Source: Rhodohalobacter halophilus
GTDB lineage: Bacteria; Bacteroidota; Rhodothermia; Balneolales; Balneolaceae
Length of the DNA: 57,010 bases
Direction: 5' to 3'
Assembly (NCBI RefSeq): GCF_001715195.1
Contig: NZ_MDWE01000033.1
Location: forward strand, 1-57,010
Below the pieces are notes generated by a model. The model was not told the origin of the DNA. It did not search any database and was given only the letters and a program-made list of their open reading frames with translations. Below, in pieces: positions 1 through 57,010 of this stretch (its first letter is position 1; every line of letters begins with the position of its first letter). Position numbers and translations under genes: made by a program.

Positions 1-2
1 TT

Positions 3-128
3 CATTCTGGAATCGGCTATAAGAGCCCTAAACAATATTTGATGGAAAATGGAATTGACCTTTATCAGGCCAATCTCGAAACTAAACTACAATGTGAACT
101 CTCTAAAGTAGAATACTTATCCAGTTAA
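3..128 (+). CDS. IS3-family transposase, C-terminal end (partial)
   Basis: An open frame enters from the left edge and ends at a TAA after 41 residues. It begins HSGIGYKSPKQYL, which matches the end of the DDE integrase core of IS3/IS150-type OrfB proteins (usual form H-x-x-x-G-Y-x-S-P-x-x-Y). The DDE residues lie outside the window, so activity cannot be judged. A G-rich stretch, GGGGGTTAGACC, follows the stop directly and could be the inner edge of the right terminal repeat. Family assignment is by motif only. Confidence 0.7.
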   Translation, partial: HSGIGYKSPKQYLMENGIDLYQANLETKLQCELSKVEYLSS

Positions 129-288
129 TAGGGGGTTAGACCAAAATTTGAAAAAAAACTTAAAACTACCTTTGTAAAGCTTTCTGAATGTGGGTGGCAT
201 AAATTAACTTTGTTTCCCTCCCTACCTGATAAAAACTGGATATTCTAAACCAACCTGCCGTTGGAAGCCTTGGAATAGAATGGCTGAG

Positions 289-558
289 CTAACATCTATT
301 CAACTCATTTATTCCAGACTCAATATACCTCCTTAGCTGTTCCCGGCTCTCTGAAGATTTAATCTTCTCCTCCTTGGACATCGCCTCAGCCCGCTCATCA
401 AAACCCTCCTGATACATCAACTTCCAGGGAATTCCGGATTTGGTGTACTTGTTTTTGCCCTCGTTATGGCGTTTCAATTGATTCTCAAGATTGGAGGTCT
501 GTCCCACAAAATAGCGGTCAACGCTAACGCTGTAAAGTATGTAAACGTAGTAACTCAT
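289..558 (-). CDS. GIY-YIG nuclease-superfamily small protein
   Basis: An 89-aa protein that begins YYVYILYS and continues with RYFVGQTSNLENQLKRHN. This is the single-domain GIY-YIG fold of the UPF0213/YhbQ type (YVYIL, then YxGxT with G replaced by V-G, then the R-x-x-x-H-N segment). The Glu of the C-terminal helix may be in the KEEKIKS segment. Such stand-alone domains are common in Bacteroidota; their substrate is mostly unknown. It lies directly downstream of tRNA-Val on the same strand but is separated from it by a strong terminator. Length is normal for the family. Confidence 0.85.
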   Translation of the reverse strand: MSYYVYILYSVSVDRYFVGQTSNLENQLKRHNEGKNKYTKSGIPWKLMYQEGFDERAEAMSKEEKIKSSESREQLRRYIESGINELNRC

Positions 559-570
559 ATCCCATAAATA

Positions 571-600
571 GAAAAAGCCTCACAACTATCGTTGCAAGGC
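571..600 (-). terminator. Rho-independent terminator of tRNA-Val
   Basis: On the minus strand a 10-bp stem (GCCTTGCAAC with GTTGTGAGGC, two wobble pairs, loop GATA) is followed by TTTTTCTATTT. It lies 11 nt after the 3' end of tRNA-Val and just before the GIY-YIG gene. Confidence 0.85.
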
Positions 601-611
601 TTCTAAATATG

Positions 612-686
612 TGGGCAATGAGGGATTCGAACCCCCGACCCCCTCGGTGTAAACGAGGTGCTCTAAACCAACTGAGCTAATTGCCC
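612..686 (-). tRNA. tRNA-Val (anticodon TAC)
   Basis: The minus strand folds as a complete 75-nt cloverleaf. The 7-bp acceptor stem is GGGCAAT/ATTGCCC, the D-arm GCTC...GAGC, and the anticodon stem CCTCG/CGAGG with a TTTACAC loop giving anticodon TAC. The T-arm is GGGGG/CCCTC with a TTCGAAT loop, and the discriminator is A. CCA is not encoded (the next bases are CAT) and must be added after transcription. Confidence 0.97.
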
Positions 687-780
687 CCTTTTTTGTTTAA
701 CAGATTCCAAATATAAGAACTTCTTCACTCCCACAAAACAGTTTTTTACCAGAAAAAATTTTTTTATTTATACAGACATA

Positions 781-795
781 CTTAACACTGTTAAG
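781..795. promoter_or_regulatory. Perfect 15-bp inverted repeat upstream of the thiolase gene
   Basis: CTTAACACTGTTAAG has 7-nt arms around a single central base. It sits 33 bp before the ATG of the fadI-like gene. Its size and symmetry fit a dimeric repressor site, for example of a TetR-type fatty-acid regulator. No such regulator gene is in the window, so the assignment is inference. Confidence 0.45.
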
Positions 796-828
796 TTGTG
801 CCAATAAATCATATTGACCTTTTTTCTT

Positions 829-2127
829 ATGGATAAAAATTCTTCAACCCGGCAAGTTGTTTTTATCGATGGCGGACGTACTCCGTTTCTTCGTTCTCAA
901 ACAGATTTTAAGAAGTTTTCGGCTTATGATCTGGGGCGATTTGCCGTTACCGGGCTCATCAATCAAACAAAACTGAACCCAAAGCATATTGACCACCTTT
1001 ACTACGGGAATGTTATTCAGGATATCAATACAAGTAATGTGGCGCGTGAGGTTTCTCTTGCATCTGGCTTGGGCGATCATATCCCGGCAACCACTGTATC
1101 CATGGCGTGCATCTCTTCCAATGTAGCGCTAACCTCAGCGATGAACTCCATCAGACTGGGGCATATTGAAGGCGCTATTGTGGGTGGGGTTGAAGTGATG
1201 AGCGATATCCCGATCCGGTTCAGAAAGAAATTCAGGCAGAAATTACTGGAAACACAAAAGTACCGGAAGCCAACGGACTGGCTTAAATTTTTCAAAGGTT
1301 TGCGCCCATCAGATCTGCTCCCAGAGATTCCTTCTATTTCGGAGTTCTCTACGGGCGAAACCATGGGAAAAAGCTGCGATAAGATGTCTGCGAAGTATGG
1401 TGTAAGCCGTAGCGAACAGGATGAATTTGCCTTGCAGTCCCATCACAAGGCGGATCAGGCCAAAGATCACCTTCGGGAGGAGATCTATCCGGTTTCTGTT
1501 AAAAACGGTGAAAAGCTGATCGATTCAGATAACGGCGTTCGCGGCGATACATCTTTGGAGAAACTTGAATCTCTGAGACCGGCATTTATCAAACCACACG
1601 GAACTGTTACGGCGGGGAATGCTTCATTTCTGACGGATGGAGCCTCCGCGGCTTTGGTAATGAGTGAGGAGAAAGCATTGGAGCGAGGGTATCAGCCGAA
1701 ATCGATTTTACACGCTTACAGCTACGTGGCACAGCGACCCGACGATGAGCTGCTGATCGGTCCGGCATTTGCCGTTCCTAATGTACTCGACGAAATGAAT
1801 TTAACTTTTGATGATATCGATGTTTTCGAATTTCACGAAGCGTTTGCGGGTCAGATGGTGACCGTACTCAAAGCCCTGGCCAGCGATGAGTTTGCAAAAA
1901 CCCGGCTCAATCGTGACCAAAAGGTTGGTGAGGTTCCGAGTGATAAACTGAACGCCTGGGGTGGGTCGCTGTCTATTGGTCACCCGTTTGCAGCAACCGG
2001 AATCCGGCTCGTTACTACAGCCACAAACCGCCTCATAAAAGAGGGCGGCAAGTACGCCCTGATTGCAGCCTGCGCCGCAGGTGGGCAGGGACACGCGATG
2101 ATTATTGAGCGGTATGAGAAGACATAA
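829..2127 (+). CDS. fadI: Acetyl-CoA C-acyltransferase (3-ketoacyl-CoA thiolase), FadI-type
   Basis: A 432-aa thiolase, close to the 436 aa of E. coli FadI. It cleaves 3-ketoacyl-CoA with CoA in the last step of beta-oxidation. The nucleophilic Cys is in SMACISSN (Cys94); the general-base His is in FHEAFAGQ and GHPFAATG; the second Cys is in CAAGGQGHAMI near the C-terminus. I chose the ATG at 829 over a TTG at 814 because MDKN leads directly into the family's usual N-terminus. No clear Shine-Dalgarno is seen. The fadJ-like gene follows on the same strand after a 212-bp gap full of repeat sequence; together they would make the fatty-acid oxidation complex. A perfect 15-bp palindrome upstream may be its operator. 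Confidence 0.93.
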   Translation: MDKNSSTRQVVFIDGGRTPFLRSQTDFKKFSAYDLGRFAVTGLINQTKLNPKHIDHLYYGNVIQDINTSNVAREVSLASGLGDHIPATTVSMACISSNVALTSAMNSIRLGHIEGAIVGGVEVMSDIPIRFRKKFRQKLLETQKYRKPTDWLKFFKGLRPSDLLPEIPSISEFSTGETMGKSCDKMSAKYGVSRSEQDEFALQSHHKADQAKDHLREEIYPVSVKNGEKLIDSDNGVRGDTSLEKLESLRPAFIKPHGTVTAGNASFLTDGASAALVMSEEKALERGYQPKSILHAYSYVAQRPDDELLIGPAFAVPNVLDEMNLTFDDIDVFEFHEAFAGQMVTVLKALASDEFAKTRLNRDQKVGEVPSDKLNAWGGSLSIGHPFAATGIRLVTTATNRLIKEGGKYALIAACAAGGQGHAMIIERYEKT

Positions 2128-2159
2128 TTCTGTAATTAAATGTTGTTGAATGAAGATTG

Positions 2160-2300
2160 ATAAAGAGTAATTATCCCCTCCTTTTTAAGGAGGGGCAAGG
2201 GGTGGTTATTTCTCGATATTAGTTCAGAAATAAATTTAGATTTTTTAGAAAAGTAGATTTCAACCACCCCTAAATCCCCTCCTTGCGAAGGAAGGGAAAC
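2160..2300. repeat. Interspersed C-rich/G-rich intergenic repeat pair
   Basis: Two facing copies of a C-rich/G-rich unit are seen: CCCCTCCTTTTTAAGGAGGGG followed by GGGGTGGTT near 2176-2212, and AACCACCCCTAAATCCCCTCC near 2261-2284. Degenerate copies recur near 5190, 7981, 13172 and 13265. All are intergenic, and this pair can fold into one long hairpin between fadI and fadJ. This is a repeat family, not a gene. Confidence 0.75.
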
Positions 2301-2339
2301 TTTGGAACACAAGTTTGTAAAACTTCAAAACCCACACAC

Positions 2340-4454
2340 ATGAGCAGCCAAAAAATATTTCAGATTGAGACCATTGAGGATGTTGCCGTTATCACCATGG
2401 ACACGCCGGGAGAGAAAGTGAATAAGCTGAATGAAGCGTTGATTGATGAGATCTCCGACATTCTGGACCGCTTGGAGTCTGATGACTCTCTGAAAGGCGC
2501 CGTACTGGTGAGTGGTAAGGAGGGAAATTTTATAGCCGGGGCGGATATTGAAATGTTTAAAACCCGGGAAACCGCCGAGGAGCTTTCGGAACTGAGCTGG
2601 ACCGGTCATGAAATTCTGCTGCGTATTGAAAACCTTAAAAAACCGTTTGTGGTGGGAATCAACGGCTCGTGTATGGGCGGAGGCACGGAGCTCGCATTGG
2701 CCAGTCATTACCGGATTGTTTCGGATGACGGCTCTACCAAAATAGGCCTGCCTGAAGTTCAGCTAGGCCTCCTTCCGGGCATGGGCGGAACGCAGCGGTT
2801 TCCGAGGCTGATCGGAATTCAGAAATCCCTCACCTACATGCTTACGGGCAAGAATATGTACACCCATCAGGCCAGAAAAACAGGATTTGCCAGTGAGGTG
2901 GTTCACAAGCATGCTCTTGTCAAAGCCGGGGTCACCGCTGTGAAGAAACTTTCGAAAGGAAAATTCAAGCAACCCGACAAACGATCATTTTTCGAAAAGC
3001 TTCTGGAAGGAAATCCACTTGGCCGGAAGATCATTTTCAGTCAGGCCCGTAAACAGACACTTAGCAGAACTAAGGGTAACTACCCTGCTCCACCGAAGAT
3101 CATCGACAGCGTTGAGTATGGATTTAAAAACGGATTTAAAAAAGGCTTAAAGAATGAGTCGCGTCTTTTTGGTGAACTTGCAGTCACGCCTGAATCGAGA
3201 GCTCTGGTTCAGCTCTTCTTTGCAATGAATGATGCCAAGAAAAATCCGCTAAAAGATCAGGCAAAGGATGTGGAGCGAATCGGAGTTCTGGGTGCAGGAC
3301 TGATGGGCTCCGGCATCACCGAGGTGAGCATCGATCACGGCTATCATGTTTGGCTGAAGGATCAATCCATTGAAAACGCAGCAAAAGGCGAGGCCGACAT
3401 TCTTAAAAACCTGGATAAAAAAGTGAGCAAACATATCCTCTCCTCTTTCGAACGGGATGAAAAGGCAAGCCTGATTCACCCCACCGAAACATATGACGGT
3501 TTTAAACAGATTGATCTTGTAATCGAGGCCGTATTTGAGGATCTCGATCTGAAACAGAGCATCGTTAAAGAGGTAGAAAAAAATGGATCTGAAGATACAA
3601 TCTTTGCCTCTAACACTTCTTCACTACCGATTTCAGATATTGCCGCCAAAGCGGATCGGCCGGAAAACATCATCGGGATGCACTACTTCTCTCCGGTTCA
3701 GAAGATGCCGCTACTGGAGATCATAAAAACTGAAAAAACAGCAGATTGGGTCACAGCCACCGCATATGAAGTTGGGCTGAATCAGGGCAAGACGGTGATT
3801 GTAGTAAATGACGGTCCCGGATTTTACACCACCCGGATCCTGGCTCCGTTCATGAATGAAGCTCTCTTGCTACTTGAAGAGGGAGCAGATATTGAAGATC
3901 TGGACAAAGCGATGAAGCAGTTTGGCTTCCCGGTCGGTCCGGTTGCTCTATTCGATGAGGTTGGAATTGATGTTGGCGCTCACGTCGCGGAAGTGCTCAG
4001 CGATAAGTTTGAGTCGCGCGGTGCTAAAACCAGCAAGAAGGCAAAAGAGCTGGTGGATGCCGGCTACAAGGGAAGAAAGAATAAAAAAGGGTTCTACAAG
4101 TATGAAGGTGGTTCCAAGAAAGAGGTGAATTCAAAAATTTATGAATTCTTCGGCGGACAGAACCGGAAATCTTTTGCTGAAAAAGAGATTCAACAACGAT
4201 TGGCACTGGTGATGGTGAATGAAGCTGTTCACTGCCTGCAAGAGGGAATTCTGGAGAGTCCTTCGGATGGGGATTTGGGCGCCATTATGGGATTGGGCTT
4301 CCCACCATTTTTGGGAGGTCCCTTCCGGTATATTGATCGGGAAAGCCCGGAGAAAATCGTTGAACAGTTAAAGAATCTTCAAAACGAACACGGGGATCGA
4401 TTCAAACCGGCCAAACTGCTCATGGAGAAAAAAGTCTCCTCTTTCCATGAATAG
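2340..4454 (+). CDS. fadJ: Fatty-acid oxidation multifunctional protein, FadJ-type (enoyl-CoA hydratase / 3-hydroxyacyl-CoA dehydrogenase)
   Basis: A 704-aa protein, near the 714 aa of E. coli FadJ. It catalyses the hydration and NAD-dependent dehydrogenation steps of beta-oxidation. The N-terminal crotonase domain (about 1-190) carries MGGGTELALA and the catalytic-Glu segment PEVQLGLLPGMGGTQ. The dehydrogenase domain starts near residue 315 with the Rossmann motif IGVLGAGLMGSG and has the catalytic His in GMHYFSPVQKMPLLE. Two C-terminal 3HCDH domains follow (PVGPVALFDEVGID; GFPPFLGGPFRY). An upstream in-frame TTG at 2283 lies in repeat sequence; the ATG at 2340 gives the usual N-terminus, so I use it. 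It probably forms a complex with the fadI product. Confidence 0.93.
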   Translation: MSSQKIFQIETIEDVAVITMDTPGEKVNKLNEALIDEISDILDRLESDDSLKGAVLVSGKEGNFIAGADIEMFKTRETAEELSELSWTGHEILLRIENLKKPFVVGINGSCMGGGTELALASHYRIVSDDGSTKIGLPEVQLGLLPGMGGTQRFPRLIGIQKSLTYMLTGKNMYTHQARKTGFASEVVHKHALVKAGVTAVKKLSKGKFKQPDKRSFFEKLLEGNPLGRKIIFSQARKQTLSRTKGNYPAPPKIIDSVEYGFKNGFKKGLKNESRLFGELAVTPESRALVQLFFAMNDAKKNPLKDQAKDVERIGVLGAGLMGSGITEVSIDHGYHVWLKDQSIENAAKGEADILKNLDKKVSKHILSSFERDEKASLIHPTETYDGFKQIDLVIEAVFEDLDLKQSIVKEVEKNGSEDTIFASNTSSLPISDIAAKADRPENIIGMHYFSPVQKMPLLEIIKTEKTADWVTATAYEVGLNQGKTVIVVNDGPGFYTTRILAPFMNEALLLLEEGADIEDLDKAMKQFGFPVGPVALFDEVGIDVGAHVAEVLSDKFESRGAKTSKKAKELVDAGYKGRKNKKGFYKYEGGSKKEVNSKIYEFFGGQNRKSFAEKEIQQRLALVMVNEAVHCLQEGILESPSDGDLGAIMGLGFPPFLGGPFRYIDRESPEKIVEQLKNLQNEHGDRFKPAKLLMEKKVSSFHE

Positions 4455-4511
4455 TGAAACAGAGTCACTCTTTTGCTATGTTTAACGGGTAGAATTAAGT
4501 CATCAATCTAA

Positions 4512-4544
4512 AGACCTGACAGGTTTTGAAAACCTGTCAGGTCT
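4512..4544. repeat. Perfect 33-nt palindrome
   Basis: The left arm AGACCTGACAGGTTTT is the exact reverse complement of the right arm, around one central G. It lies between fadJ and the methyltransferase gene, 58 bp past the fadJ stop. There is no T-run after it, so it is not a canonical terminator, although it may still protect the mRNA 3' end. Fragments of the same word (CTGTCAGGT) recur near 5506 and 13843, which marks it as an interspersed repeat. Confidence 0.85.
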
Positions 4545-4560
4545 GGTATAATCATTCATC

Positions 4561-5157
4561 ATGAAAGACTTCTGGAACGAGCGATACTCAGAAAGTGAGT
4601 ACGCTTACGGCAAAGAACCTAATCAATTTTTTAAGCGGGCACTCGATAAAATGAATCCCGGCAAACTGCTCCTTCCGGCCGAGGGTGAAGGACGAAATGC
4701 GGTCTATGCCGCAAAGAACGGTTGGGATGTTTTAGCTTTCGACTACAGTGAAGAAGCCAAACAGAAAGCGCTGGAGCTTGCCGGGGAGAATGGAGTGAAC
4801 ATTCGGTATGAGGTCTCCTTTGCTGAAGATGTCTTACTCCCTGAAAATGAGTATGATGCTGCCGCACTGATCTTTGTTCACCTACCCAAAGATGTTTTTG
4901 AACCGTTTCTTCAAAAAGTGATCCAAAGCCTGAAGCCCGGAGGAATTTTGATCCTGGAACTTTACTCTGAAAAGCAGCTTGGGCGTGATTCGGGCGGACC
5001 CAAATCAAAGGAGCTGTTATTCGATTATGATGAACTTCGATCGCTTCTTAAAGGCGTGAAGGTTGATCTGTTTGAGGAGAAAGAGGTGCAACTGGAGGAG
5101 GGAAAATATCATCAAGGTAAAGCCTTTGTGATTCACGGGATTGCAACCAGGAAATAA
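4561..5157 (+). CDS. Class I SAM-dependent methyltransferase (small, TehB/TPMT-like)
   Basis: A 198-aa single-domain protein. It starts FWNERYSESEYAYGKEPN, a signature of the small methyltransferases grouped with tellurite-resistance TehB and thiopurine methyltransferases. The SAM loop is LLLPAEGEGRNAVYAA (motif I; the usual D-x-G-C-G is replaced by P-A-E-G-E-G, as in this subfamily). The acidic strand-2 end is AFDYSEEA, and the post-motif KPGGILILELY is typical. The substrate cannot be told. It is probably transcribed from its own promoter behind the 33-nt palindrome. Confidence 0.85.
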   Translation: MKDFWNERYSESEYAYGKEPNQFFKRALDKMNPGKLLLPAEGEGRNAVYAAKNGWDVLAFDYSEEAKQKALELAGENGVNIRYEVSFAEDVLLPENEYDAAALIFVHLPKDVFEPFLQKVIQSLKPGGILILELYSEKQLGRDSGGPKSKELLFDYDELRSLLKGVKVDLFEEKEVQLEEGKYHQGKAFVIHGIATRK

Positions 5158-5689
5158 GTATTTCTAAAATATTTTGAGGTCCTTAAAAAACCCCCTCCTT
5201 TTTCAAGGTGGGGCGCAGGGGTGGTTGAAATAATTTAAAAAGAAGCACAAAATTATAATTTTAATGAGAGGGCCGATTCAAATTTCCCATCCCAATATAC
5301 AATAAATGATCCCCTCGTATTTCGTACCTAAAGGCACTCTATATGGTAGCTCATTTACTTATTTCTACCCATGTTTAGTCCCTACGGGGCATTTTCTGAC
5401 TATACAGGTTACAATCAGGGTCATTATTCTTTTGAGCGATGTGGTAATCGTCCCTTTAGGGACGAATTATGGATAGAATTCAGAATCCTTGCAGAAAGCG
5501 AAGTGCTGTCAGGTTCGGGATAAGAAAGGCCGCAGAACGTTGAACAGATGATCATTCCCATTGGAAATCACATACGTTCCGCGGCCTCGAAAAAATCTGG
5601 TAGACCGCTCCAAGAGGTTAGAATGATGAATATAGAACTATTAGCTCTCCGCCTGACCACTCTGATTATTTTGAATTTCGAGGCAAAAC
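5158..5689. repeat. Gene-free stretch filled with several repeat types
   Basis: No convincing gene is seen. From left to right it holds: a C-rich/G-rich unit near 5192-5226; the phrase TTTCTACCCATGTTTAGTCC near 5360 (a relative recurs near 23928); the hairpin CGTCCCTTTAGGGACG at 5449-5464; a CTGTCAGGT fragment near 5506; and a 14-bp inverted repeat with one mismatch, AGGCCGCAGAACGT at 5527-5540 against ACGTTCCGCGGCCT at 5574-5587. This is a repeat graveyard or landing zone. Confidence 0.7.
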
Positions 5690-5722
5690 ACTCGTGGCAC
5701 GCCTCAAAGTCGTGCCACGAGT
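5690..5722. repeat. 33-nt palindrome, left copy (family 2)
   Basis: Perfect 12-nt arms, ACTCGTGGCACG and CGTGCCACGAGT, around the 9-nt loop CCTCAAAGT. The whole unit is the exact reverse complement of the unit at 6080-6112; the loop reads ACTTTGAGG there. The two copies therefore face each other across the 58-aa gene. Confidence 0.9.
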
Positions 5723-5736
5723 ATCAAAAAATCTAT

Positions 5737-5765
5737 CCGTCTGACCGTGTGGAACGGTCTGACGG
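5737..5765. repeat. 29-nt palindrome (family 1), copy 1
   Basis: CCGTC-T-GACCG, loop TGTGGAA, CGGTC-T-GACGG: two 5-bp stems with a T-T mismatch between them. It is identical in all 29 bases to the copy at 6035-6063, and related to those at 5983, 6138 and 51173. It ends 8 bp past the stop codon of the 58-aa gene (minus strand). No T-run follows. Confidence 0.85.
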
Positions 5766-5773
5766 GGATCGGT

Positions 5774-5950
5774 TTACTTCTCCAGTTTCTCAATTCTGCC
5801 TTCCAGGTCATCCAACTTTTGCTGAATCTGATTGAGCATGTGGATGATAATCACATGTGTTTTCTTGGCATCGATGCCAACCACGCTCTCTTCGCTTTGA
5901 ATAGCGGATTCGATCTCTTCGAGTTCTTTTTTAGGTATGCTTAAATTCAT
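5774..5950 (-). CDS. Small coiled-coil protein, 58 aa, unknown function
   Basis: An ATG-to-TAA frame on the minus strand encodes 58 residues, beginning MNLSIPKKELEEIESAI and ending in a heptad-like QIQQKLDDLEGRIEKLEK helix. Between them is a short hydrophobic stretch, HVIIIHML. A good ribosome site (AAAGGAAA) lies about 12 nt before the start, which supports real translation. It is charged and highly helical, with no signal peptide. I do not recognise the family. It is the only gene inside a block of palindromes that is nearly mirror-symmetric (5690-6112). It could be an adaptor or DNA/RNA-binding partner of the repeats, or simply the last small gene after the rhodanese gene on the same strand. 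Confidence 0.7.
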   Translation of the reverse strand: MNLSIPKKELEEIESAIQSEESVVGIDAKKTHVIIIHMLNQIQQKLDDLEGRIEKLEK

Positions 5951-5982
5951 GGTTATTTATTTCCTTTTTTATTTCTGTTCAA

Positions 5983-6013
5983 CCCGTTAGACCGCTTAAT
6001 GCGGTCAGTCGGG
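5983..6013. repeat. 31-nt divergent member of the 29-nt palindrome family
   Basis: Outer stem CCCG/CGGG, a 3-nt internal loop, inner stem GACCGC/GCGGTC and loop TTAAT. The inner stem matches the variant at 6138-6166. It lies 32 bp upstream of the start codon of the 58-aa gene, so it could also sit in that gene's leader or promoter. Confidence 0.65.
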
Positions 6014-6034
6014 TATCTAGTTATATTTATTCAT

Positions 6035-6063
6035 CCGTCTGACCGTGTGGAACGGTCTGACGG
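6035..6063. repeat. 29-nt palindrome (family 1), copy 2
   Basis: Identical in all 29 bases to the copy at 5737-5765. It lies between the rhodanese and 58-aa genes. Confidence 0.85.
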
Positions 6064-6079
6064 ATACGGTGTAAGATTT

Positions 6080-6112
6080 ACTCGTGGCACGACTTTGAGG
6101 CGTGCCACGAGT
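6080..6112. repeat. 33-nt palindrome, right copy (family 2)
   Basis: Exact reverse complement of the unit at 5690-5722 (same 12-nt arms, loop ACTTTGAGG). It forms the right boundary of the mirror-like block around the 58-aa gene. Confidence 0.9.
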
Positions 6113-6137
6113 CTCTCACTCTTAATTTGAAATCTAT

Positions 6138-6166
6138 CCATCTGACCGCGAGAAGCGGTCTGATGG
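6138..6166. repeat. 29-nt palindrome (family 1), variant with compensatory changes
   Basis: CCATC-T-GACCGC, loop GAGAA, GCGGTC-T-GATGG. Compared with copies 1 and 2, the outer stem changes from CCGTC/GACGG to CCATC/GATGG on both arms and the inner stem gains one G-C pair. The T-T mismatch and the total length are kept. It ends 3 bp before the stop codon of the rhodanese gene. Confidence 0.8.
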
Positions 6167-6169
6167 GAA

Positions 6170-6562
6170 TTATTTCTCAGTTTCTAAACCGCTTCGGGCG
6201 AGGTCATCAAATCCGCCTACGTTGTAGACATTTTCGAACCCTTTGCTTTTCATCAGCCGGGCGGCCTGGCCGCTTCGATTTCCTGACCGGCAATAGAGAT
6301 AATAGGTTTTGTCTTTATCAAGTGAGTCCACTTTGTTGTGAAACTCGCCGGCATTAAAATCGATCTGCTGATCCGTCTCTTTCAAGTGACCTTCGTCATA
6401 CTCCATTTTGGAGCGGACATCTATCACCACACCTCTCTCCTCTTCCATTTTCTCTTTGAACTCTTCGGCACTGATATCAACGCCGTTCGATCGAGATAAA
6501 AAACTAAACATGATCATTCCTGTAATTATGATTCCAATTGTTACGATTAATATTCTTTGCAT
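6170..6562 (-). CDS. Membrane-anchored rhodanese-like sulfurtransferase
   Basis: A 130-aa protein with one N-terminal membrane segment or uncleaved signal (residues 3-22, ILIVTIGIIITGMIMFSFL), then a single rhodanese domain. The active-site loop is CRSGNRSG, with the catalytic Cys that carries a persulfide. It has the CH2A-type VIDVRSKMEYDEGHL motif and ends NVGGFDDL. The anchor puts the domain outside the cytoplasmic membrane. It is the last gene of the minus-strand run that begins with SQR, so it probably takes part in periplasmic sulfane-sulfur transfer. Its stop codon lies 3 bp from a palindromic repeat. Confidence 0.88.
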   Translation of the reverse strand: MQRILIVTIGIIITGMIMFSFLSRSNGVDISAEEFKEKMEEERGVVIDVRSKMEYDEGHLKETDQQIDFNAGEFHNKVDSLDKDKTYYLYCRSGNRSGQAARLMKSKGFENVYNVGGFDDLARSGLETEK

Positions 6563-6616
6563 AAATTTATTTTAGCAGTTGATTAAACTTCCTACTACTT
6601 ATTAAATCCATTTCAT

Positions 6617-7855
6617 TCAACCTTCTGCAGACTTCATCGGCCTGTTCAACTTGTTCATTCCTCCGGCTATAACAATTGCCGACATCAAACTGATCACCCC
6701 GCTAGCTGTAATGGCCAGCGACAGATTAAATGCATCCGCAATCACTCCGGTTAATACCGCACCAACTGCATATCCGCCATCCCGCCATAACCTGAACACG
6801 CCAACACTTTCGGCCCTGTCCTGCGGGTGAACCAAGTCCGCAACTGCCGCAATAAATGTGGGATACACCATGGCTGTTCCGATTCCCAGCAGTGCCGCCA
6901 CCACCAGAAATTGATAAAATCCGGTCAACATTGGGAAAATAAGCAAGCTTACGGCCTGTACAAGCATTCCGGCTACCAGCATCTGTTTTCGCCCGGTGTA
7001 ATCCGAAAGTTTACCGGTTGCAACCTGAAAGATCCCCCAGAAAGCGGGATAGATCGCCGTCACTACTCCTATTTGTGTCATATTCAAATCGGCCGCAGCC
7101 AGAAACAGCGGGAATGCTCCCCACGCCATTCCATCTTTCAGGTTGGTAGCCATTCCACCTTGTGATACTGCAAACAAATTTCGGTCGGCAATCGATGCCT
7201 TCCAAAAGAGACTGCCCTCACTCTTTCTGGTCTTTGCTCCTTTCGACTCCAGGTTGACCCACGGCTCGGTATCGATCACCAATGCGATCGACATAATCAA
7301 ACCGATAACAGCCATTCCGATACCGAGATAGAACGGATACGGCCTCAATCCAAATTCCGAAGCAATCCAGCCGGTCAAAAAAGCGACAATACCGACTGCA
7401 AGATAGCCTGCAAATTCATTCAATCCCATTGCCAGACCGCGGTCTTTCTTACCGGCAATATCGATTTTCATGATCACATTGGCCGACCACGCCAGTCCCT
7501 GATTGATCCCGAGCAGCACATTTGCCAGAATGATCCAGTTCCAGCTTCCGGCAAACATCAAAATAAAAGGCACCGGAAGCCCGAACAGCCATCCAACAAT
7601 GAGCATCTTCTTTCGGCCGTACTGCTGTGCAAATCGCCCGGCAAAGTAGTTTGATAACGCCTTGGTAATTCCAAACACAACAATGAACGAAAAGATTGCC
7701 GTACGGGCAGCAATACCGAACTCCGTCTCTGCAATTTCAGGCAGTATGGTTCGCTCCAGGCCAACCATTCCTCCCACAAATGCGTTGATCAGCACCAGCA
7801 GAGTGAACTGCTTCCAGTTCTCTTTTAAGCCGAGTTTGATGTTTTCAGTGTTCAT
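6617..7855 (-). CDS. MFS transporter
   Basis: A 412-aa protein with about 12 hydrophobic segments. The cytoplasmic loop 2-3 motif of the major facilitator superfamily is visible twice: GRFAQQYGRKKM (near residue 75) and GKLSDYTGRKQM (near residue 285). The substrate cannot be told from sequence. It stands 54 bp upstream of the rhodanese gene and in the same direction as the sulfur-oxidation genes, so export of an organic or inorganic sulfur product is a reasonable guess. A 200-bp gap with repeat sequence separates it from the DASS gene, so co-transcription is not certain. Confidence 0.85.
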   Translation of the reverse strand: MNTENIKLGLKENWKQFTLLVLINAFVGGMVGLERTILPEIAETEFGIAARTAIFSFIVVFGITKALSNYFAGRFAQQYGRKKMLIVGWLFGLPVPFILMFAGSWNWIILANVLLGINQGLAWSANVIMKIDIAGKKDRGLAMGLNEFAGYLAVGIVAFLTGWIASEFGLRPYPFYLGIGMAVIGLIMSIALVIDTEPWVNLESKGAKTRKSEGSLFWKASIADRNLFAVSQGGMATNLKDGMAWGAFPLFLAAADLNMTQIGVVTAIYPAFWGIFQVATGKLSDYTGRKQMLVAGMLVQAVSLLIFPMLTGFYQFLVVAALLGIGTAMVYPTFIAAVADLVHPQDRAESVGVFRLWRDGGYAVGAVLTGVIADAFNLSLAITASGVISLMSAIVIAGGMNKLNRPMKSAEG

Positions 7856-7978
7856 TTTCTGCTTGGTGTTTGCCGTAATTTGGTTTTTCAGTCTGTTCTC
7901 TGATCATCCACATAGCCCCTTATCGGAACTCAATATGCCGGGAAATTTTTAAAAGAGGGTTCTGTTCTTAACAGTGAT

Positions 7979-8010
7979 CATCCCCCTCAATCCCCCTTCA
8001 AAGGGGGAAC
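7979..8010. repeat. C-rich intergenic repeat copy
   Basis: ATCCCCCTCAATCCCCCTTC followed by AAAGGGGGAA folds as a short hairpin and belongs to the same degenerate family as the units near 2180, 5200 and 13270. It lies in the gap between the MFS and DASS genes. Confidence 0.55.
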
Positions 8011-8056
8011 TTTTCACTTTCTTGTCCTCCGAAGCTTTAGCGAAGGTGGATGCCTT

Positions 8057-9856
8057 TTAAAAGAAGGTGTAGTAAAAGAACAATACTGAGACCACAAGAA
8101 AGACAATCGTCATTCCGCCACCGGCTTTAAAATAGTCTTTGGTTTTATATCCACCGGCCGACATCATCAGTGCATTCACCTGGTGGGTCGGAAGCACAAA
8201 AGAGTTCCCCGCATTTACCGCCGCCAGCAATACCAACGGCCTTGGGTCCACTCCGGCTATCACACCAATACCCACAACCAGCGGCGCAAGCACCACCACG
8301 GCACCCACATTCGACATCACCAGTGAAAATCCGGTCGATAGAATACCAACGGTAAACAGCAACACCAACAGGTGACTTCCCTCAATAACGCTCATCACAT
8401 TTTCAGCTAAAAACTCTGCTGTTCCACTATTCTGCATGGCGGCTCCGAGTGGGATCAAACCAACCAGCAGGAACACCACTTTCCACTCCACCGCTTTGTA
8501 TGCATCCTGAATGCTCATCACGTTGGTTAAAACCATCACCAACGCGCCGGTCAAAAATGAAATGGAGATAGAGAAACCGGACATCGCCAATACAATAGCA
8601 AGCAGAAAACTACCGGCCGCCTGCCAGGTTTTGGACCGATCTTTCGACTCCACGGAGATCGGGGTAGCTACCACAAACGGGTCAGTACTCTGAAGTTTTT
8701 TGATGTTACTCCACGGGCCGTAAATAATAAATGTATCCCCCGCTTGAATTTTATGATCTGAAAAATCTCCTGTTACCCTTTCTCCTTTGCTGAAAAGCAT
8801 GATCGGCTCTACGGCGTAACGTTTTCTCATAGAGAACTCCCGGATTGTCTGACCGACAAGGTCTGATCGGGGAGGCACAATCACTTCAACAAAACCGGAC
8901 TCTTCAGGGTCACCGATCCCTTCAAAAATTTGATCATCTTCCGTTTCAGTAAGGTTGTGATCAGCCACGTATCGATTCAGATCTTCCGCCTCACCGTAAA
9001 GTGCTATGATGTCACCGCGACTGATCTCCGTTTCCCGCCAGGGAGCATATTTTATATCCTTACCATTGGAATCACTCAGCGCCAAAATATTGATGCCATA
9101 ATCTTTCCATATTCCGGTCTCTTCCACACTTTTGTTTATCGCTTTGCAATCATTTTCTACCCTGAAATAGCGAATATCTTTGTTCAGACTGAAAGCGTCC
9201 ACAATTTTTTCCTGTTCGGTCATGCCCATTTCACTGCCTGATGTATCCTGTGGCAAAAAGTACTTACCCAGTAACACAAAGAATATAATGGCAGAAAGTA
9301 GCAATGCGATTCCCACCGGAGTTACAGCAAAAAGTCCGTATGGCTCGAGGTTTGCACTTTCCAGCAGATCGTTGGTAAGAATCAGATGCCCGGAACCTAC
9401 CATGGTTAACGTACCGCCAATAATCGCCGCAAACCCGATCGGCATTATGAGTACGGATGCTGAAATTTTTATACGACGAGCGATGTCGATAATACTTGGA
9501 AGGAAAAGAGCTGCTGCTCCGATATTTTGAATCACTCCTGAAAGTGTACCTACCGAAAGTGAGAGCGAACCTAATACCGACGACTTTTTCCTGCCAACAC
9601 GCTTGAGCAGCCATTTCGAAAATCGCGACATCATTCCTGTTTTGGCAATTCCCTCACCCAAAATCATTACGGCAATCATTGCCACCACTGCGTTACTCGA
9701 AAAACCTGACAGAGCCTCGTCTGTCGTTAAAATTCCCGTCCAGCTTAGCAAAAGCATGGTAATTATGGCTGTTACATCAATCCGAACCATTTCCGTCACC
9801 AGCATAAAAATGGTGAATGCCATGATGGACAGAACAATAATAATCTCAGTTTCCAT
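8057..9856 (-). CDS. SLC13/DASS-family anion carrier with two RCK-C (TrkA-C) domains
   Basis: A 599-aa membrane protein. The N-terminal half (to about 205) and the C-terminal half (from about 410) are hydrophobic and form the divalent anion:Na symporter fold. Between them lie two soluble RCK-C-like domains (about 215-300 and 305-395, the latter ending GDTFIIYG). This layout is typical of SLC13 members often annotated as sulfate or sulfur-compound carriers. It lies in the sulfide-oxidation gene run, 73 bp downstream of SulP. I infer sulfate, sulfite or thiosulfate as substrate; C4-dicarboxylates or phosphate are alternatives. Confidence 0.85.
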   Translation of the reverse strand: METEIIIVLSIMAFTIFMLVTEMVRIDVTAIITMLLLSWTGILTTDEALSGFSSNAVVAMIAVMILGEGIAKTGMMSRFSKWLLKRVGRKKSSVLGSLSLSVGTLSGVIQNIGAAALFLPSIIDIARRIKISASVLIMPIGFAAIIGGTLTMVGSGHLILTNDLLESANLEPYGLFAVTPVGIALLLSAIIFFVLLGKYFLPQDTSGSEMGMTEQEKIVDAFSLNKDIRYFRVENDCKAINKSVEETGIWKDYGINILALSDSNGKDIKYAPWRETEISRGDIIALYGEAEDLNRYVADHNLTETEDDQIFEGIGDPEESGFVEVIVPPRSDLVGQTIREFSMRKRYAVEPIMLFSKGERVTGDFSDHKIQAGDTFIIYGPWSNIKKLQSTDPFVVATPISVESKDRSKTWQAAGSFLLAIVLAMSGFSISISFLTGALVMVLTNVMSIQDAYKAVEWKVVFLLVGLIPLGAAMQNSGTAEFLAENVMSVIEGSHLLVLLFTVGILSTGFSLVMSNVGAVVVLAPLVVGIGVIAGVDPRPLVLLAAVNAGNSFVLPTHQVNALMMSAGGYKTKDYFKAGGGMTIVFLVVSVLFFYYTFF

Positions 9857-9929
9857 ATCTCATTTACACCTTATTAAGTTTCAATTCCCGATCTCATAAC
9901 TTTCCTTGATCTCTGTCAGATGACACCGG

Positions 9930-11684
9930 TTAAACATTTGTCTGCGTGGGCGAATATCTCTTCGCAATTCTGTTTGGAACTTCTTTGTAGTAGGAGACCG
10001 CATCAGATACGTCAAAAAAGAAGTGATCATCTCCCATCGCCTCCTGTAAGCCACATGTTTTAAGCTTATCTCTGACCGGGCCAATTGCACCTGCGATAAA
10101 CAGTTCAACACCTTTCTCCTTCAGGTCTTTTACAACTTCCATCAACACATGTTTGCCTGTGGAGTCAATTGAGTTAATTGCCGATGCATCCAGAATGACT
10201 AATTTCAGATCGTCACCGTGCCGATCCATATTTGCATATAGCGTATCCTGAAAATTTTCGGCGTTTGCAAAATACAGGGAGGAGTCGAACCGGTAGATCA
10301 GGATATCATCTTCCACAACAGCTTCGGTGTAGCGATGGATATTTCTGTAATTTTGTGTCTCGCCTAAATGCCCCAACTCTGTACTATGCGGTTTTGTACT
10401 GCTGTAGATTACCAAAATCAGTGAAAGCAACACACCAATAGCTATCCCCTCTTCAATTCCGAGCGCAAGCGTTGCAACAAACGTAACCAGCAACATGGCC
10501 AAATCTCGTTTATCGGTTTTCCAGAGATGTTTCATTTCTGATGAATCAAACAAGCCGGCCACAGCTACCATGATAATCGCAGCAAGTACTGCACTTGGCA
10601 GATAGTAGAAGAGCGGTGTTAAAAACAGAACGGTAAGTGCAATAATTACCGCACTGATGATGGATGCAATCGTTGTATTAGCACCGGATTGGTCATTCAC
10701 TGCTGTTCTGGAAAATCCACCGGTTGTCGGGAATGCCTGAAAGAATGATCCACCGATGTTGGCTGCACCTAAAGCAATTAGTTCTTTGTTTGCATCAACT
10801 TTATAACCGTGTTTGTTGGCAATAGCCTTTGCCACGGCAATGGACTCCATATAACTGACAAGTGAGATAATCAGCACTGTTGGTAATAAAATTCGTGCAT
10901 CTGACAAATTCAGAAACTCCAGGCTGAATTCCGGTAAACCTGTAGGGATGTCTCCAACTATGGCAACACCGTGCTGGTTCAGCCCAAAAAGTGCCGTGAT
11001 TACAGTTCCAACCACCACCACTACCAAGGCTGATGGAAATGTTCGCTTCCACTTTCGAATCAGAACAATTGCAGCTATTGAACCGATTCCAATGGCCGCT
11101 GTGATCGGTTCAATTTCTGTGAATCGCCTGAAGGTTTCTATTGCAATCTCCTGAACTTGATTCGTTCTGGGCAGGTCAAGCCCGGTTAAATTTTTAATCT
11201 GGCTGGCGCCAATAATCAAAGCTGCAGCCGATGTAAATCCACTCAAAACAGGGTGTGATAAGAAATTTACCAGGAATCCCATCCTGAACAGACCCATTAA
11301 AAACTGTACAAGCCCAACGCCAAGTGCGGTTAAAATTGCTAACTGGATAAAACGCGCGCTTCCCACTTCGGCAAACTCTCCGACTCCCGCTACTACGAGA
11401 AGTGAAACCATTGCTACCGGACCAACAGCCAGCTGGCGTGAAGTGCCAAACAGGGCATAGATAACCAATGGGATAATTGACGCGTAAAGACCATAAACCG
11501 GTGGAAGGCCCGCTAAGATTGCGTACGCCATTCCCTGGGGAATAAGCATAATGCCTACGGTAACACCGGCATTTAAATCTCCCTTAAGCAGGTTCTTGTT
11601 GTATGAACCAAGCGTATCTGCTATAGGTACAACTTTTTTGATATGTGTTTTTAATTTCTCCACTTGAGTAAAAAAGGCCGACAA
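9930..11684 (-). CDS. SulP-family anion permease with STAS domain
   Basis: A 584-aa protein. The family signature IPQGMAYAILAGLPPVYGLY is near residue 48, and many membrane segments run to about residue 440. A STAS domain follows (about 450-565), with the LDASAINSIDSTG loop that is phosphorylated in anti-sigma antagonists. SulP proteins move sulfate, bicarbonate or other anions. It begins 33 bp after the CstB-like gene, so the two are probably co-transcribed, which points to a sulfur oxyanion such as the sulfite made by the dioxygenase. Bicarbonate is the main alternative. Confidence 0.9.
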   Translation of the reverse strand: MSAFFTQVEKLKTHIKKVVPIADTLGSYNKNLLKGDLNAGVTVGIMLIPQGMAYAILAGLPPVYGLYASIIPLVIYALFGTSRQLAVGPVAMVSLLVVAGVGEFAEVGSARFIQLAILTALGVGLVQFLMGLFRMGFLVNFLSHPVLSGFTSAAALIIGASQIKNLTGLDLPRTNQVQEIAIETFRRFTEIEPITAAIGIGSIAAIVLIRKWKRTFPSALVVVVVGTVITALFGLNQHGVAIVGDIPTGLPEFSLEFLNLSDARILLPTVLIISLVSYMESIAVAKAIANKHGYKVDANKELIALGAANIGGSFFQAFPTTGGFSRTAVNDQSGANTTIASIISAVIIALTVLFLTPLFYYLPSAVLAAIIMVAVAGLFDSSEMKHLWKTDKRDLAMLLVTFVATLALGIEEGIAIGVLLSLILVIYSSTKPHSTELGHLGETQNYRNIHRYTEAVVEDDILIYRFDSSLYFANAENFQDTLYANMDRHGDDLKLVILDASAINSIDSTGKHVLMEVVKDLKEKGVELFIAGAIGPVRDKLKTCGLQEAMGDDHFFFDVSDAVSYYKEVPNRIAKRYSPTQTNV

Positions 11685-11717
11685 TTTTTGTTGCCGGCCA
11701 TTTTCCTGATCTCTTGT

Positions 11718-13124
11718 TTAAGCTTTAATTTTGCTCATGTATTGTTCGAAGTTGTCATCAATGAGAGCAACATCGAATCCGTTTCTCTTCAGAAATGCTG
11801 ATGCTACAGCAGATCGTCCGCCTGTCATACAGTGCAGGTAGAGCTTTTTACCTGAAGGGATGTTCTCTTTATTCGGCAATAGTCTGGTGTGTGCAAAGTT
11901 CACGGCACCTTCTACATGAGAAGCCTCAAATTCAGATGCTTTTCTTACGTCAACAACCAATTCATTGCTGTCCAGGTTTTCCACATCTTCAAAATTCACC
12001 ACTTCCAGCTTCTCCATGTCGCCACCCTGATCTTTGTACATCAGAATATCTCTTGGAGTTACATAGCCTACCACGTTGTCCAATCCAATTCTGTAAAGAT
12101 CGCGTACAGCCTCTGTGAGCTGATGTTCGCTAACTACCAGATAGATTTGATCGTCTTCGGTGATGTATGAGCCGGCAACAGTGTTAAATTGCTTGTTCAG
12201 CGGTGAAAGCAGTGATCCCGGAATATGCCCTGCTGCATAGTCCTCTTTTTCTCTTGTATCGAGAATAATTGGTTCTTCTTTACCCACCAATCCTCTCAGC
12301 TCGTTAAGAGTGAGTCGTTTTGGCTGTGGTAGACCGCCAATCAAAGCCGGGCCAATTTTGTTGTCACGCTTCATGCGAGCGAAGTAGAGCGGCGGCTCAG
12401 GCTGACCTTCCAGAATAAAGTTCACAAAATTGTCTTCCGAACTGGCTGATTTGAGCGAGTTATTGTATCTCAGCTCGTAACCAACCGTTGTTTTCGGAAT
12501 AGCGCCCAGTGCTTTTCCGCATGCGCTGCCCGCACCGTGACCCGGCCATACCTGCATATATTCGGGTAATTTTTTGAATTGCTCTACAGTTCCGAAAAGG
12601 GTTCGTGCAGAAGGCTCCATTACGTTTTCCTGGCCTGCGGCGGATTCCAGCAGATCCGGACGCCCAACATCACCTACAAATACGAAGTCTCCGGTAGCAA
12701 CTCCCATCGGTTCATCTGCCGCCGCACCGTCCGTTACAAAATAGCTTAGGTGCTCAGGTGTGTGACCGGGTGTGTGCCACGCTTTAATGGTAATATTTCC
12801 AATTTTGAATTCATCGCCATCTTTCAGCAGTTCATAGTCGTAATCACTGCCTTTCAGCCACTCATATTTCCAGTCTTTGTCTCCTTCATCAGAAGCGTAC
12901 ACTTTTACGCCACGCTCTGCGAATTCACGAAGTCCTGAAATGTAGTCGGCGTGGATGTGTGTATCCACAGCGGCAGTAATCGTTAAATTCTGGTTTGCTG
13001 CATGATCAATGTACTGATCGATATCTCTCATCGGATCAATGATTACAGCAGTTCCATTCGCCTGGCATCCTACCAGGTATGCATATTGCGCTAATTTTTC
13101 ATCAAAGAATTGTTTGAAATACAT
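11718..13124 (-). CDS. cstB: CstB-like persulfide dioxygenase / sulfurtransferase (MBL + two rhodanese domains)
   Basis: A 468-aa protein. An MBL domain (1-240) has DTHIHADYISG (His56, His58, Asp60), AWHTPGHTPEH (His117) and the metal Asp146 in TGDFVF. The usual last His of H-x-H-x-D-H is Tyr, as expected for a mononuclear-iron persulfide dioxygenase. GHGAGSACGK places Cys202 where CstB has Cys201. The first rhodanese domain (about 270-365) lacks an active-site Cys (YLVVSEHQ); the second (about 375-468) has it in HCMTGGRS (Cys432). This matches Staphylococcus CstB, which converts low-molecular-weight persulfides to thiosulfate. It would act on the persulfide made by the SQR encoded upstream. 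Confidence 0.92.
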   Translation of the reverse strand: MYFKQFFDEKLAQYAYLVGCQANGTAVIIDPMRDIDQYIDHAANQNLTITAAVDTHIHADYISGLREFAERGVKVYASDEGDKDWKYEWLKGSDYDYELLKDGDEFKIGNITIKAWHTPGHTPEHLSYFVTDGAAADEPMGVATGDFVFVGDVGRPDLLESAAGQENVMEPSARTLFGTVEQFKKLPEYMQVWPGHGAGSACGKALGAIPKTTVGYELRYNNSLKSASSEDNFVNFILEGQPEPPLYFARMKRDNKIGPALIGGLPQPKRLTLNELRGLVGKEEPIILDTREKEDYAAGHIPGSLLSPLNKQFNTVAGSYITEDDQIYLVVSEHQLTEAVRDLYRIGLDNVVGYVTPRDILMYKDQGGDMEKLEVVNFEDVENLDSNELVVDVRKASEFEASHVEGAVNFAHTRLLPNKENIPSGKKLYLHCMTGGRSAVASAFLKRNGFDVALIDDNFEQYMSKIKA

Positions 13125-13319
13125 ATTGTTCTACCTTTGTTGTTTTGTTTTAAATATTCTTGAAAAAGTCCTCCATTGAAGGGGGGATGAGTAATCGCGT
13201 TCAGTGATTGCCCCGGGGGGATGTTATCTCATTTACTTTGCTTCATCAGTTCGTTTTCCAACACACCCCTCAATCCCCTCTCCCCGAATCGCACGGGACA
13301 CGCAAGAGGGGAGGCCGAA
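13125..13319. repeat. Repeat-filled gap in the sulfur gene run
   Basis: Copies of the C-rich/G-rich repeat family are seen (CATTGAAGGGGGGATGA near 13172; CACCCCTCAATCCCCTCTCC near 13264, facing AGAGGGGAGG). Insertion here may have split an ancestral operon. No gene is seen. Confidence 0.6.
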
Positions 13320-13745
13320 TTAATGTGGAATTTTATCCCTTAACAGTCCGTATGTGTATGTACCTGCCAAAGCTGCTAATATTGGGATCACCATAATGGT
13401 TAACCCGCTTCCAAGCAGTGCAAACATGGGTCCCGGACACGCGCCCAAGAGAGCCCACCCCAATCCGAAGATCGATCCACCGACTATATACCTGGTAACC
13501 TGTGACGGATCTTTTGGCGGAATGGATATTGGGTTTCCTTCAGCATCTTTCATGTTTTTTCTCTTGATGATCTGAACAGAAATGATGCCTACGATAACTG
13601 CCAATCCGATGATTCCGTACATATGAATCGAATCAAACCGGAACATCTCCTGAATTCTGAACCAGGATACGACTTCTGATTTAACCAATACAAAGCCAAA
13701 CCCTGTACCGATCAATAGATATTTTAAATATTCTGTAAATTTCAT
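13320..13745 (-). CDS. YeeE/YedE-family small subunit (sulfur compound permease half)
   Basis: A 141-aa protein with about four membrane segments and the conserved Cys motif LLGACPGPMFALLGSG. It is the C-terminal half of the YeeE/YedE fold; the partner half is the 187-aa gene just upstream. In the one-chain homologue TsuA the conserved cysteines pass thiosulfate through the membrane. A cytoplasmic loop, KRKNMKDAEGNPISIPPKDP, is typical of the two-gene form. Inference: uptake or release of thiosulfate or another sulfane sulfur carrier for the neighbouring SQR/CstB/rhodanese set. Confidence 0.9.
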   Translation of the reverse strand: MKFTEYLKYLLIGTGFGFVLVKSEVVSWFRIQEMFRFDSIHMYGIIGLAVIVGIISVQIIKRKNMKDAEGNPISIPPKDPSQVTRYIVGGSIFGLGWALLGACPGPMFALLGSGLTIMVIPILAALAGTYTYGLLRDKIPH

Positions 13746-13885
13746 GATTTATTTGTCTTAGAACCTTTCAGCGTCCACGAGACCTGAAAGCGTTCGGTTT
13801 AAAAATTTCTTGTTTACTAATGGTTTTTTTCTTGACGCTGTCAGGTTCCAACTGCTGTCGGAATGCTTACAGGTCACTCATTTCT
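13746..13885. repeat. Inverted repeats between the two YeeE/YedE genes
   Basis: The 140-bp gap holds CTTTCAG...CTGAAAG (about 13769-13796) and a second unit with GCTGTCAGGTTCC (from about 13841). The second resembles the word found in the 33-nt palindrome at 4512. A gap this long is unusual between subunits that must pair. Confidence 0.5.
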
Positions 13886-14449
13886 TTATCCCAGTATGAT
13901 TGGATAGATAAAGAATGTCATGATTAAGCCACCGATAAAGAATCCGATTACAGCGATCAATGATGCCAGCTGTAGATCTGACAAACCTGATATGGCATGA
14001 CCTGAAGTACATCCGCCTGCATATCGGGCCCCGAATCCTACCAAAAACCCACCTAGAACCAGCACGGTTAAACCAACCCCTGTTCCAAGCATATCCCATG
14101 CGAACAGGTCGTTTGGTACAAGTCCGCTAAAATCCTGAATACCCAACGCCTGCAGATCTGTTATTGTGGAGGCAGCTAATTGAATAGGCTCCGGATTTGC
14201 GAAAACATATCCGCCTAAAAATCCCCCCAAAATCGTACCGATCAGGAAAGTCAGATTCCATCGGCCATCCTTTTTCCAGTCGTAATTAAAAAACTCAATA
14301 TTCCCGAAGTTACACGCCGCACAAGCATGCCGCAGGTTTGCTGACACCCCAAACATTTTACCGCCAAGCAGCAACAGAATGGGAACAGTTAATCCGATAA
14401 TCGGGCCGGCCACATACCAAGGCCACGGTTGATATAAAAAGTCTAACAT
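13886..14449 (-). CDS. YeeE/YedE-family large subunit (sulfur compound permease half)
   Basis: A 187-aa protein with about five membrane segments and the signature GGCTSGHAISGL near residue 145, which carries the conserved channel Cys. A second Cys pair, HACAACN, lies near residue 42. It is the N-terminal half of a YeeE/YedE transporter in two-gene form. The gene begins 57 bp after the candidate GntR operator at 14506-14521 and 117 bp downstream of SQR, so it may have its own regulated promoter. Confidence 0.9.
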   Translation of the reverse strand: MLDFLYQPWPWYVAGPIIGLTVPILLLLGGKMFGVSANLRHACAACNFGNIEFFNYDWKKDGRWNLTFLIGTILGGFLGGYVFANPEPIQLAASTITDLQALGIQDFSGLVPNDLFAWDMLGTGVGLTVLVLGGFLVGFGARYAGGCTSGHAISGLSDLQLASLIAVIGFFIGGLIMTFFIYPIILG

Positions 14450-14505
14450 GATTCAAATTTTATGTTTTTAGTTAATTCAAAAGCAAATATACAGTGTTTG
14501 TATTT

Positions 14506-14521
14506 ACTTGTCAATACAAGT
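14506..14521. promoter_or_regulatory. Candidate GntR operator, perfect palindrome
   Basis: ACTTGTCAATACAAGT: 6-nt arms ACTTGT/ACAAGT around CAAT. It lies 57 bp upstream of the large YeeE gene. A near-identical site is at 15875-15890, between SQR and the GntR gene. The layout GT-n4-AC is that of HutC-subfamily GntR operators. The pairing of site and regulator is inference from position and symmetry. Confidence 0.65.
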
Positions 14522-14566
14522 GAGATAGATCTTTTCTATCTACCTGTTTATTGTTACTGAAGAGTC

Positions 14567-15832
14567 TTACGCCCTCCCTTTAAGCATCCCATGCCAGTAA
14601 AGGCGTGGAAGCACCTCTTTCTTCATAACATACATGGAGTACCTCTCCTTCGCTTGATTGATCGGGAATGATGGCATCATGTTGTTATCGTAGTCAAACT
14701 CAGCCAAAATAAGCTTTCCATAACCTGTGAGTAACGGACACGATCCATACCCTTTATAGTGTTGAGATTTATCCAGCTCACCTTTATTGATCAGCGAAAG
14801 TATGTTTCCGGAAACAACTTTAGCCTGTTTACGCACTGCCGCTCCGGTTTTTGCATTTGGCGTACTGCCTGCATCTCCCAAACCAAACACATTTGGATAT
14901 TTATTATGTTGCAATGTGTGTTTATGCACATCTACCCAGCCATCAGCATTGGCAAGATGACTGCTTTTTACAAAGTCCGGTGCACTCATAGGAGGGGTAA
15001 CATGGAGCATATCAAACTTGATCTCTTTTTGATCTACTACTTTTTCATCTTTATAAATGTCGTAAACAGCTATTTTCTCCTCTACTTTGATCTCCTTCAA
15101 GTTGTGTGAAAAATGAGTGGATATGCCATATCGCTCTATTGGTTTTTTCAATGCTTCCGCAATTTCTGGCACACCAAAGATTATGGAGCCCCCACTAGTG
15201 AAATTCACATCTATGTTCTTTAAAACACCTTTTTTTCGCCATGTATCACTAGACATATACATGATTTTCTGCGGAGCACCGCCACACTTAAATGGCCCCA
15301 TGGGCTGGGTAAACAGAGCCTTTCCCTCCTTTAAGTTATTCACACACTCATTAACATAATCGACATATCTGTATGAATAAACACTGCAAATCCCATTAGA
15401 ACCTATACCTTCTGCAAGGCCGGGCACTGCATCCCAGTTAATCTGAATACCGGGCGCCACTACTAAGTAATCATATGAATAATGATCCCCTTTCTTTGTT
15501 ATAACAAGCTGGTTATCAGGATCAAAACCGGTAACAGCATCTTGAATCCAAACGGTACCTTCAGGAATAACCTCTCCCATTGGTTTATGGGTCTCTTCTT
15601 TTTCAACAACACCAACACCTGCAAGTGTCCATAATGGCTGATAAAAATGGTCGCTGGCAGGATCGATGATCGCAATATCACTACTCTTCAATTTATTATT
15701 TAACTGAGCAGCAACAGAGATGCCGGCCGATCCACCGCCTACAACTATTACTTGATGGTGTGACGTATAAGGTCTTGAAAATTGAGCCTTAACCTCTTTC
15801 CCCGTACTGATTTTCAGATCTTCCATATTCAA
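14567..15832 (-). CDS. sqr: Sulfide:quinone oxidoreductase (SQR, type II-like)
   Basis: A 421-aa flavoprotein that oxidises sulfide and hands electrons to quinone at the cytoplasmic membrane, leaving a sulfane sulfur for an acceptor thiol. The FAD motif is VGGGSAGIS (residues 31-39), with VVAPGIQINWD and the second FAD-contact GLGDAGSTP near 318. Cys183 in PFKCGGAPQKI and Cys365 in GSCPLLTGYGK correspond to the catalytic cysteine pair of human SQOR, which places it with type II enzymes. It is the first gene of the minus-strand sulfur run and is read divergently from the GntR gene, with an operator-like palindrome in the 112-bp gap. Its persulfide product is the substrate of the CstB-like protein downstream. 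Confidence 0.94.
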   Translation of the reverse strand: MNMEDLKISTGKEVKAQFSRPYTSHHQVIVVGGGSAGISVAAQLNNKLKSSDIAIIDPASDHFYQPLWTLAGVGVVEKEETHKPMGEVIPEGTVWIQDAVTGFDPDNQLVITKKGDHYSYDYLVVAPGIQINWDAVPGLAEGIGSNGICSVYSYRYVDYVNECVNNLKEGKALFTQPMGPFKCGGAPQKIMYMSSDTWRKKGVLKNIDVNFTSGGSIIFGVPEIAEALKKPIERYGISTHFSHNLKEIKVEEKIAVYDIYKDEKVVDQKEIKFDMLHVTPPMSAPDFVKSSHLANADGWVDVHKHTLQHNKYPNVFGLGDAGSTPNAKTGAAVRKQAKVVSGNILSLINKGELDKSQHYKGYGSCPLLTGYGKLILAEFDYDNNMMPSFPINQAKERYSMYVMKKEVLPRLYWHGMLKGRA

Positions 15833-15874
15833 TGAAATTTTATTTAGAGTTATTTGTCTATATTACCAAAAAAT

Positions 15875-15890
15875 ACATGTTAATACAAGT
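15875..15890. promoter_or_regulatory. Candidate GntR operator in the SQR / GntR divergent gap
   Basis: ACATGTTAATACAAGT: the same half-sites as the 14506 site except for one base (ACATGT for ACTTGT), with the outer bases AT...AT also symmetric. It is 43 bp from the SQR start and 55 bp from the GntR start, well placed to control both. The local sequence is very AT-rich. Confidence 0.65.
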
Positions 15891-15944
15891 ATTGATGTGT
15901 GTTGATTATTTCTTTATATTGTTCATCAAATAAATTTATCAGGC

Positions 15945-16739
15945 ATGACATTAAAAGAAGGAATACCGCGACACATTCAAATCACACAGTGGTTAGTTGA
16001 GGAAATTGAGAAAGGTGTATACCAACCGGATGAGAAACTTCCATCCGAAAATGAGCTCGCAAAAAAATTTGACGTCAGCCGGGTAACCATTCGGCGCGCA
16101 CTTCAATCTCTTGAAAACGAAGAGATTATCTATCGCTGCCAGGGACTTGGCTCATTTGTGAGTGACGGAAGAAAAAAACACAATCTTGTAAAGCTTACCG
16201 ATTTCAATGAGGATATGAAGTCTGCAGGACTGGAAGCTTCTTCTGTGGTTAAACGATTCGAGGTAATTACAGCGCCTAAATGGCTGGCTGAACGCCTTAA
16301 CATTGAAGCGAATATAAAAGTACTTCAGGTTGACAGGCTTCGCCTGGGAGATGGTGAACCCATTGCGTACGACACCTCCTGGCTGCCAATTTTTTATGGT
16401 CAGTTGCTATCGAAAGAAGCCTTGAAGGAGAAAACCATCTACTCAATCCTCGAAGACGATTACGACATTGAAGTCACCAAAGGTTGTTATCGGATGTCTG
16501 CCACTGCAGCAGATGAAGATCTTGCCGAGCAGCTTGATGTCCCTGTTAATACACCACTGTTCTTAATTGACCGGATTTCCTATACCATTGGTGAGAAACC
16601 GATCTATTACCAAAAACGATACTACCGTAACGACCAGGTTATGTATGAAATGACTCTTGAACGAGGGAAGAATGATACTTCAAAGTCTGAATCGCTACCC
16701 CTTAAAGAGTTTGTACCTGTTTTCCATTCAACTCATTAA
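15945..16739 (+). CDS. GntR-family (HutC/UTRA) transcriptional regulator of the sulfur island
   Basis: A 264-aa regulator. The N-terminal winged helix (about 8-74) has the family motif LPSENELAKKFDVSRVTIRR and the wing YRCQGLGSFV. The UTRA effector domain covers about 90-245. Two cysteines stand out: Cys65 in the wing, where the family usually has Arg/Lys before Q-G-x-G, and Cys181 in the effector domain (TKGCYRMSA). Sulfide operons are usually ruled by ArsR-type (SqrR/BigR), CsoR-type (CstR) or FisR regulators, so a GntR type is unexpected. Position opposite SQR and two matching palindromes suggest it represses the run. The effector is unknown; a persulfide-sensing dithiol is possible but untested. 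Confidence 0.9.
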   Translation: MTLKEGIPRHIQITQWLVEEIEKGVYQPDEKLPSENELAKKFDVSRVTIRRALQSLENEEIIYRCQGLGSFVSDGRKKHNLVKLTDFNEDMKSAGLEASSVVKRFEVITAPKWLAERLNIEANIKVLQVDRLRLGDGEPIAYDTSWLPIFYGQLLSKEALKEKTIYSILEDDYDIEVTKGCYRMSATAADEDLAEQLDVPVNTPLFLIDRISYTIGEKPIYYQKRYYRNDQVMYEMTLERGKNDTSKSESLPLKEFVPVFHSTH

Positions 16740-16751
16740 AGTACTTGTGAT

Positions 16752-17015
16752 ATGAAGAAAAATATGGGTTCTATCGATAAAGCCATCCGTTCAATCATCG
16801 CTGTCGGGGTTGGTGTGCTCTACTTTAGCGGAACAATTTCCGGATCAACGGCCATCATTCTCGGAGCGTTGGCTATCGTGTTTTTGCTTACCAGTTTTGC
16901 GGGAAGCTGTCCGCTCTACATGCCATTTGGTATTTCTACCCGAAAAGAGCATGAAAACAGCTCAGCACGGCAGACTTCAATTGCCCACCCATCGGAAAAA
17001 GTGTATCTTGTTTAG
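16752..17015 (+). CDS. DUF2892 (YgaP-like TM domain) membrane protein
   Basis: An 87-aa protein. It begins MKKNMGSIDKAIRSIIAVGVG, then has two hydrophobic segments and FAGSCPLYMPFGIST, the signature of the DUF2892 domain found alone or fused to rhodanese in YgaP. The conserved Cys is present. The gene starts 12 bp after the GntR stop, so they form a two-gene unit. In other bacteria such proteins stand next to rhodanese and sulfide genes, and here too it joins the sulfur island. A C-terminal hydrophilic tail of about 25 residues is unusual. Confidence 0.88.
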   Translation: MKKNMGSIDKAIRSIIAVGVGVLYFSGTISGSTAIILGALAIVFLLTSFAGSCPLYMPFGISTRKEHENSSARQTSIAHPSEKVYLV

Positions 17016-17046
17016 CTGAAACAAAAATTCAATTCTATCAACTGAT

Positions 17047-17364
17047 ATGACTTTCTTGCAAGTATTTTTTCTATTGGGTTCACCCGAAGGCGGTGGCGAC
17101 GGCGCTATGATTAACCTTCTCTTTTTAGGAGCCCTCTTCTTTGTCTTTTACTTCTTCATTATTCGCCCACAAAGCAAACGACAGAAAGAGATTCAGAAAA
17201 AAGTAAGTGAAATGAAAAAGGGTGATAAAGTCGTTACTTCCGGCGGTATGTTTGGTGTAGTTACATCCATTGAAGATGAAACCGTACTGCTCGAAATTGA
17301 CAGCGGCGTGAAAGCTCGCTTTCAAAAGGGCTCTATTACCGACGTAAATCCAAATAAGAAGTAA
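17047..17364 (+). CDS. yajC: Preprotein translocase subunit YajC
   Basis: A 105-aa protein with one membrane helix (about 22-42), followed at once by FIIRPQSKRQKEIQKKVSEM and KGDKVVTSGGMFGVVTSI, the YajC hallmark. It associates with SecDF in the Sec translocon. The gene follows DUF2892 by 31 bp and precedes ribBA by 35 bp on the same strand. Confidence 0.95.
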   Translation: MTFLQVFFLLGSPEGGGDGAMINLLFLGALFFVFYFFIIRPQSKRQKEIQKKVSEMKKGDKVVTSGGMFGVVTSIEDETVLLEIDSGVKARFQKGSITDVNPNKK

Positions 17365-17399
17365 CCCGGCGATACCGGTTACACGGCAGTTTATTTGTT

Positions 17400-18623
17400 A
17401 TGAGTGATTCTCCCTTCCATTCCATAGAAGAAGCCATTGAGGATATCCGTGCGGGTAAAATGATCATCGTTGTGGATGATGAAGACCGTGAGAATGAGGG
17501 AGATTTTCTGATGGCTGCCGACAAAGTCACACCGGATGCCATCAATACGATGGTAATACATGGACGCGGCCTGGTATGTGTACCCATCACCCGCCACCGT
17601 GCCCACGAGCTGAACCTGGACTATATGGTCACCGAAGGTGCTGATCCGGATGAGGCCGCATTTACCATTTCTGTTGACCACAAAAAGCTGACTACTACGG
17701 GTATATCCGCACCCGATCGTGCAAATACGATCAAAGAGATGATCAACCCGAAAGCACACCCCTCAGACTTTCGGCGTCCCGGCCATGTTTTTCCACTGAT
17801 CAGTGTTGAAGGTGGCGTTCTCAGGAGAGCAGGGCACACCGAAGCTGCGGTTGATCTAGCACGGCTCGCTGACTGTGCACCTGCCGGTATCATCTGCGAA
17901 ATTATGCACGACGACGGAGAGATGGCACGCCTCCCCGAGCTGATCAAACTCTCTAAAAAGTTTGACATGAAACTGGTGACGATTAAAAATCTGATCGCCT
18001 ACCGGATGAAGCATGAGTCGCTCATCAAAAAGGTGCTTTCGGTTGATATGCCAACCATCCACGGCGATTTCAAGCTGCATGTTTTTGAAGAGAAACTCAC
18101 CGGAGAGCACCACCTGGCCTTCACAAAAGGTGAATGGACAAAAGAGGATCCTGTTTTAGTCCGGGTGCACTCCGCAAATCCGCTGGCCGATATTTTCGGC
18201 AGCAAGCGAAGCGATAAAACCGGCCTGCTGCACGAGAGCATGAAGATGGTTGCCAAGTCCGATCATGGAGTAGTACTCTATATGGATCAGATGAGCCGGG
18301 AATTTAGTATTGTCGATCAAATTACTGCAATTCGCCTTCAGGATGATGGGTTGAATAAAGATCAAATCCGGTCGAAACTGGGTTCCAAAATGGACTCTCG
18401 TGATTACGGTGTCGGCGCCCAGATTCTGCACATGCTCGGAATCCGCAAGTTGCGACTCCTTACGAACAATCCAGTGAAACGCGTTGGACTGAAAAGCTTT
18501 GGTCTGGAAATGGTGGATGAAGTGCCCATTCCTCTGGATCACATCGATACGGATCACCCCGATGAGAAACTCGACAAACCCCAATCCAAAGAGGGATTTC
18601 TGAAAAAACTGATGCTTGAGTAA
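17400..18623 (+). CDS. ribBA: 3,4-dihydroxy-2-butanone-4-phosphate synthase with degenerate GTP cyclohydrolase II domain
   Basis: A 407-aa protein. The N-terminal RibB domain (about 5-205) is intact: VVDDEDRENEGDFLMAA, then RRPGHVFPL and RRAGHTEAAVDLARLA. It makes dihydroxybutanone phosphate for riboflavin. The C-terminal RibA domain (about 210-395) keeps its fold markers (DYGVGAQILHMLG, TNNPVKRVG) but has lost the zinc cysteines. Where active enzymes have S-E-C-L-T-G-D...R-C-D-C, this one reads HSANPLADIFGSKRSDKT. GTP cyclohydrolase II activity is therefore unlikely, and a separate ribA should exist elsewhere. It may have kept a structural or regulatory role. Confidence 0.93.
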   Translation: MSDSPFHSIEEAIEDIRAGKMIIVVDDEDRENEGDFLMAADKVTPDAINTMVIHGRGLVCVPITRHRAHELNLDYMVTEGADPDEAAFTISVDHKKLTTTGISAPDRANTIKEMINPKAHPSDFRRPGHVFPLISVEGGVLRRAGHTEAAVDLARLADCAPAGIICEIMHDDGEMARLPELIKLSKKFDMKLVTIKNLIAYRMKHESLIKKVLSVDMPTIHGDFKLHVFEEKLTGEHHLAFTKGEWTKEDPVLVRVHSANPLADIFGSKRSDKTGLLHESMKMVAKSDHGVVLYMDQMSREFSIVDQITAIRLQDDGLNKDQIRSKLGSKMDSRDYGVGAQILHMLGIRKLRLLTNNPVKRVGLKSFGLEMVDEVPIPLDHIDTDHPDEKLDKPQSKEGFLKKLMLE

Positions 18624-18774
18624 TCAACTCTCTCCTTCCGAAAGAGCATTTCGCAACAGAAATTCACAAGATGCAACCAAGTTCATTAAAGATTTGTAAG
18701 GAGCGCTTTTCAAAGAAAGGCGTGTTGCATGATACTATATCTCAAAAGATCTTAACTCTCTGCTTGCTGACTTT

Positions 18775-19404
18775 TTAATCCTTCCCTACATCAGAACCTA
18801 TAGCTGAATGATCTGTAGCACCTGCATCTTTACCACCTGATATTTCAGCAGCGTTATCTTCTATTTCGTTACTCTCTTTACGCTCCTCTTCCGGCATGAT
18901 TTTTTTGTGAAACAGTATCATCACAATAATTGAAGTAGAAATTGCTATATCTGCAACATTAAAGATGTACGGAAAAACGGGTGTATCACCGACTCTCAAA
19001 TAGAAGTGAATAAAATCGACAACATGCCCCTCCAAAACACCGCCGTATCCGCCCACAATTCCCATAAACAGACGGTCGTAGATATTCCCAAGTGCTCCCC
19101 CAATAATCAGCCCCATGCACATCAGGTACCCAAAATTGGCTTTATTCAGGGTGTAGACAATGTAACCGATAATCCCGATGGTGGCCGAAATGGCAATAAT
19201 GCTAATGGTAGGCGTAGAGAGCCAGTCCATTCCCATGGCCATACCGGGATTTTTGGTAAAATTAAAAGCGAGCCACCCTTCAATAAGGTCAACCTGGTGC
19301 AAATTCGGGTTGGTACGAATTGCATGCTTTGATAGCTGATCCAGGATCAGAACCACAATAGCCGGTAAAGAAAAGGTGAGTAGCTTTTTCGCTTTTTCAG
19401 ACAA
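18775..19404 (-). CDS. lspA: Lipoprotein signal peptidase II
   Basis: A 209-aa membrane aspartyl protease that removes lipoprotein signal peptides. It has four membrane segments and the two catalytic Asp motifs GGALGNIYDR and FNVADIAIS. It exceeds the usual length of about 160 by a hydrophilic, acidic tail (from about 165) that is rich in Glu, Asp and Gly. The start is a TTG, because no ATG precedes the first membrane helix in frame. It is the last of ileS - dksA-like - lspA, 14 bp after the DksA-like gene. Confidence 0.92.
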   Translation of the reverse strand: MSEKAKKLLTFSLPAIVVLILDQLSKHAIRTNPNLHQVDLIEGWLAFNFTKNPGMAMGMDWLSTPTISIIAISATIGIIGYIVYTLNKANFGYLMCMGLIIGGALGNIYDRLFMGIVGGYGGVLEGHVVDFIHFYLRVGDTPVFPYIFNVADIAISTSIIVMILFHKKIMPEEERKESNEIEDNAAEISGGKDAGATDHSAIGSDVGKD

Positions 19405-19418
19405 AATTCAGTTGCTAA

Positions 19419-19823
19419 CTATCTGCGTTTCAGTTTTGCCTCAATGCTCAACTGCGTGTGCGGCACAGCTTCAAGACGGCCTTTGGCAATCTTCTTACCT
19501 GTAACTTTACACACACCGTATGTTTTATTATCAATACGGGTAAGTGCATCGTCGAGGTAGCGAATAAACTTCTTTGTACGGTTAAAGAGCATGTACGTCT
19601 TTTCACGCTCCTGTGCATCCGTACCGGCATCTGCCATATGAAATGAGTAGGCCGATTCATCCGAAGAGTTCTCCATACTTTCGCGCAGAGTACTCTGAAG
19701 AGCATTCAGCTCCTGTTCCGCTTCGTCCCGTTTTTTAAGGATAATTTCACGGAAATATTCCAGTTCTTCGTCGTTATACGGACTGATTCGATCTTTTGAT
19801 TTGGAATCTTTTGAAGATGCCAT
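19419..19823 (-). CDS. TraR/DksA-family protein with reduced zinc finger
   Basis: A 134-aa protein. The N-terminal coiled coil (about 18-60) and the helix with SSDESAYSFHMADAGTDAQEREK resemble DksA, which enters the RNA polymerase secondary channel. The C-terminal finger reads YGVCKVTGKKIAKGRLEAVP and then QLSIEAK: only one of the four zinc cysteines remains, as often seen in Bacteroidota relatives. It is placed between ileS and lspA with gaps of 11 and 14 bp, the usual order in this group. Role in stringent-type control is inferred from the family. Confidence 0.9.
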   Translation of the reverse strand: MASSKDSKSKDRISPYNDEELEYFREIILKKRDEAEQELNALQSTLRESMENSSDESAYSFHMADAGTDAQEREKTYMLFNRTKKFIRYLDDALTRIDNKTYGVCKVTGKKIAKGRLEAVPHTQLSIEAKLKRR

Positions 19824-19834
19824 AATTCTGATGA

Positions 19835-22800
19835 TTAGTTGTTAGTAATTCTTCGTATCGAAATCTCACAATCCCGGTCTTCAATATCCCAGGATTTCAC
19901 AAAATCTGATACGTCAAGTAGTTCAGGGGTAATTTCTTCTGCCAGAGTTTCCGACTTGATGTTTTCACGGTTTGCATCAACGGCTTCGGCAATTTCGCTG
20001 TTGCCGGCAAAGCCGATCACAATCCGGTCGGTTACATCAAAATCGGCCTCTTTCCGCATATTCTGAATTCGGTTCACAAATTCGCGAGAAAGGCCCTCTT
20101 TCTGAAGTTCTGGTGTAATTTCTGTATCCACAGCTACGGTAATGCCATCCTCGGTTTCCACCGACCACCCCTGCAGTCCGGAACGTTGGATCTCAATCTC
20201 ACCGGATGAGATCCGAACTTTATCACCGCCCTCAATTTCAAGCTCAATAGCGCCTTCATTTTCATATTCAGAAATCTCTTCGGTAGAAAGATTTTGAATA
20301 CGAGCTGCAACCGGTTTCATTTTCTTACCCAGCCGTTTTCCCAACACCGGGAAGTTTGGCTTCGCCGTTTTACTGACAATTCCGGAGTCGTCATCGACAA
20401 ATTCAATATCTTTAACGTTCACCTCGTCCAGAATAATGTCCTTCACGGCTTCAACCACAGATCGTTCCTCTTCATCAATTGGAAGAATGATTTTAGAGAG
20501 TGGCTGCCGCACGTTGATGTCAATCTGGTTCCGCACGCGCAACACAATGGAACTCACGGTTCGTGCAATATCCATACGTCGTTCAAGCTGCTTGTCGATC
20601 GCGGTCTCCTCTACGGTTGGGTAGAATGAAATATGCACGGACTCTTCATCCTGTCCGGTCACTTCATTCAATCGCTGATAGAGCCATTCGCCCAGATACG
20701 GCGCAGTAGGGCTGATGATTTTTGCCAGGCTGACCAGGCACTCATACAGGGTTTGATAGGCGGCCGTTTTGTCCAGACTTTTGCCCTCTTTCCAGAAGCG
20801 GCGCCGGTTCCGGCGGACGTACCAGTTACTCAGCTCCTCCACAAAACGCTCCACTTCCCGGGCCGCTTTGGTCGGCTCATACTCATCCAGGTACTCATCC
20901 ACGCACTTCACGGTGGTGTTAAGGCGTGAGATCACCCATCGGTCCATCTCCGTTCGTTCCGACTTTGGAAGCGGCGAACCGGAGTAGGTAAACCCATCAA
21001 TGTTCGCATACATCGCAAAGAATGAGTAGGTGTTCACGATGGTATTGAAAAACTTGCGCTGTGTCTCCTGCAAGCCCTCTTCGCTGAACTTGAGATTCTC
21101 CCACGGAGAAGAGTTGCTCATCATATACCAGCGAACGGTATCGGCTCCATACTTCTGGATCACTTCAAACGGATCCACCGAATTCCCTTTCGACTTACTC
21201 ATCTTCTCGCCGTTAGCATCGAGCACCAGCCCATTGGAGACCACATTTTTATATGCGGGCTTATCAAACAGCATAGTAGCCAGTGCGTGAAGTGTATAGA
21301 ACCAGCCGCGTGTCTGGTCCACACCCTCAGCAATAAAATCGGCCGGGAAGTTGGTCTTAAATTTGTCTTTGTTCTCAAACGGGTAGTGCCACTGCGACCA
21401 CGGCATCGAGCCGGAATCAAACCATACATCCAGCAGATCCGGAATACGTCTCATGGTTCCGCCATCGGGGCCTTCCCATGTAAATTCATCAATGTGCGGA
21501 CGGTGAAGATCGATCTCCACATCATCGGAGATTCCCGCTTTCTTGCGCAGTTCCTCCACGCTTCCGATACACTCGATATGCTCCGGGTTTTTATCGCTCA
21601 CCCAGATCGGTATCGGTGTACCCCAGTAGCGCTGACGCGAAACGGCCCAGTCCACATTGTTCTCAAGCCAGGTTCCGAAACGTCCGGTTCCGGTACTTTC
21701 CGGCTTCCAGTTAATTCCCTTGTTCAGCTCCACCATTTTATCCTTTACGGCGGTGGTGCGGATAAACCACGACTCTACCGGATACGACATCAGCGGCGTG
21801 CCTTTGCGCCAGTCGAACGGATAGTTGTGCACGTACACATCATGGTGATACATACGGTTCTTCTCCTTTATGGCGCGGCTGATCTCTTTATCGGCGTCTT
21901 TAAACCACTGACCGGCAAAATCGGGTGCCTGATCCGTAAATCTTCCATCCCTGTCAACCGGGTTAAACATTGGAATTCCGGCTTTCTTACACGACTCGTA
22001 GTCATCCGCACCAAAAGCAGGTGCCGTATGAACCACGCCGGTACCATCTTCGGTGGTTACGTAATCTGCTTCAATAACTCGCCAGGCTTCTTCCTTCTTA
22101 AATTCCTTCAGGGCAAATTCAAAAACAGGCTTATAGGTCCAGCCGATCAGGTCGGAACCTCTATAGCTCTCTACAATTTCATAGTCGTGGTTGAGGGCAT
22201 CTTCCAGGCAGTCTTTGGCCAGGATGTAGAATTCGGTGCGATCACCCTCACTCACTTTCACCTTCACATACTCCAGTTTCGGGTTCACGGCCAGCGCCAT
22301 GTTCGAAACAATGGTCCACGGAGTTGTGGTCCATGCGAGGAAGAATACGTTTTCGTCGGCATCCAGCGGGAATTTGACGTAGATCGACGGATCCTGCGTC
22401 TCTTTATAGCCGAGGCTCACCTCGTGCGAAGAGAGCACGGTTCCGCTGCCCGGCGAGTACCACTGGATTTTATATCCTTGGTAGACCAATCCTTTATCAT
22501 AAAGCTCTTTGAACGCCCACCAAACCGACTCAATGTAGTCATTTTCGAATGTGACGTAGGGATCATCCAAGTCCACCCAATAAGCCATTCGATTCGTGAG
22601 ATCATCCCACAGATCCTTGTATTTGAGTACACTCTCGCGGCACTTGGCGTTGTACTCGGCCATGCCGTAATCTTCAACCTGGGATCGACCTTCGAGTCCC
22701 AGCTCCTTCTCCACTTCAATCTCTACCGGAAGGCCGTGGGTATCCCATCCGCCTTTGCGATCTACGCGAAAACCCTTCAGTGTTTTGTAGCGGCAGAACA

Positions 22801-23005
22801 GATCCTTTACGGTCCGCGCCATCACGTGGTGAATACCCGGTTTTCCGTTCGCGGTGGGTGGCCCCTCATAGAACGTGAACGGAATTCCATCCTCGCGGGA
22901 AGTCAGACTTTTCTTAAAAATCTTGTTCTCCTTCCACCAATTCAGGATTTCCACTTCCGCTTTTGGGTAAGCGAGCTGTTTAACTTCGTCGAATTTTTTA
23001 GCCAT
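19835..23005 (-). CDS. ileS: Isoleucyl-tRNA synthetase (type 2)
   Basis: A 1056-aa class I synthetase. The HIGH-like site is GKPGIHHV (residues 54-61) and the KMSKS site EKMSKSKGNS is near residue 601. The long editing CP1 domain (about 180-420) includes TTEDGTGVVHTAPAFGADDY. Length and the GIHH form fit the type 2 (eukaryote-like) IleRS, a form often less sensitive to mupirocin; that property is family knowledge and not visible here. No zinc-binding C-terminal cysteine cluster is seen. It heads an ileS - dksA-like - lspA unit. Confidence 0.97.
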   Translation of the reverse strand: MAKKFDEVKQLAYPKAEVEILNWWKENKIFKKSLTSREDGIPFTFYEGPPTANGKPGIHHVMARTVKDLFCRYKTLKGFRVDRKGGWDTHGLPVEIEVEKELGLEGRSQVEDYGMAEYNAKCRESVLKYKDLWDDLTNRMAYWVDLDDPYVTFENDYIESVWWAFKELYDKGLVYQGYKIQWYSPGSGTVLSSHEVSLGYKETQDPSIYVKFPLDADENVFFLAWTTTPWTIVSNMALAVNPKLEYVKVKVSEGDRTEFYILAKDCLEDALNHDYEIVESYRGSDLIGWTYKPVFEFALKEFKKEEAWRVIEADYVTTEDGTGVVHTAPAFGADDYESCKKAGIPMFNPVDRDGRFTDQAPDFAGQWFKDADKEISRAIKEKNRMYHHDVYVHNYPFDWRKGTPLMSYPVESWFIRTTAVKDKMVELNKGINWKPESTGTGRFGTWLENNVDWAVSRQRYWGTPIPIWVSDKNPEHIECIGSVEELRKKAGISDDVEIDLHRPHIDEFTWEGPDGGTMRRIPDLLDVWFDSGSMPWSQWHYPFENKDKFKTNFPADFIAEGVDQTRGWFYTLHALATMLFDKPAYKNVVSNGLVLDANGEKMSKSKGNSVDPFEVIQKYGADTVRWYMMSNSSPWENLKFSEEGLQETQRKFFNTIVNTYSFFAMYANIDGFTYSGSPLPKSERTEMDRWVISRLNTTVKCVDEYLDEYEPTKAAREVERFVEELSNWYVRRNRRRFWKEGKSLDKTAAYQTLYECLVSLAKIISPTAPYLGEWLYQRLNEVTGQDEESVHISFYPTVEETAIDKQLERRMDIARTVSSIVLRVRNQIDINVRQPLSKIILPIDEEERSVVEAVKDIILDEVNVKDIEFVDDDSGIVSKTAKPNFPVLGKRLGKKMKPVAARIQNLSTEEISEYENEGAIELEIEGGDKVRISSGEIEIQRSGLQGWSVETEDGITVAVDTEITPELQKEGLSREFVNRIQNMRKEADFDVTDRIVIGFAGNSEIAEAVDANRENIKSETLAEEITPELLDVSDFVKSWDIEDRDCEISIRRITNN

Positions 23006-23230
23006 ATTGAACGATATCGTTCATTCTGAAAAATTTTTATAAGCACTAAATATACGAAAAGGTTTGCAATGTAAATACCTTCCCGAAGAACCAAATTTGT
23101 ACCCTTTTTTCTGTTAGCGGGTGAATATATAGGGAGAGACGGAGAAAGTCAGGTTAAAGTTTTGTTTAAAAAATTGAGTTAAGACCTTATAATTGAGTCA
23201 GAACTATAAAGAATATCATCTATTTCAATT

Positions 23231-23743
23231 ATGCCTGACTCAAACCCCATCACAAAAGAAAATCCATACAAAATCGTCTTTGTCTGCCTCGGTAATATCT
23301 GCCGAAGCCCGACCGCCGAGGGTGTGATGCAGCACCTGGTGAACGAACGCGGCCTTCAGCCCTACTTCTATATCGACTCGGCCGGGACGTCCGCCTACCA
23401 CATCGGGGAGCCTGCCAACAGCAAGGCACAAAAAGTGGCGAATGAAAGAGGGTTTGAGCTCAAATCCAGAGCGCGCCGGTTTGAAGCAGAAGACCTGGAG
23501 GAGTTCGACCTGATACTGGCGATGGACCGGGAGAACTACCAGAACATTCTGGCTTTAGACGGTAACGGCAGCTATTCCGACAAGGTTAAACTAATGCGCG
23601 AGTTCGACCCGAAAGCCGAAAACAACGCCGAAGTGCCCGATCCCTACTACGGCGGCATGGACGGATTCAACAATGTATTTGATATCGTAAAAAGAAGCTG
23701 CGAAAACCTGCTCGACGAACTGGAAGAGAGTGTTGAGAAATAA
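23231..23743 (+). CDS. Low-molecular-weight protein-tyrosine phosphatase
   Basis: A 170-aa protein. The P-loop VCLGNICRSPTAEG provides the nucleophile Cys19 and Arg25. The general-acid Asp is in VPDPYYGG near the C-terminus, and a typical STAGTSAYHIGEPA-like segment is present (DSAGTSAYHIGEPAN). It starts on the opposite strand from ileS, 225 bp away, and ends at a clear terminator. The substrate is unknown; family members act on phosphotyrosine kinases of exopolysaccharide export or on phosphoarginine. Confidence 0.94.
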   Translation: MPDSNPITKENPYKIVFVCLGNICRSPTAEGVMQHLVNERGLQPYFYIDSAGTSAYHIGEPANSKAQKVANERGFELKSRARRFEAEDLEEFDLILAMDRENYQNILALDGNGSYSDKVKLMREFDPKAENNAEVPDPYYGGMDGFNNVFDIVKRSCENLLDELEESVEK

Positions 23744-23797
23744 TTGTGTCTTGATTCGCCTGACTCTGGGTTGCATTGAAACTAATTAATAACTGTA

Positions 23798-23830
23798 CCC
23801 CGGATCGCCTGATCCGGGGGCTTTATTTAG
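23798..23830 (+). terminator. Rho-independent terminator after the phosphatase gene
   Basis: A 9-bp stem, CCCCGGATC/GATCCGGGG with loop GCCT, is followed by GCTTTATTTAGTTTT. It lies about 55 bp past the stop codon. Confidence 0.85.
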
Positions 23831-24542
23831 TTTTGAAAAAAAACAACTTTTCCCACCACCGCCTCTACCCTGATTTGATCTTTAAACCAATCTTCCTATT
23901 CGGCGAGGATATGTTTAGACTGTGATTTTTCTACCCATGTTTCATCCCTATGGGATGATGGATGGTGGTAGACTAGAGATGGTATATTTATTAGGTGCAC
24001 GATTCTGGTTTGGGGTTTACTATCTTACGTAATTGTAGCTTCCCTCATTGTGGCGTTGCCCGATGCTTCGAGCCGCCGGAGGGAGGGGCAGGGGGTGGGT
24101 CGCCCCTACAGGGCTTTTCTTTATTTTATCTCTAAGATACCCACCATTAAAATGGTGGGCTATAATGTATAGCCATGGCTACGCCATTTATAATACATCG
24201 AAAAAATTACCTGAATGAATTACATCCCCAACCCCGTAGGGGTGCCCCACACATAGCCCGGGGTTTCAACTCCGGGTAAACATGTACAGCAACATTTTTA
24301 CCGCCGAATAGAGGGCTTTGCTCAGAGCTATTAACAGTTTTGAGGCGGTTTCGCGCTGTGCAAAAGACATGGTATTCTTTTAAAACACCCGCTTTTCTCT
24401 TTATTTACACCTAATAATCAATTGTTTAATTTAGCAGGTCCTGTGAGCAAAAATCCCATGTCTGATTTGATATACATTCCGCGAACCAGGCGACCCGTTG
24501 TACAAACTCAGACACATTTCGCATAGCAAACACTTTCAATCC
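23831..24542. repeat. Repeat-rich gene-free stretch
   Basis: No gene is supported in these 700 bp. It holds several short palindromes: TTTCTACCCATGTTTCATCC with CATCCCTATGGGATG (about 23928-23957); CCACCATTAAAATGGTGG (about 24141); ATAGCCATGGCTACGCCATT (about 24171); and ACCCCGTAGGGGT with AGCCCGGGGTTTCAACTCCG (about 24231-24275). The first echoes the sequence near 5360. Such units are scattered in Bacteroidota genomes. The last 200 bp before the next gene look like ordinary AT-rich promoter sequence. Confidence 0.65.
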
Positions 24543-25403
24543 ATGATCCCAACTGAACTTTCAACACATCTTTCGGAAACACTTGATCTGGAAATTCACG
24601 ATACTCAATCCCTATCCGGGGGCAGTATTAATCAAGCCGTGAAACTCTCCTCGAACAAGGGCGACTACTTCCTGAAATGGAACCGCTCGGCTCCGGATGA
24701 TTTTTTTGAAAAGGAAGCAGACGGATTGCATCGATTAAGTAACGGTAAATCAAATCTCCGTGTTCCAAATGTAATTTCTGCCGGAAAGGCGGAACCCGGC
24801 CGACCGGGATATCTGCTGATGGAGTTCATTGAGGCGGGGCGATCGGGTAATTCTTTTGAATTTGGCCGGCAGCTGGCAACGCTCCATCAAACCGGAGCCG
24901 ATCAGTTTGGCCTGGAAACGGATAATTATATCGGAAGTTTACCACAAAGCAACCGCCAGCACAGTGAGTGGATTGAGTTTTTCGCAAGAGAGCGCATCGA
25001 GCCACAGATCAAAATGGCGATCGATTCCGGCAAGCTGGACACAAACATCAACCAAAACTGGAACCGCCTGGCTGGCAAACTGGACGAAATCTTCCCTCCT
25101 GCCAAACCCTCCCTCCTTCACGGTGACCTTTGGAGCGGTAACTACCTGTTCGATGATTCCGGCAGTGCCGTTCTGATCGATCCTGCCGTCTACTACGGCC
25201 ATCCGGAGATGGATCTCGCCTTCACGAAAATGTTTGGCGGTTTTTCCGGTGAGTTTTACAGCGGGTATGAATCGGAATCCACGCTCGAGGCGGGATTTTC
25301 AGATCGGGTGCCCATCTACAATCTCTATCCACTGCTGGTACACGTCAATCTTTTTGGCGGACACTATGTCTCTCAGCTCAATACCATTCTTAAAAATTTT
25401 TAG
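24543..25403 (+). CDS. Fructosamine kinase / ketosamine-3-kinase family protein
   Basis: A 286-aa protein of the APH-like kinase fold. The hallmark is SLLHGDLWSGNYLFD (catalytic loop with HGD), then VLIDPAVYYGHPEMDLAF (the metal-binding D and the family's YYGHxExDLAF). The N-terminal phosphate loop is LSGGSINQAVKL. These enzymes phosphorylate sugar amines on glycated proteins, which then break down. I chose the ATG at 24543, as residues upstream are not conserved. It is the first of six genes read in the same direction (to 30660). Confidence 0.92.
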   Translation: MIPTELSTHLSETLDLEIHDTQSLSGGSINQAVKLSSNKGDYFLKWNRSAPDDFFEKEADGLHRLSNGKSNLRVPNVISAGKAEPGRPGYLLMEFIEAGRSGNSFEFGRQLATLHQTGADQFGLETDNYIGSLPQSNRQHSEWIEFFARERIEPQIKMAIDSGKLDTNINQNWNRLAGKLDEIFPPAKPSLLHGDLWSGNYLFDDSGSAVLIDPAVYYGHPEMDLAFTKMFGGFSGEFYSGYESESTLEAGFSDRVPIYNLYPLLVHVNLFGGHYVSQLNTILKNF

Positions 25404-25466
25404 CATCTGAACGACATATTTGTAATTTGGCAGCATAAACGGATTTACAATCAAAACAATCAGCCA

Positions 25467-26024
25467 ATGCCTCATTTTAATACCTTGTCTTACGATGATG
25501 CCGATTCAGAGTTGAAAGAAGTGTATGACGACATTATTACATCCCGGGGTAAACTGGCCGAGGTTCACAAAATCCAAAGTTTGAATCCGGAAGCGCTGGT
25601 CGCTCACATGGATCTTTACATGGCAACCATGTTTGGCAAATCACCCCTGAAACGTTACCAAAGGGAAATGCTTAGAGTTGTCGTCTCTGTAACTAACCGA
25701 TGCAACTACTGCATTGAACACCACGAACAGGCGCTGCTGGCCTACTGGAAAGATGGTGAGAAAACCGAGCTTTTAATATTCGATCGAGCAAACCTCAACC
25801 TGCCGGAAACCGATCGCCAACTCTGCAACCTGGCAGAGCATCTAACGCGGAACGAAGGGCCCGACTATGCTCAATATGTTCAGCAGCTTAAAAATACCGG
25901 CCTTGATGACCGAGCTATACTGGATGCAGTTCAAATCATCGCCTATTTCAACTTTGTAAATCGGCTTGTACTCAGTTTGGGGGCAGAGTTCGATGAAGAG
26001 GAAAAAAAAGGATACAACTACTGA
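25467..26024 (+). CDS. AhpD-like peroxidase-related protein (carboxymuconolactone decarboxylase family)
   Basis: A 185-aa all-helical protein. The redox site CNYCIEHHEQAL has the C-x-x-C-x-x-x-H pattern of AhpD. Length and the PHFNTLSYDDAD start fit the 'uncharacterised peroxidase-related' group. It probably reduces peroxides or serves as a disulfide relay; the partner is not known. It begins 63 bp after the kinase and ends 11 bp before the next gene. Confidence 0.9.
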   Translation: MPHFNTLSYDDADSELKEVYDDIITSRGKLAEVHKIQSLNPEALVAHMDLYMATMFGKSPLKRYQREMLRVVVSVTNRCNYCIEHHEQALLAYWKDGEKTELLIFDRANLNLPETDRQLCNLAEHLTRNEGPDYAQYVQQLKNTGLDDRAILDAVQIIAYFNFVNRLVLSLGAEFDEEEKKGYNY

Positions 26025-26035
26025 TAAAATCAACC

Positions 26036-26776
26036 ATGGAATCACCACAGAAAATCATCAGCCTGGTGCCATCCCTCACTGAACTCCTTTTTGATCTGAA
26101 CCTTGATGAACGAATAATAGGGCGAACCCGGTTCTGCATCCACCCGAAAGAGCGCGTGAAGAATGTTGAAATAATGGGCGGTACCAAGAATCCGAGACTG
26201 GATAAAATCCGTAATGCACAGCCCGACCTGATCATTGCCAACAAGGAGGAGAACCGCAAAGAGGATATTGAGAAACTCCAATCCGACTTTGAAGTGATGG
26301 TTACCGACATCAACACGATTGAAGATGCCTTTCTTACCATTCATGATATTGGTGGCCGGTGCAATGCAGAAGAAACTGCTCAGGAGCTCATTTCAGCCAT
26401 TCGAAATGAGTATGACCGGGCTCCCGATGAATCTCCCATGTCGGTAACCTATATGATCTGGCGCGATCCCTGGATGACGGTAGGCAGCAATACGTACATC
26501 CACTCCGTTCTCTCACACTGGAAACTGGACAATCTCTTTGAAAATCAGTCCAGATATCCTACAACCACACTTGAAGAGCTTTCAAGAATCAAGCCGGATA
26601 TCATCCTGCTTAGCAGTGAACCTTACCCTTTTAAGGAGAAACACATCAAAGAGGTTGAAAATGCCTGTCCCAAAAGCCGTGTGCTTTTGGTTGATGGGGA
26701 GTGGTTCAGCTGGTACGGCTCCCGAATGCTCCCATCTTTTAAAAAACTGAATGCCTTTCGCAAGGCGATCAGTTAG
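26036..26776 (+). CDS. Helical-backbone metal-receptor (BtuF-like) protein without signal peptide
   Basis: A 246-aa protein with the type III periplasmic-binding fold: IISLVPSLTELLFDLNLDERIIGRT at the start, KPDLII-type strand (QPDLIIANKEEN), then SVLSHWKLDNLFEN and ELSRIKPDIILLSSEP. This family binds cobalamin or iron chelates. No signal peptide or lipobox is present at the N-terminus, and no permease or ATPase is nearby, so it is not a normal ABC receptor. It may be a cytoplasmic binding protein, or the export signal is of an unseen type. Confidence 0.85.
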   Translation: MESPQKIISLVPSLTELLFDLNLDERIIGRTRFCIHPKERVKNVEIMGGTKNPRLDKIRNAQPDLIIANKEENRKEDIEKLQSDFEVMVTDINTIEDAFLTIHDIGGRCNAEETAQELISAIRNEYDRAPDESPMSVTYMIWRDPWMTVGSNTYIHSVLSHWKLDNLFENQSRYPTTTLEELSRIKPDIILLSSEPYPFKEKHIKEVENACPKSRVLLVDGEWFSWYGSRMLPSFKKLNAFRKAIS

Positions 26777-26819
26777 CAAATTGTATCAAAACCCGAATCC
26801 TTTTCGTTATCTTGCCTAC

Positions 26820-28517
26820 ATGAATAAAGTTTACCTCATTGCAACCCTAACCATTTTCTGCCTCATTACCGCGCCGGGTGTGGCTCAAACCGCCGATGAC
26901 GTTACACCGGAAGTGCGGGCGGAAGCGATGGAGTATTTTATACAGGGAGTATCTGATTTTGAAAATGAAGATTATGAACGTGCATTGGATCACCTTACCG
27001 CAGCGCACCTGAAGCTGTCTGATGATCCCGGGATCAATTATGCGCTTTCAGATGTCTATTTGATGATGGGCGATTACAACAATGCTTCCTACTACGCTCA
27101 AATAGCCGCAGACAGGGAGCCCGAAAACCGGTGGTATCAGCTTCAGCTGGCAGAGATCTATCGCCAGTCGGGGCGTTATGAAGCCATCATCGATATTTTT
27201 GATCAAATTTTGAAATACCATCCTGATGATGTGGATATCCTGTTTATGAAATCACAGGCTTATGTTGAATTTGGCGAACTGGAAAAATCGAATGAAACAC
27301 TCGACAGGCTGATCGACATCCGAGGCAGCGAGTTCGAATTTCACCTTCGCAAATTTCAAAATTACAATGCCTTGCAGCAACGTGATAAAGCGCTTGAGCA
27401 GCTTGAAATTATGCGGGAACTGAATCCGGGAAATCTATCCACGCTGCATACGATCAGCCAGTATTACCTGGAACTGGGTGATGAGGAGTCAGCACTTGAA
27501 ACACTCCTTGATGCGAGAGAACGAAATCCGCGTGACCCGCAAACCCTGATTTTACTTGCTGAGATCTATATTGACCGAGAACAGTGGGACGAGCTCGGAC
27601 AGACGTTTATCAGCATGATTGAAGACCCGCTTCTATATCCGTCGCAAAAAATGGAGCTTGTTCAGTTTCTCTATTCGCAGCACCGGCAGCAGCCGGCTGA
27701 ACAGACTCTAACCAATCAGACCGAAAATGCGATTACCGCATTTAGCCGGAGTGAACCTGAGTTTGCCCCTGCTCAGATGATTGCCGCCGAATTTCATCTG
27801 CAGCAGAATAACCTGGAACTTGCACTCGAGACATTAGAACGCGCGGCCGAGGCAAATCCAACTGAGCGCGGGTTATGGGGGCAGCGACTGCAGGTGATGT
27901 TCTCAATGCAGCAATATGAAAAGATAATTGAGATTTCAGAAACGGCACTGGAGTACGCGGGCAACGATGCCTACGTACTCTTTTTTATCGGGGCCTCCTA
28001 TATGTTGACAGATCAACCGGAAGAGGCTGCAGAATCTTTTGAAGCAGCTACGTCTGCACCGGCTCAGCGGAATTTCCGGTCGGTTATCTACGGCACCTAT
28101 GGAGATGTTCTGCAGGATTTGGATCGATGGGAAGATGCCAAAGAGGCGTACGAAATGGCACTTCGTCTCGATCGAAACAATCATAATGCGTTGAACAACT
28201 ACGCCTATTTCCTGTCGGTTCGGAATGAGCGGCTAACTGATGCACTGGAAATGGCAGAAACGGCCATTTCCTTCGAACCGGAGAACTCCGCTTACCTCGA
28301 TACGCTCGGCTGGATTCACTTTAAGCTGGGGAACTATGAAGATGCGAAATCGTATATAGAACAGGCCATTACAACCGGAGATGCAGGTGCCGAAGTTTAT
28401 GAACATCTCGGAGACATTCATTCTGAGCTGGGGAATAGAGAAGAAGCAAAAAACTGGTGGCAGCAAGCTCTTGAACTGGACCCCGATCGTGAATACCTGA
28501 AGAAGCGTCTGAATTGA
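26820..28517 (+). CDS. TPR-repeat periplasmic/outer-membrane protein
   Basis: A 565-aa protein with a signal peptide (KVYLIATLTIFCLITAPGVAQ) followed by at least ten tetratricopeptide units, for example YLMMGDYNNASYYAQIAADR and IHFKLGNYEDAKSYIEQAI. I chose the ATG at 26820, since an upstream in-frame ATG (26751) lies inside the previous gene and would hide the signal peptide. It precedes DUF4292 and EnvC-like genes, a gene order widespread in Bacteroidota/Balneolota. A role as an envelope scaffold is inferred. Confidence 0.9.
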   Translation: MNKVYLIATLTIFCLITAPGVAQTADDVTPEVRAEAMEYFIQGVSDFENEDYERALDHLTAAHLKLSDDPGINYALSDVYLMMGDYNNASYYAQIAADREPENRWYQLQLAEIYRQSGRYEAIIDIFDQILKYHPDDVDILFMKSQAYVEFGELEKSNETLDRLIDIRGSEFEFHLRKFQNYNALQQRDKALEQLEIMRELNPGNLSTLHTISQYYLELGDEESALETLLDARERNPRDPQTLILLAEIYIDREQWDELGQTFISMIEDPLLYPSQKMELVQFLYSQHRQQPAEQTLTNQTENAITAFSRSEPEFAPAQMIAAEFHLQQNNLELALETLERAAEANPTERGLWGQRLQVMFSMQQYEKIIEISETALEYAGNDAYVLFFIGASYMLTDQPEEAAESFEAATSAPAQRNFRSVIYGTYGDVLQDLDRWEDAKEAYEMALRLDRNNHNALNNYAYFLSVRNERLTDALEMAETAISFEPENSAYLDTLGWIHFKLGNYEDAKSYIEQAITTGDAGAEVYEHLGDIHSELGNREEAKNWWQQALELDPDREYLKKRLN

Positions 28518-28570
28518 GTCATCCGCTCGCTGTGCAAAAACTCTTTCTATAAAGAATAACCGTATCGTCC

Positions 28571-29329
28571 ATGAATATTCGAAATATACTCTTCCTTACC
28601 GGCCTGATTTTGCTGCTTCTGCTCTCTGCTTGTACTCCATCCAGGCAGTTGATATCTATGGAGAATATGGATCCGTCACCCCTTACGCCGGAGGAGTTGA
28701 TGGAGCTGACTCCAAACTACAGTGAACAACTGCAATCACTCTCAGGAAGCGGGCGAGCCATTGTAAGTGAACCGGACGGTAGTGAACGGGTCACGCTACA
28801 GTTTCACTCAAACCGCGAAAAAAGCCTGATTACAATTCGAACCAGTGTTGGCATTGAGGGCGGACAGATCCTGGTCGATTCCGATTCCCTTCTCGTGTAC
28901 AATCGGGTAGACAAAATTGCTGAAAAAGTATCCCTTACACAGAGTAACCTCACCAATATCGGCTCCCTTGCCTCCCTAAACATGCTCGACATGTTTAATT
29001 TCACTCTTGAGCCGGATCAAATAGTTCGGATTTATGAAGATGAGGAGTTCTATTTAGCCCTGCTTCGGGATCACACAGAGGTCTCCATCTCGAAATCAGA
29101 AGGACTCATTCAGCAGGTAGTACAAAAGGGAACGAACAGTGCCTACAGCCAGATCGATTATGAAGGCTATGCACAAATTAATGACTTTTATCTGCCACGG
29201 AAAATCACCATTTTAAGCAGCGATGGAAGGTCACAGGCTACTTTTTTGGTACGGCGCCTGGAAGTGAACGGTAACCTTCCTCCCATGGAAATCTCCATTC
29301 CTGATAACATTCCAATTCGCAGGATATGA
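28571..29329 (+). CDS. DUF4292 lipoprotein
   Basis: A 252-aa lipoprotein. The signal ends in the lipobox LLSACTPS. The mature part is beta-rich and resembles the LolA/LolB half-barrel fold of DUF4292 (FHSNREKSLITIRTSVGIEGGQILVDSD). Its stop codon overlaps the ATG of the EnvC-like gene in ATGA, so the two are translationally coupled. Function is not established; lipid or lipoprotein handling is a family-level guess. Confidence 0.9.
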   Translation: MNIRNILFLTGLILLLLLSACTPSRQLISMENMDPSPLTPEELMELTPNYSEQLQSLSGSGRAIVSEPDGSERVTLQFHSNREKSLITIRTSVGIEGGQILVDSDSLLVYNRVDKIAEKVSLTQSNLTNIGSLASLNMLDMFNFTLEPDQIVRIYEDEEFYLALLRDHTEVSISKSEGLIQQVVQKGTNSAYSQIDYEGYAQINDFYLPRKITILSSDGRSQATFLVRRLEVNGNLPPMEISIPDNIPIRRI

Positions 29330-30660
29330 CCATTCGCTACTTCCTTACAGGTTTACTGATCTGTTTCATTTCGATCGCTGCTGTTCCTGCTGCGGCCCAG
29401 GACTCTTATGAAGAGCAGAGGGCCGAATTGATGAAACAGCAGAGTACGACCCGGTCGCAAATTGAAACACTCCAAGAGCAGATTGAAAGCTACAATGAGC
29501 GGCTTGGCTATGCTACTGAGCGATATGACGAAATGTTTCGACAATACCAGGAGATGGAGCGTGTGATTGCACTTCAGCAGGAGAATATCCGCCAGATGAT
29601 GCGTGAACAGAATCAGATTACGGCTGAAATTGAGCTTATCGAGCAAAATATTGTCCAGCTTCAGCAGAGGCTCGAAAAACTAATTAACGACTACAAAGAG
29701 ACCCTTTCTTTTCTCTACAAAAATGGGCGAACAACAGAACTCGCACTGCTGCTCAGCTCGGGGTCATTCAATCAGCTTTTGGTGCGATCTTACTACCTTG
29801 GGAAGTTTGACGAATATCAAAAAGAGCAGGCCGATCAGATTCAGCAGGCACAGGTCGAATATGAGGAGTCGGTTGCTGATCTGGAGGTGACACTTGAAAG
29901 AAATGAAGAGGCACTGGCTACCATTCGTGAGGAGACTAAGGAGCTGGAGCAGCGCCGTGAGATGCAGGAGCGAAATGTTCAACTATTAAGACGGGATCGC
30001 GACAACCTTCAGGAACAGCTGGAAATTCACAGGAGACAGCTCAATGAATTGACCCAGGTTCTCGAAACTCTGGAAGCTGAAGAGGAGCGTATTCGAATAG
30101 CAGAAGAGGAGCGCAGACGTCGCCTTGCTGAAGCCTCAGAGATTGAAGATGAAGATGAACGTCGTGCAGCCGAAGCACGTTATTCCAGACCTATTTTAAG
30201 GGAGAGCGGTATTTCTAATGAAGAGCTTCTTGCATTTGAGGAAAGGTTTGAAACCAGCAGAGGTCAACTTCCCTGGCCGGTGGATAATGGGACCATTACT
30301 CAAAAATTTGGAATCCGTACCCACCCTGTCTTCAATACACAGACCAATTTTCCGGGTATTGAAATTGCCGCTGTCCCCGGTTCTACAGTCCGTGTTGTGA
30401 ATGACGGATATGTATTTGGAATTCAAAACTTTCTCGGTTTTGGGGATGTGGTCATGGTTCATCACGGTGCCTACAAAACGATGTATGGAAACATGAGTGA
30501 GGTGTATGTAAGAAAAAATCAGGTTCTGCAAGAGGGTGACGTAATTGGACTGTCCGGGGATGAAAATTCTGCTAACGGAGAGGTCATCATTTTCATGATT
30601 GCCGAGGGCAGTGAATATATTGATCCCCAGCGCTGGCTTCAGAGTGAACCGGTACCTTAA
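29326..30660 (+). CDS. EnvC-like murein hydrolase activator (degenerate M23/LytM)
   Basis: A 444-aa protein with a signal peptide to about residue 24, a long coiled coil (about 28-285, Gln/Glu/Arg-rich) and a C-terminal LytM domain (about 320-440). The domain keeps its frame (QKFGIRTHPVFN, VVMVHHGAYKTMYGNMS) but the zinc ligands are gone. The H-x-x-x-D site reads FPGIEI, the Y-x-H-L site reads YGNMS and the final H-x-H reads IIFMI. This is the EnvC/NlpD situation, where the domain does not cut peptidoglycan but activates amidases in cell separation. It overlaps DUF4292 by 4 nt. Confidence 0.9.
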   Translation: MTIRYFLTGLLICFISIAAVPAAAQDSYEEQRAELMKQQSTTRSQIETLQEQIESYNERLGYATERYDEMFRQYQEMERVIALQQENIRQMMREQNQITAEIELIEQNIVQLQQRLEKLINDYKETLSFLYKNGRTTELALLLSSGSFNQLLVRSYYLGKFDEYQKEQADQIQQAQVEYEESVADLEVTLERNEEALATIREETKELEQRREMQERNVQLLRRDRDNLQEQLEIHRRQLNELTQVLETLEAEEERIRIAEEERRRRLAEASEIEDEDERRAAEARYSRPILRESGISNEELLAFEERFETSRGQLPWPVDNGTITQKFGIRTHPVFNTQTNFPGIEIAAVPGSTVRVVNDGYVFGIQNFLGFGDVVMVHHGAYKTMYGNMSEVYVRKNQVLQEGDVIGLSGDENSANGEVIIFMIAEGSEYIDPQRWLQSEPVP

Positions 30661-30793
30661 ATCCATGCCTGCCTCATCTCTTAATGTTATCTCATCCTCT
30701 CTTCAGTCGCTTAAGTGAATAGGCTTTCAAGTAAATTCATTGATGCGTAAATATTTGTTGCAATTTGGTGTTCCGGAAGCTATAATTAATTTT

Positions 30794-30809
30794 TACTAAA
30801 AAATTAGTA
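30794..30809. promoter_or_regulatory. Inverted repeat just before a lipoprotein start
   Basis: TACTAA-AAAA-TTAGTA, perfect 6-nt arms, ending 7 bp before the ATG of the next gene and so overlapping its ribosome-binding area. It could be an operator or a translation-blocking hairpin, although it is weak and AT-rich. Confidence 0.35.
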
Positions 30810-30816
30810 CAAATGT

Positions 30817-31941
30817 ATGGCTTTGAAAAATCTCTATTTACTCCTCCCTTTTATACTCCTGCTGAAAGCTTGCAGTGGTTCAGGTCAAACCGATGGAACA
30901 ATCGTCTACGATGAACTTACGGAAGTAGATGTGCAACTGTTAGCAGAAGCCGGTGAGGGCAACGACTACTACCCGGGACGGATTCATCATCTCTTTGTTT
31001 CTTCAAATGGAGACTTGCTCGTTGGGGATATGGGAAGTAACACAATTGAACAATTCTCTCCCGATGGCGAGCACCGTGCCACCATCGCAACTCAGGGTGG
31101 CGGTCCCGGAGAGGTATCCGGCTTTTTCAGCCTTCATGATGCGGGGGGAGATACACTTATGCTCGAAAACCAGGGAGGCAGACGAGACCTCTTCTATCCA
31201 AATGACAGCGGTATCTATACATACATTCGTAATATGACGGGGGATACCGGTACCTATGAAGGTTTTACACTCATCGGTGTTCGATCAGAAATTGAATTTT
31301 ACGCTACCCGGCGCCGTGTTATTCGCAACCCTACTGAAATGATGAGCAATTCGAACGACTACTATGACTCTTATGTACTCGTTGTAAACCGCCAATATGA
31401 AGTGGTATCGGATTCAATTCAACATTTAAGTGCTCCTGAAATGCATATGCATTCTGTGGGAGATGGTTTTTCAATACATACAGTTCCGTTTCGAAATCAC
31501 GACCGCTTTGTTCAGGTTCCCGGTAACGGCTACCTTGTTGCCAGGCCCGCATCTTCTGAAATTGAGTTCTTTAATGAACAACATGAGCAGACCGGCTTAA
31601 TAACAATGAGCGTTGCAGACCGTGAAGTAAGCGATGAAGATCTTGACCACACACTTCAAAACGCTTCATCAGAGATGAGACGGGATATTGAACCAAGAGT
31701 ATACAACATCAAGCCACCTTTCCTCAATCTATGGGCCACAGAAGATCTTCTATGGCTGCAAACAGACAACTCAGCCTTAGGAAAGCAGTTGGTTTTAATG
31801 GATTACGAAGGAAATTTTCAAGGACAATTTACAATATCTAAATTTGATGAAGTTCAGCAGGTTGATGCTAATAGAATTTATACTATCCACAGGAATCCGG
31901 ATTTAGGAGACTCAGTTCGCATTTACGAAATCAAAATCTGA
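30817..31941 (+). CDS. 6-bladed beta-propeller lipoprotein
   Basis: A 374-aa protein. The signal peptide ends in a lipobox-like LLLKACSGSG, placing it in an envelope membrane. The body has propeller repeats like RIHHLFVSSNGDLLVGDMGSNT followed by QFSPDGEHRATIATQGGGPG, as in the Bacteroidota '6-bladed beta-propeller' family. Ligand and role are unknown. It has its own leader 156 bp after the EnvC-like gene. Confidence 0.82.
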   Translation: MALKNLYLLLPFILLLKACSGSGQTDGTIVYDELTEVDVQLLAEAGEGNDYYPGRIHHLFVSSNGDLLVGDMGSNTIEQFSPDGEHRATIATQGGGPGEVSGFFSLHDAGGDTLMLENQGGRRDLFYPNDSGIYTYIRNMTGDTGTYEGFTLIGVRSEIEFYATRRRVIRNPTEMMSNSNDYYDSYVLVVNRQYEVVSDSIQHLSAPEMHMHSVGDGFSIHTVPFRNHDRFVQVPGNGYLVARPASSEIEFFNEQHEQTGLITMSVADREVSDEDLDHTLQNASSEMRRDIEPRVYNIKPPFLNLWATEDLLWLQTDNSALGKQLVLMDYEGNFQGQFTISKFDEVQQVDANRIYTIHRNPDLGDSVRIYEIKI

Positions 31942-31959
31942 TCTTAACCGGACTTCGTC

Positions 31960-32448
31960 TTATTTCAAATTCACAAACTGTAGCGGAATCCCAAAACTCT
32001 TTGACTTCAGATTCCGGATCACTTCCTGCAGATCATCAATCTTCTTTCCTGAAACCCGTACCTGATTATCCTGAATTGCAGGCTGAACCTTAAGTTTCAG
32101 GTTTTTGATCTCCTTCACAATTTTCTTGGCGGTTTCCCGGTCAATTCCTTCTTTAATGGTGGCACTCATCTTTACGTGCCCCTGAGATGTTCCCTCTTCA
32201 CTCCCAAAGTCAAGTGCCTTCGGTTCCAAACCACGCTTAATAAAGTGCTTGATCAGCATCTCCTTTACCGCATTCAATTTCATACTTTCTGCCGCAACGA
32301 TATCAATTCGGTTCTGTTTTTTTGCAAACTCCAATTCTGTGTGCAGCCCCCTGAAATCGTACCGTGTAGCTACCTCTTTCAAGGTATTATTCACAGCATT
32401 ATCCACTTCCTGTGCATTTACTTCATTTACAATATCAAACGATGGCAT
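31960..32448 (-). CDS. yajQ: YajQ-family nucleotide-binding protein
   Basis: A 162-aa protein. The start MPSFDIVNEVNAQEVDNAVN and the middle TRYDFRG are hallmarks of YajQ (UPF0234). Members bind c-di-GMP or nucleic acid in some species. Two ferredoxin-like domains fill the chain and the length is normal. It converges on the propeller lipoprotein gene with an 18-bp gap. Confidence 0.95.
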   Translation of the reverse strand: MPSFDIVNEVNAQEVDNAVNNTLKEVATRYDFRGLHTELEFAKKQNRIDIVAAESMKLNAVKEMLIKHFIKRGLEPKALDFGSEEGTSQGHVKMSATIKEGIDRETAKKIVKEIKNLKLKVQPAIQDNQVRVSGKKIDDLQEVIRNLKSKSFGIPLQFVNLK

Positions 32449-32715
32449 AACATTTTTTTTAATTCTGATTGTTGGGTCTTATTTAGCCTGAAACGTCAAG
32501 AGCCGCTAAATGCAGGCTAATACTCAATTTATATAAGTTCCATAACAAACTTCTATCCGTTAATGTACTGCCTTTATCTAAAAATAATGTATTTTAATGT
32601 TAATTGATTCAATTTTAGGTTAATTAAGAATTCTACTTTTGACTTCTCTATTCATTTAAAAGGTACATGACGAAGTCTTCAATCTTTTTTCTGTAGAAAT
32701 GATTCTTTAGTTCAG

Positions 32716-32742
32716 GGTGTCATCCAAAAATTTGGAAACACC
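32716..32742. promoter_or_regulatory. Two-part inverted repeat upstream of the membrane-tethered protein
   Basis: The inner arms TCCAAA/TTTGGA surround AA and the outer arms GGTGT/ACACC extend the symmetry with a 1-2 nt bulge. It lies about 117 bp before the ATG at 32859. Its position fits an operator or a leader hairpin; the rest of the 410-bp gap between yajQ and this gene is AT-rich with nothing else recognisable. Confidence 0.4.
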
Positions 32743-32858
32743 TTATGGAATTGATTACAACCTATTGATCACACGGAACTCAATCCAACTTGATTGCTGA
32801 TTACCGGTATTTGTTCGTGTACCGGCTTCTTATTCATGGTGTTACAAATAGTTACGTT

Positions 32859-34364
32859 ATGAAACTTTATGTATTCATTTTGTTTCTTCTTCAGCTGCTT
32901 ACGACTCATTCCGATTCATCTGAATATTATTCCGGAGCCACTTTCGACTTAAGTAATATTTCATATAGTCAAGGGCTATTTACGGCGATTCACCCTGAGA
33001 ACGGTGATATTTACATGTACAATAGTCATGACGGGCGACTTTTTCAGATTTCAGATAATGGATCTATAGATACACTTGCTACGATTCGGATCGAAAATGG
33101 ATCCAGACAGAGGATAGATGTGCACCCAGACGGTGATAAACTTCTCTTTTGGGACTCAGGAGTAGGCAGAGTACATGCTATGAATCTCGAAACCAAAGAA
33201 GTTACTCGTCTGGATGAATCTCATGACCACAGAAATCAGTTTGGCCATGGGGCTACTCTCGGTGATGACGGCAATATTTACGCAATGGGAGGGTATGGTT
33301 ACTGGCAGTTCAAAAACAACCTCATCTATTACTCTCAACCTGACAAACAGTGGGAACTTTTCTCAAGCCCCGACCCGGAAGTAGTTCCCATTAACAATGC
33401 CGGCCGCCTTTTTCGTGACGGTAATTCATTTTATTACCTAATTAAACCACTCAGATCTAATAGCGGACACAGTTACGCTTATCAGTACAATCCAGAAGAG
33501 AACCTATGGGTACCGCATAAACGATTGACACAAATGCTGTCACAAAAGTTGCTGGATGTGGAACGACCAACATCCGTTTTTAGTCAGACATCCACAAATG
33601 CAATCGATCGCAAACGTAAATTGATTGGGTTATTACAGCATACTCGTGCTGAAACTCATTTTGCCTATCTGCTTAGCTATGAGGATGACATGATGTACGA
33701 AATTGACCTTTCACAGCTTGGGATTTATGACGCAAAAAATCTCTTCTACGTACACGGAAAAGATCATTGGGTTATTTTAGGCCATCCTTTTTCCACAAAC
33801 CGGCGGAATCAGCTTATCGTCAGAACTTTTCAGTTTGATGAGTCTCACCCGGCATTGAGTTCCATCCCATTACAATTCACTAACGGCCCTTCATCAATAT
33901 TTTTATTGGGGTCAGTTGGAGGACTTTTCCTCCTTATTTCCGGGTGGTTGTTTTACCGAAATGTATTTACATCAAAAGAACCTTCTCCGGCAGAAACTGC
34001 AACCGTAAGTAGCAACACCACAATTGAACTGATCCGAAAAGCAGAGGACGAAATTGACGTCTATTTTAACGGAAAAAAATTCAGTTTCTCCGGTGACCCT
34101 TACCTGACCAATATGTTTGATGTACTCTACGAAATGAAATCAGATGGAACCTCTGAAATGCTTATTTCAAAGCTCGATCAAAAAATATTCTCAGACAGCA
34201 TACACTCCTCCTATAAATCCCGAATGAGAAAGAAGGTCATTCAGATTATAAACAGTGAGGCGATGCACGATGTCATTCAGGAGAAAAAGAGTCAGACCGA
34301 CAAAAGAGTCAAAATTGTGAAGGTAGATTTAGACAGGATTAAAATCACTCCTCAGGATTCATAA
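32859..34364 (+). CDS. Propeller-type sensor with TM helix and putative C-terminal winged-helix domain
   Basis: A 501-aa protein. It has a signal peptide (FILFLLQLLTTHSD, by about residue 19), then an external region of about 330 residues with propeller-like strands such as NGDIYMYNSHDGRLFQI and DGNIYAMGGYGYW. One membrane helix follows (SIFLLGSVGGLFLLISGWLF, about 345-365), then a cytoplasmic tail of about 130 residues. The tail (VYFNGKKFSFSGDPYLTNMF ... SYKSRMRKKVIQIIN) looks like an OmpR-type winged helix: predicted beta strands, helices and a basic recognition-like segment. That reading is tentative. If right, this is a one-component transmembrane regulator with an outside sensor, the reverse of CadC/ToxR. 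I chose the ATG at 32859, which exposes the signal peptide. Confidence 0.7.
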   Translation: MKLYVFILFLLQLLTTHSDSSEYYSGATFDLSNISYSQGLFTAIHPENGDIYMYNSHDGRLFQISDNGSIDTLATIRIENGSRQRIDVHPDGDKLLFWDSGVGRVHAMNLETKEVTRLDESHDHRNQFGHGATLGDDGNIYAMGGYGYWQFKNNLIYYSQPDKQWELFSSPDPEVVPINNAGRLFRDGNSFYYLIKPLRSNSGHSYAYQYNPEENLWVPHKRLTQMLSQKLLDVERPTSVFSQTSTNAIDRKRKLIGLLQHTRAETHFAYLLSYEDDMMYEIDLSQLGIYDAKNLFYVHGKDHWVILGHPFSTNRRNQLIVRTFQFDESHPALSSIPLQFTNGPSSIFLLGSVGGLFLLISGWLFYRNVFTSKEPSPAETATVSSNTTIELIRKAEDEIDVYFNGKKFSFSGDPYLTNMFDVLYEMKSDGTSEMLISKLDQKIFSDSIHSSYKSRMRKKVIQIINSEAMHDVIQEKKSQTDKRVKIVKVDLDRIKITPQDS

Positions 34365-34530
34365 ACGGTGATTTGGAAACTATCTGTTAACTATCTGTCA
34401 ACTAATTGTGCTGTACTCTTTCCCGCTAAGATTTTATTATGAGAGTGGATTGAGAACACGCAGCTTCTCCTAAGAGATGGAAGCTGAGGAACAACTTGAG
34501 AACTAACAACAAGTACGAACACATACTTGA

Positions 34531-34567
34531 AACCACACAATGGCTGATCCCGTTGTGTGGTTTTTTT
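34531..34567 (+). terminator. Strong Rho-independent terminator
   Basis: A perfect 10-bp stem, AACCACACAA/TTGTGTGGTT with a 12-nt loop, ending in seven T. It lies 167 bp past the stop of the sensor gene. The stretch between (34365-34530) holds another short hairpin, AGCTTC/GAAGCT (about 34462-34483), and no gene. It is either a long 3' UTR or a separate small RNA. Confidence 0.85.
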
Positions 34568-35027
34568 ATTTCTACCTACCGCCTATATGACAAGAGATTT
34601 TTTAACTACCCCCACGACCGTAAAGATTTTTCTTAATTCTCGCATTTAAACTATTTCAGAATCCTGCTCTGAAAACTAATTGATTGCAGGTGGGATTACC
34701 GGAAGGACGTTCTCATGAAAAATTGGAGCTCCATTAATTTCAAATTGTAAAATCAAGAAACGAGAAATGAATTGGCTTTCATCGATCAGTACATTTCACT
34801 CTATTCGCTTCATTATCCCGGATAATCTGTACTATTAAAATCGGGGCATGGCTTTCTGAATACCCGGGAGCAGATCGATAGATTTTTTTTGGGAGTGGGG
34901 GCGCTACGAACAGAAGGTAGATCAAAAAAACGAGGAGCAAAACGTTTTTTAAATGACCTAAAATCCTCACCGTAATTTTTCATTGTATTTAGCCTCATTT
35001 ACCCCTAATTTTCAAGTCTATAAAAAT
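34568..35027. other. Gene-free stretch
   Basis: About 460 bp of AT-rich sequence before tRNA-Pro. Short open frames on the minus strand have no recognisable features. No repeat of the families seen elsewhere is present. Part of it must contain the tRNA promoter. Confidence 0.5.
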
Positions 35028-35101
35028 CGGGACGTGGCTCAGCACGGTAGAGCGCTCGACTGGGGGTCGAGAGGTCGCAAGTTCAAATCTTGTCGTCCCG
35101 A
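35028..35101 (+). tRNA. tRNA-Pro (anticodon GGG)
   Basis: A 74-nt cloverleaf. The acceptor is CGGGACG/CGTCCCG, the D-arm GCTC...GAGC, the anticodon stem CTCGA/TCGAG with loop CTGGGGG giving anticodon GGG, and the T-arm loop TTCAAAT. The discriminator is A. CCA is not encoded. Confidence 0.97.
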
Positions 35102-35107
35102 CAAAAG

Positions 35108-35153
35108 AAAGCCTTTGTATTACGTTTAACGTGTATATGAGGGCTTTTTTTAT
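35108..35153 (+). terminator. Terminator of tRNA-Pro
   Basis: AAAGCC pairs with GGCTTT around an inner ACGTT/AACGT hairpin, then TTTTTTTATTT. It starts 6 nt after the tRNA. Confidence 0.75.
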
Positions 35154-35249
35154 TTCAGCTCACTCATCCATACCCTGTTAAAACTTCTCTCCATTTGAGA
35201 TTTGTAATCTGAATGTTCTTCCTGCCTTAATTGAAATTATTTTCTCATA

Positions 35250-36602
35250 TTGGGAATATTCCAAATCATTCAGACACGTAAGTTTCGAACCGGACTTTCA
35301 CTTATCACGATTCTTCTACTTCTCTCTTCCTGTTCTTCAAGCCCCCAACAATCTACGGACAACCCGTTCGACGGCCCCAGTCCCTGGCCCGACATTAGGC
35401 AAGAGCGTATTCAAACCCTTTTACCCGAAGCGATGAAACGAGCGGAAGTGGAGGCGTGGGCCGTACTTTGCCGATCCAACAACAACGATCCCCTGGCTCG
35501 CCATGTTGGATGTGAAAATGCCGTAGCGCCGGCTGTCTTTCTTTTTCAGCTTATTGATGATGAGGTCTACTCAATCGTTTTTACACCTCCCGGCGAAGCC
35601 GCGGCCCTTCAGGAAATCGCCATGCACGATAGCATCGCGGTGGTCAACCGGAATCCCGGCGCGTTGGTTGAAGCTGCAGATTATATCAACCGGAATATTC
35701 GAGGGAATCTGGCTCTTAACTTTAGTGAGACCAACGAATTGGCAGACGGCCTCAGTTTTAGGCAGTATCAACGCCTTACGGACCTCCTGATTCGGCCCGT
35801 AATGAATCGAATTGTCTCTTCTGAAGACCTTGTGTTTGAGTGGCTCTCCGTCAAAACTCCGGCTGAGGTAGATATTCTCCGAAAGGCCGCCGAGCTTACG
35901 GCACAGTGGGAGATTGAAGCCTATCAGCAAGTTGTTCCAAATGAAACAACCGACAAGGATGTGGCTGACTTTTTGAAAACTAAAATGCGGGATTACGGAG
36001 TAAACGACGCTTGGTCGCCCGATCAGAATCCCGCAGTCAATTCGGGACCGGATCGCGGCCACGCTCATCCTACTGATAAAGTTATTCGACCGGGTGATGT
36101 CATTCAGATCGACTTTGGAATCAAAGTTTATGATATGTGGGTAACCGATATTCAGCGCTTTGCGTACGTGCTCCATCCGGGTGAAACCAAACCACCGGCC
36201 GACATTCAGCGATATTGGGAGGTGGCCAGAGACGGAAACCGAATGGTCCTGGAAGTGATACAGCCCGGAATTACCGGATTAGAGGTGGACCGTGTGCAGC
36301 GAAACTGGCTTGCAGAAAATAGTTCGATGAATGTGATGTGGAACACAGGTCACCCCGTGGGATATGTTGCCCACGATGTAGGACCGAGTCTGGGTGGTGC
36401 ACAGGAGGGGCGTGATCCAAGTTCAACAGCTTTTGAGCCACTGCGTGTTGGAAACGTGTTCGCCTTTGACGGATTCTTCATGTGGGAAATTGAGGGAGGA
36501 ACAAAAACCATCTCTGTAGAAGAGATGGCTGTTGTCACTGACACCGGAGCGGAATATTTAACGGAGCCTCAGCAAGAGCTGATTTTGATCTCCTCTGATT
36601 AA
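35250..36602 (+). CDS. M24-family (Xaa-Pro aminopeptidase-like) lipoprotein
   Basis: A 450-aa pita-bread metallopeptidase with a lipoprotein signal (LSLITILLLLSSCSSS). The start is a TTG, as there is no ATG before the signal. The metal Asp residues are in QIDFG and WVTDIQR, the His in GHPVGYVAHDVG, and a Glu in SVEEMAVVTD. The other Glu of the family appears as Asp (FAFDGFF), so one metal ligand may be altered. The N-terminal creatinase-like domain covers about 40-205. It would trim X-Pro peptides in the periplasm. It follows tRNA-Pro but is separate from it. Confidence 0.85.
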   Translation: MGIFQIIQTRKFRTGLSLITILLLLSSCSSSPQQSTDNPFDGPSPWPDIRQERIQTLLPEAMKRAEVEAWAVLCRSNNNDPLARHVGCENAVAPAVFLFQLIDDEVYSIVFTPPGEAAALQEIAMHDSIAVVNRNPGALVEAADYINRNIRGNLALNFSETNELADGLSFRQYQRLTDLLIRPVMNRIVSSEDLVFEWLSVKTPAEVDILRKAAELTAQWEIEAYQQVVPNETTDKDVADFLKTKMRDYGVNDAWSPDQNPAVNSGPDRGHAHPTDKVIRPGDVIQIDFGIKVYDMWVTDIQRFAYVLHPGETKPPADIQRYWEVARDGNRMVLEVIQPGITGLEVDRVQRNWLAENSSMNVMWNTGHPVGYVAHDVGPSLGGAQEGRDPSSTAFEPLRVGNVFAFDGFFMWEIEGGTKTISVEEMAVVTDTGAEYLTEPQQELILISSD

Positions 36603-36607
36603 GACTT

Positions 36608-36692
36608 GATCGGTGAACCGGTTGTTCGTCCATCGTTATTCATCAATCGAACTAAAATATATGACGAATCACCGATCGATCTCCGATGGACG
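36608..36692. other. Two interleaved inverted repeats (pseudoknot-like)
   Basis: GATCGGTGA (36608-36616) pairs with TCACCGATC (36669-36677); CGTCCATCG (36627-36635) pairs with CGATGGACG (36684-36692). The order is A-B-A'-B', so both 9-bp stems together would make a pseudoknot. It begins 6 nt after the stop of the M24 gene and is followed by ATTTTACT. It could be a 3' element of that mRNA. Confidence 0.55.
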
Positions 36693-36828
36693 ATTTTACT
36701 CCAACAAGACACCGTGTTTGCATCAGATTTCTATTTTACGTGAGTTCGATAAAAGTCAAAGTCTATAATAGCATCCTTTTAAAGGGGAACACTCATTAAT
36801 TAAACTCAGGTTATTTTAAATTCTCACT

Positions 36829-36849
36829 CAACGGGTCGCCGACCCGTTG
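36829..36849. repeat. 21-nt palindrome next to the UspA stop
   Basis: CAACGGGTCG and CGACCCGTTG around a central C. It lies 10 bp past the stop of the UspA gene (minus strand). No T-run follows in that direction, so it is a repeat or an mRNA-end hairpin. Confidence 0.6.
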
Positions 36850-36858
36850 CACAAAAAT

Positions 36859-37770
36859 CTACTCTCTTTCTGCGGGTACCAACAAGATTGGGACCTTGCT
36901 CAATCGGGTCACCTGGTTACTCACTCCACCGATGAAAAATCTCTCTACAAAACCTTTCCCCTGGCTTCCCATAATCAACATGGTGGCCCCGTTTTCCTCG
37001 GCTGCAGAAATGATCTCCTTTGCAGGGGTTCCAAATGTGATGTAAACAGAACTGTTTTCCCGGGTTTTATCCGATAGCTGATCCCGCAGCTCATTCAGAA
37101 TCTGCTCAGTCTGCTTTGTAAGTTCGTCGCGGCTGACCGGATCTTTCAACGCAATCGCGTGATGCCCCTGAACATGGACCAATGACACTTTGTCTATCAG
37201 CCCATCTTTATCCAATTTCTTCACTACTTCAAATGCGCGGTTGGCATTCTTAGAAAAGTCGGTCGGATGCATCACGTGCTTCAGAGATTTCTCATGAGAA
37301 TGCCCCAGCACCAGTTTTCGTTTTTCAACATCATCGTCGAACCATTCCACTTCCATGTTAATCAGGTAGACCGGCAAATCGGATCGATGCAGCACTTCCG
37401 TTGCCGTGCTCCCCATCAGCATCTCCTGAACTTTGCTGTGACCTCGATTGCCGATCACAATAAAATCGGCATCCGTCTCGTGTGCAGCCTCAATCACCTC
37501 CGTTGGAGGATAGAAATGCACGCCGCTGCGAATCTCTATATCCACTTCAAGATCTTTTTTCACAAGCTGTTTTTTATACTCATCCAGCTTCTCTTCGTTC
37601 TTTTTGGTGCTAAATTCAGACCGCTTGGTACTGTATGGTATCGGAACCACATTCACCAACGTCACCTTCTTCAATCCAAATTTTTTCAAATGCGGCACAC
37701 AGCTCACTATCAATTCGCTGGCTTCTGACAGGTCAATTGCAACGATCGCATGTTTAAATAGCAGTGACAT
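36859..37770 (-). CDS. Tandem universal stress protein (UspA x2)
   Basis: A 303-aa protein with two Usp domains (about 1-145 and 155-303). Each has the ATP-binding pattern G-x2-G-x9-G: GNRGHSKVQEMLMGS in the first and GSQGKGFVERFFIGG in the second. Such proteins sense adenylate nucleotides and respond to stress. No partner gene adjoins. Confidence 0.93.
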   Translation of the reverse strand: MSLLFKHAIVAIDLSEASELIVSCVPHLKKFGLKKVTLVNVVPIPYSTKRSEFSTKKNEEKLDEYKKQLVKKDLEVDIEIRSGVHFYPPTEVIEAAHETDADFIVIGNRGHSKVQEMLMGSTATEVLHRSDLPVYLINMEVEWFDDDVEKRKLVLGHSHEKSLKHVMHPTDFSKNANRAFEVVKKLDKDGLIDKVSLVHVQGHHAIALKDPVSRDELTKQTEQILNELRDQLSDKTRENSSVYITFGTPAKEIISAAEENGATMLIMGSQGKGFVERFFIGGVSNQVTRLSKVPILLVPAERE

Positions 37771-37883
37771 AATGACTCCCTGTTTTGTGGTTGATAACTC
37801 TTAGTCTTATACGTTTTTGTTTAACTATAATAGTGAATTTAACATTCTGCTTTTATAGGGGTTTCCATGATTCGCACCTAATT

Positions 37884-38729
37884 CTACCAGCTGTAAACCC
37901 AATCAATTTCTGCTTTTACCGCAACTTTTCCTTCAGGCCCGTGAATGCGAAGGGCAGTCCGGCTGTTGTCAATACTTTTCCCGCAAATGGTGATTTGCTC
38001 TCCCAGGTAAACCGGACCCCTGTTCTCATATCGAATTTCTGAAATCACTTTTCCATCAGCCTTTGAGCTAAACGCATCGATCATCAATAAAACCAAAAAT
38101 GGCGCATGCACAACCACATTGGGGTAGCCTTCCATTTCGCGGGCATAGTCCTGATCGTAGTGAATACGATGGCTGTTAAATGTCAACGCAGAATACCGGA
38201 AGAGCTGTATGGAGCTTGGTTTGGTCGATTTCCTCCAGTCCGGGTCCAAATCCATCGGTTCGGTTCGAATCGGGTGTGCTCCTTTTTCACTCTCACCGCG
38301 ATAAACAATAACTTGCTCTTCATCAATTGCAACGGAACCGCTTGCGCTAATCTGATGGCGCAAGGATACAAACACCAGCTTCCCTGATTTCCCCTCTTTC
38401 TCTTCTATTTTTGTTATGGTTGATTTTTTATCAGCCGGCACTCCAATTTTCAGCGGCTTTTTGAATTTAATGGTGCCTCCGGCCCACATTCTCCGGGGCA
38501 GATCAACCGGTGGAAGAAAGTTGCTGCTGCGTTCGTGCCCGTTAATACCAAGGTCTGCCTGGGGGATTGGCGGGTTAAAGTAGACCCAGTGCGCGCCTGG
38601 TCTCAATCCGCTGCCATCGCTTACCGAGCCGGGATCTCCATTCATAAGCGCTTCGAACTTCTGAAGTTGTTCGGGCGCCATGGAATCTGAGATATCCAAT
38701 GTTTTTCCTATCCACTCTTCATACTTCAT
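37884..38729 (-). CDS. MaoC-like acyl-CoA hydratase (HTD2 / mesaconyl- or itaconyl-CoA hydratase type)
   Basis: A 281-aa double-hotdog protein. The N-terminal MaoC-N-like half has HWVYFNPPIPQADLGINGHE and the strand RRMWAGGTIKFKKPLKIG; the C-terminal half has the hydratase-like HRIHYDQDYAREMEGYPNV followed by VVHAPFL. This fits the mesaconyl-C4-CoA/itaconyl-CoA hydratase group. Its ATG overlaps the stop of the CoA-transferase gene in ATGA. Together they could activate and hydrate itaconate or mesaconate, though no citramalyl-CoA lyase is in the window, so the true acid is open. Confidence 0.85.
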   Translation of the reverse strand: MKYEEWIGKTLDISDSMAPEQLQKFEALMNGDPGSVSDGSGLRPGAHWVYFNPPIPQADLGINGHERSSNFLPPVDLPRRMWAGGTIKFKKPLKIGVPADKKSTITKIEEKEGKSGKLVFVSLRHQISASGSVAIDEEQVIVYRGESEKGAHPIRTEPMDLDPDWRKSTKPSSIQLFRYSALTFNSHRIHYDQDYAREMEGYPNVVVHAPFLVLLMIDAFSSKADGKVISEIRYENRGPVYLGEQITICGKSIDNSRTALRIHGPEGKVAVKAEIDWVYSW

Positions 38730-39853
38730 GATCCAAACTCTTTCTTAATTTTTTCGTCGTGCTCACCCAGCTTTGGAATGGATCCAAATGAATTTTCATA
38801 ACCGGAAAACCGGGCAGGTCTGTCTGCCATTTTAATCATTTCCCCGTTCATCTCCACATCCGTTAGCCGAAGCTGCGGATGCCCGGAAAATTGCTGCAGG
38901 GTGTTCAGGTTTGCAAATGCAATTTGATGCTCTTTCAGTAGATCAATGGTGTTTTGGTGAGTCAGCTCTAAAAACCGGCTTCCAATCTGTTCATTCAGTT
39001 CATCAACATTTTCAACCCGTGCAGAGTTTGTTTTGAACCTGGGGTCATCCGAATGTACAGCTCCACCCATCACATTTTTGCAAAACCTTTTCCACTCACG
39101 GTTGTTTTGGATACCGATCATAATTTCCCGACCGTCGGATGTTTTAAAGGGTCCGTATGGGGCAATTTCTGCATGAAAAACCCCGCGGCGTTTCGGTGTT
39201 TTACCGCCATATGTTTGATGGAACCACGGCACCATCATCCAGTCGGCCATGGAGTCAAACATGGAGATCTTAATTGAAACACCTTCCCCGGTTTGGCCTC
39301 TCTGTATCAACGCTTCCAGAATTGCCGAGTAGGCGTGCATTCCCGTGCTGATGTCGGCAATGGATATTCCAACTTTTGCGCGCACATCCCCATCTCCGGT
39401 CACATCAATCAATCCCGATTCTGCCTGAACTAAATTATCATACGCCTTCATATCGGCATACTCTCCCTCTTCTCTATATCCGCTGATGTCGCAGGTAATC
39501 AGTTCCGGATATTTTTCACGAAGTGATTCACTTCCTAATCCCAGCCTTAGCATAGCACCGGGTTTCAGATTTTGAATGAGCACATCGGCTTTATCAACGA
39601 TATTTAAAAATAAATCCCTGCCCTCGTCTGATTTCAGATCAATCCGTACCGACTCCTTTCCGCGATTCACCCACGCAAAATAGGTACTTTCGCCTCTCAC
39701 AGACGTATCGTAATTTCGCGCAAAATCCCCCGATTCCCGCTCTACTTTTATCACACGAGCGCCGGCATCTGCCAGACGACAACTCGCAAACGGAGCAGAA
39801 AGTGCCTGCTCTACGGAAATCACCAACACCCCTTGTAACGGCTCAAATTTCAT
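38726..39853 (-). CDS. CaiB/BaiF-family (class III) CoA-transferase
   Basis: A 375-aa protein. It has the class III N-terminus VLVISVEQALSAPFASCRLADAGARVIKVER and RDYDTS-like SGDFARNYDTSV, then YFAWVNRGKESVRIDLKS and VLIQNLKPGAMLRLGL. The catalytic Asp should lie in VQAESGLIDVTGDGD. It moves CoA between carboxylic acids. It is translationally coupled to the hydratase (4-nt overlap), so both act on one pathway. Confidence 0.93.
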   Translation of the reverse strand: MKFEPLQGVLVISVEQALSAPFASCRLADAGARVIKVERESGDFARNYDTSVRGESTYFAWVNRGKESVRIDLKSDEGRDLFLNIVDKADVLIQNLKPGAMLRLGLGSESLREKYPELITCDISGYREEGEYADMKAYDNLVQAESGLIDVTGDGDVRAKVGISIADISTGMHAYSAILEALIQRGQTGEGVSIKISMFDSMADWMMVPWFHQTYGGKTPKRRGVFHAEIAPYGPFKTSDGREIMIGIQNNREWKRFCKNVMGGAVHSDDPRFKTNSARVENVDELNEQIGSRFLELTHQNTIDLLKEHQIAFANLNTLQQFSGHPQLRLTDVEMNGEMIKMADRPARFSGYENSFGSIPKLGEHDEKIKKEFGS

Positions 39854-39924
39854 GCAACCTCAACTATTTTCGGTCAGATATAAAAAGAGCCGGCATCTTT
39901 GCAGAAACCGGCTCCCATCTCAAT

Positions 39925-40299
39925 TTATTTATCTTTTTTCGGGCCTTCGCCTTGTCCGCCGTTCATCCCTTGTCTTTGGGACGGGTCTACAAACTGAAGC
40001 TGATTACTCAGTGAAGTCTGGAGTTCCTCCACATCATCTTCGCTAAGCACTTCAGAGATCTGTTCCACTCCAACCTTTTTCAATAGATTGTACACCATTC
40101 GATTAAACAGCATTTGGTGCGCGGCTGATGACAACTGCATAAGCTGCTCCTGAGGAACTTGAGCACCCTGAAGCTTGATCTTGTTAAAGATCGGCTCCAA
40201 AAGTTTTTCAATTTTTTTGTTTAGCTGCTTCTCAAGCTCTTTGGCGTCTTTATTCTCTTTACTGGTTACTTCTTTTCCTGATGGATCTACAATTTTCAT
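39925..40299 (-). CDS. Hypothetical helical protein, 124 aa
   Basis: I do not recognise it. It starts MKIVDPSGKEVTSKENKDA, has helices rich in Lys, Leu and Gln (KELEKQLNKKIEKLLEPIF and QEQLMQLSSAAHQMLF) and ends in a Gly/Gln/Lys tail (MNGGQGEGPKKDK). No signal peptide or cysteine is present. It is read in the same direction as the CoA-transferase, 71 bp upstream of it. Confidence 0.7.
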   Translation of the reverse strand: MKIVDPSGKEVTSKENKDAKELEKQLNKKIEKLLEPIFNKIKLQGAQVPQEQLMQLSSAAHQMLFNRMVYNLLKKVGVEQISEVLSEDDVEELQTSLSNQLQFVDPSQRQGMNGGQGEGPKKDK

Positions 40300-40398
40300 A
40301 AAATGATCTGATTTACTTCGTTTCGATTCTGTTTCTTATTACAACACAAAGGATAAGCATATCAGTCCAAAATGGCGATTTTGATTCTTTGTGTGTTC

Positions 40399-40431
40399 AA
40401 CCCTCCATGGGTTTGGAGTCCTTGGAGGGTT
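40399..40431. repeat. 33-nt palindrome (family 3), copy 1
   Basis: The arms AACCCTCCA and TGGAGGGTT enclose a 15-nt centre. A related 33-nt unit stands at 41108-41140, so the pair brackets the M50-like gene. Confidence 0.75.
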
Positions 40432-40486
40432 AAATAGAAATCTCTACTATAAAGCTCATTAACTTTAAGACCATCAAAACAGACGA

Positions 40487-41104
40487 ATGGGAAGCCGTTT
40501 TCAGCACCATTTAGACCGGGCATTTCCCCATATCAAAAAGTGGTGGTTCTCGGTTGTTTGTATTCCGTTCTGCTGGGTATTGGCAGAGCAGTACTGGATG
40601 GCGCTCAAATGGGAGATCTCTTTTGCCTGGCAATATCCCTACCCGTTCTTTCTGTTTCCTTTCTTCTTTATCATCGATTGGTTTCTGCTGATTGTCCACG
40701 AAGCCGGACACACCCTCTTCGGATTTTTTGGCAGCCGTTTTCTTACCATTTTAGGCGGAACTCTTTTACAAATTCTGCTCCCCTTTCTGATTTTTCTCCA
40801 CGGCTGGTGGAATCGTCAACACGTTGTGGCTCAGCTGGGGTTACTTTTAACCTCATTCTCCTGGATTGAATCCTCAGCGTACGCAGCAGATGCCGTTGCC
40901 CGACGGATGCCGCTGATTGGAAATCTACCCTCCTCCGCTCACGACTATTATAATATGTTCAGCATGAAAGGAGTACTCGCCAATCATATGACCTACGCCT
41001 GGGGGATGTATTGGATTGGCATTGTAACCATCATCCTCCTTCTGAGCTACCCTCTTTTTCAACGAAAGAAATTCGATTACGTGGATATTGAGATGGATTT
41101 GTGA
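40487..41104 (+). CDS. M50-like integral membrane protein with HEAGH motif
   Basis: A 205-aa protein with about five membrane segments. At residues 71-75 it has HEAGH inside a membrane segment (IVHEAGHTLFGFFG), the zinc motif of M50-type proteases. The usual second motif with an Asp (such as N-x-x-P-x-x-x-x-D) is not clear; ADAVARRM may hold it. No PDZ domain is seen. It could be a protease or an inactive relative. It is bracketed by two 33-nt palindromes. Confidence 0.65.
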   Translation: MGSRFQHHLDRAFPHIKKWWFSVVCIPFCWVLAEQYWMALKWEISFAWQYPYPFFLFPFFFIIDWFLLIVHEAGHTLFGFFGSRFLTILGGTLLQILLPFLIFLHGWWNRQHVVAQLGLLLTSFSWIESSAYAADAVARRMPLIGNLPSSAHDYYNMFSMKGVLANHMTYAWGMYWIGIVTIILLLSYPLFQRKKFDYVDIEMDL

Positions 41105-41107
41105 TCT

Positions 41108-41140
41108 AACCCTCCATGGGTTCCAAACCCTCCAAGGGTT
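41108..41140. repeat. 33-nt palindrome (family 3), copy 2
   Basis: It starts with AACCCTCCATGGGTT like the unit at 40399 and ends in CTCCAAGGGTT. The outer arms AACCCT/AGGGTT pair. It lies 3 bp past the stop of the M50-like gene. Confidence 0.75.
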
Positions 41141-41242
41141 TTCGATTGAATTGAATTAGGTAAAAATTGTAAAAAATGTGCGTTCAAGGCTTTTCTTTAT
41201 GATATTGTGCTTGCAAAACAGATAAATCAATACGTTGACTTT

Positions 41243-43600
41243 ATGAAATACCCGATACAAACCATTACATCATTTCTGATATTACTGATGGCCGGAATCC
41301 TGGTGCAGGACCTTCAGGCTCGGCAGAATGCCAATTTTGAGCTCGCCGAACGCTTTACCGCTGACAATATGCGAAACATGACCGGCTCTACATTTCTGCG
41401 TGCCAACTGGCTTGAGGATAAAGACCAGTTCTGGTACGAGTGGGAAAACAGTGAAGGCAAACGCTGGATGTTTGTAGATGCATCCCGCCAGAATATGCGT
41501 CCTCTGTTCGACCGCGACAATATGGCCGCTCAGCTATCCGAAGAGTTTAACCGAGGATTTGACGCTAAAAACCTCGACCTGAAAGGGTTTGATTACGATA
41601 CCGATCGCGAGCTTTTCACATTTCACGTAGACAGCATCGAGTTCAAATATCACATCGATCGAAATTTTCTGGAAAAAGGTGATTCGCTCGAAGCCGAAGA
41701 GCGTGAGCGGTGGGCCACCTACTCCCCCGACAGCACCTACATCGCTTTTGCAAGGGAGCATGATCTCTTTGTGATGAGAACTGATGATCCCGACAGCACG
41801 GAAATTCGCCTCACAGAAGATGGTGAGCGCTGGTACAGCTTTCAGGCCGATCATGGCGATACTACTTCTACAGAACGCCTGAGAGCCCGTGTTAACTGGT
41901 TTGAGGATTCGAAAAAACTCTATGTGAAACGGCAGGACTGGCGCGATGTGGATGAGCTTTGGGTCATCAACAATGTAAAATCCCGGCCCGAACTGGAGAC
42001 CTACAAATACAACATGCCCGGTGAAGACAACCACTACCAGGATGAAATTTTGGTCTTCGATATGGAATCGCAGGAACATGTTCGGCTTGACACCGACAAG
42101 TGGCCCGATCAGTCACTCGGCGGGGTCTATTTCAGCAATGGCGGAATCTACACCACAGACACATCATCAGACCACATGTACATTCTGCGAAGAAATCGTA
42201 CCTGGGATGAAGTGGACGTTGTAAAAGCAGATACGAATACAGGAGAAACTCAGGTTCTCTGGAGTGAAAAGAGTGAACCGTATTTCAATGTGATGAACTC
42301 TTACCTGGGTATCATCAACGATGGAGAAGAGTTTATTTGGCTGAGTGAACGCACCGGCTGGGGACAGCTCTACCGCTACGACAGCGAAGGAAATCTGCAA
42401 AACAGAATTACCGATGGCCATTTTATGGTGGCAAATGTGGCCGCCATTGATACAACAGGACAAACCATCTATTTCGAAGGATTTGGGAAAGAGGATGGCC
42501 GGAATCCATACCATGCACACTATTATAAAGTTGGTTTTGACGGATCCGGTCAGCAATTGATTACACCCGAAAATGCGAACCACAGCTTCAGCATTAGCGA
42601 TAGCCGGTCTTACTTCGTCCACAACGCTTCCCGGCCGGACATGCCGACCAAGGCAGTCCTGCGTGATAATCGCGGGCGTGAAGTCATGCAACTCGAAGAG
42701 GTGGATTTGACACGCATGGTTGAAGCCGGTTATACACTTCCCGAGCAATTTTCTGTGAAAGCAAAAGACGGTTACACCGATCTTTATGGCGTAATGTGGA
42801 AGCCGGCCGATTTCGATCCGGAAAAGAAATATCCGATCATTTCCTATGTCTATCCGGGGCCGCAGGTTGAACCTTACCCGCGCAGTTTCTCCGTTACCGG
42901 AACCGCTGCCCGCGCACACTCTCTGGCGCAGGTTGGGTTTGTGGTTGTAGCTATGGGGAACCGGGGCGGAAGTCCGTTGCGTGAAAAATGGTACCACAAT
43001 TACGGGTATGGAAATCTTCGCGACTACGCACTGGCCGACAACCGATACGGAATCGAACAGCTGGCGGGGCGTCACTCCTTCATCGACCAGAGCAGAGTTG
43101 GAATTTACGGTCACTCCGGAGGCGGATTCATGAGTACGGCTGCCCTGCTATCCTACCCCGATTTCTACAAAGTGGCTGTCTCATCAGCAGGCAACCACGA
43201 CAATAATATCTACAATATCTGGTGGAGTGAATTTCATCACGGTGTAGATGCCAAAACCGATTCGGTAACCATAGAAAATGGAAACGGTGAAGAGGTAAAG
43301 GAGGAGCGAACCACATTCTCATCCAGAATTCCATCCAACGCCGAGTTAGCTGATAACCTGCAAGGGCGGCTGCTTCTCGTTCACGGTGCCATGGATAACA
43401 ACGTGCACCCGGCACACACCTACAGAGTGGCTGAAGAGCTGCTCAAAGCCGGCAAACGGTTTGACATGATGATTTTTCCGGAAGCTCGTCACGGATTTGG
43501 TCGATACAGTGCATACTTCGAACGAATGCTCTGGGACTATTTTGCCGAGCATCTGCTCGACTATCGTCCGGAAGGTGTAGATTATAACCTGCCCGATTGA
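41243..43600 (+). CDS. S9-family prolyl peptidase (dipeptidyl-peptidase IV-like)
   Basis: A 785-aa exported serine peptidase. The signal peptide ends near LVQDLQARQ; I chose the ATG at 41243 rather than an upstream TTG because it begins the signal. The N-terminal propeller (about 40-520) has the DPP IV-type repeats SPDSTYIAFAREHDLFVM and LSERTGWGQLYRYDSEG. The hydrolase domain (about 530-785) has the nucleophile in GHSGGGFMS, Asp in HGAMDNNVHP and His in ARHGFGRY. It would release X-Pro dipeptides in the periplasm. A two-way terminator follows. Confidence 0.94.
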   Translation: MKYPIQTITSFLILLMAGILVQDLQARQNANFELAERFTADNMRNMTGSTFLRANWLEDKDQFWYEWENSEGKRWMFVDASRQNMRPLFDRDNMAAQLSEEFNRGFDAKNLDLKGFDYDTDRELFTFHVDSIEFKYHIDRNFLEKGDSLEAEERERWATYSPDSTYIAFAREHDLFVMRTDDPDSTEIRLTEDGERWYSFQADHGDTTSTERLRARVNWFEDSKKLYVKRQDWRDVDELWVINNVKSRPELETYKYNMPGEDNHYQDEILVFDMESQEHVRLDTDKWPDQSLGGVYFSNGGIYTTDTSSDHMYILRRNRTWDEVDVVKADTNTGETQVLWSEKSEPYFNVMNSYLGIINDGEEFIWLSERTGWGQLYRYDSEGNLQNRITDGHFMVANVAAIDTTGQTIYFEGFGKEDGRNPYHAHYYKVGFDGSGQQLITPENANHSFSISDSRSYFVHNASRPDMPTKAVLRDNRGREVMQLEEVDLTRMVEAGYTLPEQFSVKAKDGYTDLYGVMWKPADFDPEKKYPIISYVYPGPQVEPYPRSFSVTGTAARAHSLAQVGFVVVAMGNRGGSPLREKWYHNYGYGNLRDYALADNRYGIEQLAGRHSFIDQSRVGIYGHSGGGFMSTAALLSYPDFYKVAVSSAGNHDNNIYNIWWSEFHHGVDAKTDSVTIENGNGEEVKEERTTFSSRIPSNAELADNLQGRLLLVHGAMDNNVHPAHTYRVAEELLKAGKRFDMMIFPEARHGFGRYSAYFERMLWDYFAEHLLDYRPEGVDYNLPD

Positions 43601-43622
43601 TGAACCCAACCGGTATCCAAAC

Positions 43623-43660
43623 AAAAACGCCCCGACCTGAATAAGAGCCGGGGCGTTTTT
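43623..43660. terminator. Bidirectional terminator
   Basis: A perfect 12-bp stem, AAAAACGCCCCG/CGGGGCGTTTTT with a 14-nt loop. Its A/T ends serve both the S9 gene (plus) and the lipoprotein gene (minus) that converge here. Confidence 0.9.
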
Positions 43661-43680
43661 TATTTGAGGTCACAACCACA

Positions 43681-44160
43681 TTAGTCCATATTTCCATACG
43701 TGTAGTCAGCTTTATCTCCCGAGCTGAGGGTTCCCGATGTGTAGAGAACATCCACCTCTTCAAATTCTGACCAGCCGTCATTATCTCTGTAGGAAACACC
43801 GCTTAGAATTTCAAAATGTCCGCTTCCGCGAGTCACTTCAAATCCCACATAAACTCCCACAGCCACTTTTTCAGGTGATGAAGTATCAAACATCATCTCT
43901 GATCCGGCATTCACCTCAGCATAGCTGAAATATCCGGCATCATCCTCGCACTCATCCTCATAGCAAAAATAGACAACCGTGCTGCCACTGGTTTCAACTT
44001 CCATTTTGGAGTCACCTGTATTCACAATTCGAACCGCCAGGCCATTGGGTTCTTCTTCCGTTAGCTCTTCTTCAATCTCATCGGCTGAAGTACTGTCGCT
44101 GCAGGCTATTGCTAATGGGAGCATAGCCATAATGATGAGTAGTAGTTTTATTGATTTCAT
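43681..44160 (-). CDS. Hypothetical lipoprotein, 159 aa
   Basis: The signal peptide ends in a lipobox-like LPLAIACSDS, followed by an acidic linker (EIEEELTEEEPNG) and a beta-rich domain (AVRIVNTGDSKMEV) with two close cysteines (FCYEDECED) that may form a disulfide. I do not recognise the family. It converges on the S9 gene. Confidence 0.75.
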   Translation of the reverse strand: MKSIKLLLIIMAMLPLAIACSDSTSADEIEEELTEEEPNGLAVRIVNTGDSKMEVETSGSTVVYFCYEDECEDDAGYFSYAEVNAGSEMMFDTSSPEKVAVGVYVGFEVTRGSGHFEILSGVSYRDNDGWSEFEEVDVLYTSGTLSSGDKADYTYGNMD

Positions 44161-44469
44161 CTGTTTTGTCCTTTTTTCAGTTTTGATTCTTACCTACTTA
44201 GATTGCGCAGACCCCGGGAAAAAACTGTCAATTTCTTTTTCCTATGAACATTTTTCGTGCCGATAACTATTTTCCCTGTGTAAATTTACCGGCGCCAAAT
44301 TCAGCACTTCCCCTACTTATGGAAGATTAAATTTCCCTGATATGGAGAAGAACTACGTTAACAAGCTCTATCGTAATCATGTAATACATGCTCGATAATT
44401 CGAGCAAAATGGAACAGATCTCTCTATAAATTCAATTGTATATGTGCATCGAGTGAAGAAAAATTTTAA
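44161..44469. other. Gene-free stretch
   Basis: An AT-rich divergent gap between the lipoprotein gene and the broken reductase. It must hold both promoters. No repeat or RNA structure stands out. Confidence 0.5.
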
Positions 44470-45438
44470 ATGACTAGTGAAATGAAGAAATTGACCTTTA
44501 AAAACGGCGACAAGATTAACGCAATTTGACTGGGGACATGGAAATCCGATCCCGGCAAAGTGGGTAACGCTGTAAAAGCCGCTCTCAAAGTGGGTTATCG
44601 CCATATCGATTGTGCGGCAGTGTATGGAAATGAAAAAGAGGTTGGTACAGCACTTCAGGATAGCTTTTCAGAATATGGCATCAACCGGCAAAATGTTTGG
44701 ATCACTTCTAAATTGTGGAATACGGCACACAAACCCGAGGACGTGGTTCCTGCACTCAAGCAAACGCTATCTGATCTTCAATTGGACTACCTCGACCTTT
44801 ATTTGATTCACTGGCCCATCGCGTTCAAACCGGGCCTTCAGGGCTTTCCACAGAGTGATGATGACTATCTTTCTTTGGACGAAGTCCCCCTTCATGAGAC
44901 ATGGGAAGCCATGATTGAAGCAAAAGACCGGGGCTTGATTAAACATGCCGGGGTATCAAATTTCAGTATCAAAAAGCTGAAGGGTCTGAGCTCAAAAACC
45001 GACCGCGCACCGGAGATGAATCAGGTAGAACTACACCCTTATCTGCAGCAGGATGATATGTTAGACTACTGCAACAATAACGACATCCTGGTAACAGCCT
45101 ACTCTCCGCTTGGCAGCAGTGACCGCCCGGATGTATTAAAAGCAGATGATGAACCATCCCTGCTCGAAAATAATGTGATTCATGAAATTGCCGACAAACA
45201 TGGAGCTACTCCGGCTCAGGTACTTATAAAATGGGCCGTTGAAAGAGATACGATTGTAATCCCAAAATCAACCAACCCAGGCAGAATTGAGGAAAACCTG
45301 AAGAGCGCTGAACTGAACCTGGATGATGAGGATATGAGTAAGATTAAATCCCTGGATATTCCTTATCGCTATCTCGATGGGAAAGTATTTGAAACGAAGA
45401 GTGAAATGTATCGGGATATTTTTGATAAGAAAGGTTAA
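44470..45438 (+). pseudogene. Aldo/keto reductase interrupted by an in-frame TGA
   Basis: Translation from the ATG at 44470 gives MTSEMKKLTFKNGDKINAI, then TGA at 44527-44529, then LGTWKSDPGKVGNAV and a complete reductase. Family members read IGLGTW here, so one GGA (Gly) codon has become TGA. The rest is intact: Asp/Tyr in HIDCAAVYGNE, Lys in ITSKLWN, His in LIHWPI and the NADPH-site IPKSTNPGRIEEN. A GTG at 44560 could restart translation but would drop the first strand of the barrel. TGA ends other genes here (for example the S9 peptidase), so reassignment is unlikely. It is a recent pseudogene or a sequence error. Confidence 0.85.
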
Positions 45439-45862
45439 AAATCACTCTTTGTGATGGGATTTAATAATCAACTGTCCAAAATAATTGATGAAATTAATAG
45501 AAGATGATACCCCTGAATAATACCTGTTTCTTTTCTTGCAGATTGTCGCTGATTTAACCGTAAATTATCTGATGTAGTCAGTGAATCCATCTGCGTATAT
45601 CTGCGAGAATCAAAAAATTAGATCTAGATTTTCTTTCTACAAAAAAGCTAACCTCTTTAAACAGAAACAAATTTTTGGACAATTAAAGATTCATATATAA
45701 ATCCTGATCCGGAAATTAACCGGTTTACTGTTTTGTAGAGCAGTGAATTTAACTTTTCACTCTTTTTTAATTTAAGGATACTGAATAAAAGTTAGCGACG
45801 AACACACAAGTAAAGAAACGGTTGATCTACCTCAACTGTTAAAAAGTAAAAAATGAATAACT
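45439..45862. other. Gene-free stretch before msrB
   Basis: About 420 bp, AT-rich. It contains the phrase CATCTGCGTATATCTGCGAG, a degenerate repeat-like sequence, and GTAGAGCAGTGAATTTAAC upstream of msrB. No open frame of interest. Confidence 0.45.
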
Positions 45863-46321
45863 ATGAATTGGCAACAAATTGAAAAGTTTGTGCGAGAAGG
45901 AAACCCAGACCCTCCCCGCAGAATCGAGAGAACAGATCACGAGTGGAGAGAATTACTAACTAACGAGGAGTACCGCATTACCCGGCAACACGGCACGGAA
46001 CAACCGTTTTCAGGAGAATATTGTGAAGCTCACAAGCCGGGCCTTTACGCCTGTGTCTGTTGTGGAACAGAGCTTTTTGATTCAACTCAGAAATTTGAAT
46101 CCAGGTCCGGATGGCCCAGTTTCACGGAACCTGTAAAAGAGAATGTAGTTAGCTACAAAGAAGATCGATCACACGGTATGCATCGAATCGAAATCCTTTG
46201 CAATGTATGTGATGCCCACCTGGGCCACGTTTTTCCGGATGGACCCAAACCTACCGGCCTGCGTTTTTGTGTGAATTCTAAGTCATTGAAATTGGTCGAG
46301 TCTGCCAACGAAGCAGAATAA
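45863..46321 (+). CDS. msrB: Peptide-methionine (R)-S-oxide reductase MsrB
   Basis: A 152-aa protein. The catalytic Cys is in GLRFCVNSKSL. Two zinc C-x-x-C pairs are present (ACVCCGTEL and LCNVCDAHLGH), and so is the substrate loop ESRSGWPSF. It reduces methionine-R-sulfoxide in proteins. No signal peptide is present, so it is cytoplasmic. No MsrA adjoins. Confidence 0.96.
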   Translation: MNWQQIEKFVREGNPDPPRRIERTDHEWRELLTNEEYRITRQHGTEQPFSGEYCEAHKPGLYACVCCGTELFDSTQKFESRSGWPSFTEPVKENVVSYKEDRSHGMHRIEILCNVCDAHLGHVFPDGPKPTGLRFCVNSKSLKLVESANEAE

Positions 46322-46442
46322 GAAAAATGAATTTACTGAAACACGAAGCATTTTGATGCCTGAAATGATTTATAGCAAAGTCGCGTAGTTTTTCGGAGCG
46401 TCGCAATTTGTCGATTTTGCTCAATAATACCCTCTCTATGTA

Positions 46443-46922
46443 TCAATACTGTCCTCGATAATCGACGGACTCCAGTGAACCGTCAATGTTTGCATTGGTC
46501 TCTTTGCCCGGTACAATATCTGTATTTTGAGCAGAAACACAGCTCCATCCACTCTTCGTTTTGTGTGCAACAAAAATAAATAGGGTTTGCCGGTTTTGGG
46601 GACTTTGCCCGGCAACGTTACTCTGTCCGCTCAGCAGCATCCGGGCATGAACGACGGCCACCGATTCAGCCGGATACTTCACCTTCACTCTGCCAACTCT
46701 CAGATTTGAATCGTTAAAAATTACACGAAGTCCGTAATCATGAGCTGTTCGGATATCATCCCGGTTCTCCCACCAGATGCCAACCACGTTGATGAAGTCA
46801 GCATCCTGATCGAAAATCGCTGCGATTTTATCGGCATCCCGCTCATTCCATCCTTCTGCAAACCGGGTAGGGATTTCCTCGGGAGTAGTAATCGCAGAAT
46901 ACTTTGACAAATCTGTTTCCAT
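46443..46922 (-). CDS. SgcJ/EcaC-type NTF2-like protein
   Basis: A 159-aa protein with the NTF2-like cone fold: RFAEGWNERDADKIAAIFDQDADFINVVGIWW, then SVAVVHARMLL and QTLFIFVAHKTKSGWSCVSAQNTDIVPG. This is the SgcJ/EcaC oxidoreductase-like family of unknown activity. Its ATG shares one base with the TGA of the gamma-glutamyltransferase gene, so they are coupled. Confidence 0.85.
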   Translation of the reverse strand: METDLSKYSAITTPEEIPTRFAEGWNERDADKIAAIFDQDADFINVVGIWWENRDDIRTAHDYGLRVIFNDSNLRVGRVKVKYPAESVAVVHARMLLSGQSNVAGQSPQNRQTLFIFVAHKTKSGWSCVSAQNTDIVPGKETNANIDGSLESVDYRGQY

Positions 46923-48667
46923 CAGTAACCGACAGCCTGGCCATCCACGCGTGATTCAGACGCACCAATCCAAACTCCGTGTTCGTAATCTCTCATGATG
47001 CCCTGGTAGCGACCAAAAAAACTGTTTCCAACCTGTACGCGATGGCCTTGCGATCTGAGAGTACGAACCACATCAAACCCAAGTGCCGACTCCAGGCTCA
47101 ATTGACCTGGACCAGTTAATTTCTCACCTGCAGGGTCCGTTGGTTGAGTTGATCCGGAGTGAGACCATCTTGGGGCATCGCCTGCTTCCTGAATATTCAT
47201 CCCAAAATCGATGATGTTGGTCAGAATTGAGACGTGCCCGATGGGCTGGTAGCCTCCTCCCATATTTCCAAAGCTGAACAACGGCTTTCCGTCCTTCATC
47301 ACAAAGCCGGGAATGATGGTGTGAAACGGCCGCTTGCCGGGCTCATACACGTTAGGGTGTTCCGGATCGAGTGAGAAAAGCTCTCCCCTGTTTTGAAAAC
47401 TGAATCCGGTACCCGGTACCACAAAACCGGTACCCATCCCGCGGAAGTTACTTTGAATCAGAGAAACCATATTGCCGTGCTTGTCTGCGGTGGTGAGGTA
47501 GATGGTATCTCCATCCTCCATCACATCCACTCCTGAACTCAAATCGCGGGAGGCACGGTCACCTATTAGCTCTCTCCTCTCGGCTGCATACTCTTTGGAG
47601 AGCAGTATATCATACGGCACATCATGAAAATCCGGATCAGCATACTGTTTCGCGCGATCTTCGAACGCTAATTTCTTCGCCTCAACCAGCAGGTGCAGGG
47701 TTTCTGCGGTTCCAAAACCACTGGCTTCCAGATCAAACCCTTCCAGAATATTCAGCATCTGCAGCACGGCTGTACCCTGGTTGTTCCCGCCAATCTGGTA
47801 GACATCATATCCGCGATAGTTCGTAGAAACCGGGTCAACCCACTGTGATGTATGATTTGCAAAATCTTCATACCGCAGGTAGCCGTCATTCTCTTTCATC
47901 CACCTGTCGATTTTCTCTGCGATTTCACCTCTGTAAAAAGCGTCTCGCCCCTGTTCAGCCAATAAGCGAAATGTATTTCCCAGATCCGGGTTTTTAAAAA
48001 TCTCACCCTTTTCGGGTCCCCGACCGTCAATGGTAAAAGTCTCCTCAAAGGCACCCGGCTGGCTTTTCAAGAAGTTGGCACTGCGACGCCAGGCTGAAGA
48101 GATCGCTTCACTTACCGGAAATCCCTCTTCGGCGTAGTAGATGGGCTCGGCAAGAATGTCGCTCATAGAAGCAGATCCAAACCGTTCATGAAGTGTAAAC
48201 CATCCGTCAACGGCGCCGGGAACCGAAACGGAAAGCAGATCGTACGAAGGAATTCCATCCTCCCCTTTCTCCTCAAGAATCTCCATCAACCGATCATAAG
48301 AGAGACCCTGTGGCGACCGTCCGCTGGCATTCAGCGCATATAGCTGCCCACTCTCCTCATGCCAGATGATGGCAAACAGATCCCCACCAATTCCATTTCC
48401 TGTCGGCTCCATCAGGCCCATAGCCGCATTGGTTGCAATGGCGGCATCGATAGCATTTCCACCATTTTTAAGAACATCGAGGCCCACCTGTGCCGCCAAT
48501 GGCTGGCTGGCGGCAACCATTCCATTTTTAGCTATAACTTCTGACCGGGTAGCAAAATGATTGCCGGCCTCCCGGTCGCCCTGTGCTTGAGCCATGTCGT
48601 TCACCCCAATTCCAATCGTTAACATTAAAATGAGTATCGCTGAGAAACTTTTACTGAGTTTTTTCAT
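46922..48667 (-). CDS. ggt: Gamma-glutamyltransferase
   Basis: A 581-aa precursor with a signal peptide (about 1-28, ending MAQAQG). It begins its domain with NGMVAASQPLAAQVGLDVLKNGGNAIDAAIA. The chain should cut itself before the Thr in DTIYLTTADKHGNMVSL, which becomes the nucleophile. The small subunit has FSFGNMGGGYQPIGHVSI. It breaks glutathione or moves gamma-glutamyl groups in the periplasm. The coupled NTF2-like gene is downstream. Confidence 0.94.
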   Translation of the reverse strand: MKKLSKSFSAILILMLTIGIGVNDMAQAQGDREAGNHFATRSEVIAKNGMVAASQPLAAQVGLDVLKNGGNAIDAAIATNAAMGLMEPTGNGIGGDLFAIIWHEESGQLYALNASGRSPQGLSYDRLMEILEEKGEDGIPSYDLLSVSVPGAVDGWFTLHERFGSASMSDILAEPIYYAEEGFPVSEAISSAWRRSANFLKSQPGAFEETFTIDGRGPEKGEIFKNPDLGNTFRLLAEQGRDAFYRGEIAEKIDRWMKENDGYLRYEDFANHTSQWVDPVSTNYRGYDVYQIGGNNQGTAVLQMLNILEGFDLEASGFGTAETLHLLVEAKKLAFEDRAKQYADPDFHDVPYDILLSKEYAAERRELIGDRASRDLSSGVDVMEDGDTIYLTTADKHGNMVSLIQSNFRGMGTGFVVPGTGFSFQNRGELFSLDPEHPNVYEPGKRPFHTIIPGFVMKDGKPLFSFGNMGGGYQPIGHVSILTNIIDFGMNIQEAGDAPRWSHSGSTQPTDPAGEKLTGPGQLSLESALGFDVVRTLRSQGHRVQVGNSFFGRYQGIMRDYEHGVWIGASESRVDGQAVGY

Positions 48668-48875
48668 ATCAATTTCCGGTTATATCTTCGTTTTCATTTT
48701 ATTATACCATCGCATTGTGGTATTCACAAGTTTTAAGGCAGTTATCAAAGCTATCAAAAAGAAGATTTGAACGTTAGTTCATATAATTTGATTTGATTCT
48801 TTCTGTGAATGATCACAATTTGTGCTGATTTAAATGCTTTAGATCTTTTAGTGAATATCCAATCCATACATTTAC

Positions 48876-49253
48876 ATGATCCAGGACTATCTGAATTCAG
48901 TTGATAAATTTATCATCATTGGAGACCGCGTATTGGTAAAACCCCGTGAAATGGAAACCCACACCAAAAGCGGACTGGTTTTACCGGCAACCGTGAAGGA
49001 GAAAGAGGAGATCCAGAGCGGTTATATTATCAAAACCGGGCCGGGGTATCCTATTCCGTCGGCAGAAGCAGATGAACCCTGGAAAGCTGAAACCAACCCA
49101 ACAAAATATATGGGAATGCAGGCTCGTGAAGGTGATCTTGCAATTTTCCTGAAAAGTCAGGCTCATGAAATTGAATTTGAGAATGAAAAATTTCTCATCA
49201 TACCGCATGCCGCCATTTTGCTGCTAATCCGTGACGATCACGAATTGGAATAA
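48876..49253 (+). CDS. GroES-family (Cpn10-like) paralogue
   Basis: A 125-aa protein with the Cpn10 fold pattern: GDRVLVKPREMETHTKSGLVLP at the start and REGDLAIFLKSQAHEIEFENEKFLIIP at the end. It differs from true GroES (about 95 aa) in a long middle insert (GYPIPSAEADEPWKAETNPT) that replaces the roof loop, and no GroEL gene adjoins. It is probably not the main co-chaperonin. It leads a three-gene unit with an MBL protein and a zinc-binding protein. Confidence 0.85.
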   Translation: MIQDYLNSVDKFIIIGDRVLVKPREMETHTKSGLVLPATVKEKEEIQSGYIIKTGPGYPIPSAEADEPWKAETNPTKYMGMQAREGDLAIFLKSQAHEIEFENEKFLIIPHAAILLLIRDDHELE

Positions 49254-49263
49254 ATCATAGATC

Positions 49264-50163
49264 ATGAATAGAAAAACGTTTATACATCAATTAGGTTTAC
49301 TAACCGCCGGGACAGCTCTAACGCCAGCACTTTTTAAATGGATACAGCAAAACGGTCCATTTTACCCTATTCGGAATAATGTCGGTTATTTTACCGGTCG
49401 CGGCGGAACGATGGGCTGGCATATTTCCGATGAATCAATTGTTGTAATCGATTCTCAGTTTGAAAACTCAGCCGAAGATTTTCTATCCGGTATCTTCGAT
49501 ATTGCCTCCGGGGGACCTTCCAGGTATCTCTTCAATACACATCATCATGGAGATCACGTATCCGGAAACGGTGTTTTCCAATCTGATCACTTTGAAATAA
49601 TCGCGCATCATAATGTGCCTGATCTGCAGCGAGCCTCCGCCGGCCCTGAAAGCAAAGATTCTGTAATTGCAGCCGACCGAGTTTTTGACGATGAAATTAC
49701 CATCGAGTCCGGCGGCGAAACCGTTACAGCCAAACACTACGGCCCCGGCCATACCGGCGGAGATGCCGTTATCTGGTTCGAAAATGCGAATATCGTTCAT
49801 ATGGGAGATCTGGTCTTTAACCGTTGGTATCCGTTCATCGATAAAGATGGGGGTGCACTCATCGAAAACTGGATCACACTATTAGAAACCGTAGCTAAAG
49901 AAGCCGATCGTGACACAACATTCATTTTTGGCCACGGTAATCGGGATTTTGGTGTTACCGGCGATTCCGATGACGTTCTTTACATGAGAGATTATCTGAC
50001 CAAACTTTTAGAATTCACCCGTGCCGGTATTGACGACGGACAAAGTCTTGAAGAGATTTCATCCGTAAATCAATTTGAAGAGTTTGCGAATCATCAAAGT
50101 GCCGGTGCAAGACTTTCGTTACAGGCTAACATAGAAGCGGCATATGAAGAGCTCACAAAATAA
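49264..50163 (+). CDS. Exported MBL-fold metallo-hydrolase
   Basis: A 299-aa protein. The N-terminus NRKTFIHQLGLLTAGTALTP resembles a signal or a short Tat-like leader without the twin Arg. The metal site FNTHHHGDHVSGNG is complete (H-x-H-x-D-H), with GPGHTGGDAVIWF, HMGDLVF and FGHGNRD supplying the other ligands. It resembles SoxH/QRS-type zinc hydrolases. It starts 10 bp after the GroES-like gene and overlaps the next gene by 20 bp. Confidence 0.9.
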   Translation: MNRKTFIHQLGLLTAGTALTPALFKWIQQNGPFYPIRNNVGYFTGRGGTMGWHISDESIVVIDSQFENSAEDFLSGIFDIASGGPSRYLFNTHHHGDHVSGNGVFQSDHFEIIAHHNVPDLQRASAGPESKDSVIAADRVFDDEITIESGGETVTAKHYGPGHTGGDAVIWFENANIVHMGDLVFNRWYPFIDKDGGALIENWITLLETVAKEADRDTTFIFGHGNRDFGVTGDSDDVLYMRDYLTKLLEFTRAGIDDGQSLEEISSVNQFEEFANHQSAGARLSLQANIEAAYEELTK

Positions 50164-50335
50164 CGCCGTTCAAAAAAAATCCAATCTGCACACAAAACGC
50201 TGCCTCTATTGCGGCCAGCCGGAACAGCTGGTTTGGGTACACGGTCATGGCCAGTGTGCTCATTGCGGCACTAATGTTGAAGAGTGCTGCCGTGGTGAGA
50301 GCTGCTTCCCTCAAATCGATAACTCAAAGGCATAG
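50144..50335 (+). CDS. Small cysteine-rich zinc-binding protein, 63 aa
   Basis: It has RCLYCGQPEQLVW and CAHCGTNVEECCRGESC: seven cysteines in two C-x-x-C knuckles plus a C-C and a final C, with HGHG between. It is a compact zinc ribbon. It overlaps the MBL gene by 20 bp in another frame, so co-expression is likely. No family name is known to me. Confidence 0.75.
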   Translation: MKSSQNNAVQKKSNLHTKRCLYCGQPEQLVWVHGHGQCAHCGTNVEECCRGESCFPQIDNSKA

Positions 50336-50408
50336 AGTTAAGTAGAATCATTGAGCCCGATTCAATACATTGAGGTGAATGCACAACGCCTTAATCTCGA
50401 CTCTGACC

Positions 50409-51620
50409 ATGAAAAAATTTCTGCTCTGCTCTCTCATTCTCATCACTTCTTTAATTCTTGCTGATTCCGTTCAATCTCAGGATCGTGATCGAGTTCGGGA
50501 TCTGGGAATCCATCCCGGAATTTTACCGACCGGCCCCTTGAATGCCATCACCGATGTAGAAGGTGTGATGGTGGGGCATCAAACATTGATTGAAGGAAAC
50601 AATATCCGAACCGGAGTCACAGCCATTCTCCCTCATTCAGGAAACCTCTACAGAGATCGGGTTCCCGCTGCGGTTTATGTGGGAAATGGTTTTGGTAAAG
50701 CGCTTGGGTTTACTCAGGTTCAGGAGCTGGGTGAACTGGAAACGCCCATCGCACTCACCAATACTCTCAGCATCTTTAACGCCGCGCACGGGGTGGCTGA
50801 TTATGTCTTGAATCTGCCCGGAAATGAAAATGTAGGATCAGTCAATCCGGTAGTGGGTGAAACTAATGACGGCTGGCTGAACGACATTCGGACACGGGTT
50901 GTGGATACCGAAGATGTTTATCAGGCGATTGAGTCTGCCGAATCGGGCCCGGTTGCCGAAGGAAACGTTGGAGCCGGAACGGGAACCCGAGCGCTTGGTT
51001 TTAAGGGTGGCATTGGGACTTCATCCCGCCAGCTACCCGATAATCGCGGGGGATATACGGTAGGGGTTCTGGTGCAGTCCAACTTTGGTGGAATTTTAAC
51101 GGTGAATGGAGCTCCGGTCGGTGAGGAGCTGGGGAATCACTATCTGTCAACTCGCCAGACAACTCACGATACCCGTCTGACCGCTATGAGCGGTCTGACG
51201 GATCAGACAGGTGACAATGGCTACGATTTTGATGTGGACGGCTCCGTAATGATTGTTGTCGCTACAGATGCCCCGATCACCTCCCGCAACCTGGAGCGAC
51301 TCGCCAAGCGCGCGTTTATGGGAATTGCCCGGGTTGGCGGTTTTGCCTCCAACGGCAGCGGCGACTATGTGATCGCTTTCTCCACCCATCCGGATGTTCG
51401 GAACAACCTGGATGAGTCCGGTTCAACCCGTCAAATTACTGAGCTGGATAACAACGCAATGAGTCCGCTATTCCTGGCGGCTGTGGAAGCGACTGAAGAG
51501 GCAATTCTGAACTCCCTGTTTATGGCCGAAACAATGGAAGGACAAGACGGACGTACTCAAGAATCCCTCCCGATTGATGAGGTGATAGAGATTCTGGAGA
51601 GGTACGGTGCTGATCAGTAA
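50409..51620 (+). CDS. P1-family (DmpA/S58) autoproteolytic peptidase, exported
   Basis: A 403-aa precursor. I chose the ATG at 50409, which starts the signal peptide (LLCSLILITSLILADSVQSQ). The body has RDLGIHPGILPTGPLNAITD, GNVGAGTGTRALGFKGGIG and VGVLVQSNFGG. The self-cleavage site is Gly278-Ser279 in DVDGSVMIVVATDAP; Ser279 becomes the N-terminal nucleophile of the small subunit. It releases D- or L-amino acids from amides and peptides. Unusual: residues 255-264 (TRLTAMSGLT) are encoded by a copy of the 29-nt palindrome family, in the linker just before the cut site. It may affect processing. Confidence 0.9.
   Translation: MKKFLLCSLILITSLILADSVQSQDRDRVRDLGIHPGILPTGPLNAITDVEGVMVGHQTLIEGNNIRTGVTAILPHSGNLYRDRVPAAVYVGNGFGKALGFTQVQELGELETPIALTNTLSIFNAAHGVADYVLNLPGNENVGSVNPVVGETNDGWLNDIRTRVVDTEDVYQAIESAESGPVAEGNVGAGTGTRALGFKGGIGTSSRQLPDNRGGYTVGVLVQSNFGGILTVNGAPVGEELGNHYLSTRQTTHDTRLTAMSGLTDQTGDNGYDFDVDGSVMIVVATDAPITSRNLERLAKRAFMGIARVGGFASNGSGDYVIAFSTHPDVRNNLDESGSTRQITELDNNAMSPLFLAAVEATEEAILNSLFMAETMEGQDGRTQESLPIDEVIEILERYGADQ
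51173..51201. repeat. 29-nt palindrome (family 1) inside a coding sequence
   Basis: CCGTC-T-GACCGC, loop TATGA, GCGGTC-T-GACGG. The outer stem equals copies 1 and 2 near 5.7-6.1 kb and the inner stem equals the variant at 6138. It lies in frame in the P1 peptidase and encodes about ten residues. It is 45 kb away from the other copies. Confidence 0.85.
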
Positions 51621-51673
51621 CTATTTTAATACGATCTTGGGATAAGTAATACTGTATAAAATCTTGCTCTGAT

Positions 51674-52564
51674 ATGCCTGAAAAAAAAGTTCACTTGGTT
51701 TTGGGAAGCGGCGGTGCCCGGGGAATTGCCCACATTGCAGTGATTGAAGAATTGGAAAAAGCCGGCTACGAGATTATTGAAGTGATCGGTTGTTCGATGG
51801 GTGCTGTGGTGGGCGGTATTTACGCCGCGGGGCATCTCCCGGAATATAAGAAATGGATTCTGGGGCTTTCTAAACGAGATGTATTTGATCTGCTGGATTT
51901 TACCTTTGCAAAGCAGGGATTTGTAAAAGGAGAAAAACTTTTTGCCAAACATGTGGAAGTAACGGGTGAAGAAAAAATTGAGGACTTCCCTATTCCATTT
52001 ACTGCTGTAGCTACCAATATGCGCAACCATAGTGAAGTGCACTTTAAAAAGGGAGATCTATATAAAGCGTTACGGGCATCGGTTTCCATGCCCGGTTTTT
52101 TTGTCCCCGTAGTTGAAAACGGGCAGGTTTTAGTAGATGGTGGCGTGTTGAATCCGCTCCCCATTAATTTAGTTGAGAAAAAAGAAGATGCTGAGATCAT
52201 TGCAGTCAATCTAAACGGGAAAATTGATTCTAAATATGATAAACCACCCTCACCGGATAAGCTTGAAGAAATGCAAACATGGTTCGATAAAATTCTTCCT
52301 GACGCGATGAAAACGAATCGTAAAACCAAAGCAAAATCTGAATTACCTGCTGAAAAAGATTCTTTTTCACTAATCGAGCTGATGGACCGTTCTTTTAGCT
52401 TTACTCAAGACCGGCTTACGGAACTCATAATTGAATTGTATAAACCCAATCACCTTATTGAAATTCCCCGAAATACCTGTGGTGTTTTTGATTTTGATCA
52501 GGGAAAACGAGTATATGAAATTGGTATGAAAGCCTGCAAGAGCGTAATTAAACAAAACGATTAA
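51674..52564 (+). CDS. Patatin-like phospholipase
   Basis: A 296-aa protein. The oxyanion loop is VLGSGGARGIAHI, the nucleophile Ser is in GCSMGAVVGG, and the catalytic Asp is in VDGGVLNPLP. It uses a Ser-Asp dyad to hydrolyse lipids. No signal peptide, so it is cytoplasmic or membrane-associated. The C-terminal part is Lys-rich. It starts 53 bp after the P1 gene. Confidence 0.93.
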   Translation: MPEKKVHLVLGSGGARGIAHIAVIEELEKAGYEIIEVIGCSMGAVVGGIYAAGHLPEYKKWILGLSKRDVFDLLDFTFAKQGFVKGEKLFAKHVEVTGEEKIEDFPIPFTAVATNMRNHSEVHFKKGDLYKALRASVSMPGFFVPVVENGQVLVDGGVLNPLPINLVEKKEDAEIIAVNLNGKIDSKYDKPPSPDKLEEMQTWFDKILPDAMKTNRKTKAKSELPAEKDSFSLIELMDRSFSFTQDRLTELIIELYKPNHLIEIPRNTCGVFDFDQGKRVYEIGMKACKSVIKQND

Positions 52565-52582
52565 ATACTAGTTAGCCCCACC

Positions 52583-53041
52583 ATGAAAACAAAAATTAAG
52601 GTACGCAAAGCCACACCCAAAGATGCTGAATCCATCATTCAGTTCAATATTGCCATGGCGAAGGAGACGGAGAACAAAACATTAAAAAGAGAGGAAATTG
52701 AGCCGGGTGTGCACGGGCTGATTGAAAAGCCGGAGTACGGATTCTACATGGTGGCCGAGTCGGAGGGAAAAGTAGTCGGGTCGCTGATGATTACCTTTGA
52801 GTGGAGTGACTGGCGAAACGGTCTCTTCTGGTGGATCCAGAGCGTATATGTGATCCCGGAGTTTCGCCGAAAAGGTGTTTACAAAACAATGTACCTGACC
52901 ATCAAGGCGATGACCAAAGAGAAACCGAACGTCTGCGGATTCCGTCTTTATGTTGAAAAAGAGAACACCAACGCCCAGAAAACTTACACCTCACTGGGCA
53001 TGAATGAGACGCATTACAAGATGTTTGAGGAGATGAAATAG
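52583..53041 (+). CDS. GNAT-family N-acetyltransferase
   Basis: A 152-aa protein. The acetyl-CoA motif A is in WIQSVYVIPEFRRKGVYKTM (the R/Q-x-x-G-x-G/A turn reads RRKGVY), and the C-terminal B motif is in LYVEKENTNAQKTYTSLGM. The substrate is unknown. It is separated from the patatin by 18 bp, so they may be co-transcribed. Confidence 0.92.
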   Translation: MKTKIKVRKATPKDAESIIQFNIAMAKETENKTLKREEIEPGVHGLIEKPEYGFYMVAESEGKVVGSLMITFEWSDWRNGLFWWIQSVYVIPEFRRKGVYKTMYLTIKAMTKEKPNVCGFRLYVEKENTNAQKTYTSLGMNETHYKMFEEMK

Positions 53042-53320
53042 ACGGCTTCCCTGCAGTGTCGTTTTTCATCTCTTATACAACATTGACCGGAACAAACCTG
53101 TCGCATAAACTCCAGAAAAACAGCTATTAATTGCAAATAACCATAAAATCAGATATTCTGCGACAGACAGGACGGTTTGGGTTCTGTCGTATAATTATAT
53201 GTTGAACTAAACCGCTTCGCGGTAGGCCCTTCTTTTTAGAATTTAGACGGCTACAGACAAATTCCTTTGGTCTGAGAGTTATGGTATAGAACCCTAACTC
53301 ACAAATCGGAGGAACCTGTT

Positions 53321-53794
53321 ATGAGTACTCTACGCAAACGGATGATCGAAGATCTGAAGAACCGTAACTATTCGCCCAGGACCATCACCGTTTACATAAA
53401 CCGTGTTGCCAAATTTGCCCAATATTTTGGTCAATCTCCGGATCGATTAAATCGTGAACATATCCGCGAGTACCAGCGATATTTAGTCGAAGACAAAAAG
53501 TGCTCCTGGAGCCAACTAAACCAGACTGTGTGTGCTCTGCGTTTTTTCTACAGGGTGTGTCTGAACCAGCCGACCATCGTCGAGTATATTCCCTACCCCA
53601 GCCAACCCAAGTCTTTACCTGTGGTGCTAAGCGGTGGGGAAGTCTATCGCCTGCTGGATACCGCCCGGGACATCAAACATCGCACCGTGTTGATGCTACT
53701 ATATGCAACCGGTGTGCGTATATCCGAAGCCCTCTCGCTACGGATAGGTGATGTGGACAGCCAGCGTATGGTGATTCATGTGCGAGCGGGCAAG
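53321..53794 (+). pseudogene. Tyrosine recombinase (phage-type integrase), 3' truncated
   Basis: The first 158 residues are a normal XerC/D-like integrase: SAM-like core-binding domain (NRNYSPRTITVYINRVAKFA) and the start of the catalytic domain with Arg I in LLYATGVRISEALSL. The frame then leaves the family after HVRAGK: the Lys, H-x-x-R and Tyr are missing. The open frame runs on to 53929 in transposase DNA read out of frame. A fine ribosome site, GGAGG, lies 10 nt upstream of the ATG. Confidence 0.85.
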
Positions 53795-54351
53795 GTAAAC
53801 TCACGCTGGCGGGCCAACTCGACGAACTGTGCCATCCCAACCAGTGGGATGAGTTTGTTGGCCGGCTCAGGCAGACCGAATGGGTGGTGTATGTCAAACC
53901 ACCGTTTGGCTCACCCGGCCAGGTCCTGAAGTATCTGGCCCGCTACACCCACCGGGTGGCTATCTCCAACAATCGGCTGGTTTGCCTGACCGACGGGCAG
54001 GTAACGTTCCGGTACAAAGATTACCGCCAGGGGCACAGCCAGCGCCTGATGCGGCTGCCCGCGGTCGAGTTCATCCGACGGTTCCTGCTGCACAGCCTTC
54101 CAAAGGGATTTGTGCGCATCCGCCACTATGGTTTGCTGGCCAACCGGGTTCGCCAGCAAAACCTGGAATATTGCCGCCGGCTCATAGGCAATAGCGCGAC
54201 AGAGCAGCCCCCGAGGGTTTGCTCACAAACCCAGCCAGCCAATTCTGGCCAACGCCGCACTCCAGACTGGCCATGTCCGAAGTGCAGAAAGGGTGAGATG
54301 CGCTTTATCGAACTGCTGGCGCTGCCAAGAGCCGGACCCATGGTGGCATAA
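53791..54351 (+). pseudogene. IS91-family (Y2) transposase, C-terminal fragment
   Basis: In the +1 frame relative to the integrase, the sequence reads GKLTLAGQLDELCHPNQWDE, then WVVYVKPPFGSPGQVLKYLARYTHRVAISN and VTFRYKDYR, the hallmark of the IS91 transposase C-terminal part. The zinc-finger N-terminus and the first catalytic His motif are missing. A C-terminal CPKCRKGEMRFIE knuckle remains. It has lost its own start; a GTG at 53884 is the first usable codon. It cannot be an active transposase. Confidence 0.88.
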
Positions 54352-54810
54352 AAAATCACAACAATAACCCATGAATCTACTGTTTTATACCGTCTCTGCG
54401 ACAACCATTCCACGTGAGCCTGCCAAATGCTCACAACGGGAGGAGTATGCCTGCCGGGCCCTCCTTGAGAATAAATCAGTTCACCACACCCTTATAAACT
54501 CTCATCATTGCTGCCATTGCATCATTCAATCACCAGGCAGAACCGACCCGGAAAGTCTTTTTAATCCGTCAGCAATCCCAAAAAGAGTGCAACCAAACCA
54601 GACCTCGCCGAAACAAATCCCATAGCCTGATACCGCTACACGGTTCAGCTCAACAAGATTGTATCCGAAGTGCCGGGACTTTTGCCCTAAATACCCCGCT
54701 TACCAATATTACCGGCACTTCCGATACAATCCTTTATATTATGTTGCAATTTGGCTCCGAGCATTTGATATACTATTTTCTGCAGACCGATTTAAATTAA
54801 AAGATCTTTA
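54352..54810. other. Right end of the IS91-type remnant and leader of the restriction gene
   Basis: No gene is seen. It contains a 19-bp inverted repeat with one mismatch: ATTGTATCCGAAGTGCCGG at 54658-54676 and CCGGCACTTCCGATACAAT at 54712-54730, with a 35-nt loop. IS91 elements end in a hairpin used as replication stop, which this may be. The remaining 80 bp hold an AT-rich promoter region before the ATG at 54811. Confidence 0.55.
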
Positions 54811-55650
54811 ATGGCTGAAAGAACTATAGACCTTGATGAAAATTTTGACTCCCTAAATCCATGGGTTAGAAAAAGCATACAACTATTCAATGATGGTCAG
54901 TATTTAGATAAAATTTCTCGTATTTATAACTATCAAGCTGATCGACCAGTAAGAATTGAAGATAATCTTAGAAGACAAATCCGAGTTGCTCACAACAACC
55001 GTAATGATGAAGATTTAATAAAACTGTTAAGTCAGTTAGACAAATTTCCATATGATGAACCGTTTTGGTACCTACTTAAAAATGTTCCCGGTTTCATAGA
55101 TAGTAATCCAGAACAGGTTCGAAGGATTGCACGAACTCTATACAGTATGACTGATGAAGAAGTGGTTGTCAGAATTGAATCTCAACCAAAGCTGAATCAG
55201 CAAACAGGCCCGATGTTCAACAACTGGCTAAGAAATGAATTTCAAATCAAAAGTCTCGAAGAATTCAAGGAGAGCACCGAAGGGATTGTAATTTTAGGGG
55301 AATCCGAAGAAACGGGAAAAAACTTCTTAATTGATGAACTAAATCAAGATGTTTCTAAAAGACCCGATTTGATCGCCAAAGTAAATGCACGATATGTTAT
55401 AGGAGAAGCGAAATGGATTGGTCAATCTGGAGGTAATCAATATAAAAGTGTTGCAGAGGTTTTGAAATTTTGTGGCGCTCAAAGAGGCCAAGTCTTAAGG
55501 ATTGGCATAATTGATGGTTATCCTTGGATGACGAAAAAGCCTACAGGAGCTACAGTAAATGATAGAATTTGTGTCGAAGTCCAAGAATCTACTTATAACT
55601 CAATGAGTGCGCTTTTGCTGAATGAGTTCTTTTCTTCCTTAATGAATTAA
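54811..55650 (+). CDS. Putative type II restriction endonuclease (PD-(D/E)xK)
   Basis: A 279-aa protein. A PD-(D/E)xK core is visible near residues 190-210: RPDLIAKVNARYVIGEAKW, with Asp, then Glu-Ala-Lys after about 12 residues. GGNQYKS follows, as in restriction enzymes with a conserved Gln. Upstream GPMFNNWLRNEF is typical of the same group (possibly the Tsp45I-like family). It ends exactly where the methyltransferase gene ends on the other strand, with no bases between. That arrangement supports a restriction-modification pair. Codon use is more AT-rich than in neighbouring core genes, which suggests transfer. The recognition site is unknown. Confidence 0.75.
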   Translation: MAERTIDLDENFDSLNPWVRKSIQLFNDGQYLDKISRIYNYQADRPVRIEDNLRRQIRVAHNNRNDEDLIKLLSQLDKFPYDEPFWYLLKNVPGFIDSNPEQVRRIARTLYSMTDEEVVVRIESQPKLNQQTGPMFNNWLRNEFQIKSLEEFKESTEGIVILGESEETGKNFLIDELNQDVSKRPDLIAKVNARYVIGEAKWIGQSGGNQYKSVAEVLKFCGAQRGQVLRIGIIDGYPWMTKKPTGATVNDRICVEVQESTYNSMSALLLNEFFSSLMN

Positions 55651-56934
55651 TTATTCGCTTTCGACAAGTTTAACATAGTTTGACTTAATTCCTTGATCGT
55701 GGAAAATATTTCTGACAGTTTTTAAAGAATACTCAGAATTATCCATTCCTATCCATTTGCGTTTGTGTTTATTTGCGGCAATTAGTGTACTCCCTGAACC
55801 AGCAAAGCAATCCAAAACCAAACTATCTTTTTGAGAGGAATTTAGAATTATTCGTTCTAAAAGGTCTTGATTTTTTTGGGTTGGGTAGTCAACATAAGAC
55901 TTACCTTTGTCTTTAAATTCCCATACATCTTGAACTTTTTTTCCATCATGGTCTTTCGCAAAAACAATTTTTCTTGGATTACCGGTTGTCGACCACTCAA
56001 TTAAACCGGCATCATCCAAACGGGTTAATTCTTTACGTGAGTATCTCCAGTGTCTACCTTTTGGAGGCTTCATACCTTTCCATTCTTTTCCTGTATCTCC
56101 ATCATCGGTCTCGCCAGGTGCATGAATTGGATGTGTAGTATAGGGACCATATTTCTTATGTTTTTTCTTGAAAAGCCTATCAATGTCATCTTCGCTTAAA
56201 GGCTCTTTAATATCATTCCATATTTGTTTATCTCTGTTTTTTGCATAAAACAGAATCATATCAGAAAAATTACCATAAGCTTTTCTACTGAAATTTTTTG
56301 GATTGCATTTTATACGTGTTATGTCATTAATGAAGTTTTTATAGCCGAAAACTTCATCCATAACAACTTTTACGTAGTGGCCTATTTTTTTATCAATGTG
56401 TAAATAAATGCTTCCTTCCTTTGAAAGGCATTCCTTCAGTAAATACAATCGATCTCTTAAAAAACTTAGAAATTCTGAATTTACAAGAGTATCATCATAT
56501 GCTTCATTATTATCTAAATCGGAAAAAATCTGGCCAGTACCAAAAGGTGGATCGATATAAATTAAATCTACCTTGCCTCGAATTTTAGGCATTAGCTGTT
56601 TTAAAATGTGCAGATTATCGCCCCAGAAAAAAGTATTGAAACTTTCCTCATGATTAATTTCAAAGGGTTTTAGTTTGTAGTTCTTGGCAGATGTGCCATT
56701 TCGAATATCATTCAAAAACCCAAACCCATTGTAGTCAACAGCCTTATATTCGACTACATCTTCAGCACAAATGCTGTGATCATTAATAAACTCAACAAAA
56801 TCGGGTTCATAAATTCGATAAGATTTTCCTAACTTAACAGCGTTCATTTTCTCTTCTTTGATGTACTTAGAGACCGTTTGCCTAGTAACACTCAATATTT
56901 CTGAGACATCATCAATTGTGTAGAATTTACCCAT
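55651..56934 (-). CDS. Beta-class DNA methyltransferase with N-terminal excisionase-type HTH
   Basis: A 427-aa protein. Residues 1-52 form a MerR/excisionase-like helix-turn-helix (YTIDDVSEILSVTRQTVSKY, ending KLGKSYRIYEPDFVEFI). The catalytic motif IV DPPFGTGQ (near residue 128) precedes the SAM motif LDCFAGSGSTLIAANK (near residue 375), the order of beta-class enzymes; the target-recognition region lies between. DPPF suggests N6-adenine (or N4-cytosine). The HTH may let the enzyme control its own promoter, like a built-in controller protein. It converges on the putative restriction gene. Confidence 0.9.
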   Translation of the reverse strand: MGKFYTIDDVSEILSVTRQTVSKYIKEEKMNAVKLGKSYRIYEPDFVEFINDHSICAEDVVEYKAVDYNGFGFLNDIRNGTSAKNYKLKPFEINHEESFNTFFWGDNLHILKQLMPKIRGKVDLIYIDPPFGTGQIFSDLDNNEAYDDTLVNSEFLSFLRDRLYLLKECLSKEGSIYLHIDKKIGHYVKVVMDEVFGYKNFINDITRIKCNPKNFSRKAYGNFSDMILFYAKNRDKQIWNDIKEPLSEDDIDRLFKKKHKKYGPYTTHPIHAPGETDDGDTGKEWKGMKPPKGRHWRYSRKELTRLDDAGLIEWSTTGNPRKIVFAKDHDGKKVQDVWEFKDKGKSYVDYPTQKNQDLLERIILNSSQKDSLVLDCFAGSGSTLIAANKHKRKWIGMDNSEYSLKTVRNIFHDQGIKSNYVKLVESE

Positions 56935-57010
56935 GAGAGAATTTAATTGTTATATATCAGGTTACATCAGTTAACACAAGTATATACAAATTGCCAGTGA
57001 CATTTGCAAC

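What the first reader, a model, noticed from the sequence alone, without database searches (positions are those of the whole stretch)
51173..51201. Repeat palindrome inserted in frame within the P1 peptidase gene
A full 29-nt copy of the intergenic palindrome lies inside an otherwise normal gene, encoding residues 255-264 fourteen residues before the Gly278-Ser279 self-cleavage bond. This is like Rickettsia palindromic elements, which create new protein segments. Here the addition is in the linker ahead of an autoproteolytic site, so it could alter processing or form an mRNA hairpin.
Basis: partly seen in the sequence, partly recalled or inferred. Interest (0 to 1): 0.75.

Follow-up and report, generated by a model that had tools for sequence, protein, structure and literature searches.

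The report
Mobile DNA hairpin inside peptidase linker
A 29-base hairpin repeat of the kind linked to single-strand DNA transposases lies inside a peptidase gene, in a floppy stretch of the protein that related bacteria have filled with such hairpins more than once, which shows how genomic repeats can become protein.

Summary
51173-51201 is an exact copy of a 29-nt imperfect palindrome (REP-A, CCGTCTGACCGC-N4A-GCGGTCTGACGG) with 32 places in the 3.1-Mb genome. It encodes about residues 255-264 of an S58 (DmpA-type) peptidase, 14 residues before Gly278-Ser279.

It is an intragenic REP. 53 of 96 REP-A copies lie within 20 nt of an upstream stop codon, 98 of 116 keep a T.T mismatch in the stem, and REP-A flanks a RAYT (HUH transposase) gene on both sides in three related genomes. 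REP-A is in the peptidase linker in 6 of 6 REP-A-rich genomes that have the gene, in both orientations and two reading frames, and in 0 of 32 other linkers compared. A second REP family, flanking a RAYT in G003, sits in the same linker in G024 (intact) and G003 (decayed). AlphaFold gives the linker pLDDT under 50.

The Rickettsia-like reading is right in kind, but an effect on processing is unsupported: the linker is long and variable in relatives without REPs too. Most likely a tolerated insertion in a disordered loop. Intragenic REPs, and RAYTs with atypical hairpins in Bacteroidetes, are known; the repeated use of one linker is what stands out.

The parts
51173..51201 (+). REP-A copy, T.T orientation on the coding strand; encodes (T255)RLTAMSGLT264
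   Evidence: 0 mismatches in 24 arm positions
51152..51167 (+). probable remnant (5' half) of a second REP-A copy that is present over its whole length but decayed in G023 and G009
   Evidence: linker DNA comparison; assignment in the window is by eye
50409..51620 (+). S58 (DmpA/P1-type) peptidase gene with an N-terminal helix (residues 2-22) that looks like a signal peptide; ORF can start at 50379
51240..51245 (+). codons of Gly278-Ser279, the expected self-cleavage bond (site known from DmpA, recalled; residues invariant here)
5690..5722 (.). palindrome B (ACTCGTGGCACG...CGTGCCACGAGT), which together with REP-A flanks the RAYT in G007 and G013
5737..5765 (+). intergenic REP-A copy (2 arm mismatches)
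5984..6012 (-). intergenic REP-A copy (2 arm mismatches); forms an inverted pair with the next, 22 nt apart
6035..6063 (+). intergenic REP-A copy (2 arm mismatches)
6080..6112 (.). palindrome B
6138..6166 (+). intergenic REP-A copy (2 arm mismatches)

Best explanation
The segment is a REP element (REP-A) of a family tied to a RAYT, a single-strand (HUH, Y1) transposase. An ancestor took one or two REPs, perhaps an inverted pair, into the codons of the disordered linker that precedes the self-cleavage Ser of the S58 peptidase. Both REP orientations can be read through (the consensus arms have no stop in two of three frames on one strand and in three on the other) and the linker tolerates any sequence, so insertion there survives while insertion elsewhere in genes is mostly purged. 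In the window's lineage one copy stayed intact and the other was half deleted. Shown: the family, its gene-end placement, strand-specific conserved bases, RAYT flanking in relatives, linker placement, several frames and orientations, predicted disorder. Inferred: that a RAYT did the moving, that the insert is neutral for the peptidase, and the order of events.
For: Family: 32 places in the own genome; 9 of 28 genomes of the genus (own included) match at E<=0.001, 7 of them richly (15-57 rows, both strands counted). Co-occurrence: linker copies in G000, G023 (0 and 5 mismatches), G009 (1 and 6), G007 (0), G013 (1) and G016 (4), which are all REP-A-rich genomes with the gene (G005 has no match to it), and in 0 of the 32 other linkers (38 compared: 29, 9; scans; the weak matches at 6-7 mismatches in L032, L047, L055, L346 and L052 lie outside the linker). 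G016 is read in another frame (EPSRRSDGY), G007 has the opposite orientation (RQTAPSGQTG). The tree needs 4 changes of the trait, at least 2 forced by firm branches. RAYT: a 188-aa gene with NHFHF lies between REP-A plus palindrome B on both sides in G007 (REP-A at 0 and 5 mismatches) and, split over two frames, in G013 (0 and 4); the G016 RAYT has REP-A on both sides (1 and 2). Strand-specific conservation: loop A17 99%, A at -2 91% of 98 oriented copies; T.T in 98 of 116, another base than A or T in 2. Second family: TCATCGGATGAC-N5-GTCATCCGATGA flanks a 238-aa RAYT in G003 and is 2 mismatches from the G024 linker palindrome. Disorder: pLDDT under 50 at residues 240-276.
Against: No insertion event was seen: no strain pair with empty and filled site. 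No REP-A-flanked RAYT was found in the own genome: none near the three Y1_Tnp matches, and the fetched RAYT-like stretch C17:77300-80500 shows no REP-A. 18 of 20 long linkers without REP-A show no inverted repeat with 9-bp arms (26 of the 30 long linkers were tested), so REPs did not build the long linker. G012 has one REP-A place but matches the peptidase in two abutting pieces, that is a short linker. G045 has a RAYT with REP-A-like neighbours (5 mismatches) but a short, empty linker. G085 falls inside the G000/G023/G009 branch without a REP. G016's linker hairpin is not stronger than control segments (0.214 of 140 as low). GTAG, usual at RAYT-linked REPs, is absent.
Confidence: 0.87

Rival explanations
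1. The linker REP is kept because it does something in this gene: as DNA or mRNA hairpin (for example RAYT binding, or a translation pause before the cleavage site) it tunes expression or processing.
For: All six REP-A-rich genomes with the gene keep a recognisable copy there, in five of six at 0-1 mismatch from the consensus while the partner copy, where seen, is decayed. A second REP family sits in the same linker. Hairpin -19.8 kcal/mol.
Against: Conservation within the linker is not clearly above its surroundings: G007/G013 REP 28 of 29 against 62 of 70 for the rest of the linker; G023/G009 copy 2 core 21 of 22 against 54 of 68 upstream. 18 of 20 long linkers without REP-A have no palindrome. 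No terminator-like site, no Rfam match at E<=1.
Confidence: 0.1
2. No insertion by transposition: the palindrome arose in the linker by replication slippage or template switching, or spread by gene conversion from intergenic copies; orientation flips reflect template switching at the palindrome.
For: In 19 orthologous intergenic pairs the arms agree at 95% of 22 positions while 40 nt of flanks agree at 48% (unrelated flanks 32%); at two of these sites, and at the linker copy of G000 against G009, the mismatch is TT in one species and AA in the other.
Against: Two REP families of different sequence, each seen beside a RAYT, occupy the linker; non-orthologous copies are nearly as alike (93%), so arm identity alone does not speak for conversion.
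Confidence: 0.12
3. Chance likeness of a coding stretch to the repeat.
For: None beyond the possibility.
Against: 0 mismatches in 24 arm positions; 0 matches in shuffles; the linker inverted repeat exceeds all 60 control segments of the same gene.
Confidence: 0.005

Closest known systems
Intragenic REPs (GTAG and CGTC families; Di Nocera et al. 2013, PMC3733652; abstract, passages, sections 6 and 15 and part 1 of section 17 read)
   Same: 20-40 bp palindromes, mostly between tandem or convergent genes near stop codons, some inside ORFs; the paper reports different REPs at about the same site of recB in two Xanthomonas species and names flexible linkers as harmless places.
   Different: No GTAG tag; the CGTC here is base-paired, whereas the CGTC families there have an unpaired tag and no dedicated transposase; REP-A flanks RAYTs.
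RAYT (TnpA-REP) subclass 2.6 of Bacteroidetes with atypical hairpins (PMC6006769, passages only)
   Same: Bacteroidetes; genes of about 179 aa flanked by secondary structures without the canonical form, copies of which occur elsewhere in the genome; the paper's Y motif YIH[QN]NP fits YIHQNP of the G007 RAYT (compared by eye).
   Different: The paper's HUH motif for 2.6 is NH[LIV]H, the G007 RAYT has NHFH (as in 2.4); membership was not tested on a tree. No intragenic copies were mentioned in the passages seen.
REP recognition by TnpA-REP, T-T mismatches in REPs, and REPINs (PMC8266576 and PMC7709200 passages; PMC3116915 abstract)
   Same: Imperfect hairpin with a conserved stem irregularity (a bulge needed for activity in E. 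coli); inverted REP doublets.
   Different: GTAG absent; conserved features here are A at -2, loop A17 and T.T; 15-57 rows per rich genome, both strands counted.
Rickettsia palindromic elements (RPE; PMC2229807 passages)
   Same: Palindromic repeat read in frame inside proteins, tolerated.
   Different: RPEs of 105-146 bp, reported there in 19 reading frames; REP-A is 29 bp, about 10 residues, with a RAYT link; besides this gene I found three other genes with it among the fetched copies.
DmpA/BapA-type S58 peptidases (PDB 2drh, 5tzb, 1b65, 3n2w by sequence)
   Same: Same family; Gly-Ser aligned.
   Different: Against 2drh the alignment breaks between chain residues 228 and 236 and query residues 253 and 286 (numbered from 50379), so the linker is some 25 residues longer here.

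Membership tests
REP element (repetitive extragenic palindrome) | short (20-40 bp) imperfect palindrome in many copies, mostly extragenic | tested here: met
   29 nt, 32 places in own genome; 116 pooled copies: 54 tandem, 42 convergent, 7 divergent, 5 at edges, 8 inside genes, 6 of these this gene, for which five loci had been added on purpose
REP element (repetitive extragenic palindrome) | location just 3' of genes | tested here: met
   53 of 96 copies with a gene ending towards them lie within 20 nt of its stop
RAYT-associated REP (REPtron) | RAYT gene flanked by the repeat on both sides | tested here: met
   G007, G013 (gene split over two frames), G016; with REP-A-like palindromes also G051 (3 mismatches) and G045 (5): 5 of 59 scanned transposase loci, 2 more with one weak match; not seen in the own genome
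RAYT-associated REP (REPtron) | irregularity in the stem that lets the enzyme tell strands apart | tested here: met
   T.T in 98 of 116; loop A17 99% and A-2 91% of 98 oriented copies; binding itself not testable
GTAG REP superfamily | GTAG tetranucleotide at the hairpin foot | tested here: not met
   flank profile of 98 copies shows T-A-C/T, no GTAG
CGTC REP superfamily | unpaired CGTC tag, 8-9 bp stem, no transposase link | tested here: not met
   CGTC pairs with GACG (96.3% of cells in the 11-pair stem form a pair); RAYT link present
RAYT subclass 2.6 (Bacteroidetes) | HUH motif NH[LIV]H, Y motif YIH[QN]NP, place on the TnpA tree | tested here: inconclusive
   YIHQNP fits, NHFH does not (by eye); no tree made
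Rickettsia palindromic element | element of about 105-146 bp in Rickettsia | tested here: not met
   29 bp, a Balneolaceae relative; alike only in being read through in frame
REPIN (inverted REP doublet) | two REPs in opposite orientation close together | tested here: inconclusive
   5 of 11 neighbour pairs within 120 nt are AA then TT (two of them orthologous); linker pair inferred from remnants
Peptidase family S58 | profile match and Gly-Ser bond | tested here: met
   PF03576 E 7.1e-118; G278, S279 invariant in 30 sequences
Peptidase family S58 | autoproteolytic activity | not testable with these tools
   needs expression

The most novel reading that the evidence does not exclude
The linker ahead of the self-cleavage Ser is a preferred landing or holding site for REPs in this genus: at least two REP families with different RAYTs entered it independently, and a recognisable copy is kept in every REP-A-rich lineage that has the gene because the hairpin has come to serve it, for example as a RAYT binding site or as a translational pause before autoproteolysis.
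Probability: 0.12. Interest if true: 0.75.

Novelty: new member of a known kind. Interest (0 to 1): 0.45.

Why it matters
It is a natural series in which two hairpin families became coding sequence at one protein site, one of them in both orientations and two frames, with a candidate mobiliser (RAYT) still beside its repeats in sister species. That makes it possible to test how REPs insert, how intragenic palindromes are tolerated, and whether autoproteolysis cares about the chain ahead of the nucleophile. It also adds a RAYT-linked REP family without the GTAG tag from relatives of Balneolaceae.

Tried and rejected
Transcription terminator: no terminator-like site in 50300-51700. Known RNA family: none at E<=1 there. 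Cognate transposase in the own genome: three Y1_Tnp matches, none with REP-A within the fetched flanks. Hairpin enrichment in all long linkers: a first crude ranking looked broad, but equal-length controls removed it (others median 0.43, 1 of 20 at or under 0.1). DNA-level selection on the linker copy: not clearly above the rest of the linker. G003 linker searched in the genus by BLAST: in its own genome only itself; the link to the second REP family came with the pattern search. G021/G001: G021's linker holds an inverted repeat (18 paired of 19, 49-nt spacer); elsewhere in those genomes only matches of 19-20 nt; left open.

Literature: (REP with Balneol-) found 0 papers; one irrelevant paper; one search listed 12 of 34 papers, none by title on this linker; three papers, one of them PMC6006769.

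Limits of the counts: gene context rests on ORF rules, not a gene caller. L146 and L148 (own genome) and L232 (G013), where an ORF start reaches over the copy, I judged intergenic; L249 (copy 51 nt into the ORF) I kept as genic because the sequence runs through a His-rich tail into a P-type ATPase; L338 (131-aa ORF around the copy) was not judged. The 116 copies are those with a 5-nt loop and at most 4 arm mismatches (positions 6 and 24 ignored) in the loci fetched; the second batch of G005 is not in them, and the match lists were cut. L058 (partial, G021) was dropped from the first 30 loci; G021 came in through L345. Of the peptidase relatives not compared residue by residue, 22 genomes match in two pieces at most 18 nt apart, which means a short linker.

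Full report
What is there. The window is contig C27 of a 3.12-Mb genome, 97.8% complete. The gene at 50409-51620 encodes a 403-aa S58 peptidase. At 51173-51201 it holds CCGTCTGACCGC TATGA GCGGTCTGACGG without a mismatch to the arms of the repeat.

The repeat family. Twenty-four copies gave a covariance model; it finds 32 places in the own genome, of which the peptidase copy is the only one I place in the interior of a gene. Of 28 genomes of the genus, 9 match at E<=0.001, seven of them richly (G000 42, G023 33, G009 19, G007 15, G013 30, G005 57, G016 23 rows, both strands counted), G012 with two rows and G018 with one. Of 128 genomes of the order, 10 match at 1e-4, two of them outside the genus. 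In 116 pooled copies 54 lie between tandem genes, 42 between convergent and 7 between divergent ones; 53 of 96 with a gene ending towards them lie within 20 nt of its stop codon. On the coding strand of a gene ending at most 30 nt away, 31 of 53 copies show the A.A form, 12 the T.T form and 10 neither.

Strand-specific anatomy. Stem positions 6 and 24 are T.T (A.A on the other strand) in 98, A-T paired in 16 and include another base in 2 of 116 copies. In the 98 copies put in T.T orientation the loop's last base is A in 99% and the base two before the hairpin is A in 91%, against T at the mirror place in 60%. The window's copy has all three features. E. coli TnpA-REP likewise needs a stem bulge and acts on one strand (PMC8266576, passages).

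The candidate mobiliser. In G007 a 188-aa relative of Y1_Tnp (22.8 bits, just under the 23-bit Pfam cut-off) with the sequence NHFHF lies between REP-A plus a second palindrome B on both sides. In G013 the same gene is split over two frames. At what BLAST shows as the same place, G023 holds a short RAYT remnant and an IS200-type gene, and G000 two REP-A copies 104 nt apart with no such gene between. The G016 RAYT has REP-A on both sides, and in G051, another genus, REP-A-like palindromes with 3 mismatches flank a RAYT. In all, 5 of 59 transposase loci scanned have REP-A or a like palindrome on both sides and 2 a single weak match. Relatives of the G007 RAYT at E<=1e-10 occur in 53 of 126 genomes of the order, so most are not tied to REP-A.

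The linker. Relatives of the peptidase were found in 64 of 118 genomes. I compared 38 linkers (29, 9). Eight measure 43-46 residues from NFGG to ATDAP; members of the genus among the 38 measure 57-79, and some from other families up to 105. REP-A is in six: G000, G023 and G009 (G023 and G009 with one intact and one decayed copy, G000 with one intact and half of the other), G007, G013 and G016. These are all REP-A-rich genomes that have the gene; 0 of the other 32 linkers have it. The peptides differ: TRLTAMSGLT (G000), RQTAPSGQTG (G007), EPSRRSDG in another frame (G016). G009 has copy 2 in the orientation opposite to G023 at the matching place. On the gene tree built without the linker the six need 4 changes, at least 2 forced by firm branches, so repeated gain, or gain with loss, is required. 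A separate gain is best supported for G016 (other frame; its branch has support 92/84); for the G000 and G007 groups a shared ancestral pair is as likely.

A second REP family in the same place. G024's linker holds AAGTCATCGGATCAC-CCGAA-GTGATCCGATGACAT, better than all 26 control segments. Its core at up to 3 mismatches occurs at 3 places in G024 (the linker included) and 3 in G003 and in none of the 26 other genomes of the genus (reversed control 0). In G003 two copies, 2 mismatches from the G024 linker version, flank a 238-aa RAYT. G003's own linker has a decayed form (5 mismatches from the G024 version; 0 such matches in 64,392 positions of the other orthologues).

Other in-frame copies. 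Outside this gene, among the fetched copies: in G016 the His-rich N-terminal tail of a P-type ATPase (L249); in G005 two related secreted-looking proteins, one with a Por_Secre_tail domain, sharing a segment that ends in PSxRxxRSDG. By eye these are tail or linker-like stretches; they use another frame than the window's copy.

Effect on the peptidase. AlphaFold (28 sequences) gives mean pLDDT 80.9 but under 50 for residues 240-276; a strand begins at Ser279. The solved relative 2drh lacks most of this stretch. Within the linker REP DNA is not clearly more conserved than its surroundings. I therefore take the insert as tolerated, with no shown role; the mRNA hairpin (-19.8 kcal/mol) would be opened by translating ribosomes (inference).

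What is known. REPs inside genes are described, with some at about the same site in two species (recB; PMC3733652 sections 15 and 17), Rickettsia elements read in frame too (PMC2229807 passages), and RAYTs of Bacteroidetes flanked by atypical hairpins with copies elsewhere in the genome (PMC6006769 passages). I found no paper on REPs in Balneolaceae or on palindromes in S58 or Ntn linkers; the library is open-access only. Hence a known mechanism, a REP family not met in those searches, and an unusually clear case of one linker used repeatedly.

Noticed in passing
window 5690-6166: Palindromes B-A, then A-A-B-A around a 58-aa reverse-strand ORF (5774-5950; coiled-coil-like by eye); the same A+B pairing flanks the RAYT in G007 and G013, so this may be a relic of a composite element.
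   Followed up: partly
L345 (G021) and L037 (G001), peptidase linker: An inverted repeat (18 paired of 19, 49-nt spacer) fills the same linker in G021; G001 has a 90% identical linker in which it looks decayed; no genomic family was found.
   Followed up: partly
L253 1112-2587 and L333 1165-2601 (G005): Two related proteins share a cassette ERSAKSxEDFADLD...QPSxRxxRSDG at different places, its end encoded by REP-A; in L333 it lies ahead of the type IX sorting domain.
   Followed up: partly
L249 1455-3041 (G016): REP-A lies in the His-rich N-terminal tail of a P-type ATPase.
   Followed up: partly
L222 (G023 C6:364410-367450): RAYT remnant next to an IS200-type Y1 transposase gene at the site where G007 has the REP-flanked RAYT.
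   Followed up: partly
window 53321-53929: ORF that looks like a truncated tyrosine recombinase (recalled likeness, no search run).
   Followed up: no
window 54657-54731: Inverted repeat with 28-nt arms, 86% complementary, 19 nt apart; not matched by the REP-A scan.
   Followed up: no
L257/L247 and L264/L241 (G005/G016 orthologous sites): Same intergenic site in two species with the central mismatch TT in one and AA in the other while flanks are 30-45% identical; template switching, or stepwise change through the fully paired form, could explain it.
   Followed up: partly
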